Origin: Alcanivorax sp. DG881
GTDB taxonomy: Bacteria > Pseudomonadota > Gammaproteobacteria > Pseudomonadales > Alcanivoracaceae
Direction: 5' to 3'
Assembly: GCF_000155615.1 (NCBI RefSeq)
Contig: NZ_DS989915.1
Coordinates: 210,756-274,755, forward strand
Length of the DNA stretch: 64,000 nt
Shown here piece after piece: positions 1 to 64,000 of this stretch (positions are counted from its first letter, which is position 1; every line of letters begins with the position of its first letter). The notes under the pieces are model-generated. The model searched no databases. It was not told where the DNA came from and worked only from the letters and a program-made list of their open reading frames with translations. The position numbers and the translations under genes are program-made.

Positions 1-13
1 TCCTGCGAATGTG

Positions 14-1195
14 TTAGAGGGCATCCAGCAATGCCTTGATCCGCTGTGCACCTTCAATACATTCCTCCAGCGGGGCCACCAGTGCCATGCGTATCCGGTT
101 TTCCCCCGGGTTTTTACCATTGATGGTGCGTGATAAATAGCGGCCGGGTAACACGGTGACGTTGTGCTCGGCCTGCAAACGCTGGGCGAAGGCTTCGTCA
201 CTGATGGGCGTTTTAGGCCACAGATAGAAGCCCGCTGCCGGGGCGGATACCTTAAGGGGGCCGCCAAGAATGTCCAGTACCGCGTCGAATTTTTCCCGAT
301 ACAGTGCCCGGTTGGTTTGTACATGCTTTTCGTCATTCCAGGCGGCGATGCTGGCCAGCTGGTGATGAATGGGCATGGCACAACCGTGATAGGTGCGGTA
401 ACGCAGAAACCGTTGCAGCACTTCGCTGTCGCCAGCGGCAAAACCGGAGCGCAGGCCGGGCAGATTGGAGCGCTTGGACAGAGAGTGGAAGACTACACAA
501 CGGCGGTAGTCGTGACGGCCCATCTCGGCGCAGGCTTCCAGCAGCCCGGCGGGAGGTTTGTCGCGGTAGATTTCCGAATAGCACTCGTCCGAGGCGATGA
601 CAAAGTCGTATTTATCCGCCAGCTGAATCAGGGCCTTGAGCTGGGCCTTGCTGAGCGTGGCCCCGGTGGGGTTGCCGGGGGTACAGATGAACAGCAGCTG
701 GGTACGAGTCCAGGTGTCTTCACTGACCGCATCGAAGTCCGGCTGCAAGCCTGTGGCATCGGTGCAAGGCAGGTACATGGGCTCGCCACCGGCCAACAGC
801 GTGGCGCCTTCGTAAATCTGGTAGAAGGGGTTGGGCATCAGCACCAGCGGCTGGCGCTGGCGATCCACCACCGCCTGGGTAAAGGAAAACAGGGCTTCCC
901 GGGTGCCGTTTACCGGCAAGACCTGGCTGGCCGGGTCGATGCTTTGCAGGTGAAAGCGGCGCTTGAGCCACTGGCCGATGGCCTCACTCAATTCCGGGAT
1001 GCCGGCGGTGGTTGGGTAGTTGGATAGCCGCGCGGTGCTGTCTTTTAATACCTGCTGCACAAAATCCGGCGACGAGTGTTTGGGCTCGCCGATGGACAGG
1101 GCAATGGGCGACTTGTCCGATTGGGGCAAGCCGCTGAACAGGGTCTTCAATTTTTCAAACGGGTAGGGGTGCAACCGTTCCAGATCTGGGTTCAT
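14..1195 (-). CDS. dapC: Succinyldiaminopimelate transaminase
   Basis: PLP aminotransferase of the lysine/meso-diaminopimelate pathway, making N-succinyl-LL-diaminopimelate from the keto precursor and glutamate in the cytoplasm. The 393-aa protein has fold-type I marks: NPTG at 175-178, Asp203 and the probable Schiff-base Lys241 in the SLSK motif. An in-frame ATG at 1351 would add 52 residues that only re-read glnD, so the ATG at 1195 is preferred. It starts 4 bp after glnD, an order known in Pseudomonas (map-glnD-dapC). Another class I aminotransferase specificity is possible, but context favours DapC. Confidence 0.9.
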   Translation of the reverse strand: MNPDLERLHPYPFEKLKTLFSGLPQSDKSPIALSIGEPKHSSPDFVQQVLKDSTARLSNYPTTAGIPELSEAIGQWLKRRFHLQSIDPASQVLPVNGTREALFSFTQAVVDRQRQPLVLMPNPFYQIYEGATLLAGGEPMYLPCTDATGLQPDFDAVSEDTWTRTQLLFICTPGNPTGATLSKAQLKALIQLADKYDFVIASDECYSEIYRDKPPAGLLEACAEMGRHDYRRCVVFHSLSKRSNLPGLRSGFAAGDSEVLQRFLRYRTYHGCAMPIHHQLASIAAWNDEKHVQTNRALYREKFDAVLDILGGPLKVSAPAAGFYLWPKTPISDEAFAQRLQAEHNVTVLPGRYLSRTINGKNPGENRIRMALVAPLEECIEGAQRIKALLDAL

Positions 1196-1199
1196 AGGG

Positions 1200-3872
1200 T
1201 CAGGTGTTTCCGTTGTTCTTGTCGTCGAGTTCTTGCTTGAGGGTTTGCTGCAGTTCCTGGCACAAAGTCGGGTCGGAAACCGGTTCGCCATCAAGGTCGG
1301 TAATGAAGAATACGTCTTCGGCGCGTTCGCCCAGGGTGGCAATACGGGCATTCTGCACCAGGATCTCGAAGCGCATGAAGATACGCCCGATATGAGCCAA
1401 CAGACCGGGGCGGTCCAGGGTTTGAATGTCCACCGCAGTACGATCGTTGACGATGTCGTTGCTGATCACCACCTGGGTGGGTACATCAAAGTGCTTGTTG
1501 CGCCGGGGCATGCGGCGGCTCACGGTGGTGGCGTAACGGTCCGGGTATTTCAGGGTTTCGGTGAGCGTCTTGCGGATTTGCTCGATGCGCGCCCAGTCCT
1601 CGCCGATGGGCGTGCCGTGTTCGTCCAGCACGATGTAGGTGTCCAGGCTGAAGCCGTCCACGCTGGTAATAATGCGCGCGTCCATAATGGTCAGCCCGAG
1701 GCTGTCCAGGGCGTTCACGGTGGCGCTGAACAGATTGCGGGTGTCCGGGGTGTAAATGAAGATCTGCGACCCTCCGGCCAGTACGCTCTGGCTGGATTCA
1801 CGAATCAGTACCAGTGGATCGTCCGGGTCTTCCCGGTCGAGCAGGGCTTCGGTGTGCCAGGAGATGTCCCGCGGGGTTTCGCGCAGGAAGTATTCATCGC
1901 CGATGTTGGCCCACAGGGCTTCGATTTCGGGGCCATCGTGGTCCCGGTCCGTGAGGAGGCGCAGGGCGGCGTCGCGGGTTTCGTCGATCCAGTCCTGTTT
2001 TTCCACCGGGTTGTTGAGGCCGCGACGCAGGGCGCGCTTGGTTTCGGTGTACAGCTGGCGCAACAGGGAAGCGCGCCAGGAATTCCACAGAGTAGGGTTG
2101 GTGGCATTGATGTCCGCCACGGTGAGCACGTAGAGATAATCCAGGTGCACCAGATCGCCCACCTTGCGGGCAAAATCGTAGACCACGTCCGGGTCGGAGA
2201 TATCCTTGCGCTGGGCCGTCACGCTCATGGTCAGGTGGTTGCGCACCAACCAGGCCACAAGCTTGCCATCCCAGGCGGTGAGGCCATGGCGTTGGCAGAA
2301 GGCGATGGCATCGTCCGCGCCGAGTTCGGAGTGGTCGCCACCACGGCCTTTGGCGATGTCGTGATAGAGGCCGGAGGCGTACAGCAACTCGGGCTTGGGC
2401 AGACGATAGAACACTTCGCTGGCCAACGGGAATTCTTCGCGCAGGTCTTCGTAGCGCAGCCGGCGCATGTTCTTGATCACCAGCAGGGTGTGGGCGTCTA
2501 CAGTGTAAATATGGAAGAGGTCGTACTGCATCATGCCGATGATGCCGCCGAATTCCGGCAGGTACTTGCCCAGGATGCCGTAGCGTTTCATGCGGCGTAG
2601 CTGGGAGAACAGGGCATGGGGGCTGCGCAGCAGCTGCATGAACAGGTCTGTGTTGACCGGATTATTGCGGAAGGCGTCGTCGATCTGGCGGCGATTGTAG
2701 ATCAGCGCACGGACGGTGGAGGCGCGAATGCCTTTCAGGTCCGGGTTCTGGGCCATCAGCACAAAGGCTTCCAGCAGGGCGCTGGGGTGTTGCTCAAAGA
2801 CATCCGGGCTGCTGATTTCCAGGTAATCGTTGCGTACCTGGAAGCGGCGGTTGAGTGGCCGCACTTGCTCCTGGGTGTCGCTGCGCAGAATGACTTCATC
2901 AAATAGCTGCAGCAGCATTTCGTTGAGCACGGACAGGGCAAGGGCGACTCGGTAGAAGCCCTTCATGAAGTGCTCGACCCCCAGGTTGGCACTGGTGTCT
3001 TCGTGGCCCAGCCGGCTAGCCAATTGCCGTTGGTGATCGAATAGCAGACGGTTTTCGTTACGTTCGGTCTGCACATGCAGCTGCCAGCGCACTTCCCAGA
3101 GGTAGTCCAGGCACTTGCGCAGCACGCCGTATTCTTCCGGGGTAAGGAAACCGTCGTTGACCAGGGCTTCCAGGCTGTCGGCATTGAAGTGGCGTTTGGC
3201 GACCCAGGCGATCATCTGCACATCGCGCAGGCCACCCGGGGCGTTTTTCAGGTCGGGTTCGAGATTGTATTCGGTGTCATTGAAACGCTTGTGGCGAGCG
3301 GTTTGTTCTTCCCACTTGGCGGCGAAAAAGGCGGCGGAGTCCCACATGTGTTCCGGGCCGGTGCGGTCTTCCAGCTGCCCGCGCAGGATGTCGTTTCCCG
3401 CCAGGGTGCGCGCTTCCATGATGTTGGTGGCCACGGTGATGTCTTCCCGCGCCAGCTCCACGCACTCGTCCAGGGTGCGCACCGCATGGCCGATTTCCAG
3501 GCCCATATCCCACAAAAAGGCCACGAATCGCTCAAGGCTGTCGCACAACGCCTGTTCCGGGGTGTCGGCGAGCAGCACCAGCAGATCCACATCGGAGCAG
3601 GGGTGCAATTCCCCGCGGCCGTAGCCGCCCACGGCAACCAGCGCCACATCATTCCGTTCGGCCAGGCCAAACAGGGACCAGGCGGCAATCATCACCTGAT
3701 CCACCATGGTCGCCCGGGCCTGGACCAGCTCGGTAATGTTGGTGGCTTCAAACGCCTGGTTCAGGCGTTCTTGCCCCTGAGCCAGATATTGTCGGGCGTA
3801 TTGGCCGGGTTGGGCGCTTTCCTGCAGAGCGTCGAGCAGGGAGTCCTGAGATATTGCGGGTAGCAATGACAC
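1200..3872 (-). CDS. glnD: Bifunctional [protein-PII] uridylyltransferase/uridylyl-removing enzyme
   Basis: Nitrogen sensor that adds UMP to PII proteins under nitrogen limitation and removes it when glutamine is high. The 890-aa length is normal for the family. The nucleotidyltransferase motif GGYGRGEL lies at 82-89 with the metal-binding SDVD at 93-96. The HD hydrolase motif (YHDIAKGRGGDH) is near residue 500, and two ACT-type glutamine-binding domains fill roughly the last 190 residues. The start is GTG at 3872, directly after the map stop codon, so the two are probably co-transcribed. Confidence 0.96.
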   Translation of the reverse strand: MSLLPAISQDSLLDALQESAQPGQYARQYLAQGQERLNQAFEATNITELVQARATMVDQVMIAAWSLFGLAERNDVALVAVGGYGRGELHPCSDVDLLVLLADTPEQALCDSLERFVAFLWDMGLEIGHAVRTLDECVELAREDITVATNIMEARTLAGNDILRGQLEDRTGPEHMWDSAAFFAAKWEEQTARHKRFNDTEYNLEPDLKNAPGGLRDVQMIAWVAKRHFNADSLEALVNDGFLTPEEYGVLRKCLDYLWEVRWQLHVQTERNENRLLFDHQRQLASRLGHEDTSANLGVEHFMKGFYRVALALSVLNEMLLQLFDEVILRSDTQEQVRPLNRRFQVRNDYLEISSPDVFEQHPSALLEAFVLMAQNPDLKGIRASTVRALIYNRRQIDDAFRNNPVNTDLFMQLLRSPHALFSQLRRMKRYGILGKYLPEFGGIIGMMQYDLFHIYTVDAHTLLVIKNMRRLRYEDLREEFPLASEVFYRLPKPELLYASGLYHDIAKGRGGDHSELGADDAIAFCQRHGLTAWDGKLVAWLVRNHLTMSVTAQRKDISDPDVVYDFARKVGDLVHLDYLYVLTVADINATNPTLWNSWRASLLRQLYTETKRALRRGLNNPVEKQDWIDETRDAALRLLTDRDHDGPEIEALWANIGDEYFLRETPRDISWHTEALLDREDPDDPLVLIRESSQSVLAGGSQIFIYTPDTRNLFSATVNALDSLGLTIMDARIITSVDGFSLDTYIVLDEHGTPIGEDWARIEQIRKTLTETLKYPDRYATTVSRRMPRRNKHFDVPTQVVISNDIVNDRTAVDIQTLDRPGLLAHIGRIFMRFEILVQNARIATLGERAEDVFFITDLDGEPVSDPTLCQELQQTLKQELDDKNNGNT

Positions 3873-4668
3873 TTAATAAAGGTCCGTTTCTTCGCTGCGG
3901 GCAGTGAGGACTTCGTAACCATCGGCAGTGACGGCGATGGTGTGTTCCCACTGGGCGGACAACTTGCGGTCTTTGGTGACCACGGTCCAGGCGTCGGGCA
4001 GCAGTTTATTGGCGGCTTTGCCGGCGTTGATCATGGGCTCGATGGTGAACACCATGCCTTCCTGCAATTCAAGACCTGTGCCAGGTTTGCCGTAGTGCAC
4101 CACCTGGGGCTCTTCGTGGAAGCCTTCGCCGATACCGTGGCCGCAGTATTCCCGCACCACAGAGAAGCGTTCGCCTTCGGCCATTTTCTGAATTCGATGA
4201 CCAATGTCGCCAAGCTGTATGCCGGGCCGGACCATGCGGATACCGGCCAACATGCATTCACGGGTGGTTTCCACCAGTCGGCGGGCCAACACAGAGGGCT
4301 CGCCCACGTAAAAACATCTTCGAGGTGTCGCCATGCCAGCCGTTCTTGATGACGGTGACATCGATGTTGACGATATCGCCGGTTTTCAGGGCCTTGCGGT
4401 CGCTGGGGATGCCGTGGCAGACCACATGGTTCACCGAGGTGCATACCGATTTGGGGAAGGGCATGCGACCGGGGGCGCCGCCATAGCCCAGAGGGGCAGG
4501 AATCGCTTGCTGCTTGTTGACGATATGGTCGTGGCAGATGCGGTCCAGTTCCTCAGTGGTGACCCCCGGCTTGACGTACTCGCCGATCATTTCCAGGACT
4601 TCGGCGGCCAGCTTGCCCGCTTCACGCATTTGCTCGATTTGCTCGGGGGTTTTAATGACGACATTCAT
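3873..4668 (-). pseudogene. map: Methionine aminopeptidase type I, interrupted by a single-base frameshift
   Basis: Removes N-terminal Met from nascent proteins. The N-terminal part (ATG 4668, [10 protein letters not shown]) reads in one frame up to GDTSKMF at residues 113-119. The family sequence (YVGEPSVLARRL onward, including CGHGIG, HEEPQVVHYG and FTIEP) continues in the +1 frame to the stop at 3873. The break sits in a run of five Ts on the coding strand (AAAAA near 4311-4315). Removing one T gives exactly 264 codons, the usual Map length. A six-residue insertion (around GAPGRMP) before PKSVCTS is also unusual. map is normally essential, so a sequencing homopolymer error is the likeliest cause; a true null rescued by a paralogue is possible. 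Confidence 0.85.
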
Positions 4669-4750
4669 GGGACTTGGGGAAACTCCTGCTTTTTCAGTGA
4701 GTTGGGCGGGGCTTGGGCAAAGCATTTTGGGCCGGGTAGGCACCTTTGCG

Positions 4751-4779
4751 TTGCCTGTGAGGGGCGGCTGTGGTATAAA
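4751..4779 (+). promoter_or_regulatory. rpsB promoter, extended -10 with GC-rich discriminator
   Basis: The -35 TTGCCT (4751-4756) and -10 TATAAA (4774-4779) are separated by 17 bp. TGTGG precedes the -10, giving the extended element TGTGGTATAAA. The following GCGCGCGC is the GC-rich discriminator typical of stringently controlled ribosomal promoters. A very similar extended -10 is known for rpsB in other gammaproteobacteria. Confidence 0.8.
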
Positions 4780-4785
4780 GCGCGC

Positions 4786-4966
4786 GCTTTCCCGCTCTGC
4801 GTCGGTCAACAGACGACGGTGTCGCATTGTAACCGCCGATGAGTGGGGAAGGAAATCACACATGCCCCGTCACATAGCCCTGGGTGCCTTCTGGTCTGTA
4901 AGTTGGACCGATCTGGTTGGGTTTATGCGGGGGCGTGGAGGCCTAACCCAAAGTGGAGTACTAACA
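4786..4966 (+). promoter_or_regulatory. rpsB 5' untranslated leader, candidate S2 autoregulatory region
   Basis: About 180 nt separate the predicted transcription start from the rpsB ATG. The E. coli rpsB leader is of similar length and mediates repression by S2. I did not fold this region, so autoregulation is inferred from length and position. GGAG at 4954-4957 serves as the ribosome binding site. Confidence 0.45.
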
Positions 4967-5725
4967 ATGTCTAGCGTAACTATGCGCGATATGCTGAAAG
5001 CGGGCGTGCACTTCGGTCACCAAACCCGTTACTGGAACCCGAAGATGAATGCTTACATCTTCGGCGCCCGCAACAAGATTCATATCATCAACCTGGAGCA
5101 GACCCTGCCCCTGTTCAACGACGCCATGGCGTTCCTGAACAAGCTGGCTGCCAGCAACAACAAGATCCTGTTTGTTGGTACCAAGCGTGCGGCGCAGAAA
5201 GCGGTGAGCGAAGAAGCTCAGCGTTGCGGTATGCCCTATGTGGATCACCGTTGGTTGGGCGGCATGCTCACCAACTGGAAAACCATTCGTCAGTCCATCA
5301 AGCGTTATCGTGAGCTGGAAGCCCAGTTCCAGGATGGCACTTTTGACAAGCTGACCAAGAAAGAAGCCCTGATGCGTAAGCGCGAGATGGACAAGCTCGA
5401 GCGTTCCATCGGTGGTATCAAGGATATGGGCGGCCTGCCTGACGCACTGTTCGTGATCGACGTAGATCACGAAGACATCGCGCTGCAGGAAGCTCGCAAG
5501 CTGGGGATCCCGGTTGTTGCAGTGGTTGATACCAACTCCAACCCGGACGGCGTTGATTACGTCATTCCCGGCAACGACGACGCAATCCGCGCCATTCAGC
5601 TGTATGTGAAAGCCGCAGCTGACGTGATTCTGGAAGGCAAGCAGTACGCCCAGAACCAGACCGGTGGCGAGAGCGAGTTCGTCGAGGTAGCAGATGAAGC
5701 CCAGGGCGAAAAAGCCGAAGGTTAA
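4967..5725 (+). CDS. rpsB: 30S ribosomal protein S2
   Basis: Small-subunit ribosomal protein of 252 aa. The sequence opens [19 protein letters not shown], the diagnostic S2 N-terminus, and contains [12 protein letters not shown] and the [12 protein letters not shown] segment. The reading frame is open back to 4514, but only the ATG at 4967 yields the family N-terminus and has a Shine-Dalgarno sequence. It is the first gene of the rpsB-tsf operon and is transcribed divergently from map. Confidence 0.98.
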
Positions 5726-5734
5726 TCTATCGGT

Positions 5735-5760
5735 GGGCGAGCCGCTGGCTCGCCCGCTTT
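5735..5760 (+). terminator. rpsB-tsf intercistronic hairpin, probable attenuator
   Basis: GGGCGAGCC (5735-5743) pairs perfectly with GGCTCGCCC (5747-5755) around a GCT loop, followed by a weak T tract (GCTTTACC). The poor U-run suggests partial termination, lowering tsf relative to rpsB. Confidence 0.6.
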
Positions 5761-5791
5761 ACCGAAACATACCAAAGTTAAGAGGATAATC

Positions 5792-6670
5792 ATGGCTGCT
5801 GTTACTGCTGCAATGGTTAAAGAGCTTCGTGAGCGTACCGGTCTTGGCATGATGGAGTGCAAGAAGGCGCTGGTTGAAGCTGATGGCGATATCGAAAAAG
5901 CCATCGACGATATGCGTAAATCCGGCCAGGCCAAAGCGGCCAAGAAAGCCGGCCGCACCGCTGCTGAAGGCGGTGTGGTGATTGCTACCAACGACGCAAA
6001 CACCGTTAGCGTGATGGTAGAAATCAACTCCGAAACCGATTTCGTTGCCCGCGATGAAAACTTCCTGGGCTTCTGCGACAAAGTGGCTGGCGCTGCTCTG
6101 GCCGCAGGTGAAACCGACGCCGCCAAGATTGGCGAGCTGACTCTGGACGACGGTGCGACCGTTGAACAGGCCCGTCAGGCACTGGTTCAGAAAATCGGTG
6201 AAAACATCCAGATCCGTCGTGCTGCCAAGCTGGAAGCGGAAGGTGCCATTGGCGCTTACGTTCACGGCGGCCGTATCGGTGTTCTCGTTGCCCTGAAAGG
6301 TGGCGATGCCGAGCTGGGTAAAGATGTTGCCATGCACGTGGCTGCGGTTAACCCGATGGTCATCAGTGGCGATCAGGTTCCTGCTGAAGTGCTGGAAAAA
6401 GAGAAAGAGATCATCCGTGCCCAGCCTGATATGGAAGGCAAGCCGGCTGAGATCGTTGAGAAAATGCTCGGCGGCCGTATCAACAAGTTCCTGAAAGAAG
6501 TGAGCTTGCTGGACCAGCCGTTCGTGAAAGATCCGAATACCACTGTCGGCGCGCTGGTTAAAGCGGCCGGTGCTGAAATCGTCGCTTTCGAGCGTCTGGT
6601 TGTCGGCGAAGGTATCGAGAAAGAAGAAGTCGACTTCGCTGCCGAAGTGGAAGCTGCGGCCAAAGGCTAA
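5792..6670 (+). CDS. tsf: Translation elongation factor Ts
   Basis: Guanine nucleotide exchange factor that recycles EF-Tu. The 292-aa protein starts [19 protein letters not shown] and carries the [11 protein letters not shown]-like N-terminal module and the [12 protein letters not shown] signature near residues 76-88. It lies 66 bp after rpsB, across the hairpin at 5735-5755, in the conserved order. AAGAGGATAATC just upstream of the ATG provides the ribosome binding site. Confidence 0.98.
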
Positions 6671-6697
6671 GGCTCGCGAGTTCGATGTGTAAAAGGG

Positions 6698-6731
6698 CGC
6701 CTTGCTGGCTTGACTAGCAGGGCGTTTTTTT
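6698..6731 (+). terminator. Intrinsic terminator after tsf
   Basis: CGCCTTGCT (6698-6706) pairs with AGCAGGGCG (6716-6724) with one G-U pair and a 9-nt loop. Seven Ts follow (6725-6731). It closes the rpsB-tsf operon. Confidence 0.88.
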
Positions 6732-6762
6732 CGCCTGTTGAACGGCAGAAAGTGAAAAGCGC

Positions 6763-6790
6763 TTGCAACCATCGTGCGGGGCGGTACTGT
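6763..6790 (+). promoter_or_regulatory. Candidate sigma70 promoter for pyrH-frr
   Basis: TTGCAA (6763-6768) and TACTGT (6785-6790) are spaced by 16 bp, between the tsf terminator and pyrH. Confidence 0.5.
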
Positions 6791-6911
6791 GCTATGCAGC
6801 ACAGGCTCGTGCGTTTGAATGCAGTGAAAGGCCGGCCTGGGCCGGTAAAAATGATGACGATGGCGGGTTATTCATGGGTGGCGGTTTCGTATGAGTGGTG
6901 GAGAGAAAGAC

Positions 6912-7649
6912 ATGCCGACGAACAAGGAGCGCTCACCGCGCTATAACCGTATTCTGCTCAAGCTGAGTGGTGAGGCGCTGGCGGGTGAAGAGGGGTTCGG
7001 TATCGACCCGAAGGTACTGGATGCCATTTCCCTGGAAATCGGCCAACTGGTTGGCATCGGTGTTCAGGTCGGCCTGGTTGTTGGCGGTGGTAATCTGTTC
7101 CGTGGTGCCGCGTTGCAGAGCGCGGGCCTGGACCGGGTCGCCGGGGACCATATGGGCATGCTGGCGACAGTAATGAACGGCCTGGCCCTGCGCGATGCCC
7201 TGGAGCGTTCCAATATCCGCACCCGCTTGATGTCGGCGATCCCCATGAGCGGCGTGGTCGAGCACTATGACCACCGCAATGCCAACCGCCACCTGAAAAA
7301 CGGTGAAGTGGTGATCTTCTGTGCCGGTACCGGCAACCCCTTCTTTACCACCGATTCTGCCGCCTGCTTGCGCGGCATTGAAATCAGTGCCGATGTGGTA
7401 TTGAAGGCGACCAAGGTGGATGGGGTCTATAATGACGATCCGGTGAAAAATCCGGATGCGGTCAAGTATGACACCTTGACCTATGATGAAGTGCTGGATA
7501 AAAAACTGGGTGTCATGGATCTGACGGCCATTTGTCTGTGCCGTGACCATGCCATGCCATTGCGTGTTTTTGATATGAACAAGAAGGGTGCCCTGCTCAA
7601 CCTGATGTTGGGCGGTAGTGAAGGTACCCTGGTGGAAGCCGCGCAGTAA
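6912..7649 (+). CDS. pyrH: UMP kinase
   Basis: Phosphorylates UMP to UDP, an essential pyrimidine step, as an allosteric hexamer of the amino-acid kinase fold. [20 protein letters not shown] and [13 protein letters not shown] are family motifs. I prefer ATG 6912 (245 aa, with GGAGAGAAAGAC upstream). An upstream ATG at 6891 would add seven residues and has a weaker ribosome binding site. It is followed closely by frr. Confidence 0.96.
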
Positions 7650-7686
7650 GCGTTGGCGATAGCCGCTGATAGAGCGAGGAATAACG

Positions 7687-8244
7687 GTGATTGACGATAT
7701 TCGCAATGATGCGCAAAGCCGCATGAAAAAGAGTCTTGAGGCGCTGGATACAGCCATGAAACGGGTGCGTACCGGTCGGGCGCATCCGAGCCTGCTGGAC
7801 AATATTACCATCGAGTATTACGGCGCAGAAACGCCGCTCAACCAGATGGGCAATATCTCGGTGGAAGAGGGCAGAACGCTGACGATTTCGCCGTTCGACA
7901 AGTCGCTGATTCCGCAGATTGAACGCGCCATCATGATGTCTGATCTGGGCCTTAACCCGTCCACCTCCGGCACCCTGATTCGTTTGCCGCTGCCGCCGCT
8001 GACCGAAGAAACCCGTCGGGACCTGGTCAAGGTGGTGCGGGCAGAGGCAGAGAAAGCCCGCGTGTCCGTGCGCAACGTGCGTCGTGATGCCAATGGCGAC
8101 TTGAAAGAACTGCTCAAGGAAAAAGAAATTTCCGAAGATGAGCAGCGCCGCGGCGAAGAACAGATCCAGCAGCTTACCGACAAGATGGTGGCGCAAGTGG
8201 AGAGTGTTCTGAAAGAGAAAGAAGAGGAATTGATGACCGTTTAA
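7687..8244 (+). CDS. frr: Ribosome recycling factor
   Basis: Splits post-termination ribosomes with EF-G. The 185-aa length is standard. The sequence has the [21 protein letters not shown] helix and [13 protein letters not shown] near the C-terminal half. Translation starts at GTG 7687 behind GAGCGAGGA. It lies 37 bp after pyrH and is followed by a terminator. Confidence 0.97.
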
Positions 8245-8279
8245 TCGCTGCTGGCGAAACGGTGATCTGACTGACATTT

Positions 8280-8303
8280 CGGGCTGCGCGTCAGCCCGTT
8301 TTT
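8280..8303 (+). terminator. Intrinsic terminator after frr
   Basis: CGGGCTG (8280-8286) pairs with CAGCCCG (8292-8298) around CGCGT, followed by five Ts. Confidence 0.8.
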
Positions 8304-8321
8304 ATTATTGGCGGATGCAGT

Positions 8322-9104
8322 ATGGCCGACAATCAACCGCATTCCAGCGCCCCCGATCTCGATTCCCATCAGGGCAGTGTGCCCCGCCATGTGGCGATCA
8401 TCATGGACGGTAACAACCGTTGGGCCCGTAAGCAGGGCTTGCCGGGTGAGGAAGGGCATCGTGCCGGTGAGGCAACGGTGCAGGCGATCATTCGCCAGGC
8501 CGCCCACCAGGGCATTGAGGCGTTGACGCTTTTCGCGTTCAGCTCGGAAAACTGGCGCCGACCCCAGGCTGAGGTAGATCACCTGATGGCCTTGTTCCTG
8601 AAGGCATTGGGTGGCCGGGTTGAAGAACTGCACGGGCACGGTGTACGTATCCGTTTTATTGGTGACCGCTCAGCGTTCGCTGCGGACTTGCAGGACGGTA
8701 TGGCCGAGGCGGAGTCGTTAACCGGTGCCAATAACCGCATGACTGTGGTGATCGCGGTGAATTATGGCGGGCAGTGGGATATTGCCCACGCCGCCCGGAT
8801 AATGGCGGAAAAAGTGGCCGCCGGTGAGATACAGCCGGAGCAGATCAGCGCGGAGTCCATGGCGCCGCATCTGTCCATGGCGGATTTGCCGCCGCCGGAT
8901 TTGCTGATCCGTACCGGTGGCGATCAAAGAATAAGCAACTTTTTGTTGTGGCAACTGGCTTACAGTGAACTGTATTTCTCACCGTTGTTGTGGCCAGATT
9001 TTGACGCTGACGCCTTTGATGCAGCGTTACAGGATTTTGCTGGCCGCCAGCGACGCTTTGGTCGCTCCGGTGAGGAAGTGACCAGCTTGAGTGGAGAACA
9101 ATAA
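8322..9104 (+). CDS. uppS: Undecaprenyl diphosphate synthase (cis-prenyltransferase)
   Basis: Makes the C55 lipid carrier for peptidoglycan and O-antigen by adding isopentenyl units to farnesyl diphosphate. The 260-aa protein has IIMDGNNRWA near residue 26 (pyrophosphate-binding Asp), the FSSENWRRP loop and the C-terminal RTGGDQRISNFLLWQ signature. It overlaps cdsA by one base (TAATG), which points to translational coupling. Confidence 0.97.
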   Translation: MADNQPHSSAPDLDSHQGSVPRHVAIIMDGNNRWARKQGLPGEEGHRAGEATVQAIIRQAAHQGIEALTLFAFSSENWRRPQAEVDHLMALFLKALGGRVEELHGHGVRIRFIGDRSAFAADLQDGMAEAESLTGANNRMTVVIAVNYGGQWDIAHAARIMAEKVAAGEIQPEQISAESMAPHLSMADLPPPDLLIRTGGDQRISNFLLWQLAYSELYFSPLLWPDFDADAFDAALQDFAGRQRRFGRSGEEVTSLSGEQ

Positions 9105-9928
9105 TGTTAAAGCTGCGCGTGATTACCGCGCTGGTGCTGCTGCCAATCGTGCTGGGCGCCGTTTTCGGGCTGGATCGCCTGCCGTTTGCCATCGTGGCCG
9201 GGGTGTTCTTTATCCTCGCCGGCTGGGAATGGGCGGCAATGATGGGCAAGGTCAGCCTGACTGTGCGATTGGCCTGGGTGGCGGCACTGGCTGTGGTGAT
9301 GGCCGCAGCGGAGTATTTCCAGCCCGCCTGGTTACTGAATGCCATTCCCGTGTGGTGGTTGTTGGCGTTGCTGCTGGTGGTGGGCTACCCGGGCAATGCT
9401 CGCGCCTGGTACCGCCCTGCGCTGATGGCGCTGGTGGGGCTGTTGTTGCTGGTGCCGTCCTGGGCGGCCATTGTGCAATTACAGAGCAATGGAGCCCTGG
9501 GCCTGGCGGGCCCCTGGGCGCTGATGTTTATCCTTCTGTGGGTGTGGGCGGCGGATACCGGTGCGTATTTTGCCGGCCGTACCTTTGGCAAACACAAGCT
9601 GGCCCCGCTGGTGAGCCCGGGCAAGACCATCGAAGGGCTGTTGGGCGGGGTGGCTCTGGCGTTGGCGGTGGTGGCAGGCGTGTATGCTGCCGGTCTGCTG
9701 GACGCCCAGTTGTGGCCGCTGATGCTGGTGGCCTTGTTCACTGTGCTGGCATCTGCCCTGGGCGATTTGTTTGAAAGCATGGTGAAGCGTGAGCGCGGCT
9801 TCAAGGACAGCGGCACCATCCTGCCTGGTCACGGCGGCATGCTGGACCGCATCGACAGTGTTACCGCTGCCATGCCCATCGCTCTGGCCGGGTTTAACTG
9901 GTTTGCCCTGCCGGGAGGCAGTTTGTGA
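9104..9928 (+). CDS. cdsA: Phosphatidate cytidylyltransferase
   Basis: Integral membrane enzyme making CDP-diacylglycerol from phosphatidate and CTP. The 274-aa protein is mostly hydrophobic segments. The C-terminal signature SMVKRERGFKDSGTILPGHG followed by GMLDRID matches the CDS family motif. It overlaps uppS at its start and dxr at its end (GTGA). Confidence 0.96.
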   Translation: MLKLRVITALVLLPIVLGAVFGLDRLPFAIVAGVFFILAGWEWAAMMGKVSLTVRLAWVAALAVVMAAAEYFQPAWLLNAIPVWWLLALLLVVGYPGNARAWYRPALMALVGLLLLVPSWAAIVQLQSNGALGLAGPWALMFILLWVWAADTGAYFAGRTFGKHKLAPLVSPGKTIEGLLGGVALALAVVAGVYAAGLLDAQLWPLMLVALFTVLASALGDLFESMVKRERGFKDSGTILPGHGGMLDRIDSVTAAMPIALAGFNWFALPGGSL

Positions 9929-11139
9929 CACCCTCTGCAAGTGATTCCCTGCGTGCTGCTCGTACTGGCAGGCAGCGCCTGACGCTGCTGGGTGCCACGG
10001 GCAGTATCGGCCAGCAAACCCTGGATGTGGTGGTGCGTCACCCGGAGCGCTACGAGGTGTTTGCGGTTACCGCTGGTACCCAGTGGCAGGCCATGGCGCG
10101 ACTCTGCGAAACGGTACATCCACGTTATGCCGCCATGGCGGACCCTGCCGCCGCCACGGCGCTCCGGAACCATCTTGATAAGGTCGGGTCACAAGTAGAG
10201 GTTCTGGCTGGCCCTGAATCCCTCTGTGAACTGGCTGCTCACCCGGATGCCGATACCGTGGTGGCGGGTATTGTCGGCGCGGCGGGAGTGCGTCCAACTC
10301 TGGCGGCGGTGGAAGCGGGTAAGCGAGTGCTGCTGGCTAACAAGGAAGCGCTGGTCGTGACCGGTTCCTTGTTTATGGATGCGGTAAAGCGTCACGGGGC
10401 AACCTTGTTGCCGCTGGATTCAGAGCACAACGCCATTTTTCAATGCCTGCCCACCGAAGGGGTCAACGCTGGCGTGGAGCGTCTGTTGTTGACCGCATCG
10501 GGTGGCCCTTTCAGGGAGTTCAGCGCAGAACAGTTGCAAGCGGTCACCCCGGAACAGGCCATTAAACATCCCAACTGGGATATGGGGCCGAAGATTTCTG
10601 TGGACTCTGCCACCTTGATGAACAAGGGGCTGGAGTTTATCGAGGCTTGCTGGTTGTTCGATGTGCCGCCCGCCATGGTGGATGTGGTGGTGCACCCCCA
10701 GAGTGTGATTCACTCCATGGTCGCTTATCGGGATGGCTCGGTACTGGCGCAGATGGGAACGCCGGATATGCGCACCCCCATCGCCTGCGGTCTGTCATGG
10801 CCGGAGCGGGTGGAATCCGGGGCCAAGCGGCTGGATTTTGCGGCGTTGGCCGGGCTGGATTTTGAATTGCCGGACCTGAAACGGTTTCCCTGCCTGGGCC
10901 TGGCGCGTGATGCCATGGCCGCCGGTGGGACCGCAACGGCGGTGCTCAATGCGGCCAACGAAGAGGCTGTGGCGGCTTTTCTAAGCGGTCAGCTCGATTT
11001 TATGGGCATTGCGGATGTGGTGGCGCGAACCCTGGAGCAACAGGATGCGCCAGCCTGCCGGGATGTGGATGCGGTCATGGAGATTGATCGCCAGGCGCGG
11101 CAGGTTGCCTGCCGCTGGATTAAGGAGCGTGGATGCTGA
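9925..11139 (+). CDS. dxr: 1-deoxy-D-xylulose 5-phosphate reductoisomerase
   Basis: Second enzyme of the MEP isoprenoid pathway, NADPH-dependent. The 404-aa protein has LLGATGSIGQQTLDV (NADPH loop) near residue 22, ALVVTGSLFMDA, the substrate/metal segment LPLDSEHNAIFQ, and the ISVDSATLMNKGLE signature. Translation starts at GTG 9925, overlapping the cdsA stop. The N-terminal ~15 residues are longer than in E. coli, so a later start is conceivable. ispD and ispF of the same pathway lie 21 kb downstream. Confidence 0.96.
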   Translation: MTPSASDSLRAARTGRQRLTLLGATGSIGQQTLDVVVRHPERYEVFAVTAGTQWQAMARLCETVHPRYAAMADPAAATALRNHLDKVGSQVEVLAGPESLCELAAHPDADTVVAGIVGAAGVRPTLAAVEAGKRVLLANKEALVVTGSLFMDAVKRHGATLLPLDSEHNAIFQCLPTEGVNAGVERLLLTASGGPFREFSAEQLQAVTPEQAIKHPNWDMGPKISVDSATLMNKGLEFIEACWLFDVPPAMVDVVVHPQSVIHSMVAYRDGSVLAQMGTPDMRTPIACGLSWPERVESGAKRLDFAALAGLDFELPDLKRFPCLGLARDAMAAGGTATAVLNAANEEAVAAFLSGQLDFMGIADVVARTLEQQDAPACRDVDAVMEIDRQARQVACRWIKERGC

Positions 11140-12440
11140 CGTTGCTGGCATTCGTCGTCACGATTGTGATCATTGTGGCTTTCCATGAATGGGGCCACTT
11201 TCTTGCCATGCGCGCCTTTGGCGTCCGTGTTCTGACCTTTTCTGTGGGCTTTGGCCCGAAAATCCTGCGTTTCACTGACAAGAAAGGCACTGAGTGGGTG
11301 ATCAGCGCGATCCCTCTGGGTGGTTACGTGAAACCACTGGATGTCCGTGAAGATGAGACGGCGGACGGTGCGCCGGGCGAATTTTCCGCCAAGCCGGCCT
11401 GGCAGCGTGTGATTACCTATGCGGCGGGCCCGGTATTCAACTTTATCCTCGCCATGCTGATTTACTGGGTATTGATGTTTGGCTATGGCCAACGCGGCCT
11501 GGAGGCAGTGGTGGGCCCGGTGACGCCGGATTCGGTCGCCGAGCAGGCAGGTTTTGTGCCTGGGGACCGCATCGTTGCGGTGGGCAACACCGAGCTCAAA
11601 GGCTGGCGCGCCTTCTATAACGAATTGATCCTGCATCTGGGCGAGCCGGATACCCTGGCGATCACCGTAGAGCAGGCAGGGGGCGGCACCACGGTTCGTG
11701 AGCTGGATACCTCGCCCTGGTCCGCAGATCTGGACAAGCCGCCCCTGGAAGCTCTGGGGCTCAATCAGGCCGTGGTTATTGGTGAGGTCCAGGCGGACAG
11801 TCCGGCAGAGCAGGCTGGCCTGACCGGTGGTGATCAGGTGCTTACCCTGAACGCTGAGCCGGTATTCAGTTGGTCCCAGTGGCAGGAAAGTATCATGGCA
11901 GCACCGGGTGAGGCCCTGACTGTCGGCGTACTTCGCGGAACGCGCATCGAGACGCTCCAGGTGGAGCCTGCCACAGTGACTGAAAACGGTGAGTCCTTTG
12001 GCCGTATCGGCGTTGGCCTGGGAGGCGTTTACCAGCAGGAATTTGGTGTGCTGGGCGCTGTCGGTGCGGCGGGCAGTCGCTTTGCCGAGCAGGTGAACGT
12101 GGTGGGCGCGAGCCTGGTGAAACTGGTGACCGGCAAGCTCTCCCTCGATAACCTGGGCGGCCCTATCACCATTGCCCAGGTGGCCGGTGAAAGTGCGTCC
12201 ATAGGCATTGCCAGCTTCCTGGCATTGCTGGCTTACCTCAGCATCACGCTGGGGGTGATTAACCTTCTACCCGTACCAATGCTTGATGGCGGCTGGATTT
12301 TCTTTGGAATCATTGAAATGATTCGCGGTCGCAGTTTACCTGAGCGGTTCTTGATGGCCGCACAAGGTGTTGGGCTGACGCTCGTGGTCAGCTTCATGTT
12401 ATTGGCCATTTACAACGACTTGGTGAAGCAGTTTTCATGA
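11133..12440 (+). CDS. rseP: RIP metalloprotease, site-2 protease
   Basis: Inner-membrane zinc protease that cleaves the anti-sigma factor RseA and remnant signal peptides. HEWGH at 18-22 in the first membrane segment is the zinc site. Two PDZ-like domains lie between roughly 110 and 300. NLLPVPMLDGG near residue 375 holds the third ligand. The 435-aa length is normal. It overlaps dxr by 7 bp and bamA by 4 bp. Confidence 0.96.
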   Translation: MLTLLAFVVTIVIIVAFHEWGHFLAMRAFGVRVLTFSVGFGPKILRFTDKKGTEWVISAIPLGGYVKPLDVREDETADGAPGEFSAKPAWQRVITYAAGPVFNFILAMLIYWVLMFGYGQRGLEAVVGPVTPDSVAEQAGFVPGDRIVAVGNTELKGWRAFYNELILHLGEPDTLAITVEQAGGGTTVRELDTSPWSADLDKPPLEALGLNQAVVIGEVQADSPAEQAGLTGGDQVLTLNAEPVFSWSQWQESIMAAPGEALTVGVLRGTRIETLQVEPATVTENGESFGRIGVGLGGVYQQEFGVLGAVGAAGSRFAEQVNVVGASLVKLVTGKLSLDNLGGPITIAQVAGESASIGIASFLALLAYLSITLGVINLLPVPMLDGGWIFFGIIEMIRGRSLPERFLMAAQGVGLTLVVSFMLLAIYNDLVKQFS

Positions 12441-14800
12441 GATTTGGGGACATTCTGAGCAGCCCCCTGAAGGGCCTGCTAGCGGTTTTTTGCCTGTTGG
12501 CAGCGCCGCTGCTAAATGCGGACACACAGCTACCGTTCAAGGTCCACGATATTCGCGTAGAAGGGCTTCAGCGTTTGCCAGTGGAACGGGTCTATGCCTC
12601 CCTGCCGATTCAGGCCGGTGACACGGTTAACCGTGATCAGGTAGTCGATGCGGTGCAGCGCCTGTTTGCCACCGGCAATTTCGAGGATGTGCAGCTGGGC
12701 CGTGACGGTGATGACCTGGTGGTTATTGTTGCCGAGCGACCAAGCATCGCGCGCATCGACTTGTCCGGTAACAAATCCATTGATGAAGAAAATCTGCGCA
12801 AGGGCCTGACTGAAGCCGGGCTGGCTGAAGGCGAAGTGTTCCAGCGCTCTACCTTGCAGGCGATTGCCGGCGAGCTGGAGCGTCAGTACGTCAGCCAGGG
12901 CCGCTACGGGGCAGACATCAAGACCGAATCGGTGGCGCTGCCGCGTAACCGGGTGGCCCTGAAGATCGAAATCTATGAAGGCAAAGCCGCCAGAATTCGC
13001 AACATCAACATCGTTGGAAACCAGTTGTTTGACGATGAAGCCTTGCTGGAAGATTTCGAACTGCATTCTTCCGGTTTCTGGTCGTTCATCAAAGGTGATG
13101 ACAAGTATTCCCGGGAAAAACTGGGCGGTGACCTGGAGCGGTTGCGTTCCTATTACCTGGACCGCGGTTATATCAACTTTTCCATCGAGTCCACTCAGGT
13201 ATCCGTGACACCGGACCGGCGCAGTGTATTTATCACGGTGAATGTGGCTGAAGGCGAACAGTACACCGTGAATGAAGTAAACCTGGCCGGTGACCTGGTG
13301 GTAAAAGAGGATCAATTGCGGCCTTTGCTGATCGTGAAAAAAGGCCAGGTGTTCAGCCAGCAACTGGTGACCTATACCAACGATTTGATCAAACGCCGTC
13401 TTGGCAATGAAGGTTACACTTTCGCGGAAGTGAATGGCCGTGAGCATAATGCCAATGATGAAGACAACACCGTCGATGTGACTTTCTACGTGGACCCGGG
13501 CCGCAAGGTCTATGTTCGCCGGATCAACTTCAGCGGTAATGCCAAGACGGATGACGAAGTGCTGCGCCGTGAATTGCGTCAGTTCGAACAGGCCCCGGCA
13601 AACACCTCATTGGTGGACTTGTCTCGCCAGCGTCTGCAGCGGCTCGGTTACTTCAGCGTGGTAGAGGCGGATACTCCGCGAGTACCCAATGCGGATGACC
13701 TGGTGGATGTGAATTACAAGGTTGAAGAGCAGCCTTCCGGTTCCATCGGTGCCAACGTGGGTTTCTCCGATGCCTCCGGTTTCATCTTCGGTGCCAACGT
13801 GACCCAGAATAACTGGCGCGGTAGTGGTAACCGGGTGTCCTTTGCGCTGAGCCGGTCTGATATCCGCGACTCCTACAGCTTTTCGCATTACAACCCGTAT
13901 TACACCCTGGACGGGGTAAGCCGGGGCTTCAGCCTGTTTTATTCTGAAATTGATTTCGATGAAACCACAGTAGCGTCCTACGCGGCGGATCGTTTGGGTG
14001 GCTCGGTGACGTTTGGTTATCCCATCTCGGAATATTCTCGCCTGAGCTTCGGTGCCACCTACGAGAAAACCGACATTACTACCGGTGATTTCGTGGCCGT
14101 GGATATTGCCAACTTCCTGATCCAAGAAGGCACCAAGTTCAATGAATACAAGGCCAATGCGTCCCTGCAGACCAGCACCCTGAACCGGGGCATCCTGCCT
14201 GATCGCGGTTGGTCGAGTACCCTTGGATTTGAAGTGGCGGTGCCGGGGTCCGATTACGGCTTCTACAAGCTGAACTGGACCGGGCAGAAGTATTTCCCCA
14301 TTACCCAACGCTGGACGCTGCGCACCCGTGCTGATGTGGCCTACGGTGATGGCTATGGTGACGACACGGTGCTGCCGTTCTTCGAAAACTATTATTCAGG
14401 CGGTATCGGCTCTGTGCGTGGCTACGAGTCTCGCTCCCTGGGGCCACGCTCTGAAGGCCTGAGCTATTTCCTCAATGGCACCACGGATCCAAGCCCGGAT
14501 CCCATCGGCGGCAACTTCCTGACAGAAGCGAGCATGGAGCTGATTTTCCCGACGCCCTTTGCGCCGGAGTCGCGAAGCGTGAGAACCTTCCTGTTCGTGG
14601 ATGCGGGGAACGTGTTTGAAACCGAGCGGGATGATATTTTTGCGGACTTTGAGCCGCAGGATATTCGCACCTCTGCCGGTATCGGGCTGACCTGGTTGAC
14701 GGCCATCGGGCCGCTCAGCTTCAACCTCGCCAAGGCACTGAATGACCAGCCTGGCGATGACACGGAAGTATTCCAATTTTCTCTGGGACAGACTTTTTAG
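12437..14800 (+). CDS. bamA: Outer membrane protein assembly factor BamA
   Basis: Essential outer-membrane insertase. The 787-aa precursor has a signal peptide (about 1-28, ending LLNA), five POTRA domains to about residue 430 and a 16-stranded barrel. The lid-loop motif VRGYE begins at residue 660, and the protein ends with the aromatic beta-signal FSLGQTF. It overlaps rseP through ATGA and is followed 10 bp later by skp, the conserved envelope-biogenesis order. Confidence 0.98.
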   Translation: MRFGDILSSPLKGLLAVFCLLAAPLLNADTQLPFKVHDIRVEGLQRLPVERVYASLPIQAGDTVNRDQVVDAVQRLFATGNFEDVQLGRDGDDLVVIVAERPSIARIDLSGNKSIDEENLRKGLTEAGLAEGEVFQRSTLQAIAGELERQYVSQGRYGADIKTESVALPRNRVALKIEIYEGKAARIRNINIVGNQLFDDEALLEDFELHSSGFWSFIKGDDKYSREKLGGDLERLRSYYLDRGYINFSIESTQVSVTPDRRSVFITVNVAEGEQYTVNEVNLAGDLVVKEDQLRPLLIVKKGQVFSQQLVTYTNDLIKRRLGNEGYTFAEVNGREHNANDEDNTVDVTFYVDPGRKVYVRRINFSGNAKTDDEVLRRELRQFEQAPANTSLVDLSRQRLQRLGYFSVVEADTPRVPNADDLVDVNYKVEEQPSGSIGANVGFSDASGFIFGANVTQNNWRGSGNRVSFALSRSDIRDSYSFSHYNPYYTLDGVSRGFSLFYSEIDFDETTVASYAADRLGGSVTFGYPISEYSRLSFGATYEKTDITTGDFVAVDIANFLIQEGTKFNEYKANASLQTSTLNRGILPDRGWSSTLGFEVAVPGSDYGFYKLNWTGQKYFPITQRWTLRTRADVAYGDGYGDDTVLPFFENYYSGGIGSVRGYESRSLGPRSEGLSYFLNGTTDPSPDPIGGNFLTEASMELIFPTPFAPESRSVRTFLFVDAGNVFETERDDIFADFEPQDIRTSAGIGLTWLTAIGPLSFNLAKALNDQPGDDTEVFQFSLGQTF

Positions 14801-14810
14801 GAGTTTAATA

Positions 14811-15308
14811 ATGATGAAAAAAACACTGGTAGCACTGACTCTTCTTCTTCCGGCTCTGGCGATGGCCGATGGCACCATTGGGGTTCTCGATCCGATTGCT
14901 GCACTGCAATCGTCGGATAACGTGAAGGCAAAAATGTCATCACTGGAAAATGAGCTGTCTGCCGATGAGCAAAAGCTCAATTCTCTGCAGAATGATGTGC
15001 AGAAGCTGCAGCAGAAACTGCAGAAAGAAGCCATGACCATGTCAGCGGATCAGCAGGACACGCTGAAGACGCAAGGTCAGCAGAAGATGATTGAAATCCA
15101 GAGCCTGCAGCGCAAGCTGCAAAAGCGTGCCAATGAAGCGCAACGTGAGATTCTGGAAGAAATGCAGCCGAAACTGAAAACCGCCATGGAAGCCGTGGCC
15201 AAGCGTGAAAAGCTGGATGTGGTACTCAATGCCCAGGCGGTGATGTACACCAAGCCTGATCTGGACATTACCGAGGCTGTGGGCAAACAACTGAACAGCA
15301 TGAAATAA
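14811..15308 (+). CDS. skp: OmpH/Skp-family periplasmic chaperone
   Basis: Trimeric periplasmic holdase that carries unfolded outer-membrane proteins to BamA. The 165-aa precursor has a signal peptide (MMKKTLVALTLLLPALAMA) and a long Gln/Lys/Glu-rich coiled coil over most of the mature chain. GGAG precedes paired ATGs at 14811 and 14814. The frame is open upstream to 14742, but that would place non-signal sequence in front. Confidence 0.93.
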   Translation: MMKKTLVALTLLLPALAMADGTIGVLDPIAALQSSDNVKAKMSSLENELSADEQKLNSLQNDVQKLQQKLQKEAMTMSADQQDTLKTQGQQKMIEIQSLQRKLQKRANEAQREILEEMQPKLKTAMEAVAKREKLDVVLNAQAVMYTKPDLDITEAVGKQLNSMK

Positions 15309-16318
15309 TGCTGACTCTCGGAGCGCTTGCAGAAAAGCTGGGTGCGGAGCTGGTCGGAGAGGCCAGCCACGTGGTGGACGGTCTGGGTACGATCCAGTCC
15401 GCGTCATCCAGCCAGCTTACCTTTCTTGCCAATCCTCGCTATCGGTCGTTTCTGGAACAGACCGGTGCGGGGGCGGTGCTGATCCCTGAATCCCAGCGGG
15501 CATACTGCCCGGTGGCGGCCCTGATCGTTAAAGACCCGTACCTTGCCTTTGCCAAGGCCAGTGCCTTTTTTGAGGTTGCGCCGCAACCGCAAGCGGGTGT
15601 GCATCCTGCTGCGGTGATTGATGCGACAGCCCGGATTGCCGATTCAGCTTCCATTGGTCCAAATGCGGTGGTGGAAGCGAATGTGACGGTGGGAGAGGGT
15701 GCCGTGATCATGGCCAACAGCGTGGTCGGCGCCGGTTCCGTTATCGGTGATCAGTGCCGAATTTGGCCAAATGTTACAATTTACCATGGTGTCACACTGG
15801 GTCCGCGCACTATCATACACGCCAATTGCGTGATCGGTGGCGATGGTTTCGGGTTCGCCTTTAATGGCGCGGGGTGGACCAAGCTTCATCAGGTCGGCGG
15901 TGTCACCATTGGTGCCGATGTAGAAATTGGCGCCGGCACCACAGTGGACCGTGGTGCAATCGACGATACCATTATTGGCAATGGCGTGATTCTGGATAAT
16001 CAGATCCAGGTCGCTCACAACGTTGTCATTGGTGATCATACTGCTATCGCCGGGAAGGCTGGCATCGCGGGTTCAGCCAAAATCGGCTCTTTCTGCCTGA
16101 TTGGCGGAGCCGCCGGTATTGCTGGCCACATCGAGGTGTGTGACAAGGTGCAAATCCTGGCCATGTCACTGGTCTCCAGCTCTATCAAGGAACCGGGTAC
16201 CTATGGCTCTGCGTTGCCTGTGGATAGCCAATCCCGCTATCGTAGGAACGTGGCGCGTTTCCGGAATCTGGATGATCTGGCCCGCCGTGTGCGCAAGCTT
16301 GAGCGTTTAAGCGACTAA
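15308..16318 (+). CDS. lpxD: UDP-3-O-(3-hydroxyacyl)glucosamine N-acyltransferase
   Basis: Third step of lipid A synthesis, adding the N-linked hydroxyacyl chain from acyl-ACP. The 336-aa protein has an N-terminal uridine-binding domain (to about residue 100), hexapeptide repeats forming a left-handed beta-helix, and a C-terminal helix (RNLDDLARRVRKLERL). IQVAHNVVIGDHTAIAG contains the catalytic His. The ATG overlaps the skp stop codon. Confidence 0.96.
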   Translation: MLTLGALAEKLGAELVGEASHVVDGLGTIQSASSSQLTFLANPRYRSFLEQTGAGAVLIPESQRAYCPVAALIVKDPYLAFAKASAFFEVAPQPQAGVHPAAVIDATARIADSASIGPNAVVEANVTVGEGAVIMANSVVGAGSVIGDQCRIWPNVTIYHGVTLGPRTIIHANCVIGGDGFGFAFNGAGWTKLHQVGGVTIGADVEIGAGTTVDRGAIDDTIIGNGVILDNQIQVAHNVVIGDHTAIAGKAGIAGSAKIGSFCLIGGAAGIAGHIEVCDKVQILAMSLVSSSIKEPGTYGSALPVDSQSRYRRNVARFRNLDDLARRVRKLERLSD

Positions 16319-16354
16319 TTTCCGCGATTTGCGGTACTTGCCTGTGTGGAACAC

Positions 16355-16795
16355 ATGATGATGGATATCCAAGAGGTCAGGGAATACCTGCCCCATCGTT
16401 ACCCTTTTTTGCTGATTGACCGGGTACTGAATATTGAGCCCGGAAAACGGATCGAAGCGTTGAAAAATGTGACGATCAACGAGCCGTTCTTCAACGGCCA
16501 TTTTCCTGATGAGCCCATCATGCCCGGCGTGCTGATCGTAGAAGCGATGGCGCAGGCTGCAGGCATTCTGGGTTTTGTGACGGAAAAAAAGAAACCCTCT
16601 GACGGCTATATTTACCTGCTGGTAGGGACTGACAAGGCGCGTTTCAAACGCCGGGTGATCCCGGGGGATACTCTGCACCTGTTCGCCGAGTATGTGGTGG
16701 TAAAGCGCAATATTCTGAAATTCACCTGTGAGGCGCAGGTAGACGGGAAAACCGTTGCGAGCGCAGAGATGCTCGTGGCTGAGCAAAAAGTCTGA
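16355..16795 (+). CDS. fabZ: 3-hydroxyacyl-[ACP] dehydratase
   Basis: Hotdog-fold dehydratase of fatty-acid elongation. The [16 protein letters not shown] segment carries the catalytic His and [20 protein letters not shown] the catalytic Glu. Three consecutive ATGs (16355, 16358, 16361) and a GTG at 16346 are possible starts. Family N-termini (MMDI...) favour the ATG cluster. It sits between lpxD and lpxA, linking fatty-acid and lipid A supply. Confidence 0.96.
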
Positions 16796-16868
16796 TCCCC
16801 GCCCGTACGCCAGTGATTAGCTGGCGTATACTGCCTGCCTTCATCATCAAAATAAAAGTGACTAGTCC

Positions 16869-17636
16869 ATGATTCATCCGACCGCCCTTATTGATCCGGC
16901 CGCGGAGCTTGCAGAGGATGTGCAGGTGGGCCCGTACTCCATTATTGGCCCCGACGTGAAAATCGGTGCGGGCACCGTAGTGGCGTCCCATGTGGTCATC
17001 AAAGGGCCGACAACCATTGGTCGCAATAACCACATCTTCCAGTTCGCGTCCGTCGGCGAGGACTGCCAGGACAAGAAGTACAACGGGGAACCGACTCGTC
17101 TGGAAATTGGCGACGACAATGTTATCCGTGAATCGGTCACCATTCATCGCGGTACCATTCAGGATAACTCCCTGACTAAAATCGGTAGTCGTAACTTGCT
17201 GATGGCTTATGTGCATGTGGCGCACGACTGCATGATTGGCGATGACTGTATTTTTGCCAACAATGCCTCGGTGGCGGGCCATGCCCATGTGGGCAATGGC
17301 GTGATTCTCGGCGGCATGACCGGTGTGCACCAGTTCTGCAAGATTGGCTCCTACGCCATGACCTCCGGTTGCTCGCTGGTGCTGAAAGATATTCCGGCTT
17401 ACGTGATGGTGTCCGGTAATCCGGCCAGCGCGCGCAGCATGAACTTTGAAGGCATGCGCCGTCGTGGCTGGTCCAAGGATGTAGTCAGCAGCCTGCGTCA
17501 GGCCTATAAGGTGGTCTACCGCCAGGGGCTCACGCTGGAACAGGCGCTGGCCGAACTGGAAGCCATGGAACCGTCGGATGCGCTGCAAATCTTCATCGAT
17601 TCCCTGAAAGCGTCCGAGCGCGGTATCACCCGCTGA
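16869..17636 (+). CDS. lpxA: UDP-N-acetylglucosamine O-acyltransferase
   Basis: First lipid A enzyme, transferring 3-hydroxyacyl from ACP to UDP-GlcNAc. The 255-aa protein is a hexapeptide-repeat beta-helix with MAYVHVAHDCMIGDDC holding the catalytic His near residue 122. The C-terminal helical domain includes MRRRGWSKD and the closing SLKASERGITR. It is followed 1 bp later by lpxB. Confidence 0.97.
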   Translation: MIHPTALIDPAAELAEDVQVGPYSIIGPDVKIGAGTVVASHVVIKGPTTIGRNNHIFQFASVGEDCQDKKYNGEPTRLEIGDDNVIRESVTIHRGTIQDNSLTKIGSRNLLMAYVHVAHDCMIGDDCIFANNASVAGHAHVGNGVILGGMTGVHQFCKIGSYAMTSGCSLVLKDIPAYVMVSGNPASARSMNFEGMRRRGWSKDVVSSLRQAYKVVYRQGLTLEQALAELEAMEPSDALQIFIDSLKASERGITR

Positions 17637-17637
17637 C

Positions 17638-18789
17638 ATGGCACAGCGCAAGGACGCACCGCTGGTCGCGCTGATTGCCGGGGAAGCTTCCGGGGATATT
17701 CTCGGCGCGGGTCTGATGCAGGCCCTTGCCGCCCGTTATCCCGGAGCCCGGTTTATCGGTGTCGGGGGCGAAGAGATGGCCGAGGCGGGGCTCACCAGCT
17801 TGTTCCCCATGGAAAAACTGTCGGTGATGGGAATCACCGAAGTGCTTTCCCATCTGCCCGAATTGCTGCGTCTGCGTAAATCCCTGGTCCGCTTCCTGCT
17901 GGAACAGAAACCGGATGTGGTCATCGGGATTGATTCCCCGGATTTCACTTTGCCCATCGCCCGGCGGCTCCACGATCGCGGCCTGAAAACCGTGCACTAT
18001 GTGAGTCCGTCGGTCTGGGCCTGGCGGCAGGGGCGCATCAAGGGCATCAAGAAAAGCATTGATCTGATGCTGACCCTGTTGCCGTTCGAAGCCCGGTTCT
18101 ATGAGCAGCACCAGGTGCCGGTGGCCTTTGTGGGGCACCCGCTTGCCGACCGAATTCCTCTGGAGACAGATGTGCCGGGTGCCCGCAAGGCATTGGGCCT
18201 GGATGCGCAGGCGCGTATTCTGGCTGTGCTGCCGGGTAGCCGCGGTGGAGAAGTGGGGCAGTTGATGCCCGCCTTTTTGGAGGCCATGGTGGTGTTGAAT
18301 CAGCAGGATCCGGCGCTGCATTTCGTGATTCCTGCGGCCAACAATGCTCGCCGTGAGCAAATCCAGGCACTGCTGGACGCCCAGCCTGATTTACCCGTAT
18401 CGCTGGTGGATGGCCAGAGCCGTACGGTAATGGCCGCCGCTGATGTGGTGCTTATGGCATCCGGCACTGCGACCCTGGAAGGCTTGTTGCTGACCAAACC
18501 CATGGTGGTAGGCTATCGGGTTGGCGCGGTGACCTATGCCATCGTCAGCCGTTTGATAAAGAGCGAATTTGTCTCACTGCCGAATCTGTTATGTCGGCAG
18601 GAAATGGTCCCCGAACTGATTCAGGAGGGACTGACCACGGATGCGATCGTTGCCGCCGTGCGTCGCTGGTTCGATCAACCTGAGCAGGCCCAGGCCCTGA
18701 AAGCCCGGTTCCAGGACGTACATGAACAGCTTCGCGGTGGCGCCAGCGAGAAAGCGGCAGCCGCCGTTGCTAAACTGCTGGAGGCCTGA
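17638..18789 (+). CDS. lpxB: Lipid-A-disaccharide synthase
   Basis: Family 19 glycosyltransferase joining UDP-diacylglucosamine to lipid X. The 383-aa protein has the [17 protein letters not shown]-terminal motif near residue 14, [14 protein letters not shown] around 121-134 and the donor-site ASGTATLEG. It overlaps rnhB by one base at TGATG. Confidence 0.96.
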
Positions 18790-19451
18790 TGGCACCATCG
18801 CAATCATGCGATCCCTTTGCGGAATATGCCCTGGCTGACCCTTTCATCCCGTCCGCCTTTGCCTGGCAGCCTGGCATGCTGGTGGCGGGGGTGGACGAAG
18901 TGGGCCGCGGGCCGTTGGTGGGCGCGGTAGTAACAGCCGCCGTTGTTCTCGACCCTCAACACCCCATTGCCGGCTTGGCTGATTCCAAAAAAATTAGTGA
19001 AAAGAAACGGTTGGCGCTGGAAGCTGAGATCAAGTCTCATGCTCTGGGCTGGGCACTGGGGCGGGCCGAACCGGCGGAAATCGATGAGTTGAATATCCTG
19101 CATGCCACCATGCTGGCCATGCAGCGGGCGGTCGCCGGTTTACCCATGGCGGCGCAAGCCGTGCTTGTTGATGGCAATCGGGTGCCAGCGTTGCCGTGCC
19201 CGTCGCAAGCGGTGGTAAAGGGTGACGGCAGGGTGCCGGCCATTTCCGCCGCGTCGATCCTTGCCAAAGTGGCCCGGGATCGCGAAATGCATGCCTTGCA
19301 TGCCCGTTACCCCCAATATGGCTTCGACCGCCACAAAGGCTACCCGACAGCGGTGCACATGGCGGCCCTGGAACAACATGGCGCCCTGGCCGAGCATCGC
19401 CGCTCCTTTGGCCCGGTCGCCGCAGCAATTGCACAAGGGAACCTGTTTTGA
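18789..19451 (+). CDS. rnhB: Ribonuclease HII
   Basis: Excises ribonucleotides from RNA-DNA hybrids. The 220-aa protein has [12 protein letters not shown] (first catalytic Asp and Glu near 34-35), [11 protein letters not shown], and the downstream catalytic Asp in [13 protein letters not shown]. The N-terminal ~28 residues before the domain are longer than in E. coli, but the start overlaps the lpxB stop and has no better alternative. The lpxB-rnhB-dnaE order is conserved. Confidence 0.95.
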
Positions 19452-22400
19452 GTGATCCCCGTTTTGTCCACCTGCGCTTGCATACCGACTATTCACTGGT
19501 CGATGGAGTGGTGCGGGTCAAGGAACTGATCAAGACCTGTGTAAACCAGCAGATTCCGGCGGTGGCCGTTACCGACGATTCAAACCTGTTTGCGCTGATC
19601 AAGTTTTACCAGAATGCCATGAATGCGGGGATCAAGCCGCTGATGGGCGCCGACCTGTGGGTGCAGGGCACACACATAGAGGAGCCCGCTTGCCTGTCGT
19701 TTCTGGTGCTCAACGAAGCGGGCTATCAGAACCTGACGTTGCTGATTAGCCGCGCCTGGCAGACCAACCAGGATCGTGGCCGGGCGCTGGTGAAGCCGGA
19801 ATGGGTAGCAGAGCTGAACGAAGGCCTGATCGTCCTTTCTGCAGCCTCCCAGGGCGAAGTGGGACAATTGCTACTGGCTGAAAAGTACGAGCTGGCGCAG
19901 CAATATGCGAGCTGGCTGGCCTCTGTGTACGGCGACCGTTTCTATCTGGAAGTGCAACGTACCTCGCGCCCGGGCGACGAAGATTGCTTGCATGCCAGTG
20001 TTACGCTGGCGGGGCAGCTGGGGCTGCCCGTGGTGGCAACCAACGATGTACGCTTTCTGCGCCGGGAAGATTTCGAAGCTCACGAATCCCGGGTGTGTAT
20101 CCACGACGGCAACACCCTGGACGATCCGCGTCGTCCGAAGAAGTACTCCGAAGAGCAATACCTGAAATCCGCCGAAGAAATGGCGGAGCTGTTTGCCGAC
20201 TTGCCCGAAGCGCTTGAAAATACGGTGGAGATCGCTCGCCGCTGTACGCTGGATATTCGCCTGGGGGAAAACTTCCTGCCGGATTTCCCGATTCCGGACG
20301 GCATGACCATCGAGCAATACTTTGAAAAAGTTTCCAGTGACGGGCTCGAAGAGCGTCTCAAGGTGTTGCTGGATAAGGATGATCCCGAGTACGCCATAAA
20401 ACGAAAGGATTACGATGACCGGCTGCGGTTCGAGCTGGATATCATCAACCAGATGGGCTTCCCCGGTTACTTCCTGATCGTTGCCGACTTTATTCAGTGG
20501 GGTAAGGACAACGAAGTTCCCGTGGGCCCGGGTCGGGGCTCCGGTGCCGGTTCCTTGGTGGCCTATGCCATGAAGATTACCGACCTGGATCCTATTGGCT
20601 ACGACTTGCTGTTCGAACGTTTCCTTAACCCGGAACGGGTCTCCATGCCCGACTTTGACGTCGACTTCTGCATGGAAAAACGCGACCGCGTGATCAACTA
20701 CGTGGCAGACAAGTACGGCCGTGATGCGGTGAGTCAGATCATCACCTTCGGCACCATGGCCGCCAAGGCGGTGGTGCGCGATGTGGCGCGGGTGCAGGGC
20801 AAGCCTTACGGCCTGGCTGATCGCTTGTCCAAGATGATCCCGGGTATTCCGGGCATGACGCTGACCAAGGCGCTGGAGCAGGAAGAAACCCTGCGTGAAT
20901 TCCTGGAAAGCGATGAAAATTCCGACAAGGACGCTGCCAACGAAATCATGGAGATGGCCTTCAAGCTGGAAGGCCTGACCCGGAACGTGGGCAAGCACGC
21001 CGGGGGCGTGGTGATCGCGCCGGGCAAGTTGACGGACTTCGCGCCGCTGTACTGTGAAGAAGACGGTACCAACCTGGTTACCCAGTACGACAAGGACGAT
21101 GTGGAATCCGCCGGCCTGGTGAAGTTTGACTTCCTCGGCCTGAAAACCCTGACCATCATTGATTGGGCCGTAAAAGCCGCCAACGTGAAGCGCGGCCGTG
21201 AAGGGCTGGACGATCTGGTTATTGACCACATTCCGCTGGACGACGGCCCCAGTTTCGACCTGCTCAAGCGGGGCGATACCACGGCGGTGTTCCAGCTGGA
21301 AAGTCAGGGCATGAAGGAGCTGATCAAGAAGCTCCAGCCCGACGTATTTGAAGACATCATCGCACTGGTGGCCCTGTATCGTCCGGGGCCGCTGGAATCC
21401 GGCATGGTTGATAACTTCGTGAACCGTAAGCACGGTCGCGAACCGCTGGCCTACCCGGATCCGCAATACCAGCACGAGTGGCTGGAGCCGATCCTGAAAC
21501 CCTCCTACGGGGTTATCCTGTATCAGGAGCAGGTGATGCAGATTGCCCAGGAGTTGGCCGGCTACACGCTGGGCGGCGCTGACATGCTGCGCCGGGCCAT
21601 GGGCAAGAAAAAGCCTGAAGAAATGGCCAAGCAGCGGGCGATCTTCGAAGAAGGGGCTAAAGGTAAGGGTGTGGACCCGGACCTGGCCATGAAGATCTTC
21701 GACCTGGTGGAAAAATTCGCGGGCTACGGGTTCAACAAATCCCACTCCGCCGCCTATGCACTGGTTGCCTACCAGACCGCCTGGCTCAAGGTTCACTACC
21801 CGGCGGAATTCATGGCCGCCACCATTTCTGCGGATATGCAGAACACCGACAAGGTGGTGACCTTCATTGATGAATGCAAAACCATGGGGTTGCAGGTACT
21901 GCCGCCGGATGTGAATTCCTGTGGCTACCGCTTCACCGTGAACCCGGAGGGCGACATCGTCTATGGGTTGGGTGCCATCAAGGGGCTGGGTGAAGGTCCC
22001 ATCGATGCCATCGTATCGGCGCGGGCAGATGGCGGTGAGTTCAAGGACCTGTTTGATTTCTGTCGCCGCATTGACCTGAAAAAAATCAACCGTCGTTCCC
22101 TGGAAGCCATGGTGCGCGCCGGGGTACTGGACAAGCTGGGGCCGAAAAGCAGTTTCCACGACCGCGCGCAGTTGCTGGCCACCTTGCCGGACGCCATTGC
22201 CGCTGCAGATCAGGATGCCCGCAACGAAGCGGCCGGCATCATGGATATGTTCGGGGCCGTGGATGACAGTCCGGCCACGGCGGTGGAATGGAAGCCGGCC
22301 CGCGCCTGGAACGACGAAACCCGTCTTAATGGCGAGCGTGACACCCTGGGCCTGTTTTTGACCGGCCACCCCATCGACCAGTATGAAAAAGAAGTGCGGC

Positions 22401-22948
22401 AGTTCGTGACCGCCCGAATCAATTCCCTGCAGCCCACCGGGAAAGGGGAGGCCGCCACCATCGCCGGGCTGGTGGTGGCGCTGCGTATTACCCGCAGCAA
22501 ACGCAGTGGCGATCGTATGGCGTTCATCACCCTGGATGACAAGACCGGTCGGGTGGAAGTGTCGGTCTTCGGCAAGACCTTTGCCGAATACGGCGAGTTG
22601 GTGCAGAAGGATACCCTGCTGATCTTCAAGGGCGGGGTCCGCAACGACGAATACACCGGCGGCTTTAATCTGGTCGCCGATGAAATCATGGATATGCGCC
22701 AGGCCCGGGAAACCTTTGCCCGCCGTTTACGGGTGGCGGTGCCAGTGGCGGATGATTTGCCCCAGCAGCTCCAGCAGATGCTGTCGCCGTACCAGGGGGG
22801 CAACACGCCGGTGCTGCTGGATCTGGACCACAACATTGCCGCTGCCAGTTTCTGGCTGGGCGACGAATGGAAAATCAGCCCCCACGAGTCACTGGTGGAG
22901 GAGCTGCGGGTACGCTTTGGTGAAAACGCAGTGCGGATGGAGTATTAG
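19448..22948 (+). CDS. dnaE: DNA polymerase III subunit alpha
   Basis: Replicative polymerase subunit of 1166 aa. The PHP domain begins [15 protein letters not shown] near residue 5. The catalytic Asp pair is in [13 protein letters not shown] around residue 400, [12 protein letters not shown] and [20 protein letters not shown] follow, and an OB-fold lies near 985-1060. Translation starts at an unusual TTG (19448) overlapping the rnhB stop, with AAGGGAAC upstream. Confidence 0.97.
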
Positions 22949-22953
22949 CGCTA

Positions 22954-23106
22954 GACGCACCACGCAGCACGCTTCAACACGAGAAGGCTGAGTGGTGACC
23001 AGAGTGTCGGGTTCCGCGATTCAAACGCCTGGACGCGGCGGCAGGGCCACTCTTTGCGCTCGATGCTCTCCCGCGTTGTCGCGTGAAGCGTGATGCGTGC
23101 CGCGTC
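22954..23106 (+). repeat. 153-bp imperfect palindromic element between dnaE and accA
   Basis: The left arm (22954-22976) and the inverted right arm (23084-23106) match at 20 of 23 positions. A second nested pair is GAGTGG (22990-22995) and CCACTC (23047-23052). The arms contain the GCACGC/GCGTGC words seen at other intergenic sites in this window. No gene is visible in the 357-bp gap; the remainder (23107-23305) presumably holds the accA promoter, which I cannot assign confidently. Confidence 0.7.
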
Positions 23107-23305
23107 TCCCTTTGAAACAGTTTGCAACCTAGCCATGTCGGCCATGTCTCGACGTTGTCATTGGGTTGCGGCTACACTTGTTGCATTCTTTTATGGGCAG
23201 GTTGCGTTCGGGGGTCGCCGGCGTAGCGTTTCTGCCGTATTGGCGCCAGGGAACGGCCATTCTGGTCCGGGCGCATGCTGATAACACCTTGAACAGGCTC
23301 AGAAT

Positions 23306-24277
23306 ATGAATCCCAATTTCCTCGAATTTGAACAACCGATTGCCGACCTGGAAGCGAAAATCGAGGAATTGCGTTTGGTGGGCAGTGGCAGCGAGGTGAA
23401 CATTTCCGAGGAAGTGGCCAAGCTGCAGGAAAAAAGCATTACGCTCACCGAAAGCATCTTCCGCGGCCTCAGCTCCTGGCAAATTTCCCAGCTGTCCCGG
23501 CACCCCAAGCGCCCCTACATGCTGGACTACATCAAGCGGATCTTTACCGATTTCGATGAGCTGCATGGGGACCGTGCCTTTGCCGACGACCCGGCCATTA
23601 TCGGCGGCATGACGCGCCTGGCGGGCCAGCCAGTAATGGTGATTGGCCACCAGAAAGGCCGCGAAGTGAAAGAGAAGGTGCGCCGTAATTTCGGCATGCC
23701 GAAACCGGAAGGCTACCGCAAGGCGTTGCGCCTGATGGAAATGGCCGAACGCTTCAAGCTGCCGGTACTCACCTTTATTGATACTCCCGGTGCCTTCCCG
23801 GGTATTGATGCGGAAGAGCGTGGTCAGTCGGAAGCCATCGCCCGCAACCTGCGTGTCATGTCCCAGCTGAAGACGCCGATTATCGCCACCGTCATTGGCG
23901 AGGGCGGCTCCGGTGGGGCACTGGCCATCGGCGTCTGCGATCATTTGCAGATGCTGGAATTCTCTACCTATTCGGTGATTTCCCCGGAAGGCTGCGCCTC
24001 GATTCTCTGGCGCAGTGCCGACAAGGCGCCGGAAGCGGCAGAAGCCATGGGCCTGACCGCCGGCCGCCTGCACGAGCTCGGCATCGTGGACCAGGTGATC
24101 AAGGAGCCGCTGGGCGGCGCTCACCGCGATCACGACCAGGCCGCGGATGCCGTTCGCAAGGCGCTGGAAACCCAGCTGGAATCGCTGCGCGCCATGGAAA
24201 TGGATGCGCTGATCGACCGCCGTTACGAGCGCCTGATGAGCTACGGCAACGTGGTCAGCGATCCCGCTGACGAATAA
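23306..24277 (+). CDS. accA: Acetyl-CoA carboxylase carboxyltransferase subunit alpha
   Basis: With AccD, transfers CO2 from biotin to acetyl-CoA to make malonyl-CoA. The 323-aa protein starts [19 protein letters not shown]. It contains the [15 protein letters not shown] segment, [20 protein letters not shown] and the oxyanion-hole glycine run [12 protein letters not shown]. It sits 3 bp ahead of tilS, as in Pseudomonas. Confidence 0.97.
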
Positions 24278-24279
24278 CC

Positions 24280-25581
24280 ATGTCCGATGCTGCCGGGTTC
24301 AGCCAGTCGCTGGCTGAACAGGCCCCCGACGGGCCTCTGCTGCTGGCCCTCAGTGGCGGTCTGGACTCCTGCCTGTTGCTTCACCTCCTGATCAAAGCGG
24401 GTCTGGGCCCGCGCCTCTCCGCTGTTCATATTGACCATCAATTGCAGGCCGATAGCCAGGGCTGGGCACGCTTTTGCCAGGCGCTGGCGGATCAGCAAGG
24501 TATCCCGCTCGCCATCGAAAAGGTGGCTGTCGACATGGCCAACGGGCTGGAAGCCGGTGCCCGTGATGCCCGTTATCGTGTGCTATTGCCACTGGCCCGC
24601 GCCCAGGGCGCGACGCTGGTGATGGCACACCATCGCAATGACCAGGCAGAAACCCTGTTGTTCCGGTTGCTGCGCGGAGCGGGTGTGCAGGGGCTATCGG
24701 CCATGCGTGAGCACAGTGAGCAACAAGGCGTGCCCCTTTGGCGGCCGTTGCTGGGGGTTGGCCGGCAGACGCTGGAGAGCTGGGGGGCGGCGTTATCGCT
24801 GAACTGGCGCGAAGACCCCAGCAATCAGGATCAGTCACTGCGCCGTAATTATCTACGCCACACCATTTTTCCGGCACTACGCGATCGCTGGCCCGGTGCC
24901 GATGGCACGCTTGCCCGGGCGGCGGATCATATGGCGGAAGCCGGTGAGCTGCTCAATGAAATCGCGGTACAGGATGCGGATAGCCTTGGCGTGGCCGGGG
25001 CGTCTTTTCCTCTGACCGATTTGGCCGATTTGTCCCTGGCGCGGCAGCGCAATGTGCTGCGCTGGTGGTTACAGCAAAACCGGGCCACCGCGCCCAGTGC
25101 CGCGGTGCTTGAACAGTTGCGGGTGCTACATCTGGCTGCGGGGGATAGCCAGGCGCGGGTGGAGTGGGGTGGATTCGCGGCACGCTTGTACCGTGGGGCA
25201 TTGTATCTGGCTTCACGTGAGGCCTTTCAGCCCTGGCAGGGCGATGTGCTCTGGTCGGAAGGGGCGCCGCCGCCGGCCTTGCCCCACTGGCATTGGTCAA
25301 AGCAAGGTGCTGAGGGGGATATTTGGGTGCTTCGTCCACCGGGGAATCTGCAGCTCAGGGCATTGTCCGGCTCTCTGGTCGTGCGCCGCAATGGATTGCA
25401 TCAACAGATCAAAGAACTCTGGCGCGCGGCGGGCGTGCCGCCCTGGCAGCGGCGTCAGTGGCCATTGTTGCTCCGTGATGGGGAGGTGGTGAGTGTGCCG
25501 CTGGTGGGGTTGGCCGATGGTGAAGAGGGCGACAACAGTGAGCGCTGGTATTTGCTGCCTTCAAACGAAGCTCCTCGCTAG
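24280..25581 (+). CDS. tilS: tRNA(Ile)-lysidine synthase
   Basis: Converts the wobble cytidine of tRNA-Ile(CAU) to lysidine, so that it reads AUA. The PP-loop SGGLDS is at 25-30. HHRNDQAETLLFRLLRGAG and NYLRHTIFPAL are TilS signatures. The C-terminal substrate-binding domains are present, giving 433 aa. Confidence 0.95.
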   Translation: MSDAAGFSQSLAEQAPDGPLLLALSGGLDSCLLLHLLIKAGLGPRLSAVHIDHQLQADSQGWARFCQALADQQGIPLAIEKVAVDMANGLEAGARDARYRVLLPLARAQGATLVMAHHRNDQAETLLFRLLRGAGVQGLSAMREHSEQQGVPLWRPLLGVGRQTLESWGAALSLNWREDPSNQDQSLRRNYLRHTIFPALRDRWPGADGTLARAADHMAEAGELLNEIAVQDADSLGVAGASFPLTDLADLSLARQRNVLRWWLQQNRATAPSAAVLEQLRVLHLAAGDSQARVEWGGFAARLYRGALYLASREAFQPWQGDVLWSEGAPPPALPHWHWSKQGAEGDIWVLRPPGNLQLRALSGSLVVRRNGLHQQIKELWRAAGVPPWQRRQWPLLLRDGEVVSVPLVGLADGEEGDNSERWYLLPSNEAPR

Positions 25582-25744
25582 CAAGCACTCCCGCATGAGC
25601 TACAGACACCGGGCGGCTGTCCGTTCTGGCGCACAGTAAAATACGACGTACCTGCTCGTCTCAGTATTCCGCCTCTGCCAGACTTGCGCTGACTGATCCC
25701 GAACCCCTTGCGTATTCAACCCTACAGCCGAAAAAGGGAGTGCC

Positions 25745-27646
25745 ATGCAGGCCCTTCAGCAACACTTGCAGCAGACCTTTCAGCTTCAGGCCTTTCGCCC
25801 CGGGCAGCAGGCGGTTATCGACGCATTGCTGGCCGGGCGTTCGGCGCTGGCGGTGTTTCCCACTGGCGGCGGTAAAAGCCTGTGTTACCAATTGCCGGCG
25901 TTGATGTTCAGTGGTGTGACCCTGGTGGTGTCGCCGCTGATTGCATTGATGAAAGACCAGGTGGATCAGCTTCACCGGCTGGGTATTGCTGCCGCGCGGC
26001 TGGATTCCAGCGTGGATGCAGAGCAATTGCAGGGTATCTACCGGGGGCTGGATGACGGCAGTATCAAGCTGCTGTACGTGGCGCCGGAGCGCCTGGCCAA
26101 TGAGCGATTTCTGGCGCGTTTGAAGCGGCTGTCGATCAGCATGATGGCGGTGGATGAAGCGCACTGTGTTTCTGAGTGGGGGCATAACTTTCGCCCGGAT
26201 TATCTGAAACTGGCGCAGCTTGCCAGCGATCTCAATGTGGGCAGGGTGTTGGCGCTGACCGCGACGGCCACGCCCCAGGTGGCAGAGCAGATCCGCGACA
26301 GTTTTTCCATTGCCCGGGAAGATCATGTTCAGACCGGCTTTTTCCGCCCCAATCTGGCGCTGAGTATCCGGCCCCACAATGCCTCCGAACGGGATCAGGC
26401 ATTGCTGGCGGCATTGCAGTCCCGATCGTCAGAGCCGGCCATTGTTTATGTCACCCTGCAGAAAACCGCCGAACAGGTAGCCGGGTTCCTGCAGGCGCAG
26501 GGGCTGCCGGCACAGGCATATCATGCGGGGCTCAAGGATGACGAACGCCACCGGGTACAGGAAACCTTCATGGCCGGGCAGGGGAATATTGTCGTTGCCA
26601 CCATCGCGTTTGGCATGGGCATCGACAAGGCCGATATTCGCGCTATTTATCACTATAACCTGCCCAAGTCCCTGGAAAACTACATGCAGGAAATCGGCCG
26701 GGCAGGGCGGGATGGCGCACCCTCCGAGTGTGTATTGCTGGCCGGTTCGGACGATCTGACCGTACTGGAGAATTTCAGTTACGGGGACACCCCGGACAGT
26801 ACGTCGCTGGCCGGATTGATCGACTGGCTGGTGGCCCAGCCCGAGCAGTTCGACCTGTCGGTGCATGAGTTGTCCGGACAATTCGATGTTCGTCCTCTGG
26901 TGATCAATACACTGCTGACCTATCTGGAGCTGGAAGGCGTGGTTCGCGCCACGGCGCCATTTTATACGGAGTACAAGCTGGCTTTCCGGACGTCCCAAGA
27001 TGACGTGATCAGTCAATTCAATGACGACCGGGCGGATTTCCTGCAGCGGGTTTTCGCGACCGGGAAACAAGGGCGCATCTGGGTAACCCTGAAGCCCATT
27101 GATGCTGCCGCAGAGCTGCAGGTTGACCGGCTTCGCATCCTCAAGGCGCTGGGCTATCTGGAACAACAGGGAATGATTGAGCTGCGTGTGGCCGGGGTGC
27201 GCCAGGGATACCGGATGTTGCAGCGCCCCCAGGAACCTCAGGCGTTGACCGCTAGGATGGAAGAGCAGTTTCGCGTGCGCGAACAACGGGATATCCAGCG
27301 GTTGCAGCAAGTGTGTGACTGGGCCGAGGGCAAGGGCTGTTATCAGCAGGCCCTGGTGAGCTATTTTGGCGAACGCTTGCCTGAACCCTGTGGGCAGTGC
27401 AGTCATTGCAAGGGCGAACATTGCCCCATGACGGCACGCCATCGCCGTGTACCTGATGCGGCGGTGATTCAGGCAGTGAGACAGGAAGGGCATGGGGCGC
27501 TGGCCACGCCCCGGCAACTGGCGCGCTTTCTTTGTGGTATCAGCAGCCCCCGAGCCAGCCGTGCCCGTCTTGGCCGGCATTCCGCGTTTGCATCGCTGAT
27601 CGACTCGCCTTTTGCCGATGTGCTGGCGGCATGCGAGAAGCCCTGA
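25745..27646 (+). CDS. RecQ-family ATP-dependent DNA helicase
   Basis: SF2 3'-5' DNA helicase for recombination and repair. Walker A TGGGKS is at 40-45 and the DEAH box at 137-140, followed by the aromatic-rich loop CVSEWGHNFRPDY. Motif VI reads QEIGRAGRDG. A Cys cluster (C..KGC...PCGQCSHC) around 530-560 forms the RecQ zinc domain. The C-terminus is short and I see no clear HRDC domain, so it may be a RecQ paralogue rather than the orthologue. It stands alone, 163 bp after tilS. Confidence 0.93.
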   Translation: MQALQQHLQQTFQLQAFRPGQQAVIDALLAGRSALAVFPTGGGKSLCYQLPALMFSGVTLVVSPLIALMKDQVDQLHRLGIAAARLDSSVDAEQLQGIYRGLDDGSIKLLYVAPERLANERFLARLKRLSISMMAVDEAHCVSEWGHNFRPDYLKLAQLASDLNVGRVLALTATATPQVAEQIRDSFSIAREDHVQTGFFRPNLALSIRPHNASERDQALLAALQSRSSEPAIVYVTLQKTAEQVAGFLQAQGLPAQAYHAGLKDDERHRVQETFMAGQGNIVVATIAFGMGIDKADIRAIYHYNLPKSLENYMQEIGRAGRDGAPSECVLLAGSDDLTVLENFSYGDTPDSTSLAGLIDWLVAQPEQFDLSVHELSGQFDVRPLVINTLLTYLELEGVVRATAPFYTEYKLAFRTSQDDVISQFNDDRADFLQRVFATGKQGRIWVTLKPIDAAAELQVDRLRILKALGYLEQQGMIELRVAGVRQGYRMLQRPQEPQALTARMEEQFRVREQRDIQRLQQVCDWAEGKGCYQQALVSYFGERLPEPCGQCSHCKGEHCPMTARHRRVPDAAVIQAVRQEGHGALATPRQLARFLCGISSPRASRARLGRHSAFASLIDSPFADVLAACEKP

Positions 27647-27819
27647 GGCTGGCCTCGGGCTTCCTGCCTCCTGCGCTCGGCGGGGCGCAAGAAGTGAGTC
27701 GGCCCCTGAACCCTGTTGCTCTCTCAGTCGCTTGGCCAGCCATTTAAACAGGCAGTGCGTAATTCGGCGTAGCCGATGTGGGTATCACCACCTTTTTACG
27801 CTCTCGGGAGCGATTCCGA

Positions 27820-27848
27820 TTGAGGCGCGGGGCGGCTTCTGTTAACAT
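27820..27848 (+). promoter_or_regulatory. Candidate sigma70 promoter upstream of pyrG
   Basis: TTGAGG (27820-27825) and TAACAT (27843-27848) are spaced by 17 bp. It would start a transcript near 27855 that meets the terminator at 27938-27972. Confidence 0.45.
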
Positions 27849-27854
27849 TTTCTC

Positions 27855-27972
27855 CCGTCCTGATGTAGCGCAAGCTCCTGAATTTTCAGGTGTTCAATCG
27901 TCTCTTGCGAAGCTGGCCAACCCGATTCACGAAAGCTCCTTGCCCGTCTGTAACGTGCAGGGTGTTTTTTTT
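27855..27972 (+). ncRNA. Putative ~118-nt leader RNA or small RNA upstream of pyrG
   Basis: Bounded by a good promoter and a strong intrinsic terminator, with no convincing reading frame inside. It contains a small hairpin CCTGA-ATTT-TCAGG (about 27886-27899). It could be an independent sRNA or an attenuated leader of pyrG, whose ATG is 59 bp past the terminator. The rest of the 385-bp recQ-pyrG gap (27647-27819) shows nothing recognisable. Confidence 0.35.
27938..27972 (+). terminator. Strong intrinsic terminator just upstream of pyrG
   Basis: CCTTGC (27938-27943) pairs with GCAGGG (27957-27962), stacked on inner CGT/ACG pairs with a 1x1 mismatch. Eight Ts (27965-27972) follow. Confidence 0.8.
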
Positions 27973-28016
27973 ATGGGGGCCGGTACACACTGACGATGGT
28001 GCTATCAACCCACTAG

Positions 28017-31838
<3,822 letters not shown>

Positions 31839-31841
31839 GCG

Positions 31842-32210
31842 ATGCCAGCCCCCAAGGCAAAATCCAGCGCCGGCAACAGCAAGGGCAATGCCGAGCGGAT
31901 GACACTGAAACTGTCACCCGCCCGGCAAGTCGCCTTGGCGTTGCTGGCGCTGCTGTTTTTGGGCCTGCAGGTCCGGTTGTGGTTTGGTGAAGGCAGCCTT
32001 CGGCATGTGGCCGCGCTGAAAAAGGACGTGGCCGTGCTGAAGGAAAGCAATGCCAAGCTGGCAGAACGCAATCGCCTGATGGCCGCCGATGTGAATGACC
32101 TGAAGCAGGGCACGGAAGCCGTGGAAGAAATCGCACGCAAGGACCTGGGTATGGTTCGCAAGGGGGAAACGTTTTTCCTGATTCTTGAACAGCCCCGGGG
32201 CACCGAGTGA
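31842..32210 (+). CDS. ftsB: Cell division protein FtsB
   Basis: Bitopic divisome protein that links FtsL and FtsQ. One membrane segment (about 28-46) is followed by a leucine-zipper-like coiled coil (VAALKKDVAVLKESNAKLAE). It is 122 aa from ATG 31842, longer than the usual ~95-105. An internal ATG at 31899 would give 103 aa, so the basic Ser/Lys-rich N-terminus may be untranslated. It lies 3 bp after eno. Confidence 0.9.
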   Translation: MPAPKAKSSAGNSKGNAERMTLKLSPARQVALALLALLFLGLQVRLWFGEGSLRHVAALKKDVAVLKESNAKLAERNRLMAADVNDLKQGTEAVEEIARKDLGMVRKGETFFLILEQPRGTE

Positions 32211-32929
32211 ATCCTGTTATTTCCGGCCCGCTGTATGCCGTGGTTCCCGCTGCCGGGGTGGGGAGCAGGATGGGCGCGGGTTTTCCCAAGCAGTATCTTT
32301 CCCTGGCCGGCCAAACCCTGGCCGAACACACCCTGAATCGATTGCTCTCGTTCGCGCCGATCCACAAAGTGGTGGTGGCGGTGTCCGCTGACGACCCCTG
32401 GTGGCCCACGCTGGCGGTATCCCGGCACCCGCGCATCCAGACGGTGGTCGGCGGCGACACCCGGGCTGATTCGGTACGCAACGGTGTTGCGGCAGTGCGG
32501 GACGAAGGTGGTGCCGACGCCTGGGTGCTGGTGCACGATATGGCCCGCCCGCTGATCCGGCTCTCGGATATTCAGAGTCTGCTGGACCAGACCGGCCCCC
32601 AGGGTGCCATTCTCGCCTTGCCGGTGGTGGATACCATCAAGCAGGCCGCAGAGCAAAAGCATATTGCGGCCACGCTGGACCGGGCGCATATCTGGCGGGC
32701 GCTGACACCTCAACTGTTCCCGGCGCAGGCGCTGCTGGCGGCACTACAGGGTGACCTGGCCACCATTACCGATGAAGCCTCTGCCATGGAGCGTGACGGG
32801 TGGCAGCCTGGGCTGGTCGCCGGTCACAGCGACAATATCAAGATAACCGTCCCCGACGATCTGCCACTGGCCCGCTTTTATCTGAGCAGGCAGCAGGGTG
32901 ATGACAGCAGCGAAGGAGAACCGTGGTGA
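32207..32929 (+). CDS. ispD: 2-C-methyl-D-erythritol 4-phosphate cytidylyltransferase
   Basis: Third MEP-pathway step, coupling CTP to methylerythritol phosphate. The 240-aa protein has the CTP-binding [20 protein letters not shown] motif and [21 protein letters not shown] stands where many orthologues have HDAARP. Translation starts at GTG 32207, overlapping the ftsB stop. Confidence 0.96.
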
Positions 32930-33405
32930 GCGTGCGTATTGGTCAGGGGTTTGACGTCCATGCCTTCGATGAGGGCGATCATGTCATGCTTGGCGGTATT
33001 GCCATTCCCCACAGCCACGGGCTCAAGGCGCATTCCGATGGCGATGTGGCGTTGCATGCATTATCCGATGCCTTGCTTGGCGCCTTGGCGCTGGGGGACA
33101 TTGGCCACTATTTCCCGGACACCGACCCACAATGGCAAGGTGCTGATTCCGGCCAGTTGCTGAGTGCCATTTATGGGTCGATTCTGGATGCGGGATGGCG
33201 GCTGGGCAACGCGGACCTGACGGTGATCTGTCAGGCACCCAAGCTGGCGCCGCACATTGCCGGCATGCGTGAGCGCATCGCCGAATTGCTGCAGTGCGAT
33301 CCGGGGCAGGTGTCGGTCAAGGCGACGACCACGGAAAAACTGGGCTTTACCGGTCGCAAGGAAGGCATAGCGGTGCAGGCCGTGGTGTTGCTGGAGAGCC
33401 TGTGA
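32923..33405 (+). CDS. ispF: 2-C-methyl-D-erythritol 2,4-cyclodiphosphate synthase
   Basis: Cyclises CDP-ME 2-phosphate, releasing CMP, as a zinc-dependent homotrimer. The 160-aa protein shows GQGFDVHAF (metal ligands Asp11, His13), [21 protein letters not shown] and [24 protein letters not shown] lies upstream; either of the tandem GTGs (32923, 32926) could start it. It overlaps ispD by 7 bp and truD by 4 bp. Confidence 0.97.
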
Positions 33406-34457
33406 GTGCCGTGTCCGAAATGACTCATCAAGGCTTGCCCTGCGCCCACGGTGGTCCGGTGTGTCAGGGCGTATTGAAGGCCCGGCCAGACGATTTTTAC
33501 GTTGCAGAACAAATGCACGTGACACCGGAAGGCCAGGGTGAACACCTCTGGCTGGAAATTGAAAAAACCGGTTGGAATACCGAAGACGTGGCCATGCTGC
33601 TTGCCAAGCAGGCCCGCGTTCATCGCTTGTCGGTGGGCTACAGTGGCCTGAAAGATAAACACGCGGTGACCCGGCAATGGTTCAGCCTGCATTTGCCGGG
33701 CAAGGACGATCCGGAGTTCGATTGGCCCGAAGGGCTGACGGTGCTGCAAGCCGGTCGTCACCGTCGCAAACTCAACCGTGGTACCCACCGCGCCAATGAC
33801 TTTCGGTTGCGCGTCACGGCTTTCCAAGGCGACCGGGAAGCACTGGAGACCCAGCTGCACACCATCATGGCGGAAGGCGTTCCGAATTATTTCGGCGAGC
33901 AGCGTTTTGGTCGAGGGGCCGGGAATCTGGTGCGTGGCACCGAATGGTTGCTCGGCGGGGAAGCACCACGCAAGAAAGCGCTGCGGGGCATGTGGTTGTC
34001 CGCCGTGCGCAGCAATCTGTTCAATCAGGTATTGGCTGAACGGGTACGTCGCGACTGCTGGAACAGAGTGCTGGCCGGCGATATTTTGCAACCGGAAGGC
34101 AGCCGCGGATTATTTATGGCCGATGACGATTGCGACGCGGTGGAACGGGTTGCCAGCGGGGAAGTGCACCCCACCGCCCCTTTGCCCGGCCTGCCCGGCA
34201 TGGCATCATCTGGCCCCTGTAATAAACTGGAGCAGCAGATACTGGCGCCACACGCCCCGGTGATTGAGGGCCTGCGCCAGATCAAGGTAGAAGAAGCCCG
34301 CCGTAGCACAAGGCTGCCGGTACGGGACTTGCAGTGGGTCTGGCATACAGACCCGGAACGGGAAGGGGAAGACTGCCTGGAGCTGGCGTTTACGCTACCC
34401 ACAGGCGCTTTTGCCACGACAGTAATGGCAGAGCTGATCAGTTCACCGGCTGATTGA
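33402..34457 (+). CDS. truD: tRNA pseudouridine(13) synthase
   Basis: Makes pseudouridine 13 in tRNA-Glu. The start GTG at 33402 overlaps the ispF TGA and gives 351 aa, close to the E. coli length. [17 protein letters not shown] holds the catalytic Asp85, and [15 protein letters not shown] and [10 protein letters not shown] are further TruD signatures. In Pseudomonas and E. coli surE normally follows; here pcm follows directly after 25 bp. Confidence 0.95.
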
Positions 34458-34482
34458 CTCGCATTGAGGCAAACGAACACAG

Positions 34483-35145
34483 ATGGATATCCAACTCAGC
34501 GGCATCGGCATGACGTCTGCGCGAACCCGGGATCGGTTAGTGCAGCGTCTGCGTGACGCCGGTATTCAGGACGAGCGCGTACTGGACGCTATCCGCAATA
34601 CACCACGACACCTGTTTATCGAAGAAGCCCTGGCGCATCAGGCCTATGATGATACCGCCTTGCCGATCGGTCATGGGCAAACCATTTCCCAGCCCTGGGT
34701 GGTTGCCCGCATGACCGAGCTGCTGATTGCCAACGGGAAGCCGCGCAAGGTGCTGGAAATTGGCACCGGTTGCGGTTATCAAACCTCGGTGTTGGCACCA
34801 TTTTGTGATGAGCTGTATTCGGTGGAACGCATTCGCCCCCTGCAGGATCAGGCCCGCAAACGCCTGTTGCAGCTGGGCCTGGCCAAGGTGCAGCTCAAGC
34901 ATGCGGATGGCGGTTTTGGCTGGAAGGCAGAGGCGCCGTTCGATGGTATTCTCGCGGCGTGCGCCCGTGCGGATATTCCTGACGATTTGTTGTCTCAACT
35001 GGCAGACGGCGGCCGCCTGGTGATGCCGGTTGGCGGTGATCGCCAGCAGATTCTCACCGTGGTCGACCGTGAGGGTGATCAATTTCATACCCAGACCCTG
35101 GACCCGGTACGTTTCGTACCGTTCCAGCGTGGGGTGCTGCGATAA
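34483..35145 (+). CDS. pcm: Protein-L-isoaspartate O-methyltransferase
   Basis: Repairs isoaspartyl damage with S-adenosylmethionine. The 220-aa protein has GHGQTISQPWVVARMTELL, the SAM-binding VLEIGTGCGYQTSVLA and the C-terminal VRFVPFQRGVLR. It lies between truD and popT in the segment that carries surE, pcm, nlpD and rpoS in relatives. Confidence 0.96.
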   Translation: MDIQLSGIGMTSARTRDRLVQRLRDAGIQDERVLDAIRNTPRHLFIEEALAHQAYDDTALPIGHGQTISQPWVVARMTELLIANGKPRKVLEIGTGCGYQTSVLAPFCDELYSVERIRPLQDQARKRLLQLGLAKVQLKHADGGFGWKAEAPFDGILAACARADIPDDLLSQLADGGRLVMPVGGDRQQILTVVDREGDQFHTQTLDPVRFVPFQRGVLR

Positions 35146-35405
35146 GGCAGCTTCAAGCTACAAGCTACAAGGCGCGATCAGAATTGGTTCTAGCGAATAA
35201 GCTCTGCCCGCGCACCACAACAGTTTGAAGGGCGAAATTCGGTAGTGGGGCAAGACAATCCCAAGCTCGTGTTGCAACGTGAAAGTGGTAACTTGCTTCC
35301 CGGTCTAAATGGTTCTGCTGATTAGAGAAGCGCGTACTCCAGCGTGCAAAAACACTCATCCCGAAATCGCGTTGTTGCGTGCAGCGTGGTGCATGAGGCG
35401 TAAAC
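35146..35405. repeat. Intergenic repeats between pcm and popT
   Basis: No gene is seen in these 260 bp. The left end holds tandem AGCTACA units (about 35151-35171). The right end (about 35368-35402) holds a GTTGCGTGCAGCGTGGTGC segment related to the GCGTG-type repeats at 22954, 44260, 46112 and 50051. Confidence 0.5.
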
Positions 35406-36320
35406 ATGATTCGACCCGGTATTTTTTTTCGCGGCATGGCCATGGGAGCCGCTGATGTGGTGCCCGGCGTCTCCGGTGGCACCCTGGCCCTGATCACCGG
35501 TATCTATGAAGAACTGATCAACACCCTGGGCGGCATTACCCCGAGACTACTCACTGTATGGCGTCAGCAGGGATTCGTTGCCGCCTGGCAGCAGGCCAAC
35601 CTCACGTTTCTGTTCACCTTGCTGGCCGGCATCTTCACCAGCATTGCCGTGCTGGCACGGCTAATCACCTGGTTACTGGATAGCCATCCGGTGCCGGTAT
35701 GGGCCTTTTTCAGCGGCCTGATTCTCGCCAGCATTTTTCTGGTCTTGAAACCCTTGCAGCAGCGAGGCCCGGTGCAGATAGGTGCCTTTTTGTTGGGCAC
35801 CGGCGTGGCCGTGGCCATCGGCCTGGCCCCGGCACTGTCGGCTGCCGGTAGCGGTGCGTTGGTGTTTTTCTTCAGTGGCATGCTGGCCATCTGCGCAATG
35901 ATTCTGCCGGGCATTTCCGGCAGTTTTATCCTTCTTTTACTGGGCATGTACCAGCCTGTGCTGGAAGCTGTGAAGCAGGCTGAGTTTGGCTTGCTGCTGG
36001 CATTTCTGTCGGGATGCGCGGTGGGGCTGCTGAGTTTTGTGCATGTGCTCAAGTGGACGCTGCATCGTTTCCATGACACGGTCATGGCGTTACTGGCCGG
36101 CTTTATGGCGGGTTCATTACTGAAATTGTGGCCCTGGCGATTGAGCGGTGAGCACGGCCTGGGTGACACCTGGTTGTGGCCATCACAGTATGCTGCGATT
36201 ACCGAGCAGTCCGCACAGCTGCCTTTGGCTCTGACCATGGTGGCAGTGGCGGCCGGGCTGGTGTGGTTACTTTACCGGGTGGCGCCGGTGCATAATGTTG
36301 CGCAGACACCGCAAGGCTGA
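35406..36320 (+). CDS. popT: DUF368 family polyprenyl-phosphate translocase (PopT type)
   Basis: A 304-aa protein with about eight hydrophobic segments. The family signatures RGMAMGAADVVPGVSGGT (near 9-26) and the repeated ICAMILPGISGSFILLLLGM (near 162-181) mark DUF368. Members of this family were recently shown to return undecaprenyl phosphate across the inner membrane. The symbol rests on family membership only. It sits in an envelope-gene neighbourhood, before nlpD. Confidence 0.85.
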   Translation: MIRPGIFFRGMAMGAADVVPGVSGGTLALITGIYEELINTLGGITPRLLTVWRQQGFVAAWQQANLTFLFTLLAGIFTSIAVLARLITWLLDSHPVPVWAFFSGLILASIFLVLKPLQQRGPVQIGAFLLGTGVAVAIGLAPALSAAGSGALVFFFSGMLAICAMILPGISGSFILLLLGMYQPVLEAVKQAEFGLLLAFLSGCAVGLLSFVHVLKWTLHRFHDTVMALLAGFMAGSLLKLWPWRLSGEHGLGDTWLWPSQYAAITEQSAQLPLALTMVAVAAGLVWLLYRVAPVHNVAQTPQG

Positions 36321-36429
36321 GTAGCGCCCTGGGGGTCGGTTTACGCTTACTGAGCAATCTGGATTCTGGTTTCCTGGCAACGGGGTGGTTGATGGCAGTA
36401 GATCTTCACACAGGCACCGACAGTCACTG

Positions 36430-37209
36430 ATGCGCACACTGGCAGCGTTCATGGTCTGGATTTTGGTCAGTGGCTGCAGTGCCGGCAACTTTGCGCCGGT
36501 GGTGGATATTTATGGCCAGGAACCGAAGCCGCGCAAAGTTACCTCCGGCACCCACCATGTGCGTGAAGGGGAGACCCTGTACTCCATTGCCTGGCGTTAT
36601 GGTTGGGATTTTCGGGCGCTGGCCCGGGCCAACAATATTCCGGCGCCGTACACCATTTATCCCGGCCAGCGTATCTCGCTGGGCATCAAGACTTCCAGCC
36701 CGACGGTTGCCAGCAAGCCGGCCACGTCTTCTTCCAAACCGGCCAGCAAACCGGCGGCATCAAAACCCGCTTCCAAGCCTGCTCCGGCGGCAAAACCCGC
36801 CGCCAAACCCTCATCCAGGCCGACTGTACCGGTAGGCCCGGTGGAATGGCGCTGGCCTGCCAGCGGCCAGGTGGTGGAATCGTTTTCCAATGCCAGCCAG
36901 GGGCGCAAGGGAATCGCCATTTCCGGGCGCCGGAACAGCCCTGTGGTAGCGGCGGCCCCGGGGCGAGTGGTTTATCGGGGCAGTGGCCTGACAGGCTACG
37001 GTAATCTGCTGATTATCAAGCACAGCGAACGCTGGTTAAGCGCCTATGCCCATAATGATAAGATGATGGTCAAGGAAGGGGATACGGTGAAGGGCGGTCA
37101 ACAGGTTGCCACCATGGGGGCCAGTGGCACTTTCCGCACTCAGCTGCATTTTGAAATCCGTAAAGACGGCAAGCCCGTCGACCCCATGGGCTATTTGCCC
37201 AAACGCTGA
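36430..37209 (+). CDS. nlpD: NlpD-like lipoprotein, LysM plus degenerate M23 domain
   Basis: Probable activator of an N-acetylmuramoyl-L-alanine amidase in daughter-cell separation. ATG 36430 gives 259 aa with a lipoprotein signal and lipobox LVSGC. A LysM domain (HHVREGETLYSIAWRYGWDF) follows, then a low-complexity Lys-Pro-Ala-Ser linker and a LytM domain. The zinc ligands look replaced (RKGIAIS, QLHFEIR), as in known NlpD/EnvC activators. An upstream ATG at 36385 would bury the signal peptide. rpoS, the usual next gene, is absent. Confidence 0.9.
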   Translation: MRTLAAFMVWILVSGCSAGNFAPVVDIYGQEPKPRKVTSGTHHVREGETLYSIAWRYGWDFRALARANNIPAPYTIYPGQRISLGIKTSSPTVASKPATSSSKPASKPAASKPASKPAPAAKPAAKPSSRPTVPVGPVEWRWPASGQVVESFSNASQGRKGIAISGRRNSPVVAAAPGRVVYRGSGLTGYGNLLIIKHSERWLSAYAHNDKMMVKEGDTVKGGQQVATMGASGTFRTQLHFEIRKDGKPVDPMGYLPKR

Positions 37210-37254
37210 TTTCCCGGCGCCGCTTTGACTTAACTGACTGGACGGAACACTTAT

Positions 37255-38169
37255 ATGCGTCGTGATGATCGCCGTGAACATCGCCTGCTGCTTGTGGCAG
37301 GGCTGGCCTCCGTGTTGACGGCGCTGATTCTGATTGCGGCAAAAGCCATTGCCTGGCTGATGACCGGGTCTGTCAGCCTGCTGGCCTCGCTGGTGGATTC
37401 GGTGATGGATTCCATTGCCTCGCTGATCAACTTTTTCGCTATTCGCTATTCTCTGGTGCCCGCGGATGAAGAACACCGCTTCGGCCATGGCAAGGCTGAA
37501 GCGCTGGCCGGGCTGGGGCAGGCGGTTTTTATTGCCGGTTCTTCGGTGTTCCTGATTCACCAGTCCGTGACCAAGCTGATGGACCCGCAGCCCATCAGCG
37601 AGAACGGTGCGGGCGTGGCGGTGATGCTGTTTTCCATCGTGCTGACATTCGGTTTGTTGTTGATCCAGAAGTATGTGGTCCGGGAAACCGGCTCCACTGC
37701 CATTGAGGCTGACTCGCTGCACTACCTGTCGGACCTGGCGGTCAATGTGGGAATCATCGTCGTGCTGGTGGTCAGCCAGTTTGGCTATTTGTGGCTGGAC
37801 GGCGTGGTGGGCCTGGTGATTGCGGTCTTCATTCTGTTCAGCGCCTGGCATATTGCCTATGAATCTGCGCAGCTGTTGCTGGACCGGGAGATCCCCGGCG
37901 AGGTGAGGGAAGTGATTACCGCGATTGTGGCGGATCATCCGCAGGCGCTGGGGTTCCATGATCTGCGTACCCGCCAGTCCGGGCGCACCCAGTTTATCCA
38001 GCTGCATGTGGATATGGATCAGAACCTAACCCTACTGCAGGCCCACGATCTGGCCACCCGGATTGAAACGCGTATCCAGGAGGCGTTTCCCATGGCGGAT
38101 GTGATTATCCACCAGGACCCGGTGGCCGTTGGGCCAAAAGTCACCCTCGACGATCGACCTCCAACCTGA
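37255..38169 (+). CDS. Cation diffusion facilitator, FieF-like
   Basis: Inner-membrane proton/divalent-metal antiporter of 304 aa. LASLVDSVMDSIASLIN in TM2 and ADSLHYLSDLAVN in TM5 carry the Asp/His metal-site residues. HRFGHGKAEALAGL and the cytoplasmic C-terminal domain match FieF/YiiP. Metal preference (Fe, Zn) cannot be read from the sequence. It sits where rpoS would be expected. Confidence 0.9.
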   Translation: MRRDDRREHRLLLVAGLASVLTALILIAAKAIAWLMTGSVSLLASLVDSVMDSIASLINFFAIRYSLVPADEEHRFGHGKAEALAGLGQAVFIAGSSVFLIHQSVTKLMDPQPISENGAGVAVMLFSIVLTFGLLLIQKYVVRETGSTAIEADSLHYLSDLAVNVGIIVVLVVSQFGYLWLDGVVGLVIAVFILFSAWHIAYESAQLLLDREIPGEVREVITAIVADHPQALGFHDLRTRQSGRTQFIQLHVDMDQNLTLLQAHDLATRIETRIQEAFPMADVIIHQDPVAVGPKVTLDDRPPT

Positions 38170-38301
38170 CGGCTCCTCCCAACCCCGCGCCAATGCTGGG
38201 CTGTACTGTGCGGTCAAACCGGGCTGTGCAGGTAAACACATTGTTTTCATAAGGGCTTTTCAGTAGCTTCATCACTGACTTGTTTGTGTTGAGGACAGAC
38301 C

Positions 38302-38943
38302 ATGAAAAGCCCCCATTCCGCCCCCAACGTGGCGGCAATCTGGCAGCAGGGCATGGCCCGACGGCGCTTTCTGAAATGGAGCCTGCTGGGTTCCGCAGGT
38401 GTGGCTGCCGTGGCCGCCGGCGGTTTTGCCTTTCTGCGCCGCTCCCCGCTGGACAACCAGCCTGCGCCGGAGTGGGCCACCGGGCTTTCTGCTGCGGAAT
38501 ATCACCTTTTTGATCGTGCCCGCCAGGTGTTGTTGCCGGTGGAAGGCACCGCGCTGACCCCCAGTGACCAGGTGCCGGTGGTGCGTAATGTGCAGGCACT
38601 GCTGAATAACCTGGACCCGGCCACGCGCAAGGAAATGGGGACGGGGCTGGGCTTGTTCGACAACGCGGCGGTGCTCAGTCACGGCCGTCGTTTTGTGGAT
38701 CTATCCGACGCGGATGCGCGCGTTTATTTTGACAGTTGGGGGCGCGCCAGCGTGATTCAGCGCACCCTGGCCACAGTGATCAAGCAACTGACCTACAGCG
38801 CTTACTGGCAGGAGCCGGCAACCTGGGCGCCGACCGGTTTTGATGGCCCGGTCAGCGACAAGTGGGGGCTTGCCTATCTCGGCAATGCGCCGTTACCGGC
38901 CGATGATGCGATGCGCGCCAACCAGCCGGAGGGGCAGGCATGA
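38302..38943 (+). CDS. Tat-exported small subunit, gluconate 2-dehydrogenase subunit 3-like (pair 1)
   Basis: A 213-aa protein with a twin-arginine signal (MARRRFLKWSLLGSAG, about 18-33) and a hydrophobic stretch. The C-terminal block YW..PATW..GFDGPV..WG..YLGNAPLP is shared with the protein at 40728-41324, so the two are paralogues. It overlaps the GMC gene by 4 bp and is probably its partner subunit. By analogy with membrane-associated gluconate and sorbitol dehydrogenases, it could carry the folded flavoprotein through the Tat pore. Confidence 0.75.
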   Translation: MKSPHSAPNVAAIWQQGMARRRFLKWSLLGSAGVAAVAAGGFAFLRRSPLDNQPAPEWATGLSAAEYHLFDRARQVLLPVEGTALTPSDQVPVVRNVQALLNNLDPATRKEMGTGLGLFDNAAVLSHGRRFVDLSDADARVYFDSWGRASVIQRTLATVIKQLTYSAYWQEPATWAPTGFDGPVSDKWGLAYLGNAPLPADDAMRANQPEGQA

Positions 38944-40520
38944 ACGACACAATCGCAACAACAGCGGACAATACGGCAGGTTGGCAGGCCTCAGGCCTTG
39001 CGGTGCACCAGGCCAGTGATTTGACGGGCAAGCAGCCCGAGGGCGAGCGGCTGACAATTGAGGCGGATGTGGTGATCGTCGGCTCCGGAGCGGGCGGGGC
39101 GGTCAGTGCCTATGAGCTGGCCCGGCGGGGTTTCAAGGTTGTGGTTCTGGAAGCTGGCGCCTATGTGCCCTCAAAGGACTTCACCGAACGGTTCACTGAC
39201 AGCCTGGACACCCTGTATCAAGACCATGGCGGCCAGACCAACAGCAGCGGCGATTTGTTGGTGCTGCAGGGCGCCTGTGTGGGGGGCTCCACGGTGGTCA
39301 ATGGTTGTGTGTGTTTCCGTACGCCGGATTTCATCCTGCAGGACTGGCAGCGGGATTTTGGTCTCGATGACCTGACCACGGCGGAGCTGACACCCTATTT
39401 CGACGAAGTGGAAAAGAACCTGGCCGTCCATGAAAACGGTGAGCATGAGATTCCCCGTCACGGGCGCCTGATCCGCGCCGGTGCCAACCGCCTGGGTTGG
39501 TCGGTGAAACCGTTGCAGCGCAATATCCGCCAGTGCGGCCTGACCGGGCACTGCCTGTCTGGCTGCAAGACCGAACGCAAGCAATCCATGCTGGTGACCT
39601 ATTTGCCCTGGGCTGCGGCCCACGGGGCGCAGATTTATGCGGATACCCGCGTGGAGAACATTCTCACCGAAAACGGCAAGGCCAGTGGTGTGGAGGCAAC
39701 GGTAACCCACCGCGATGGCTCTGTTGCAGCGCGCATGACCGTCACCGCGCCCCGGGTGATTGTCGCAGCAGGGGCGGTGCAGACCCCGCTGCTGCTGCTG
39801 AAAAGCGGACTGGGTAACCGGTCCGGACAGGTGGGAAAGAACTTCGCCTGTCACCCGTCATTGTATGTTCCCGCCCGCTATCCAGAGCCGGTTTATCCCT
39901 GGCGTGGCGCCATGCTCGGTGTGTATGTGGACGAGTTTATGCATCCTGATAAAGGCGGTTTCGTGCTGGAAGACGGCGGCGCCGGGCTGGTGGAGCTGAC
40001 CATGGCGGCGGAACCGGGCACCGGCAAACCGTTCATGGATTACATGGCCGATGCCAAGTACCTGGGCGGGTTGGTCACGCTGATCCACGACCACAATGTG
40101 GGCACCATTGAGTGGGACGGCGAGCGCAAGAAGATCAACTACCAGCTCAGCGATATGGATTTTCCCTCCATGCAGCGAGCGCTGAAAGCGGCTGCGCGTC
40201 TGCATCTGGCGTCGGGCGCTGAAGAAGTCTATGTGCCGGCCAGCGATAACCGGGTGATTCGCAGTGAGGCGGATATCGATGTCATGGTCGATACGCTGGA
40301 AAACCTGCCGCAGCACCTGCGTATGGTCAGTTACCACCCCCAAGGCACATGCCGAATGGGGGCAGACCCGGACCAGAGTGTGGTAGGCAGCGATGGCCAG
40401 AGCCACGATGTTCCCGGGCTGTACGTGGCTGACGCCAGCCTGCTGCCCACCTCCATTATCGTCAATCCGCAGATCACGGTGTATGCGCTGGCTACCCGAA
40501 TTGCCCGGCAAATAGCGTGA
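38940..40520 (+). CDS. GMC-family FAD oxidoreductase, probable long-chain alcohol dehydrogenase (pair 1)
   Basis: The 526-aa flavoprotein has the FAD dinucleotide motif GSGAGG at 48-53, LQGACVGGSTVVNG, and the catalytic region YHPQGTCRMG plus VNPQITVYALA, which supply the expected His and Asn. A Cys cluster CX5CX3C (Cys199, 205, 209) resembles that of fatty-alcohol oxidases. It has no signal peptide of its own and is preceded by the Tat-signal subunit. Substrate is inferred from the neighbouring alcohol dehydrogenase and presumed host lifestyle; a sugar or sterol substrate is not excluded. Confidence 0.85.
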   Translation: MNDTIATTADNTAGWQASGLAVHQASDLTGKQPEGERLTIEADVVIVGSGAGGAVSAYELARRGFKVVVLEAGAYVPSKDFTERFTDSLDTLYQDHGGQTNSSGDLLVLQGACVGGSTVVNGCVCFRTPDFILQDWQRDFGLDDLTTAELTPYFDEVEKNLAVHENGEHEIPRHGRLIRAGANRLGWSVKPLQRNIRQCGLTGHCLSGCKTERKQSMLVTYLPWAAAHGAQIYADTRVENILTENGKASGVEATVTHRDGSVAARMTVTAPRVIVAAGAVQTPLLLLKSGLGNRSGQVGKNFACHPSLYVPARYPEPVYPWRGAMLGVYVDEFMHPDKGGFVLEDGGAGLVELTMAAEPGTGKPFMDYMADAKYLGGLVTLIHDHNVGTIEWDGERKKINYQLSDMDFPSMQRALKAAARLHLASGAEEVYVPASDNRVIRSEADIDVMVDTLENLPQHLRMVSYHPQGTCRMGADPDQSVVGSDGQSHDVPGLYVADASLLPTSIIVNPQITVYALATRIARQIA

Positions 40521-40582
40521 AAGCAGCGGGCAGGGATGCCCGCAGCCCAGCCCTCCGTAATCACGTCGTCCCGCTTGATCAT

Positions 40583-40620
40583 AACGCCCACCCCCGGTTG
40601 CGCCGGGGGCTTTGGCGTTT
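40583..40620 (+). terminator. Terminator-like hairpin after the first GMC pair
   Basis: CCCCCGG (40591-40597) pairs with CCGGGGG (40603-40609), extended outside by AACGCC/GGCGTT. The T-run is interrupted (CTTTGGCGTTTG), so efficiency is uncertain. Confidence 0.6.
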
Positions 40621-40638
40621 GTAACGGTTTGTTATAGA
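40611..40638 (+). promoter_or_regulatory. Candidate promoter for the second GMC pair
   Basis: TTTGGC (40611-40616) and TATAGA (40633-40638) are spaced by 16 bp. The ~83-nt leader contains a 12-codon open frame (ATG 40656, behind AAGGAA). A hairpin GGCCTG/CAGGCC (40688-40693/40703-40708) lies just before the ribosome binding site. Confidence 0.4.
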
Positions 40639-40727
40639 CTCAAGGAATAATAACGATGGCAAATACCGCTCCACCAATAACAACAAGGGCCTGAACGAAA
40701 AACAGGCCTGCCCAGGAGAGGGTCTGA

Positions 40728-41324
40728 ATGAAGAATAATAACCGTGCGCCGCTGCCCGGCTTTCTGGGTGGCCTAGAGCCACTGAGCCGCCGCGGATTCC
40801 TGCGCACCAGTGTGCTGGCGGGTGCCGCCTTCACCACGGGCTGTTCCAGTCTGTTCGGCCGCCGTGAGGCACCGGAAACCCTCGAATATCACAGCCTCAA
40901 TGACGACGAAGTCGAGGTGATCACCCGCCTGACCGAGGTGATGATCCCCGCTGATCGTTATGGGTTGCCCTCCAGTACGGATGTCGTACCCACCATAAAA
41001 AACGTGGATGCCATGGCCCAGCGAATGCCGCCGCAGACCCGCGAATTGCTGGGGCTGGGAATCTGGGTGTTCAACAACCGACCCATGGTCAGTTTCAAAT
41101 TCAGCCGTTTTACCCGTTTGCCTGATGACAAGGCACTGGCTTATGTGGATGCCATGCAGGAAGGCTCGTTCTTTGAACGCGGGCTGATGACCACCCTGAA
41201 AGCGTTGGTGGCATTGAACTACTGGCGTGACGAGCGCACCTGGCCGGGTCTGGAATATCACGGGCCGGTGACGGAGTTGTGGGGTGTACGACGATTGGGG
41301 AATGCCCCGTTACCACGGGCGTAA
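40728..41324 (+). CDS. Tat-signal small subunit, possibly a lipoprotein (pair 2)
   Basis: A 198-aa paralogue of the 38302-38943 protein. The N-terminus has a twin-arginine motif (SRRGFLRTS, about 20-28) followed by a hydrophobic run ending TTGCSS, a plausible Tat-dependent lipobox. The C-terminus keeps NYWRDERTW...GPV..WG..RLGNAPLP. It lies 15 bp before the second GMC gene. The AGGAGAGG ribosome site is clear. Confidence 0.75.
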   Translation: MKNNNRAPLPGFLGGLEPLSRRGFLRTSVLAGAAFTTGCSSLFGRREAPETLEYHSLNDDEVEVITRLTEVMIPADRYGLPSSTDVVPTIKNVDAMAQRMPPQTRELLGLGIWVFNNRPMVSFKFSRFTRLPDDKALAYVDAMQEGSFFERGLMTTLKALVALNYWRDERTWPGLEYHGPVTELWGVRRLGNAPLPRA

Positions 41325-41339
41325 GGGCGGAGAATAATA

Positions 41340-42938
41340 ATGGCGTTTGTACGAGTAGCCCGGGACGGGGTTCCTGTCACCCAGGCAAAAGACGTGGCAC
41401 TGGATGCCAGCCTGGGTAAGCGATTCACACTGAAAACCGATGTGGTGGTGGTGGGCTCCGGAGCCGCCGGTGCCATGGTGGCCTATGAAATGGCCAAGGC
41501 CGGGCGGGATGTGCTGGTGCTGGAATCCGGGCGGTACTATCCCAGCTCGGCCTTTACCGAGCACCTTGGCGATACCATGACCAAGATTTATCAGGATCAG
41601 GTAGGCCAGGTGAACACTACCGCGGATATCATTTTTGTGCAGGGTGCCTGCGTGGGGGGATCCACGGTGATTGGTGCCTGCGTGATGGAAGAGCCCGGCG
41701 ATGACGTGCTTGATGGCTGGGCTGCCAAGTACGGGCTGGATAATTTGTCTGCGGAAAAATTTCGCCCTTATCTGGATACCGTGGCCGACCAGCTACAGAT
41801 TCACATCAACGAAGCCCACGAAATCAATGCCTGCGCCCACAAGGTGATTCAGGGCTGCGAGAAAATGCAGTTCTCCTGGAAGCCGGCGCAGCGCAATGTG
41901 AAGCAATGCGCGCTTACCGGGCATTGTCTGGCGGGGTGCCCGTCGGATCGGAAAATGAGTTCCCTGGTAACCCATCTGCCCTGGGCGGCGGCGCATGGCG
42001 CACGGATTTTCTCGGATACGGAAGTGGTAAAAGTGCGCACCCGAAACGGCCGGGCTAGCGGGGTGGAAGCCCGCGTGACCGACCCGGACAGCGGTGCCCA
42101 TGTGGCAGACATGCAGGTGGATGCGGATTTGGTGGTGTTGGCAGCGGGGGCCATTCACAGCCCGCTGATCATGCAGCGCAGTGAAATTGCAGACCGCAGC
42201 GGGCAACTGGGCCGTAACTTGTCCATCCAGCCGTTCACCCAGGTGATGGGGAAATTCAAGGAGCCGCTGTACGGGTTCCGTGGTGCCCTGGTCGGGGTGC
42301 AGGTGGATGAGTTTACCCGCACGGACGGCTACACCATTTTCTCGGGGCTGGCTGAGCCGGAGTCCCTCATGGCGCAAGGCGATATGAAGGCCGGCAAGGC
42401 GCATATCGATTTCATGAAGGACTACAAATACTACGCTGGAGTGAACGCTTTCAGCACCGATCTGGGCCGGGGGTATGTGCAGTGGGATGGCGACGCCTAT
42501 ACCGGCGGTAAGACCATTCACTGGAACCCCAATCGGGAAGAATTTGAGAACATGAAGGCATCGGCGGCGCTGGCCGCACGAATCTTCTTTTCCGGTGGCG
42601 CCGAGAAAGTGTTCATGCCGACCTTCCAGAGTCTGGAAGTGGACTCGGTATTCAGCCTGGATGAAAAACTGGCGCAAGTGGATTATGGCATCAAGGGCAT
42701 GTACACCTTTCGTTCCAACAGTTTCAGCCCCCACGGCACATGCCGTATGGGCGCCGACAGCTATGACTCCGTGGTGGCGCCCAATGGCGAAGTCCATGGC
42801 ACTGCGGGGCTGTTCGTGGCGGATGCCAGCCTGATCCCCGAGCCGATGAGCGCGCCGCCCCAGTGGACGGTGCAGGCGCTGGCCAAGTATGTCAGTGACC
42901 AGATCAATGCCAAGGCGAGCAGTTATTTTATTGGCTGA
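41340..42938 (+). CDS. GMC-family FAD oxidoreductase with altered active site (pair 2)
   Basis: The 532-aa protein is homologous along its length to the protein at 38940-40520. The FAD motif GSGAAGAMVAYEMAKAG and the CX5CX3C cluster (Cys190, 196, 200) are kept. The catalytic segments differ: SFSPHGTCRMG has Ser where the first copy has His, and SAPPQWTVQALA has Pro where the first has Asn. A His sits two residues later. It may have a different reaction or a partly non-catalytic role. Confidence 0.83.
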   Translation: MAFVRVARDGVPVTQAKDVALDASLGKRFTLKTDVVVVGSGAAGAMVAYEMAKAGRDVLVLESGRYYPSSAFTEHLGDTMTKIYQDQVGQVNTTADIIFVQGACVGGSTVIGACVMEEPGDDVLDGWAAKYGLDNLSAEKFRPYLDTVADQLQIHINEAHEINACAHKVIQGCEKMQFSWKPAQRNVKQCALTGHCLAGCPSDRKMSSLVTHLPWAAAHGARIFSDTEVVKVRTRNGRASGVEARVTDPDSGAHVADMQVDADLVVLAAGAIHSPLIMQRSEIADRSGQLGRNLSIQPFTQVMGKFKEPLYGFRGALVGVQVDEFTRTDGYTIFSGLAEPESLMAQGDMKAGKAHIDFMKDYKYYAGVNAFSTDLGRGYVQWDGDAYTGGKTIHWNPNREEFENMKASAALAARIFFSGGAEKVFMPTFQSLEVDSVFSLDEKLAQVDYGIKGMYTFRSNSFSPHGTCRMGADSYDSVVAPNGEVHGTAGLFVADASLIPEPMSAPPQWTVQALAKYVSDQINAKASSYFIG

Positions 42939-42961
42939 TCGGGCCCATCAGGACGACACAG

Positions 42962-42985
42962 AACGCGCCTTCGGGCGCGTTTTTT
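42962..42985 (+). terminator. Intrinsic terminator after the second GMC gene
   Basis: AACGCGCC and GGCGCGTT (42962-42981) form an 8-bp stem with a TTCG tetraloop, followed by Ts to 42985. Confidence 0.9.
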
Positions 42986-43095
42986 ATTGATAAACAGATA
43001 CACTTTTGGCGTTAAATCCGTGGGGATTGGCACCTATGCCCATGGTCAGCTGTGCTAGCATAAAATCACATTCCAAATTTCGATGGAGAGACACC

Positions 43096-44253
43096 ATGGT
43101 GGGGTTTGAATTTGCCACCACGCACCGTGTGTTGGTGGAAGCGGGTGCCGCAACCCGTTTGCCTGAACTGTGCCAGCAGCTGGGCGCAACCCGGGTCATG
43201 CTGGTTACCGATCCGGGGATTCGCAGCACCCCCTTGCTGGGGCCGGTGGAAGAGAGCTTTCGCAGCGCCAACATGCCGTTGACGCTTTTCGACCAGGTGA
43301 CTGCGGACCCTGCAGACTCGGTGGTGCTGGAGGCAGCAGCCAGTGCCAGGGACGCCGGGGCGGACCTGGTGATCGGTTTTGGCGGTGGCTCGTCCATGGA
43401 TGTGGCCAAGTTGGTCGCTTTGCTGTCACACCCCAAGGCCAGCCAGCAATTGTCCGATATCTACGGCGTTGGCCTGGCAACGGGGCCGCGACTGCCGTTG
43501 GTGCAGGTGCCGACGACTGCTGGTACCGGCTCTGAAGTGACGCCGGTGGCAATCGTGACCACCGGTGCGACCACCAAGGCGGGCGTTGTGGCGCCGTCGT
43601 TGTTGCCGGATCTGGCTGTGCTGGACGCCGAGCTGACCCTGGGGCTGCCGCCTCACGTGACGGCCGCAACCGGCGTGGATGCCATGGTGCATGCCATCGA
43701 GGCGTATACCAGTGCGCACAAGAAAAACCCGTACTCCGACATGCTGGCCCGTGAAGCGCTGCGCCTGCTGGGGGGCAATCTGGCTACGGCAGTGAAGGAG
43801 GGCAGTAATCTGGTTGCCCGGGAAGCTTGCCTGCTGGGTGCAATGATGGCGGGGCAAGCCTTTGCCAATGCCCCGGTAGCGGCAGTGCACGCGCTGGCTT
43901 ACCCTCTGGGAGGGCATTTTCACATCCCCCATGGCTTGAGCAACTCTCTGGTGTTGCCGGAAGTGCTGCGTTTCAATTTACCCAAGGCGGCGCCGCTCTA
44001 TGCTGAACTGGCGCCGATTCTCAGTGACCGTCCCTTTGCTGACCATGAAGATGGCGCGGGAGTATTGGTTGCGACGCTGGAGTCGCTGATCCGTGAGGTG
44101 GGCCTGCCGGTACGCCTGCGCGATGCCGGGGTCACCGAAGACAGCCTGGAAACCCTGGCCTCGGATGCCATGCTGCAGCAACGGCTACTGGTGAATAACC
44201 CCCGTGAAGTGACAGAGGCGGATGCCCTGAATATTTACAAGGCAGTGTATTGA
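43096..44253 (+). CDS. Iron-containing (group III) alcohol dehydrogenase
   Basis: NAD(P)-dependent alcohol/aldehyde oxidoreductase of 385 aa. GFGGGSSMDVAKLVAL binds the cofactor, PTTAGTGSEVTPVAI is a family signature, and the iron ligands fall in TGVDAMVHAIEAYTS and HALAYPLGGHFHIPHG. ATG 43096 has GGAGAGACACC upstream; the frame is open to 43006, but that stretch is intergenic in character. It lies after the GMC pairs and could oxidise alcohols in the cytoplasm. Confidence 0.92.
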   Translation: MVGFEFATTHRVLVEAGAATRLPELCQQLGATRVMLVTDPGIRSTPLLGPVEESFRSANMPLTLFDQVTADPADSVVLEAAASARDAGADLVIGFGGGSSMDVAKLVALLSHPKASQQLSDIYGVGLATGPRLPLVQVPTTAGTGSEVTPVAIVTTGATTKAGVVAPSLLPDLAVLDAELTLGLPPHVTAATGVDAMVHAIEAYTSAHKKNPYSDMLAREALRLLGGNLATAVKEGSNLVAREACLLGAMMAGQAFANAPVAAVHALAYPLGGHFHIPHGLSNSLVLPEVLRFNLPKAAPLYAELAPILSDRPFADHEDGAGVLVATLESLIREVGLPVRLRDAGVTEDSLETLASDAMLQQRLLVNNPREVTEADALNIYKAVY

Positions 44254-44259
44254 TCAAGA

Positions 44260-44312
44260 GACGCAGCACGCGATACGCAGCATGCAACACGCGCTGGTAT
44301 TCGGCGTGTTGC
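44260..44312. repeat. GCGTG-type intergenic repeat with hairpin
   Basis: Successive ACGCAGCACGC-like words run into a perfect 9-bp inverted repeat, GCAACACGC (44284-44292) and GCGTGTTGC (44304-44312), with an 11-nt loop and no T-run. Confidence 0.6.
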
Positions 44313-44331
44313 CTTCCTGGGATGAGTACGA

Positions 44332-44766
44332 ATGAGTGATAAACCGAGCCGCCCTCAGCGTGAGGAGTACGGCTACCTTTGCCCGGTGGATAGTCGCTGG
44401 AGCGATAACGATATCTACGGCCACATCAACAACGTGGTGTATTACAGCTATTTTGATTCCACCATCAACCGCTACCTGGTCGACGAAGGCGGACTGGATA
44501 TCCATGATGGCGAGCACATCGCCTATGTGGTCAGCTCCGGTTGTGACTATCTGGAAGCGGCAGCCTATCCGGAATCATTGGTGGTGGGGATGAAGGTGGA
44601 CAAGCTCGGAAACAGTTCTGTGCGCTATGGATTGGCACTGTTTGGCAGTGAAGGCCCGGCGAAGGCCACCGGCTTTGTGGTACACGTGTTCGTGAATCGA
44701 GCAACAGGGCGGCCTGTAGCCATTCCTGATGCCCTGCGCGAAGCGTTAGCGCGGCTGGCACAATAG
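44332..44766 (+). CDS. Acyl-CoA thioesterase, 4-hydroxybenzoyl-CoA thioesterase family
   Basis: A 144-aa single-hotdog protein. RWSDNDIYGHINNVVYYSYF has the catalytic Asp and the GHxNN pattern of YbgC/4HBT enzymes. It is expected to hydrolyse acyl-CoA in the cytoplasm. Its position after the alcohol dehydrogenase fits fatty-acid handling, but the substrate is unknown. The gene is followed by the IS110 element. Confidence 0.85.
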   Translation: MSDKPSRPQREEYGYLCPVDSRWSDNDIYGHINNVVYYSYFDSTINRYLVDEGGLDIHDGEHIAYVVSSGCDYLEAAAYPESLVVGMKVDKLGNSSVRYGLALFGSEGPAKATGFVVHVFVNRATGRPVAIPDALREALARLAQ

Positions 44767-44853
44767 TGCGTGATCGTTGTCAGAAAGGGCGATACTCAGT
44801 AACAGCTTGCTCATTATGTAGATACCGTCTCTCCCAATGAGCCACAACCCCTC

Positions 44854-45834
44854 TCAAGTGGGTTGTGGTTCATATTCTTTCTGGTGTGCGAGCACGCCAT
44901 AAGCAATGTGCACCAGTTTTCTCATCGCCGCGCCCAGCGCTGACATCTTTCGTTTGCCTGCAGCACACAGCCGTTGATATTGCCGCCGGATGCTGGGGTT
45001 ATGCCGCATCGCCACAACGGCACCCATATACAACTTCTGCCGCAAGGCTGGATCTCCATTTTTCGAGAGCCGCGGTGCGTGCCTGACCGAACTGCCCGAG
45101 GTCCACTCCACCGGCACTAGACCCATGAAGGCGGCCACTTGTCGGCCGCTTTTGAAGCGCCTTGATCGCAGCGTCACCAGTAAATGCACCGACAGCACCT
45201 CGCCGATCCCCGGAATGCTTTCCAGCAAGCGCCTGTCGCGCTTAAGGCCGTCATGGCGATCAATATGATCATCCACTTCCTTGATCAGCCTTTTGGCCTC
45301 CCGTCGCAGCAATGCCAGCACATGCGTAATCGAGTGTTCTGCTTGCGTGTCACGGTTGAACTGCGCCTTTTCTAACCGATTCTGTTCGCGCTGAATGTCC
45401 TTCTGTACCGTCTCCAGACGTTTGGCCAGCTGCTTGAGGGTCCGCACTTCCTCTGGCTCAGGCTGCCAAGGCGTCAGCTCAGGGTTCGCCTGCGCAAAAT
45501 GCACAATCCGTTTGCTGTCTTTCTTGTCACTCTTGCCTTGATCGCCCAGGGAGCGGGCGTAGTAGCTCACGCGGGCAGGGTTCAGCACGTAGACCGTCAC
45601 GCCAGATTGGTGCAGCCAGTACGCCAGGGGTTCGTGATAGATGCCGGTCGCTTCCAGATACACCTGAAGCTCGCCGGGGGACGCGTCGATTTGTTTGAGC
45701 AACCATGACAGCAGCGCGGGATAATGATCGTGGGCATTGGGAAATACCCGGGTTTTTACCTTGCCGGCCTGAGCATCACGCAACCAGCATAGATCGAGCT
45801 TTTTCTTACTGACATCAATACCGATGGTAGCCAT
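44854..45834 (-). CDS. IS110-family transposase (DEDD recombinase)
   Basis: A 326-aa protein. The N-terminal RuvC-like domain starts MATIGIDVSKKKLDLCW (Asp7), with LEATGIYH (Glu near 62) and GKSDKKDSKRI (Asp pair near 104). A coiled-coil linker leads to the Transposase_20 domain with LLESIPGIGEVLSVHLL and the Ser-containing TSGSS..RLSKNGDPALR. It appears intact. The family is guided by a bridge RNA encoded next to the gene. Confidence 0.95.
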   Translation of the reverse strand: MATIGIDVSKKKLDLCWLRDAQAGKVKTRVFPNAHDHYPALLSWLLKQIDASPGELQVYLEATGIYHEPLAYWLHQSGVTVYVLNPARVSYYARSLGDQGKSDKKDSKRIVHFAQANPELTPWQPEPEEVRTLKQLAKRLETVQKDIQREQNRLEKAQFNRDTQAEHSITHVLALLRREAKRLIKEVDDHIDRHDGLKRDRRLLESIPGIGEVLSVHLLVTLRSRRFKSGRQVAAFMGLVPVEWTSGSSVRHAPRLSKNGDPALRQKLYMGAVVAMRHNPSIRRQYQRLCAAGKRKMSALGAAMRKLVHIAYGVLAHQKEYEPQPT

Positions 45835-46046
45835 CTCTCCACTTCTCCTTGTTCGTGCAGCCTCATCCGGTCAACGGCGGGCTCGGATATCGTTCAAGTT
45901 TTGAGAGAAATGCTGGCGGGACCTATCTACATCACAGGCTCAGGGCCTCAGGTCGAATACGGGTTGCCCGCCAACAGTGGCGAAAGGGTAGCAAATCCTT
46001 CCGCCGGAGAGACACAAGGTCGACTTAGGCGTAGCCGTAAGCCGAC
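45835..46046 (-). ncRNA. Candidate bridge RNA region of the IS110 element
   Basis: About 210 nt of non-coding sequence lie upstream of the transposase, where IS110-group elements encode their bridge RNA. On the minus strand a stem GGCGGAAGG/CCTTTCGCC (about 45979-46005) with a 9-nt loop is followed by repeated CCTGAG words (about 45936-45953) that could form the guide loops. An imperfect palindrome at 46019-46046 (GTCGACTTA.../...TAAGCCGAC) may belong to the element or to a REP-like target. Nothing was folded by computation. Confidence 0.4.
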
Positions 46047-46071
46047 AACACGCTACACGGCTAATGATAGA

Positions 46072-46111
46072 AAAAAGGCGGAAATGGGGGCTAGCCCATT
46101 TCCGCCTTTTT
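46072..46111 (-). terminator. Bidirectional terminator of the TonB-like operon
   Basis: A 17-bp perfect stem (46072-46088 with 46095-46111) begins AAAAAGGCGG and ends CCGCCTTTTT, giving T-runs on both strands around a 6-nt loop. It ends the minus-strand operon and blocks plus-strand read-through from the IS side. Confidence 0.92.
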
Positions 46112-46142
46112 CGTGTTGCATGCGGCGTAGTGCGTGCCGCGG
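46112..46142. repeat. GCGTG-type intergenic repeat
   Basis: CGTGTTGCATGCGGCGTAGT and the following GCGTGCCGCGG belong to the same word family as the repeats at 44260 and 50051. It lies between the TonB-like stop codon and the terminator. Confidence 0.5.
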
Positions 46143-46149
46143 CTTGGTT

Positions 46150-47139
46150 TTAGTTAGGAAAAAAGTTCAGCTTGTAATCGCCTTTCCAGGTTTCCACATT
46201 CATGGCGCCAAAGTTCATTTTTCGGGCCACCAACAGGATCCGCCGTTCAAGCTTGTCGTCACCCAGCTGGCTGGACTTGATCTTCACGTCCAGCACGTCG
46301 CCACTGGGGGCGATGGTCAAAGCCAGAACCACAGTGCCTTGCAGGGCAGGGTTGCTGCGCAGTGCGCGCTGGTACTGGCTGTTGAACTTGCCAGCATAGC
46401 GGTCGAATACGCGGCGTAACTGTTCCTGGGTGCGACGACTCTTGCCATCGCTGCCTTTGCGCGAGGTGCTGGCTGCTTCACCGGCCTGGGCGATCTTGCT
46501 GTCCACCTGCTTGCCGCCACTGCCCACGGTGCCGGCAGATAAGGTGCCGCCGCCACCGCCGCCGCTTGAGGCCCGTGCTACTGCCACGCCCCCGGAACCG
46601 CTGCCGGCACGGGTGCCGATCAGGTCACGCTCTGCCTTGGCGGTGGTGCTGCCACCGGTTCGCAGGTCGCTGCCAGAGTTCACCAATGGGCCGATATCGT
46701 CCAGCCCGGCCAGGGAGTCACCCAGGTCCTCTTCCAGTTTTGCCTGTGCTTTTTCACGGGCCTGCTGGCGCTCCTGAGGTTCCGGTACCGGTTTGGGCTT
46801 GGGCTCGGGTTTCGGCTCAGGCTTGGGCTCCGGTTTGGGATCCTCTTTCTTGGGTTCTTCCTTTTTCTCTTCTGGCTCGGGTTCCGGTTCGGGCTCAGGC
46901 GGTGGTGGTTCTTTTTTCTTTTCCATGACCAGTTGCGCAAGGCGTTCCGGAATCTTCTGCTGTTCACGGCGGTCCGGTTTCTCGATGGTCACCGCGTTCA
47001 CCATGATCATGATCAGCAAAGAGAGAATCAGCAGAACGATAACGATGCCGTAGAGGCGTCGATCTTCCCCCTCCTGTTTATCCCAAGGTAGCGAGCCGTC
47101 AATCAGGATGCGCAGCTTGTTATTGTTTTTCTGCGTCAT
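46150..47139 (-). CDS. TonB-like energy transducer with AgmX-type C-terminal domain
   Basis: A 329-aa bitopic protein. One inner-membrane segment (about 29-48) is followed by a Pro-Glu/Lys-Pro repeat region (about 72-122), a charged coiled stretch, a Gly/Ser-rich linker and a folded C-terminus (about 240-329). The last contains RRVFDRYAGKFNSQYQRAL and GTVVLALTIAPSGDVLDVKI, typical of AgmX/PglI-type domains. The layout matches TonB: membrane anchor, periplasm-spanning rod, terminal domain. It overlaps the ExbD-like gene upstream by 4 bp and is the last gene of the operon. Confidence 0.85.
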   Translation of the reverse strand: MTQKNNNKLRILIDGSLPWDKQEGEDRRLYGIVIVLLILSLLIMIMVNAVTIEKPDRREQQKIPERLAQLVMEKKKEPPPPEPEPEPEPEEKKEEPKKEDPKPEPKPEPKPEPKPKPVPEPQERQQAREKAQAKLEEDLGDSLAGLDDIGPLVNSGSDLRTGGSTTAKAERDLIGTRAGSGSGGVAVARASSGGGGGGTLSAGTVGSGGKQVDSKIAQAGEAASTSRKGSDGKSRRTQEQLRRVFDRYAGKFNSQYQRALRSNPALQGTVVLALTIAPSGDVLDVKIKSSQLGDDKLERRILLVARKMNFGAMNVETWKGDYKLNFFPN

Positions 47140-47636
47140 TCTTCCTCCTCCTCTGCGACTTTCAGCACAGCGAAGGCGACTTGTGTGTATGGGGTTTCCA
47201 TACAGCTACGCATCAACTTCTTGATCACCGAGTAGGGTACCGAGCGGTCGGCAAGAATCATTATTTCCCGGTCTTCGTCCGGACTGATCGCCAGCCCTTG
47301 CGAAGCGCGGAAATTCAATTCTTCCACCAGCGCCGCCACGGTACGCTCTTCCTGATTTCTGACTGTTTCGGTATCGGCGATTTTTTGCCCTTCAACAATG
47401 ATGTCCACGGGGCTTACCTGAATGGTCAGCACCTCGGTGGGCAGCTCCTGGGCAATGGATTCCGGTAACTGGATATCCTGATTGTCCGGCAACTTGGCCG
47501 CATTGTTGTTATTCACCAGCAGAAAGATCAGCAGGATGGTGAAAATGTCCATCAGGGACGTCAGGTTCAGTGTGGCAACGGCCTTGTGCTTGCCGTGGTG
47601 CCGGGCCATACGGCGGGCGCGGGATGACTTCTTCAT
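47136..47636 (-). CDS. ExbD/TolR-family protein, Asp-containing copy
   Basis: A 166-aa protein with one N-terminal membrane segment, LNLTSLMDIFTILLIFLLVN. Asp30 corresponds to the proton-path Asp of ExbD (Asp25) and TolR (Asp23). The periplasmic domain contains EIMILADRSVPYSVIKKLM. It overlaps the neighbours on both sides by 4 bp (ATGA) and should be the proton-conducting ExbD partner. Confidence 0.9.
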   Translation of the reverse strand: MKKSSRARRMARHHGKHKAVATLNLTSLMDIFTILLIFLLVNNNNAAKLPDNQDIQLPESIAQELPTEVLTIQVSPVDIIVEGQKIADTETVRNQEERTVAALVEELNFRASQGLAISPDEDREIMILADRSVPYSVIKKLMRSCMETPYTQVAFAVLKVAEEEEE

Positions 47637-48172
47637 GCATCACCTCCCTTGCCGGCGTTATTGCCACTTTGATCCTTGGGCGCTGAACCGATGCTGATGC
47701 TCGGGAACAACTCTTTCTTGATGGTTTGGCCGTTGACCTCGCTGTTGTACAGACGCACGGCGTCCATGGTCTGGATCATCACCTCGTAGGGGGTGTCATC
47801 CTCACACAGCAAGGTAATGGCGGTTTCCTGGGGAAACTTTTCTTTTACCTGCACAAGGTAATCGTGCAGGCCGGTGCTATTGGGCTTCTCGCCATCGTTT
47901 TTCACAATCTTGAGTACCGCGCTGGTATTGCGGTCGACCACTTCGTAGCGGTTGCCGTAAATCAGCACTTCAAGCACCAGCTTGTCTTTTTCGTCGTCTT
48001 CCGAGGGGGTGCTGCTGTCATTCACCGCGGGCAGGTCGAGTTGCAGGATGGATACCTGCGCGAAGACCGCGTTGATCAGCAGAAAAGGAATCAGCACTAC
48101 CATCAAATTCAGGAAGGCAGTGATGTTCAGTTCCACCTCGGTGTCGTGCGAACGTCGTCTGCGAAAACGCAT
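47633..48172 (-). CDS. ExbD/TolR-family protein lacking the transmembrane Asp
   Basis: A 179-aa ExbD-like protein with membrane segment LNITAFLNLMVVLIPFLLIN. At the position of the proton-path Asp it has Asn22. The periplasmic domain ITLLCEDDTPYEVMIQTMDAVR keeps the family pattern. It probably pairs with the Asp-containing copy in a mixed ExbD dimer. It starts 41 bp after the ExbB-like gene. Confidence 0.87.
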   Translation of the reverse strand: MRFRRRRSHDTEVELNITAFLNLMVVLIPFLLINAVFAQVSILQLDLPAVNDSSTPSEDDEKDKLVLEVLIYGNRYEVVDRNTSAVLKIVKNDGEKPNSTGLHDYLVQVKEKFPQETAITLLCEDDTPYEVMIQTMDAVRLYNSEVNGQTIKKELFPSISIGSAPKDQSGNNAGKGGDA

Positions 48173-48213
48173 ACCAGATCCTTACACCAGGTTAGCGAAA
48201 ACAAGAAATCGGC

Positions 48214-48906
48214 TTATTGGCCGTCGTTCTTGCGCTCTTGCTGGGCAGAAACCTGGCGGAATACGTTAACGAATTTCACCGAGGCCATTTCCATGCTGTC
48301 GACCAGTTTGCCGGTCATGGAATTGATAAAGGCGAAAGCCAACAACATGGGGATCGCAGCGATCAGGCCGAACGCCGTGGTGTTCATGGCGACAGAGATA
48401 GAGGCAGACAGCAGATCGGCTTTTTGGGCCGGGTCAGCACTGGCGACCGCGGTAAAAGCACTGATCAGACCAAGAATGGTACCGAGCAGACCGAGCAGGG
48501 TGGCGATGTTCGCGAAGGTGGCGATATAGGGGGTGCGGGTTTCCAGGCGCGGAATGATTTCCATAAGGCCTTCTTCCATGGCCAGTTCGATATCATCATG
48601 ACGCTTGGCGGATTTGGCGCGTTCCAGGCCGTAACCGATTACCTTGGCCATACCGGTGTTGCTGTTGCTGACCACGTCCAGCGCCTGGCGGAACTGGCCC
48701 TTGGCAATCAGCGGGTAAACGTCTTTCCAGGTCTTCTGGTTTTTTGCCTTGGTGGCCTGGAGGTAGATGATGCGTTCCAGAGACAGGGCCAGGCCCAGTG
48801 CCAACACAATCAGAATGGGGTACATGAAGAACCCGCCATCCTGAATAAATTTGATAGAGGTCTCAATGACACCCAGATTTTGGGCGGCAGCGGCGGTGGT
48901 GGGCAT
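48214..48906 (-). CDS. MotA/TolQ/ExbB-type proton channel protein
   Basis: A 230-aa inner-membrane protein with three hydrophobic segments: FFMYPILIVLALGLALSLER near the N-terminus, then ANIATLLGLLGTILGLISAF and TTAFGLIAAIPMLLAFAFIN after a cytoplasmic loop. The TLLGLLGTILG and NTTAFGLIAAIP motifs carry the conserved Thr residues of ExbB/TolQ channels. AGGAGAAGTTC precedes the ATG. It opens the second half of the cluster, after a terminator at 49013-49034. Confidence 0.92.
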   Translation of the reverse strand: MPTTAAAAQNLGVIETSIKFIQDGGFFMYPILIVLALGLALSLERIIYLQATKAKNQKTWKDVYPLIAKGQFRQALDVVSNSNTGMAKVIGYGLERAKSAKRHDDIELAMEEGLMEIIPRLETRTPYIATFANIATLLGLLGTILGLISAFTAVASADPAQKADLLSASISVAMNTTAFGLIAAIPMLLAFAFINSMTGKLVDSMEMASVKFVNVFRQVSAQQERKNDGQ

Positions 48907-49012
48907 GAACTTCTCCTGCGATGTTTCTGTTTAGCGTTATTGTTGGGCGCAGCGACGTTTCGGCTGGTGTGAACGTGCTGGCGCCTTTCCCCAAAGTGTT
49001 CGTTTTTATCAG

Positions 49013-49034
49013 AAAAAAAGCGTGCACGCACGCT
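49013..49034 (-). terminator. Intrinsic terminator inside the TPR/ExbB cluster
   Basis: On the minus strand AGCGTG pairs with CACGCT (49029-49034/49019-49024), loop CGTG, followed by a run of seven Ts. It separates the TPR half of the cluster from the ExbB-ExbD-TonB half, so the latter may have its own promoter within 48907-49012. I could not identify one. Confidence 0.65.
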
Positions 49035-49055
49035 AATGCTATTTACGGTGTTTGT

Positions 49056-49343
49056 TTATTCCAGAAACAGGCCGTCATTGTCCGGTTCCTGGGTCAGCAG
49101 CTGGTGATACTCGATTTCACGCATCAGCACTTCCTGGTCCAGTGGCTCCAGCACCCGGTTGAGCAACGACGAGGTGGGATCCTTCTTTTCCAGTTTTACT
49201 TCACGGTCTTTCCAGGGCACCACGTTCAGCACCGTGGGTGCCTCCTGGGTCCCGATAACGTTGGTCGACGGTTCGCTCGAGTCATCGGCGGCATGGCTGG
49301 CAGTGGCCAGCAGCAGTGCAGCAAGGGTCAACAGGCTTCGCAT
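49056..49343 (-). CDS. Small secreted hypothetical protein of the TPR/ExbB cluster
   Basis: A 95-aa protein with a cleavable signal peptide (MRSLLTLAALLLATASHA) and an acidic mature part of about 77 residues. I recognise no family. Its ATG overlaps the stop codon of the upstream TPR lipoprotein gene (TGATG), so it is translated with that operon and probably acts in the periplasm with it. Confidence 0.75.
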   Translation of the reverse strand: MRSLLTLAALLLATASHAADDSSEPSTNVIGTQEAPTVLNVVPWKDREVKLEKKDPTSSLLNRVLEPLDQEVLMREIEYHQLLTQEPDNDGLFLE

Positions 49344-50107
49344 CAGTTCATCTCCCCGGGGTTAAGGGTCGAGCCGTTTTCGGCCACCGGTTGGCTGGGC
49401 TGTTCTGGCGCACGGCGCTCCAGATCGACAATCCAGTTGGCTACGTTTTCGTCCGGCAGTTTCTGCAGGTTCTGGTAGGCACGGAAATGATTGAGCGCCA
49501 GGTTCATGTCCTGCAGGTACAGCTCGCCGAGTACGGCCAGGTTGAAATGGGCGCGGGCATACTTGGGGTCAAGCACCAGGGCACGCTCATAATGAATGCG
49601 GGCGTTATCGAATTCGCCTTGCTCGCGCAGGGCCAGGCCCAGCCCATTGTGGGCGTAGGGGTTGGCATCATTGATGGCCAGCGACTGCTCGAAGGCCGCC
49701 TGGGCCTTGTCGTAATCTTCCAGCTCCATCTGTATCAAGCCGATGTTGAGCTGCGGGCCGGACAGTTGCGGATAACGTTCGGCCAGAGACTGGAACATGA
49801 CCAGTGCCTGTTCATTGTTGCCTGCCATGCGGGTTTGCAGGGCACGGGCGTATTCGCCCATGGCCTGTTGCGCGATTTTCTCGACTTTGGGGTCGTGGGG
49901 CACCGGTGGAATATGCACCGCATCGCTGTTGGCAGCGGCGCCGCCACTCTTTTGCTGTTCATATTTGCTGGTGTTGCCTTCGGCGGTACCGTCCAGCCCG
50001 CCGCCCTGATTGATGGCACAGCCAGAGAATAGTAGTGCCAGCAAGAGGAACGCGCTGCGTGTTGCGTGTTGCGTGCCGCGTGCTGCGTTAATAGATAATG
50101 TCGACAT
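49343..50107 (-). CDS. TPR-repeat lipoprotein with repeat-derived N-terminus
   Basis: A 254-aa protein from ATG 50107. Lipobox LLFSGC is at about 26-31, and at least three TPR units follow (ALVMFQSLAERYP, DYDKAQAAFEQSLAIND, EFDNARIHYERALVLDP), as in PilW/PilF-like proteins. Residues about 7-18 before the hydrophobic core are encoded by a GCGTG-type repeat. The start lies 20 bp inside the upstream gene in another frame. An upstream ATG at 50134 or a downstream TTG start is possible. Confidence 0.8.
   Translation of the reverse strand: MSTLSINAARGTQHATRSAFLLLALLFSGCAINQGGGLDGTAEGNTSKYEQQKSGGAAANSDAVHIPPVPHDPKVEKIAQQAMGEYARALQTRMAGNNEQALVMFQSLAERYPQLSGPQLNIGLIQMELEDYDKAQAAFEQSLAINDANPYAHNGLGLALREQGEFDNARIHYERALVLDPKYARAHFNLAVLGELYLQDMNLALNHFRAYQNLQKLPDENVANWIVDLERRAPEQPSQPVAENGSTLNPGEMN
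50051..50089. repeat. GCGTG-type repeat at the junction of two TPR genes
   Basis: Plus-strand GCTGCGTGTTGCGTGTTGCG continues as TGCCGCGTGCTGCGTTA. It begins immediately after the stop codon of the 50088-53036 gene and is read through by the next lipoprotein gene. Confidence 0.65.
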
Positions 50108-53036
50108 AGCTCTCAACCTGTTCAAACTTCGCATAACGGCCGGGAATCAGCTCTGCTAACGCGGTAAAGCTCTTTTTTACCCACTGGTCATAGATGTCAT
50201 CGGTGACCAGGTTGGCATTGGCGATAAGAATATCGATGGCCTGATCCTCATAGGGCAGGGCCTTGTCTTCAAGCAGCATGGTGTACTCTTCAAGCTCCAG
50301 TTCATCCATGCCGTTGGGGCGTTCCGACTTGATCAGGTCCCTGGCCAGCACGCGATACATTTCACCGATTTTGTAATTGGCGGCCGTGGCGTATTCGGCG
50401 ACGCCGATCTGGGCAACGGCCTGATAATCGGCCAGTGCTGTTTTCATCACCGTGGTCTTGGCGGCCAGAGAGGTTTTCAGCGGCTGCTCAAGCTTGATGC
50501 GGTTGAACTCCTGGAAGTTCGGTTCAGCCAGAGTAAAGCTGGCATAGGCGGCCAGCCAGGCGACGCGGTCGTCGGCATTGTTGCCGGCGTCCCGGTAGCT
50601 GGTGACAAGTTGTTTCAACCAGTAGGTTTCCCGCTCGCTGTTGGCGGTTTTGCGGTTCAGTTCCACCAGCCTGAATTGCGCTTCGGAGCGGAAATCATAG
50701 GGCTGTGGCCATTCCTGCAGGTACTGCTCATAGAGCGCGATGGACGCTTGCGGCTTCTCGGCCCGGTCCTGCATTTCTGCGGCGCGCCACATGGCCTGGC
50801 GGGCCAGTTCATCGTTCTCGCCTTTATGGTTGGCAGCGATCAGGGTCAGCTCACCGGCGGCGGCGGTATAGTTGCCTTGCTGTTCGTAGGCCACTGCCAG
50901 TTTGTCCGGGATGGTATCGGTCAGCGGATCGTTCGGGTAACGCTGACGGAAGGCTTCCAGGACCGGAATGGCATCGGCACTGCGCTGCTGCTGGATGAAC
51001 AGGGTGGCGGCGTCAAATTCGGCATTCTTGCGTACGGCGGCTTCCGGTACCGCCTGGCCAACGCGCAGGAAGGTGGCGGCGGCCACATCCAGGTTGCCCT
51101 GATCACGCTGTTGTTCGCCCTGGCGGTAGATGCTGAGCGCCAGTTTTTCGCGGTACTCCGCGCGCTGCTCCGGCGGCACTTCTTCCAGTAGCAAAAGCTT
51201 GTTGTAGGCCAGTTCGGAAACCTTGAAGCGCCCCAGATCGAATTCACCGTTAGCAATGGTGGCCCAGCCGTAGCGGAGCATTTCCGGTGCCGGTGCCGGG
51301 TCGCGGCTGACCAGAATGCCGGCGGTTTTCACCGCGCCTTCTACATCACCCAGTGCCAGCTGATCTTCAGCGGTGTTGTGCAACACATTGGTTGCCTGCG
51401 GGTGTTGCGGGAAGTGCTGCCCAAACTTCTGGGCACTGGCGATTTTCTGTTGGCGCCACAGGGTTGCCTGTTCCGGTTCCAGCTCGCCATCGAGAATTTT
51501 CTGATAGGCAACCAGGCCGGAGAAGGCAGCGTCGCCACCGGTGGTGTGCTCGGGGTAGCCATAGGCGGTGCGCTCGAATTGCGCAATCGCAGCCGGGTAA
51601 TCGTTGGCGGCGAACAGCACATCGGCGTAGCGGTGGTTCACGTCACCCTGATTGGCGCTGACGGGGGGCGTGTCCAGGTATTCCTTGTACCAGCGTGCTG
51701 GCGCCTGGTAGTCCGCTGGCTTGCCGGATTTCTGGGCGAGCACATGGTGGTATTCGGCCAGGTCGAGGATATGCCCCTTGAGCAGATCCACATATTGCTG
51801 GCGGATATCCGGGTGACGGTTCCAGTACTCGCTGTTCACCCCATAGTGGTCGATGAATTTTTCTTTGGCCGGCAATACCAGCGTCGGGAAGCCCCCTTTC
51901 TGGTAAGACTCGATCTGCAGGGTAGAAAACTCCGGGGCCAGGCGGGAATCCGGGTACACCTGAACGAACATGTCGTAGGTTTCCGCCGCATCGCGGAAAC
52001 GTTCCTGGTTCAGGTAGACGTCACCGAGGGTACGGTAAATCGCCGGCTCGTAGTCCCGGTTGCCGTTGCGGGCAAACCAGGCTTTCACTGACTTGGCGCC
52101 GTTCAGGTTGCTGAAACTGAGGCTGACAACCCGTTGGGTATCGACGAACAGTTTGCTTTCCATGCTGGTGTTATCCGCCAGCACGGCCTGGCCATTGAGG
52201 TTGTCCAGCAGGGTAAAGAAGCTGTCCTGGGCGCGTTCGTATTCGCCCAGTTTGTAGTAACTCCAGCCGTGCTTGTACAACGCCTGGTTATAGAATTCAT
52301 TGCGCTCGCCCCGTTCGATGACGTCAGCGTAGGCTTTTTCTGCGTATTCGTAGTCGCCTTCGGAGAACAGCATTTCGCCGCGTCGGAACTGGGATTCCAG
52401 TGCCCACTCGCTGTTGGGGTATTGCTCTACCAGAGAATCCAGGCTGCTGCGGGCCTTGTCCAAATCCCCATCCATGGCGTAGGCCTTGGAGAGCAGATAG
52501 TAGGCTTCGGCACGTTCGTTGGCATCGTTGGTGCTGTTGAGCAGCTCCTGATACAGCTGGATCGCCGTGCTGTAGTCCACATCCTCGTCGGCGAGCGTGG
52601 GGGACATGGTGCCTGCCAGGTCCAGCAGGGCCAGTTTCCGCTCGGTGTCGTCGGTGGTATTCACCTGGGACATGGTGTTGTCGTAGACGAGCTGGTCGAC
52701 TTTTTGCTCCAGCTGTTCGTCTTCCTGCTGGGCAATCTGCATGTCCTGCTCGGTGGCAGATGCCAACGCCAGATCGGCCATGCGCCGCAGGGTTTTGGCC
52801 CGGCGTTGCGGATCGTCGAACAGTTCAGCCGCCTGACGGTAGCTGTTCAGGGCATCCTGGGTGGACGCGCTTTCCAGTTGCTGCTCTTCAATGACAATGT
52901 CTGTGCTTTCCAGGTCCGCCAGGGTGGTTCCCCCGAAACGGGCCTGTTGCTCCAGGGTGCCACTTGGCGGTGCGGATGCGCAGCCCCCCAAGGCCACCAT
53001 CGCTGCAGCCAGACTGTGCAGGCGAAATCGTTTCAC
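50088..53036 (-). CDS. Large TPR-repeat lipoprotein
   Basis: A 982-aa protein with lipoprotein signal and lipobox (VALGGC, about 14-19). The mature chain is almost wholly helical repeats of TPR/Sel1 type (for example AEAYYLLSKAYAMDGDLDKA, EYERAQDSFFTLLDNL, YRTLGDVYLNQERFRDAAET). No catalytic motif is visible. Its size and outer-membrane lipid anchor suggest a periplasmic scaffold. It overlaps the upstream TPR gene by 4 bp. Confidence 0.85.
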   Translation of the reverse strand: MKRFRLHSLAAAMVALGGCASAPPSGTLEQQARFGGTTLADLESTDIVIEEQQLESASTQDALNSYRQAAELFDDPQRRAKTLRRMADLALASATEQDMQIAQQEDEQLEQKVDQLVYDNTMSQVNTTDDTERKLALLDLAGTMSPTLADEDVDYSTAIQLYQELLNSTNDANERAEAYYLLSKAYAMDGDLDKARSSLDSLVEQYPNSEWALESQFRRGEMLFSEGDYEYAEKAYADVIERGERNEFYNQALYKHGWSYYKLGEYERAQDSFFTLLDNLNGQAVLADNTSMESKLFVDTQRVVSLSFSNLNGAKSVKAWFARNGNRDYEPAIYRTLGDVYLNQERFRDAAETYDMFVQVYPDSRLAPEFSTLQIESYQKGGFPTLVLPAKEKFIDHYGVNSEYWNRHPDIRQQYVDLLKGHILDLAEYHHVLAQKSGKPADYQAPARWYKEYLDTPPVSANQGDVNHRYADVLFAANDYPAAIAQFERTAYGYPEHTTGGDAAFSGLVAYQKILDGELEPEQATLWRQQKIASAQKFGQHFPQHPQATNVLHNTAEDQLALGDVEGAVKTAGILVSRDPAPAPEMLRYGWATIANGEFDLGRFKVSELAYNKLLLLEEVPPEQRAEYREKLALSIYRQGEQQRDQGNLDVAAATFLRVGQAVPEAAVRKNAEFDAATLFIQQQRSADAIPVLEAFRQRYPNDPLTDTIPDKLAVAYEQQGNYTAAAGELTLIAANHKGENDELARQAMWRAAEMQDRAEKPQASIALYEQYLQEWPQPYDFRSEAQFRLVELNRKTANSERETYWLKQLVTSYRDAGNNADDRVAWLAAYASFTLAEPNFQEFNRIKLEQPLKTSLAAKTTVMKTALADYQAVAQIGVAEYATAANYKIGEMYRVLARDLIKSERPNGMDELELEEYTMLLEDKALPYEDQAIDILIANANLVTDDIYDQWVKKSFTALAELIPGRYAKFEQVESYVDIIY

Positions 53037-54949
53037 GATCCTTTCCTCTGGTTTTTCTCACCGGAGACAGACGAGTCCTGCAGGCGGGCAATGGCCAGAT
53101 GTGCCTCGGCCAACTGGTCAGCCAGCTTTTGCTGGTTGGCGTGGAGCAGGGCGAGGGCGTCGGCCTGCATGTTTTGCTCCAGGGCCAGCAAGGTGTCTTC
53201 TGTCAGGTGTTTTATTTGTTTTATTTTCTGGTCTTGTGCGGCGAGGCGTTGGCCTACGTCGTCACGGGTACGCAGGGTGGCGTCCCGGATCTGTTGGCTT
53301 ATCGCCGCAATACGTTGTGCCAGTATCTGGCTTTCTTCGCGTAAGTGGGTTGCAGCTTGCACTTGTTGTTCGCGTTGTTCCACCGACTGGTGGGCAATAT
53401 CCCAAAGTAGCAGGCCGCGAACCCGGCGCAGGCGAATGGCGTTGTTGTGGTCGGAACCGGGGATACGGCCGAATTGGTGGGCGAGGGCGTCGACTTTCTT
53501 CCACATGATGGCCTGTTCAGCATTGGCTACATCGGCAGGCTTTTCCAGGTCCACATAGTTGGGGATACGGCTGGCCAGCTGGTCGCTGGCCTGGCTGAGC
53601 GTCTCCTGGCGGCTCATCAAGCCGGTAACCTGCCCGCGAACATGGGGCAGGTTTCGGCTCAGGGTCTCACGCTGTTGCTGGTAGCTTTGCTGCAAGGCCG
53701 GCAGCGATTCCTGCCAGTGTTCAACCATGGTCTTGATCTGCTGGATTTGCCGGTAGTGCTCAAAACGCTGGGCAAAATGGTTGCTGGAAAACAGCTTGTA
53801 TAAATACGACAGCTCGCCGCCTTTTGCCATGTCGTTGGTGTTGGCCGGCAGCAGGCCGGCCGCGTTTTCGTCCTCCGGCAGCAAGGCTTCGGACCAGCCG
53901 GGTTTGGCGATGTTATCGATGGCGCGCTGAATGTCCTTAAGGGCCTCGCGGTATTGCGTGGCAGCATACTGATAGCCCGACAGGGCCTGGGGCAGGCCGC
54001 CGAGCTCTTCGTAGGCACGGGGGGCCAGCATCAACGCTTCCTGCACGGAGGGATGGCTGCTGTTGCGACGTACCGCTTCCAGCCACAGGGGCAGGGCGCG
54101 TTTCACGTCGCCGGCGCGGTAGTTCGCCAGGCCGAGTGCAAGCAGGGCATCTTCGGAGAAAGGCCCGTCGCTACGTACCTGGCGCAGATCGGCGCGGGCA
54201 TTTTCCAGGTTGCCGTCTTTCAATTCTGTCAGGCCCGACGCCAGGGCGGCCCGGTCACGCAGAGCCAGCGCCTGATCGCTGCTGCCACCTGCAGACAGCA
54301 AGGATTTAAGCAGTTCAAGGCCCTGAGCCTGATGGCCGGCCCGAATCAGCGCCACGCCCATGTTGTAGCTGGCGTAACGGCCTTCATCGGTATTCAGGGG
54401 CACGGAATGGAGGTAGTCCAGGGCACCGGTAAAGTCCCCCTCGGCCATGAAGATATTGGCCAGCATCAGGCGACGGCGAGCTTCGTCAACCGGCTCCAGC
54501 CCTTTCATGTTTTCGCCATCGAGAATCATGGCCGCGTCGGTGTAGTTGCCTTCGCGGTAATGCAAGGCGGCCTTGTGCAGCCAGGTCTGGGCGCGGGTGC
54601 GGCTGAGGATATCCTTGGCCAGCAGCCGGTTGAAGATGGTTTCGGCTTTGCCCGGCAGGCCGTAGGTGACGTAGAGATCCCCAAGGACCAGTTCGGCGTA
54701 GTCGGTATCTTCACTGAAAAGTTGCTGCTGTTGGTTGACCAGCAGAAGGTTGATGGCATCGAAGTTGGCTTCGCGATAGTAGTCATACATGACTTCACCG
54801 AATGCCAGATAACGGTGCTCTTCCTCGCCGAGAACCTGCGGGCCGGTGTCTACGTCATCAAAAAATTCGACTTTTGCTGCCAGGGCGGGCGAGAGATTAA
54901 TCGCAAGCAGTGAACACAACAGCCACCGTTTCATCCGGGGTCGTGTCAT
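53033..54949 (-). CDS. Periplasmic TPR-repeat protein
   Basis: A 638-aa protein from ATG 54949, which overlaps the previous stop (ATGA). An N-terminal signal (KRWLLCSLLAINLSPALA) precedes repeats such as DYAELVLGDLYVTYGLPGKA and YTDAAMILDGENM. From about residue 390 on there is a long Gln-rich coiled coil. No enzyme motif was seen. A start at 54961 would add four residues. Confidence 0.83.
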   Translation of the reverse strand: MTRPRMKRWLLCSLLAINLSPALAAKVEFFDDVDTGPQVLGEEEHRYLAFGEVMYDYYREANFDAINLLLVNQQQQLFSEDTDYAELVLGDLYVTYGLPGKAETIFNRLLAKDILSRTRAQTWLHKAALHYREGNYTDAAMILDGENMKGLEPVDEARRRLMLANIFMAEGDFTGALDYLHSVPLNTDEGRYASYNMGVALIRAGHQAQGLELLKSLLSAGGSSDQALALRDRAALASGLTELKDGNLENARADLRQVRSDGPFSEDALLALGLANYRAGDVKRALPLWLEAVRRNSSHPSVQEALMLAPRAYEELGGLPQALSGYQYAATQYREALKDIQRAIDNIAKPGWSEALLPEDENAAGLLPANTNDMAKGGELSYLYKLFSSNHFAQRFEHYRQIQQIKTMVEHWQESLPALQQSYQQQRETLSRNLPHVRGQVTGLMSRQETLSQASDQLASRIPNYVDLEKPADVANAEQAIMWKKVDALAHQFGRIPGSDHNNAIRLRRVRGLLLWDIAHQSVEQREQQVQAATHLREESQILAQRIAAISQQIRDATLRTRDDVGQRLAAQDQKIKQIKHLTEDTLLALEQNMQADALALLHANQQKLADQLAEAHLAIARLQDSSVSGEKNQRKGS

Positions 54950-55464
54950 TGCTGATTCCACTCACGGAATTCGAATTTGTGCTGTTGGCTATTCAGGTCA
55001 TCGACCACCTGCATTTCCACCATTTTGCGGCCGGGGCCCTTGGTAAAGTTGTAGCTGGTGGTTTTCTGGTAGTCCTTGCCGAGGGGATCGTAGCCGGTGA
55101 TGGTGGCTTCCATGACATGGCGACCACTGGTCAGGTTGCCGGTATACAAGCGCTGAATGCCGCCCTTGGTGAGCGCTTCGAATTCCTGGTCGGAATAAAA
55201 GTGGTAACCAACATGGTCACCGTCGATGGTCAGGTTGATGTCCACCAGGCGAATCGGCGTGCCCACGTCTACAGAGACAAAGATGCTGGTCTGCGGGCTG
55301 GCGTAGAGTAATTCCTGCTCCAGCAGGGTGAGGTCCCGATTCAGGTTGAGGGCTTCGCTCTTGAGTTGGCGAATCTGCTCGGACAGGCCATCGTCGTCAG
55401 CCGCACCGGCAATGGAACACAGGCTCACTAACACGGCGCCGCAAAAGGGCAAAAATGCTTTCAT
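54946..55464 (-). CDS. Small periplasmic coiled-coil protein, first gene of the TPR/ExbB cluster
   Basis: A 172-aa precursor with signal peptide (about 1-21, ending SIAGA), a heptad-like segment (LSEQIRQLKSEALNLNRDL, about 27-50) and a beta-rich domain (SIFVSVDVGTPIRLVDINLT, then GRHVMEATITGYDP). I recognise no named family. It has a convincing promoter 60 bp upstream and leads the operon by ATGA coupling. Confidence 0.8.
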   Translation of the reverse strand: MKAFLPFCGAVLVSLCSIAGAADDDGLSEQIRQLKSEALNLNRDLTLLEQELLYASPQTSIFVSVDVGTPIRLVDINLTIDGDHVGYHFYSDQEFEALTKGGIQRLYTGNLTSGRHVMEATITGYDPLGKDYQKTTSYNFTKGPGRKMVEMQVVDDLNSQQHKFEFREWNQQ

Positions 55465-55523
55465 GGGTGGCGATCGCTTCTTTTGTTGTTATGGGCCGCC
55501 AACGCGGCATTCTTTAGTGCCTA

Positions 55524-55552
55524 GTTGTAATCAGAAGAACGGCTTAAATCAA
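55524..55552 (-). promoter_or_regulatory. Promoter of the TPR/ExbB operon
   Basis: On the minus strand TTGATT (55552-55547) and TACAAC (55529-55524) are spaced by 17 bp, about 60 bp before the first gene. Confidence 0.55.
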
Positions 55553-55578
55553 GGGTAACCATCGGTCATGATTGGCCC

Positions 55579-55607
55579 TTAGCACCACCGACGGAGGCCT
55601 CTATAGT
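55579..55607 (+). promoter_or_regulatory. Promoter of the fructosamine kinase gene, near-leaderless
   Basis: TTAGCA (55579-55584) and TATAGT (55602-55607) are spaced by 17 bp. The predicted start point is within 1-2 nt of the ATG at 55615. The only Shine-Dalgarno-like word (GGAGG, 55593-55597) lies inside the spacer. Confidence 0.55.
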
Positions 55608-55614
55608 CAAGTTT

Positions 55615-56493
55615 ATGGATAGCAATGATACGAATTTGCCACTAGTGCTGCGACGGGCCCTGTCCGCAAGAGGCTGGAACCAGCAGATGCGGTATCGATC
55701 CGGCGCGGGTGGGGACACCGCCAATAGCGGTTTGCTGACGCATTCGGGGGGCCGTTGCTTTGTGAAAATGCACCCGACTGCCGCATTGCTGGCAGCGGAA
55801 GAAGCCGGGTTGCGGGCCTTGGCGCCGTGGTTACGGGTGCCGCAGGTAGAGGGCCGATATGCCGATGAGGCGGGCGGGGTGCTGTTTCTGGAAGCTCTGG
55901 TGCTGGAGCCACTGGGGCAGGCCGGGTGGCGGGCTGCCGGGCAAGCCCTGGCCGGGCTTCACCGCGGGGCCACAAACACGGTTTATGGCGGTGTGGCGGA
56001 CAACTTTATTGGTGGCATGCCGCAGCACAACCGCGACGAAGCCGAATGGCCCCGTTTTTTTGCCCGTCAGCGGCTGCAGCCGCAGTTGCAATGGGCAACG
56101 CAGAAGGGGCTGCCGGCGCCGGCCTGCCGGGCCGTGCATCGGGTTATCGACCATCTGCCGCACTGGTTGCCGCGCAAGCCTGCCAGTGGGTTGTTGCACG
56201 GGGACCTGTGGATGGGGAATCTGGGCCAAATTGACGGCGCAGAGCCGGTGTTCTTCGATCCGGCCTGTTATTATGGCGACCCGCAGGTGGATCTGGCCAT
56301 GCTGAACTTGTTCGGCCGACCACCCGAGGCGTTTTATCATGGCTACCAGGGGCATTTGCCGACACCGGAGCAACGGGCACGGTGGCCGGTGTATGACCTG
56401 TATCACTGGCTGAATCACTTCAACCTGTTTGGTCATCCCTATACCTCAACCGTTACCGATATGGCCCGGTTGCTTTGCCGGGAGCTGAAATAG
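55615..56493 (+). CDS. Fructosamine kinase family protein
   Basis: A 292-aa phosphotransferase of the FN3K/YniA family, which phosphorylates ketosamines on glycated proteins or ribulosamines and so triggers deglycation. The APH-like catalytic loop GLLHGDLWMGN and the metal-binding FFDPACYYGDPQVDLAM are clear, and GGDTANSGLL resembles the nucleotide loop. Bacterial members usually prefer ribulosamines, but that is not visible here. It is divergent from the TPR operon. Confidence 0.93.
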   Translation: MDSNDTNLPLVLRRALSARGWNQQMRYRSGAGGDTANSGLLTHSGGRCFVKMHPTAALLAAEEAGLRALAPWLRVPQVEGRYADEAGGVLFLEALVLEPLGQAGWRAAGQALAGLHRGATNTVYGGVADNFIGGMPQHNRDEAEWPRFFARQRLQPQLQWATQKGLPAPACRAVHRVIDHLPHWLPRKPASGLLHGDLWMGNLGQIDGAEPVFFDPACYYGDPQVDLAMLNLFGRPPEAFYHGYQGHLPTPEQRARWPVYDLYHWLNHFNLFGHPYTSTVTDMARLLCRELK

Positions 56494-56529
56494 CGGGCTC
56501 CAATACTGATGCTTAACCCAAGGATACCG

Positions 56530-57657
56530 ATGCACATTATCGCCGATGCCAACATGCCCGGTTTGGAGCCTTTCGAGGCCTTTGCCACCGTTGAGCGAGT
56601 GGATGGCCGCACCCTGACCCGGGAACAGCTGGGCGAGGCGGAGATTCTGCTGGTGCGGTCTGTCACCCGTGTGGATGCCACCTTGCTGGCCGGTTCGCGG
56701 GTACGCTTTGTGGGCTCCGCCACCATTGGTACGGACCACGTGGATCTGGCGTATCTGGCCCAGGCGGGCATTACGTTTGCCCATGCGCCGGGCTGTAATG
56801 CCCGTGCGGTGGCGGAATATGTGCTGCAATCCGTGCTATTGCTGTGCGCGGCCCAGGGGCGATGTCCGCGGGAAACCCGGGTGGCAGTGGTTGGCCTGGG
56901 GAATGTGGGGCGTCGCGTAGCGGACTGGCTGGGAGCGCTGGGCATGACGGTGCACGGCTGTGACCCTCTGCTGGAGCGAGCTGGTTACGCCGGGCCGGTG
57001 AGCCTGGCCCCGCTGGATCAGGTGCTGGATGCCGATATCATCACCTTGCATGTGCCGCTGACCCGCACAGGGGATGATGCCACCTGGCACCTGCTGGATA
57101 AGGCCCGGCTTTCCCGGTTGGGGCCGCAACAGATGCTGATTAACACCTGTCGCGGGCCGGTTATCGACAATGCGGCGCTGTCCCGGCAGCTGGCCGATGG
57201 TGCCGGGCCGTTAACGGTGCTGGATGTGTGGGAGGAAGAGCCGACGGTGCCGCCGACGCTGTATCAACAGGTTCTGATGGGCTCGCCGCATATTGCGGGT
57301 TACAGCCTGGAAGGCAAGCTCAAAGGGACTCGCATGCTCTATGACGCGGTGTGCGAGTGGGCGGGCAGGGAAGCGGCGGGAGAGGCTGCTGGGGCGGATG
57401 TGCCGGTGTTACGGCAGTCGGTGGCGAGTGATGCGGACCTGTTGGCGTTACTGCAAGCAGCATATCGGCTGGACGATGATTACCGGCGATTGGGTGACAG
57501 CTTGACTGAAGCGGCACCTGCTGCGGCCTTTGATCGCCTGCGTAAACAGTATCCTGTCCGTCACGAACTGCACCACTGGCAGCATGACGGGCCTGTCGCG
57601 GACGCCTGGGCGGCGATTATCAGCCGACTTTTTGAGCCCGATGGTATTGCGCGGTAG
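56530..57657 (+). CDS. pdxB: 4-phosphoerythronate dehydrogenase
   Basis: Second step of deoxyxylulose-dependent pyridoxal phosphate synthesis. The 375-aa protein starts [11 protein letters not shown] behind AAGGATACC. It has the NAD motif [19 protein letters not shown], the catalytic Arg in [10 protein letters not shown], the Glu in WEEEP and the His in [12 protein letters not shown]. The C-terminal PdxB dimerisation domain is present. An ATG at 56509 would add seven residues. Confidence 0.95.
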
Positions 57658-57793
57658 GGTATTGCCACTGATCTTCCAGGTGCTCACAGGCGCGCTGGAT
57701 CATGTCTTCGGTAATGGGGATTTCCCGGCCGTCCTCATCGATGATGGCCGCGCCGTGGAAATGCGATGCTGAAGGGCTGTTGTTCAGATTCAT
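57620..57793 (-). CDS. Small conserved protein, PA1571-like
   Basis: A 57-aa protein starting at ATG 57793 behind CAGGGATG. The core [20 protein letters not shown] followed by RACEHLE is the pattern I recall for a small Pseudomonas family typified by PA1571. Its neighbour at 57887 resembles PA1572, so the adjacency supports the call. The 3' end overlaps the pdxB 3' end by 38 bp on the opposite strand. Function is unknown. Confidence 0.75.
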
Positions 57794-57886
57794 GTGTCAT
57801 CCCTGCCTGTGCAGTTGGCCTTTAAATTTACTTAGTGGTTGTCAGTGACAGCAACGCCTATTTTTGTATCTGGATATGACCCTTTT

Positions 57887-59032
57887 ATGAAAGCTGATCA
57901 AGGTCTTTGTCTCGGTGTGCTGGTCAACCCTTATGCCGGCCTGGGTGGCAGCGTTGCGCTGAAAGGCAGCGACGGGGTGCAAACCCGTGAGGAAGCCCTG
58001 CGTCGCGGTGCCACGCCCCAGGCGCCAGGCCGGATGAGCCGGGCACTCAAGGCGCTGTCAGCCGTCAGTAATGTGTCCGTTGTGACCTGGGGCGGTGAAA
58101 TGGGCGAGAACAGTTGCCGGGCAGCCAAGGTGCCTTGCACGGTGATTGGTGAGTCGCCCATGCCGAGCAGCCCGGATGACACCCGTGCCGCTGCTGCCGC
58201 ACTGAAAGCGGCCGGGGCTGAACTGATTCTGTTTGCCGGTGGCGATGGCACCGCCCGGGATCTGGTGGATGCCATTGGCCTGGGCACCCCGGTGCTGGGC
58301 GTGCCGGCGGGCTGCAAGATGCATTCTGCCGTGTATGCGGTGAATCCCGAGGCGGCGGGAAGTCTGCTGGCGGAGCTGGCCGGTGGGGGGCTGGTGGCGC
58401 TGGAGAGTGCTGAGGTGCGGGACATCGACGAAGCCGCGTTCCGCGAGGGCGTGGTCAAGGCCCGTCACTATGGAGAGCTGCAAGTACCGGCAGAAGCCCG
58501 TTATCTGCAGCAGGTGAAATGCGGCGGCCGGGAAGTGGAAGACCTGGTGATTACCGAAGTGGCGGCCTGGGTGGCAGACAGTCTGGAAGACGACACCTGG
58601 TACCTGATGGGATCCGGCTCCACAGTGGCTGTGGTGATGGAGCAGCTGGGGCTGGAGAATACGCTGCTGGGCGTGGATTTGGTCCGCAATGGCGAGGTGG
58701 TCGCGGCGGATCTGGGGGCCAGGCAGTTACTGGCGCACATTGGCGATGCGCCGGCCAAAGCCGTAATCACCGTGATTGGCGGACAGGGGCATCTGTTTGG
58801 CCGTGGCAACCAGCAATTCAGCCCAGAGCTGATTCGCCGCCTGGGCAAAGAAAATATCCAGATACTGGCTACGCGAACCAAACTGGAAACGCTGGAAGGG
58901 CGACCGTTGCTGGTGGACAGTGGCGATGCGGCGCTGGACAAGCAGTTGTGCGGGTTATGGCCGGTGGCGACCGGGTATGAGGATCAGATTCTTTACCGCG
59001 TGGGGACGAATGCGTCTTTAATTGAGAGTTGA
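57887..59032 (+). CDS. ATP-NAD kinase-like (AcoX/PA1572-type) protein
   Basis: A 381-aa protein from ATG 57887 (MKADQGLCLGVLVNPYAGLG). The frame is open to 57839, which would add 16 poorly conserved residues. FAGGDGTARDLVDAIG is the GGDGT nucleotide-binding motif of NAD and diacylglycerol kinases, and GVPAGCKMHSAVYAVNP follows. It is distinct from housekeeping NadK in length and C-terminus. NAD phosphorylation is likely but unproven. The last codons lie in a repeat shared with 59175-59192. Confidence 0.82.
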   Translation: MKADQGLCLGVLVNPYAGLGGSVALKGSDGVQTREEALRRGATPQAPGRMSRALKALSAVSNVSVVTWGGEMGENSCRAAKVPCTVIGESPMPSSPDDTRAAAAALKAAGAELILFAGGDGTARDLVDAIGLGTPVLGVPAGCKMHSAVYAVNPEAAGSLLAELAGGGLVALESAEVRDIDEAAFREGVVKARHYGELQVPAEARYLQQVKCGGREVEDLVITEVAAWVADSLEDDTWYLMGSGSTVAVVMEQLGLENTLLGVDLVRNGEVVAADLGARQLLAHIGDAPAKAVITVIGGQGHLFGRGNQQFSPELIRRLGKENIQILATRTKLETLEGRPLLVDSGDAALDKQLCGLWPVATGYEDQILYRVGTNASLIES

Positions 59033-59038
59033 TAGTGG
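59021..59038 (+). repeat. Left copy of inverted intergenic repeat
   Basis: ATTGAG-AGTTGATAGTGG matches the reverse complement of 59175-59192 at 16 of 18 positions. It overlaps the stop codon of the kinase-like gene. Further AGTGGACAGTTGATAA units follow to 59060. Confidence 0.6.
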
Positions 59039-59092
59039 TTTGAGAGTGGACAGTTGATAACTCGCGCTTGAACGTTGATTGGTCCTGAAATT

Positions 59093-59130
59093 AAAGAGGC
59101 CGCACCCATGGCCATGGGTGCGGCCTCTTT
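59093..59130. terminator. Bidirectional terminator, 38-bp perfect palindrome
   Basis: AAAGAGGCCGCACCCATGG (59093-59111) is followed immediately by its exact reverse complement (59112-59130). It ends plus-strand transcription of the kinase-like gene and minus-strand transcription of htpX. A- and T-rich flanks are short. Confidence 0.85.
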
Positions 59131-59174
59131 GCGTTTAGTGGATAACCTCGTTGGTTCGCGCAGTTGTCAACGGT

Positions 59175-59192
59175 CCACTATCAACTGCCAAT
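59175..59192 (-). repeat. Right copy of inverted intergenic repeat
   Basis: CCACTATCAACT (59175-59186) is the exact inverse of 59027-59038. Together they bracket the terminator almost concentrically. Confidence 0.6.
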
Positions 59193-59200
59193 TTTACCTC

Positions 59201-60097
59201 TCACCCATGGCGCTTTTCTTGCAGCGCCGCGATGCGGTCATCCAGCGGCGGGTGCGAAGAGAATAGGGCTTTCAAACCTTGCTTCACGCCAGAGTTGATG
59301 CCGAAAGCCACCAGGGTATCCGGCATCTGGTTGGGGACCTTCGACTCCGCTTTCAGCCGTTGCAGGGCAGAAATCATGTCGCGTCGGTCAGCCAGTTGAG
59401 CGCCGGCCACATCGGCCCGGTATTCCCGGAAGCGGGAGAACTTCATCACGATGGTGCTGGCGGCAATGCCGAAGATAATTTCTGCCACGATCACCACGAT
59501 GTAGTAACCGAAGCCCAGGCCGCCGCCACCGTCACGACGCAGGAAGCTGTCGATCACATAGCCCACCACGCGGGCGGCAAAAATCACAAAGGTGTTCACC
59601 ACGCCCTGGATCAGGCTGAGGGTCACCATGTCGCCGTTGGCCACGTGGCCAATTTCATGGGCCAGCACCGCGCGGACTTCCTCGGGGCGAAAACGGCTTA
59701 GCAGCCCCTGGGAAACCGCCACCAGCGCATCATTCTTGTTCCAGCCGGTGGCGAAGGCATTGGATTGCTGAGCCGGAAAAATACCCACTTCAGGCATCTT
59801 GATGCCCGCCTTGTCGGACAGCTCTTTCACCGTATCCAGCAGCCAGCGCTCCGCCTGGTTGCCGGGCTCCTTGATGATCTGCACCTTGGCGGACCATTTG
59901 GCCATGGGCTTGGATATCAGCAGTGAAATCAGTGAGCCGGCAAAGCCGAACACCGCACTGAAAATCAGCAGGCTGGTCAGGTCCAGGCCACCGCCGCTCT
60001 GGGCGAAATAGCTGTTAACGCCAAGCAGGCTAAGGGTAATGCTGGCGACCACAATAACCGCCAGGTTGGTAAGCAGATAAAGCGCGATGCGCATCAT
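59201..60097 (-). CDS. htpX: Protease HtpX
   Basis: Inner-membrane zinc metalloprotease of family M48 for quality control of membrane proteins. The 298-aa protein has two N-terminal membrane segments, HEIGH at 147-151, further hydrophobic segments (about 155-215) and the third-ligand region [12 protein letters not shown]. Heat-shock or Cpx-type control is common in relatives, but no site was identified here. Confidence 0.96.
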
Positions 60098-60167
60098 CGT
60101 GGGGACTCTCCATCAGGTAGGTAATTATTTATTTGGGGGCGGGGCGCAGAGGGTTCAAGGCTTGGGC

Positions 60168-60173
60168 TATAAT
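60168..60173 (+). promoter_or_regulatory. Consensus -10 element upstream of the methyltransferase gene
   Basis: A perfect TATAAT without a good -35 hexamer at 16-18 bp. The start point would fall near 60180. Confidence 0.4.
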
Positions 60174-60253
60174 CTGCCTTTACCCGCTGAATGGAAGCCC
60201 CCTGTGCTTTCCGGCAGCATGCTGTGTCCACCTTTGCGCCTGTATTGATCCCT

Positions 60254-61210
60254 ATGCTCTCGTCTCCGTTATCAGACCTTCTTGCCCCGTATCTGGTTCC
60301 ACCGTCCCAGCCAAAACATCGCCTTTTTCATGGTCGTGGCAAAACCGTGCCCTCTCTGGAATGGCTCACCGTAGACCGCTTCCCCCCGGTGTTGGTCGCC
60401 ACGCTATTCCGCCCCCAGGAGCAAGCGGTGCTGGCAGAACTGGAAGCCTGCCTTACCGAGGCGCTGGCAGGTTTGGGATGTCAGACATTGGTGTTCCAGC
60501 ATCGGTACGATGCCAAGGCTGAGAACCAGGTGATATGTGGTGAGCTACCGGACAGGCCGGTCGCCACAGAGCAGGGGCTGGATTACAAACTGGATTTCCA
60601 GCGCGGCCAGAACCTGGGCTTCTTTGCCGACATGGCGGAGGGGCGTAGCTGGCTGCGTGAACGGGCCGAGGGTTGCAAGGTACTCAACCTGTTCAGTTTC
60701 ACCTGCAGTTTTTCCGTGGCGGCGTTGGCGGGAGGGGCACGCTCTGTGGTGAACATTGATCTGTCCGATGCCGCCTTGACCCTGGGCAAGCAGAACCACG
60801 CCTTGAATGGCTATCAGGATGCCCGGGTCCACTACTTGCCCCACAACATTTTCAGAAGCTGGAAAAAGCTGCATAGCCTGGGGCGCTACGACATTATCGT
60901 GGTGGATCCACCCAGTGCCCAGAAAGGCAGCTTTATGGCGGAGAAGGACTACCCGAAAATGCTGCGTAAACTGCATAAGTTATTGGCACCGGAGGCCGAT
61001 CTGCTGATCTGCCTCAATGCGCCCTGGCTGGATTACGCCTGGCTGGAGCAATGTGTGGCGGATAACTTGCCGGGGGCGGAGCTGCAAGCCTGCTTGCCTG
61101 GCGCCAGTGGTTTTGACGAAGCGGGAGAGCCCGCGCTGAAAACGCTCCATTACCGTTACCAGCGGCCCGCGATACTGGATGTGTCTGCGGATGGGGGACA
61201 GAGTACGTAG
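60254..61210 (+). CDS. Class I SAM-dependent methyltransferase, RlmI/RlmK-like
   Basis: Probable RNA methyltransferase. The Rossmann motif VLNLFSFTCSFSVAALAGGA, NIDLSDAALTLGKQNHALNG and the catalytic-loop IIVVDPPSAQKGSF resemble the 23S rRNA m5C enzyme RlmI and its relatives. ATG 60254 gives 318 aa starting MLSSPLSDLLAPYL. The frame is open to an ATG at 60191, which would add 21 residues. No PUA domain is visible, so this is not a plain RlmI. Confidence 0.82.
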   Translation: MLSSPLSDLLAPYLVPPSQPKHRLFHGRGKTVPSLEWLTVDRFPPVLVATLFRPQEQAVLAELEACLTEALAGLGCQTLVFQHRYDAKAENQVICGELPDRPVATEQGLDYKLDFQRGQNLGFFADMAEGRSWLRERAEGCKVLNLFSFTCSFSVAALAGGARSVVNIDLSDAALTLGKQNHALNGYQDARVHYLPHNIFRSWKKLHSLGRYDIIVVDPPSAQKGSFMAEKDYPKMLRKLHKLLAPEADLLICLNAPWLDYAWLEQCVADNLPGAELQACLPGASGFDEAGEPALKTLHYRYQRPAILDVSADGGQST

Positions 61211-61285
61211 CAAGGCCTGTAGGGATATGCTATCTGTGTAATGGCCTGTGAACCGGGTGATACTTTATGGATGAAGGAGAGCGAC

Positions 61286-61549
61286 ATGAAGCAGATTTTT
61301 CTTGTGGTGATGGTGGGTGCGTCTCTGGGCCTGTCTCCATTGAGCCTTGCCGATGAAAGGCCGCCAGAGGGTGCCAAACCCATTTCCGAATTGGCCAAAA
61401 TGATTGAAGAGCAGGGGTATTCCCCGATTACCGAGATTTCCTTTGATCGGGGTCAGCTGGAGGTCGAGGCGTACAAAGGCACCAACAAGCGTGAGCTCAA
61501 GGTAGATCCCAAGAGCGGCAAGATCCTCTCTGATCGCCGGGATGATTAG
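61286..61549 (+). CDS. Small secreted PepSY-domain protein
   Basis: An 87-aa precursor behind a strong ribosome site (AAGGAGAGCGAC). The signal peptide MKQIFLVVMVGASLGLSPLS is followed by one PepSY-type unit (ISELAKMIEEQGYSPITEIS, then ELKVDPKSGKIL). Such proteins are often linked to two-component systems or protease inhibition; no partner is adjacent here. An ATG at 61241 would disrupt the signal peptide. Confidence 0.85.
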   Translation: MKQIFLVVMVGASLGLSPLSLADERPPEGAKPISELAKMIEEQGYSPITEISFDRGQLEVEAYKGTNKRELKVDPKSGKILSDRRDD

Positions 61550-61638
61550 CGCCGTCGACGGCAGGGACTGAACCCCCTCGTTGAGAGACCATGAGCACCA
61601 ACGCTCCGCTTCACTGAAGCCCGCTAAATGTCCCGACA

Positions 61639-61669
61639 GCAAAAGGCCCACATGGTGTGGGCCTTTTGC
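61639..61669. terminator. Bidirectional terminator between PepSY and hypothetical genes
   Basis: GCAAAAGGCCCACA (61639-61652) pairs perfectly with TGTGGGCCTTTTGC (61656-61669) around TGG. It serves the convergent genes on both sides. Confidence 0.88.
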
Positions 61670-61701
61670 GTTGGTGCGCGGTGATTTAAAGGTGGCGCGG
61701 T

Positions 61702-62181
61702 TTATTTGGCGCCGATCGGGGCGAACTCATCCTTGTCCACCGGCTGCGGATTGCGCGACAGCAGGTAGCGCACCAGCGCCGTAGTGCGAGCTGAATCCTG
61801 GGCACGTATCGCCTGAATCAGTTGTTCGGCAACCGTGGCTTTTTCCAGCTGCACTGTGGCGGGAAGTTGCGGATCGGTTTCTTCAAAGCGTAGATCGCTG
61901 AGGGCGGTGAGCAGCACAAAGGCGCGGTTGCTCAAGACGGCTTGTTCCAGACCTTCCTGAAAAATGGTGGCCTGGTAACGCAGGTAGCCTTCTTCGGCGA
62001 GCCACAGCATGGCACCCAGGCAGCTCATGTGGCGAGTGCTGTGCAAGCCCACATCATCCACCTCGGTGGGGCCGATAATATCTTCCACGTACAAGGCACC
62101 CGGGCGAGGGAAACTCATGTAGCACTGCATCAGAATGCGGGCCACATCGTGGGTGAAATCATCGATATGCAGGTGGGACAT
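61702..62181 (-). CDS. Conserved hypothetical protein
   Basis: A 159-aa cytoplasmic protein without signal or membrane segments. The N-terminal block MSHLHIDDFTHDVARIL and the CLGAMLWLAEEGYLRY segment look like a family conserved in Pseudomonas and relatives, but I do not know a function. It is probably mostly helical. It stands alone between two converging or spaced genes. Confidence 0.8.
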   Translation of the reverse strand: MSHLHIDDFTHDVARILMQCYMSFPRPGALYVEDIIGPTEVDDVGLHSTRHMSCLGAMLWLAEEGYLRYQATIFQEGLEQAVLSNRAFVLLTALSDLRFEETDPQLPATVQLEKATVAEQLIQAIRAQDSARTTALVRYLLSRNPQPVDKDEFAPIGAK

Positions 62182-62220
62182 GGGCTTACCTAACAGACGT
62201 CATTGTATTGTTCTTTTTGG

Positions 62221-62245
62221 GCGTCAGACGCTCAGCGTCTGACGC
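62221..62245. repeat. REP-like palindrome downstream of alaA
   Basis: GCGTCAGACGCT (62221-62232) and AGCGTCTGACGC (62234-62245) are perfect inverted arms around a single C. Neither strand has an adjacent T-run, so it is a hairpin rather than a canonical terminator. Confidence 0.6.
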
Positions 62246-62254
62246 AGTCATACG

Positions 62255-63484
62255 TTACTTCTTGCGTGCCCGGTCAAGATAACGGGCAATCCGGCCGATG
62301 GAATCTTCCAGGTCATCCGGGCGGGGCAGGAACACCACGCGGAAATGGTCCGGGTCGGGCCAGTTGAAGGCGGTGCCCTGAACGATCAGCACTTTTTCTT
62401 CGCGGAGCAGGTCCAGCGCAAAGGCTTCATCGTCTTCGAACGGGAAGACCTTCGGGTCCAGCTTTGGGAACAGGTACAACGCGGATTTGGGTTTCACGCA
62501 GCTAACGCCGGGAATCGAGTCGAGCATTTCCCAGGCCAGATCACGCTGGCGCCCCAGGCGGCCGGTGGGCAGCACCAGATCACCAATGCTCTGGTAGCCG
62601 CCCAGTGCCGTTTGGATGGCATGCTGGCTGGGCACATTGGCACACAGACGCATGCTGGCCAGCATATCCAGCCCTTCGATATAGCTTTCCGCCCGGTGTT
62701 TGGCGCCGGAAATAACCATCCAGCCGGCACGGAAACCGGCAGCACGGTAGTTCTTGGACAGGCCGTTAAAGGTGATGAACAGCAGATCATCGGCCATGGA
62801 GGCGATGGAGGTATGTTCTTCGCCGTCGTAGAGAATCTTGTCGTAGATTTCATCGGCGAACACGATCAGGTTGTTCTCGCGGGCGATCTGCAACAGCTCG
62901 CGCAACATGGCCGGCTCGTAATTGGCACCGGTGGGGTTGTTCGGGTTGATGATCACCAGTGCCTTGGTGTTCTTGTTCACCTTGGCGCGAATGTCTTCCA
63001 GAGACGGCTGCCAGTCCTGCTGTTCATCGCACAGGTAATGCACCGGGGTGCCACCGGATAACCGCACGGAGGCAGTCCATAGCGGGTAGTCAGGCGCGGG
63101 CAGCAGAACTTCATCGCCGCTGTTGAGCAGTGCCTGCATGGCCATGACAATCAGCTCGGACACCCCGTTGCCGATGATTACGTCATCCACGGTGACGCCT
63201 TCAATGCCCTTGGTCTGGGTGTATTGCATCACCGCCTTGCGGGCCGGGAACAGGCCCTTGGAATGGCAATACCCGGTAGAATCCGGCAGATTGGCGATCA
63301 CGTCCTGAAGCAGTTCTTCGGGGGCTTCGAAACCGAACGGGGCCGGGTTGCCGATATTCAGCTTGATTACCCGGTGGCCTTCGTCTTCCAGGCGGTGCGC
63401 TTCACGCAGCACGGGGCCGCGAATGTCGTAACATACGCCTTTGAGTTTGTCGGATTTGCTGACGTGGTATTGATCGCTTGTCAT
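62255..63484 (-). CDS. alaA: Alanine aminotransferase (glutamate-pyruvate), AlaA type
   Basis: Main alanine-forming transaminase, using PLP. The 409-aa protein has NPNNPTGANYEP at 181-192, Asp211 in FADEIYDKILYDG and the probable Schiff-base Lys244 in FNGLSKNYRAAGFRAGW. Length and N-terminus (SDKLKGVCYDIRGPVLREA) match E. coli AlaA (YfbQ). It is divergent from the glycosylase gene at 63593. Confidence 0.95.
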   Translation of the reverse strand: MTSDQYHVSKSDKLKGVCYDIRGPVLREAHRLEDEGHRVIKLNIGNPAPFGFEAPEELLQDVIANLPDSTGYCHSKGLFPARKAVMQYTQTKGIEGVTVDDVIIGNGVSELIVMAMQALLNSGDEVLLPAPDYPLWTASVRLSGGTPVHYLCDEQQDWQPSLEDIRAKVNKNTKALVIINPNNPTGANYEPAMLRELLQIARENNLIVFADEIYDKILYDGEEHTSIASMADDLLFITFNGLSKNYRAAGFRAGWMVISGAKHRAESYIEGLDMLASMRLCANVPSQHAIQTALGGYQSIGDLVLPTGRLGRQRDLAWEMLDSIPGVSCVKPKSALYLFPKLDPKVFPFEDDEAFALDLLREEKVLIVQGTAFNWPDPDHFRVVFLPRPDDLEDSIGRIARYLDRARKK

Positions 63485-63592
63485 GAAGTTCCCGCAGGTC
63501 GACTCGTAGAGGGCAGGGAAGTGATTCTACAATGCGTCCTTTTCACTGTATATCTGACGCCCGCATACAAAAGGCACAAACCGGAGTAGAGC

Positions 63593-64000
63593 GTGACCCC
63601 ATTCAAGGATTTACTGGCCCTGGCGGTGAACCGCAAAGGCTCACTGAAAGCGGTGCAGTCACAGCTGCCTGACGTCGCCGATGCACAAACTCTGCGTGGC
63701 CGTGACGATGCGTTTTATATGTCAGCGTTAACCCGCCGTATTTTTCGTGCCGGTTTGAAACATTCCCTGGTGGACAACAAGTGGCCGGCATTCGAGGAGG
63801 CCTTTTTCGGTTTCGACCCGGAGAAGCTGGTGCTGATGCCGGACTCCATGCTCGACGAGCGCATGCAGGACACCCGTTTGATTCGCCACTGGGGCAAGAT
63901 GAAAGCGATCCGCCATAACGCCCAGCTGGTGCTCGACCTGGCCGAAGAGTACGGCAGTGTGGGGAACTGGCTGGCGGACTGGCCGGCGGACGATACCGTG
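63593..64000 (+). CDS. DNA-3-methyladenine glycosylase I-like protein, truncated by window end
   Basis: The first 136 codons of a helix-hairpin-helix glycosylase of the Tag/AdiG type, which removes alkylated adenine from DNA. GTG 63593 follows CCGGAGTAGAGC. FYMSALTRRIFRAGLKHSLV, NKWPAFEEAFFGFDPEKLV and RLIRHWGKMKAIRHNAQLVL match the N-terminal half of this family. The active-site region lies beyond the window. Confidence 0.8.
   Translation, partial: MTPFKDLLALAVNRKGSLKAVQSQLPDVADAQTLRGRDDAFYMSALTRRIFRAGLKHSLVDNKWPAFEEAFFGFDPEKLVLMPDSMLDERMQDTRLIRHWGKMKAIRHNAQLVLDLAEEYGSVGNWLADWPADDTV

What the first reader, a model, noticed from the sequence alone, without database searches (positions are those of the whole stretch)
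46150..55464. Nine-gene TPR / ExbB-ExbD-ExbD / TonB-like cluster: candidate uncharacterised trans-envelope energised machine
Seen: on one strand, in order, a small coiled-coil secreted protein, a periplasmic TPR protein, a 982-aa TPR lipoprotein, a smaller TPR lipoprotein, a 95-aa secreted protein, an ExbB/MotA-type channel, two ExbD-like proteins and a TonB-like protein with an AgmX-type C-terminus. Most joints are 1-4 bp overlaps (one is 20 bp). Known: ExbB/ExbD/TonB and TolQRA use proton flow to move periplasmic rods, and Myxococcus Agl-Glt gliding uses an ExbB/ExbD-type motor with TPR envelope proteins. Inference: this is a proton-driven complex spanning inner membrane, periplasm and two outer-membrane-anchored TPR scaffolds, not ordinary TonB iron uptake, because no TonB-dependent receptor or siderophore gene is nearby.
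Basis: partly seen in the sequence, partly recalled or inferred. Interest (0 to 1): 0.8.

Follow-up and report, generated by a model that had tools for sequence, protein, structure and literature searches.

The report
Proton-driven envelope machine with client module
This Alcanivorax gene cluster encodes a proton-powered machine that spans both cell membranes and is related to the Myxococcus gliding motor, and comparison of many genomes links it to a separate set of outer-membrane and cytochrome-like surface proteins that it probably acts on.

Summary
The nine genes are real and form one conserved unit. They match the gammaproteobacterial Agl/Glt "core complex" of Luciano et al. 2011 (PMC3169522: GltC, D, E, G, AglR, Q, S; function unknown), plus two small exported proteins. 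So the kind is known, its function is not.

New here:
(1) The gene-1 family is in 84 of 369 class genomes, all 84 GltD-positive; 0 of 281 GltD-negative genomes have it.
(2) An OM/redox module (two OM barrels, TlpA, DUF4266, DUF3570, ApbE, CxxCH lipoproteins, a Tat-type protein) tracks the machine: its marker k2 is in 52 of 369 genomes, 51 GltD-positive, 36 of 52 within 25 kb.
(3) This genome carries the module 1.2 Mb away with a second g1-GltC pair.
(4) 17 clusters lack motor genes; their 17 genomes have motor genes elsewhere, one only up to a contig end.
(5) The first ExbD has Asn for the channel Asp in 89 of 91 loci; the second keeps Asp in 91 of 91.

Most likely: one shared proton motor acting on exchangeable OM/surface clients, as AglRQS serves Glt and Nfs. 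The client's function is unresolved.

The parts
54946..55464 (-). Gene 1: exported 172-aa protein, N-terminal helix (24-52) then a beta-sandwich; new family, obligate companion of GltD
   Evidence: no Pfam match; AlphaFold2 pLDDT 77; transthyretin/Ig-like, Z up to 8.6, unspecific; 84 of 84 carrier genomes are GltD-positive
53033..54961 (-). GltC-type periplasmic TPR protein with long coiled-coil C-half
   Evidence: searches (TPR; AlphaFold2 pLDDT 72), position next to GltD; fused to GltD in 7 loci. Identity as GltC rests on position, size and TPRs
50088..53036 (-). GltD-type 982-aa TPR lipoprotein (lipobox LGGC by eye)
   Evidence: 88 of 369 class genomes
49343..50134 (-). GltE-type TPR lipoprotein (lipobox FSGC by eye); internal ATG at 50107 gives the 20-bp overlap
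   Evidence: (NF033758 GltE 39.1 bits, cut-off 225)
49056..49343 (-). Gene 5: exported 95-aa protein with conserved core near G-N-x-E-x-P...V-P-W-K; positional counterpart of M. xanthus GltF (89 aa)
   Evidence: GltF position and size from PMC3169522
49019..49034 (-). Terminator-like hairpin with T-run in the 149-bp gap between gene 5 and the motor genes
   Evidence: consensus scan: 15 terminator-like sites found, mean 12.7 in shuffles, so not evidence by itself
48214..48906 (-). AglR-type ExbB/TolQ-family channel subunit
   Evidence: 361 bits to the AglR profile; the other four family members of this genome 47-122 bits
47633..48172 (-). First ExbD-like subunit; transmembrane Asp replaced by Asn
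   Evidence: Asn in 89 of 91 loci, Asp in 1, Ser in 1
47136..47636 (-). Second ExbD-like subunit; transmembrane Asp kept
   Evidence: Asp in 91 of 91 loci
46150..47139 (-). GltG-type TonB-like protein: one TM helix, Pro/Glu-rich linker, AgmX/PglI C-terminal domain
   Evidence: (NF033768 58.7 bits over cut-off 40; NF033760 GltG 52.5 of 650)

Best explanation
The cluster is a standalone Agl/Glt core complex. Proton flow through AglR plus an asymmetric ExbD pair (one subunit with, one without the channel Asp) drives the TonB-like GltG across the periplasm. GltG contacts the GltE/gene-5/GltD layer (gene 5 as the GltF-like, TonB-box-like target), and the g1-GltC pair links that layer to OM barrels. 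Genes 1-C(-D-E-5) act as an adaptor that can be duplicated; R-Q-S-G is the shared motor. One client of the motor is an OM redox module: two OM barrels (one over cut-off for family OMP_myx_plus, the other weak; candidate GltA/GltB counterparts), CxxCH lipoproteins, TlpA, DUF4266, DUF3570, ApbE and a Tat-type exported protein. In this strain that client lies 1.2 Mb away with its own g1-GltC pair. Shown: domains, co-occurrence, linkage in other genomes, motor-less duplicates. Inferred: force direction, motor sharing, physical contact. Step estimates: core-complex identity 0.95, client relation 0.8, motor sharing 0.65, redox function of the client 0.4.
For: Nine genes in 13 of 13 named Alcanivorax loci. 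All nine found in 65 of 113 loci, exact order in 64. AgmX/PglI domain over cut-off. g1 in 84 of 369 genomes, all GltD-positive, 0 of 281 GltD-negative. Module marker k2: 51 of 52 carriers GltD-positive, Fisher p 2.8e-37, 36 of 52 within 25 kb. TIGR04565 barrel over cut-off in 26 of 40 GltD-positive and 0 of 40 GltD-negative genomes. Own genome: module, ApbE, second g1 and second GltC in one region; that second GltC groups with module-linked copies of other families (26-tip clade, support 0.96), not with the window's GltC. 17 motor-less clusters lie in genomes with motor genes elsewhere. GltC and GltD in one ORF in 7 loci. G662, same genus, lacks g1, k2 and GltD together. Published parallels: AglRQS powers both Glt and Nfs (PMC3858216); GltA/GltB barrels bind GltC (PMC4488436).
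Against: 37 of 88 GltD-positive genomes lack k2, so the redox module cannot be the only client. In Alcanivorax the link is co-presence, not adjacency, and G651 of the genus has g1 and two GltD but no k2. In one two-copy genome (G239) the module sits with the motor-bearing copy and not with the motor-less one. The first ExbD lacks the Asp that M. xanthus AglQ needs. GltG and GltE score far below the NCBI equivalog cut-offs. The Alcanivorax DUF3570 lacks the [ST]GA[ST] flavinylation motif. Fisher p ignores shared ancestry. One genome (G034) has module genes and no GltD. No physical interaction was tested.
Confidence: 0.6

Rival explanations
1. Protein secretion/assembly machine: the motor and TPR scaffold export or fold large surface proteins (CxxCH/LamG lipoproteins, DUF11-type giants) across the OM, like PorLM with PorW in type IX secretion.
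For: Several module and downstream neighbours are large exported proteins; GltD gives a weak PorW/SprE match (51.6 bits, cut-off 250).
Against: No large OM translocon barrel was among the recurrent flanking families that I annotated; flank genes that did not recur were not searched. The PorW match may be TPR only.
Confidence: 0.2
2. Surface-polymer transport or envelope shaping as in Nfs; the redox module merely shares ecology and gene neighbourhood.
For: Nfs moves the Exo polymer with the same motor (PMC3858216); 37 of 88 GltD-positive genomes lack k2.
Against: 51 of 52 k2 carriers have GltD, 36 of 52 within 25 kb, and the module of this genome carries its own g1-GltC.
Confidence: 0.12
3. Ordinary TonB-type energiser for receptors (iron, metal).
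For: ExbB/ExbD/TonB-like parts; [quoted passage not shown]
Against: Separate Tol and Exb-TonB-type sets exist in the genome; AgmX-type C-terminus; constant TPR and g1 companions.
Confidence: 0.05
4. Gliding motility machine in Alcanivorax.
For: Resemblance to Agl-Glt; an OMP_myx_plus barrel in the genome.
Against: Luciano et al. judge it unlikely that the core alone drives motility. I did not look for the cytoplasmic gliding proteins.
Confidence: 0.03

Closest known systems
Agl/Glt Group B core complex (Luciano et al. 2011, PMC3169522)
   Same: GltC, D, E, G plus AglR, Q, S clustered in one region in gammaproteobacteria
   Different: The paper reports one additional gene; here two small companions (g1, g5) were found. 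A client module, motor-less copies and the Asn-bearing first ExbD were not in the parts read (supplements not available)
Myxococcus Agl-Glt gliding machine and Agl-Nfs spore-coat machine
   Same: One motor used by two paralogous envelope complexes; GltB-GltA barrels encoded beside GltC
   Different: No FHA domain found in the window's GltG; AglQ and AglS are both described as having the Asp (PMC9389320); the client here looks redox-like
DUF3570/DUF4266/ApbE/thioredoxin flavinylation clusters (Meheust et al. 2021, PMC8238504)
   Same: DUF3570, DUF4266, thioredoxin-like and ApbE genes together
   Different: Here joined to OM barrels, CxxCH lipoproteins and the Glt machine; 31 of 46 distinct DUF3570 sequences lack the flavinylation motif. 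ExbB, TPR and gliding do not occur in that paper's main text (its supplement was not seen)
Tol-Pal and TonB-ExbB-ExbD
   Same: ExbB/ExbD-type channel with a TonB-like arm
   Different: TPR lipoproteins, two ExbDs, AgmX-type end; separate Tol/Exb sets present

Membership tests
Agl/Glt core complex (Group B) | GltC, GltD, GltE, GltG, AglR and two ExbD-like genes clustered in one region | tested here: met
   GltC and GltD assigned by position, size and TPRs, not by comparison with M. xanthus sequences
Agl/Glt core complex (Group B) | GltG with AgmX/PglI-type TonB-like C-terminus | tested here: met
   NF033768 58.7 bits over cut-off 40
Agl/Glt core complex (Group B) | Monophyly with the core clade of the 2011 trees | not tested
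Myxococcus gliding machinery | GltE and GltG over NCBI equivalog cut-offs | tested here: not met
   GltE 39.1 of 225, GltG 52.5 of 650 bits; these equivalog models are named for the gliding proteins proper
Myxococcus gliding machinery | Protonatable Asp in both ExbD-like subunits | tested here: not met
   First ExbD Asn in 89 of 91, second Asp in 91 of 91 loci; the Myxococcus state is from PMC9389320
Myxococcus gliding machinery | GltA/GltB-type OM barrels | tested here: inconclusive
   Own module barrel k4 is TIGR04565 OMP_myx_plus (178.7 bits), 1.2 Mb from the window; that GltA/GltB belong to this family is recalled, not tested
Myxococcus gliding machinery | GltG with N-terminal FHA domain | tested here: not met
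   No Pfam hit in the window's GltG
Myxococcus gliding machinery | Drives gliding | not testable with these tools
   Needs a phenotype assay
Ordinary TonB-ExbB-ExbD or Tol-Pal | Channel subunit over the TolQ or ExbB cut-off, with one ExbD/TolR | tested here: not met
   TolQ 67.3 of 221, ExbB 35.1 of 206.2 bits, two ExbDs; the genome's own TolQ scores 286.7

The most novel reading that the evidence does not exclude
A widespread, previously unlinked envelope system: one shared proton motor (AglR, an Asp/Asn ExbD pair, GltG) mechanically drives exchangeable OM clients in gammaproteobacteria, one of which is a cell-surface electron-transfer assembly of barrels, CxxCH lipoproteins, TlpA, DUF4266 and DUF3570; that is, a mechanically actuated redox apparatus at the cell surface.
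Probability: 0.3. Interest if true: 0.9.

Novelty: new variant of a known kind. Interest (0 to 1): 0.7.

Why it matters
[quoted passage not shown] A client module with a strongly nested distribution, in this strain with its own adaptor pair and no motor genes beside it, turns that open question into a concrete set of knockouts and pull-downs in a marine oil-degrading genus. It also suggests that motor sharing, shown in Myxococcus for Glt and Nfs, is more widespread, and it gives a natural Asp/Asn ExbD pair for testing how 5:2 motors work.

Tried and rejected
Fold search of gene 1: only common beta-sandwich matches, no Foldseek hit at E 0.001 or better; not used for function. PDB sequence search for gene 1 and GltG: nothing of use (TonB at E 0.38 for GltG); for the Tat-type protein: nothing of use. 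The GltC model was not fold-searched. Four of the 450-aa GltG variants were scanned with NCBIfam only, not Pfam: just the C-terminal region is informative. Phylum-wide GltD search: 10 of 299 genomes, all of the same class or closer, so no outgroup for a tree with Myxococcus. A DUF3570 survey (95 of 369 genomes) was too broad as a marker, since many strong hits lie in GltD-negative genomes; k2 was used instead. The GltD tree has weak deep nodes, so how often the motor was lost was not counted. Literature: searches; no listed title or abstract start reports the link between this module and the Glt machine; only open-access papers are held. Papers: passages seen in PMC3169522 (also outline, section 6 and supplement list), PMC8238504, PMC3858216, PMC9389320, PMC5349195, PMC9120999, PMC4488436; no whole paper was read.

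Rows dropped before counts: k2 hits of 71 bits or less. Of 113 GltD places, 100 outside the own genome were fetched as regions (from 80 genomes); the own place and 12 others, several of them fragments, were not. Of 21 clusters without R, Q and S, four that end at a contig end within 215 bp (L080, L087, L119, L143) were left out of the 17.
Full report
Observation. The window lies in an Alcanivorax genome: the best named relative, Alcanivorax sp. NORP25, matches the 982-aa protein at 98%. The nine minus-strand ORFs are present as described. Pfam and NCBIfam support TPR repeats, MotA_ExbB, two ExbDs and an AgmX/PglI-type C-terminus over its cut-off; genes 1 and 5 match nothing. The joints are tight except for gaps of 149 bp before the ExbB gene and 41 bp after it.

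What it is. Luciano et al. 2011 (PMC3169522: outline, passages, section 6 and supplement list) described a core of seven genes (gltC, gltD, gltE, gltG, aglR, aglQ, aglS) clustered in gammaproteobacteria, function unknown, with one additional gene. The window matches that in content and sizes; assignment of GltC and GltD rests on order, size and TPRs, because M. xanthus sequences were not at hand. Two small exported proteins complete the unit. Gene 1 is a helix plus beta-sandwich. Gene 5 (95 aa) sits after gltE, before the motor genes, much as the 89-aa secreted GltF of M. xanthus sits between gltE and gltG, and has a conserved G-N-x-E-x-P...VPWK core. A review likens GltF to a TonB box (PMC9389320, passages); that gene 5 plays this role is inference.

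Conservation. All nine genes are in 13 of 13 named Alcanivorax loci. A GltD profile finds 88 of 369 genomes of the class, 113 places. I took 100 regions around these hits and annotated them with profiles grown from the Alcanivorax genes. All nine genes were found in 52 of 100, and in 65 of 113 with the 13 Alcanivorax loci; in 64 the order is exactly 1-C-D-E-5-R-Q-S-G. The others lack one or more genes by this annotation; contig ends, the motor-less copies and the fusions below account for many of them, and I did not resolve each case. In 7 loci GltC and GltD are one continuous ORF. Gene 1 occurs in 84 genomes, every one GltD-positive; 4 GltD-positive genomes lack it; none of 281 GltD-negative genomes has it.

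Client module. Upstream of the machine in many non-Alcanivorax loci lie recurring genes: a beta-propeller/HZS_alpha protein with CxxCH motifs (k2), an SH3-plus-barrel OM protein (k3), an OM barrel (k4), a TlpA-like thioredoxin (k0), DUF4266, DUF3570 (k1), ApbE (k5), a LamG/CxxCH protein (k11), a DUF1585/DUF1588-like protein (below cut-offs) and a protein with a twin-arginine-like start and no Pfam match (k9; Tat and lipoprotein signals judged by eye). Of 100 loci, 51 carry one or more and 34 three or more of ten module families within the fetched flanks. The k2 profile separates cleanly (best match 170 bits or more against 71 or less): 52 of 369 genomes have it, 51 of them GltD-positive, Fisher p 2.8e-37, with k2 within 25 kb of gltD in 36 of 52. 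The reverse does not hold: 37 of 88 GltD-positive genomes lack k2, so the machine has other uses. The p value treats genomes as independent, which they are not; linkage is the stronger argument.

Barrels. k4 belongs to NCBIfam TIGR04565 OMP_myx_plus (178.7 bits, cut-off 60), and k3 is a weak match of the same family (36.4 bits). Over cut-off, the family occurs in 26 of 40 GltD-positive genomes, 0 of 40 GltD-negative ones and 0 of 14 controls; below cut-off, 9 of the 40 GltD-negative genomes have weak matches of 40 bits or less. In M. xanthus the paralogous barrels GltB and GltA are co-transcribed with GltC and bind it (PMC4488436, passages). The order k3-k4...g1-GltC in other genomes is therefore suggestive of a gltBAC equivalent; homology to GltA/GltB was not tested.

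In this strain. The module lies at contig C2 1500803-1513335, 1.2 Mb from the window: DUF3570, DUF4266, TlpA, k4, k3 and k2 on one strand, and the DUF1588-like protein, k11, k9 and ApbE on the other. A second GltC (1514650-1516572) and a second g1 (1516582-1517079) follow, with no gltD, gltE or motor genes found in the stretch read. The second GltC falls in a 26-tip clade (support 0.96) of mostly module-linked copies from other families, not with the window's GltC; the g1 tree has low support at the matching depth. In the genus, 16 of 17 genomes have two or more g1 copies and 15 of 17 have k2. G662 lacks g1, k2 and GltD together; G651 has g1 and two GltD but no k2; G651, G653 and G657, the three GltD-positive congeners checked, each have a second GltD.

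Motor-less copies. Seventeen clusters with enough downstream DNA lack R, Q and S. Fifteen are second copies in genomes with a motor-bearing cluster (for G239 that cluster is cut at a contig end within aglR), and in two genomes (G056, G193) an isolated R-Q-S-G set lies on another contig. In 10 of these 15 two-copy genomes the motor-less copy carries two or more module genes while the motor-bearing copy has at most one; in G239 it is the other way round; in the remaining four neither copy has more than one. The break falls at or before the gene 5 / aglR joint, where the window has its largest gap and a terminator-like hairpin (such hairpins are not above chance in that scan). Nine genomes were tested with the AglR profile: all 7 with GltD have a match of 338 bits or more, and the 2 without GltD reach at most 124.

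Motor detail. The first ExbD has Asn at the position of the channel Asp in 89 of 91 loci, the second has Asp in 91 of 91. In M. xanthus both AglQ and AglS are described as having it (PMC9389320), and AglQ D28N is reported to abolish proton conductance, paralyse motility and block sporulation (PMC3858216). This suggests an asymmetric pair with one proton site; it is not shown.

Mechanism (inferred). Proton flow drives GltG across the periplasm onto GltE/gene 5/GltD, and a g1-GltC adaptor passes force to OM barrels that carry the surface client. The closest published behaviour is AglRQS leaving Glt to move Nfs (PMC3858216). The client's chemistry is open: CxxCH motifs, TlpA, DUF4266 and ApbE point to redox, but the Alcanivorax DUF3570 lacks the flavinylation motif.

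Other TonB systems. The genome has a TolQ-TolR-TolA-TolB set and a second TolQ/ExbB-TolR/ExbD-TonB set, both over the TolQ and TolR cut-offs, and two further ExbB-like genes, so the window's motor is not the strain's only energiser.

Verdict. A known kind (Agl/Glt core complex), with new obligate parts, a newly recognised client module, and a pattern of motor-less copies that makes its function testable.

Noticed in passing
window 44854-45834 (-): IS110-like transposase ORF (named from recall of its sequence, not searched) directly downstream of the cluster.
   Followed up: no
L083, L095, L096, L102, L104, L188 (k24); L090, L097, L106, L108 (k31): Large exported proteins (mostly about 1100-1300 aa; one representative gives a sub-cut-off DUF11 match) next after gltG in loci with a longer GltG: a possible second class of client.
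   Followed up: partly
flanks of L140, L141 and L074: Proteins with 21-45 CxxCH motifs near two motor-less clusters and one complete cluster.
   Followed up: no
L178 (G034): k2 matched only in pieces, with k11 and k9 beside it, and no GltD detected in that genome.
   Followed up: partly
DUF3570 proteins of the fetched loci, L150:9803-10930 included: 31 of 46 distinct DUF3570 sequences lack the published [ST]GA[ST] flavinylation motif; many have S/T-S/A-A-S/T there, although ApbE is often near.
   Followed up: partly
L058, L063, L072, L098, L099, L101, L103: GltC and GltD encoded as one continuous ORF of 1387-1535 aa.
   Followed up: yes
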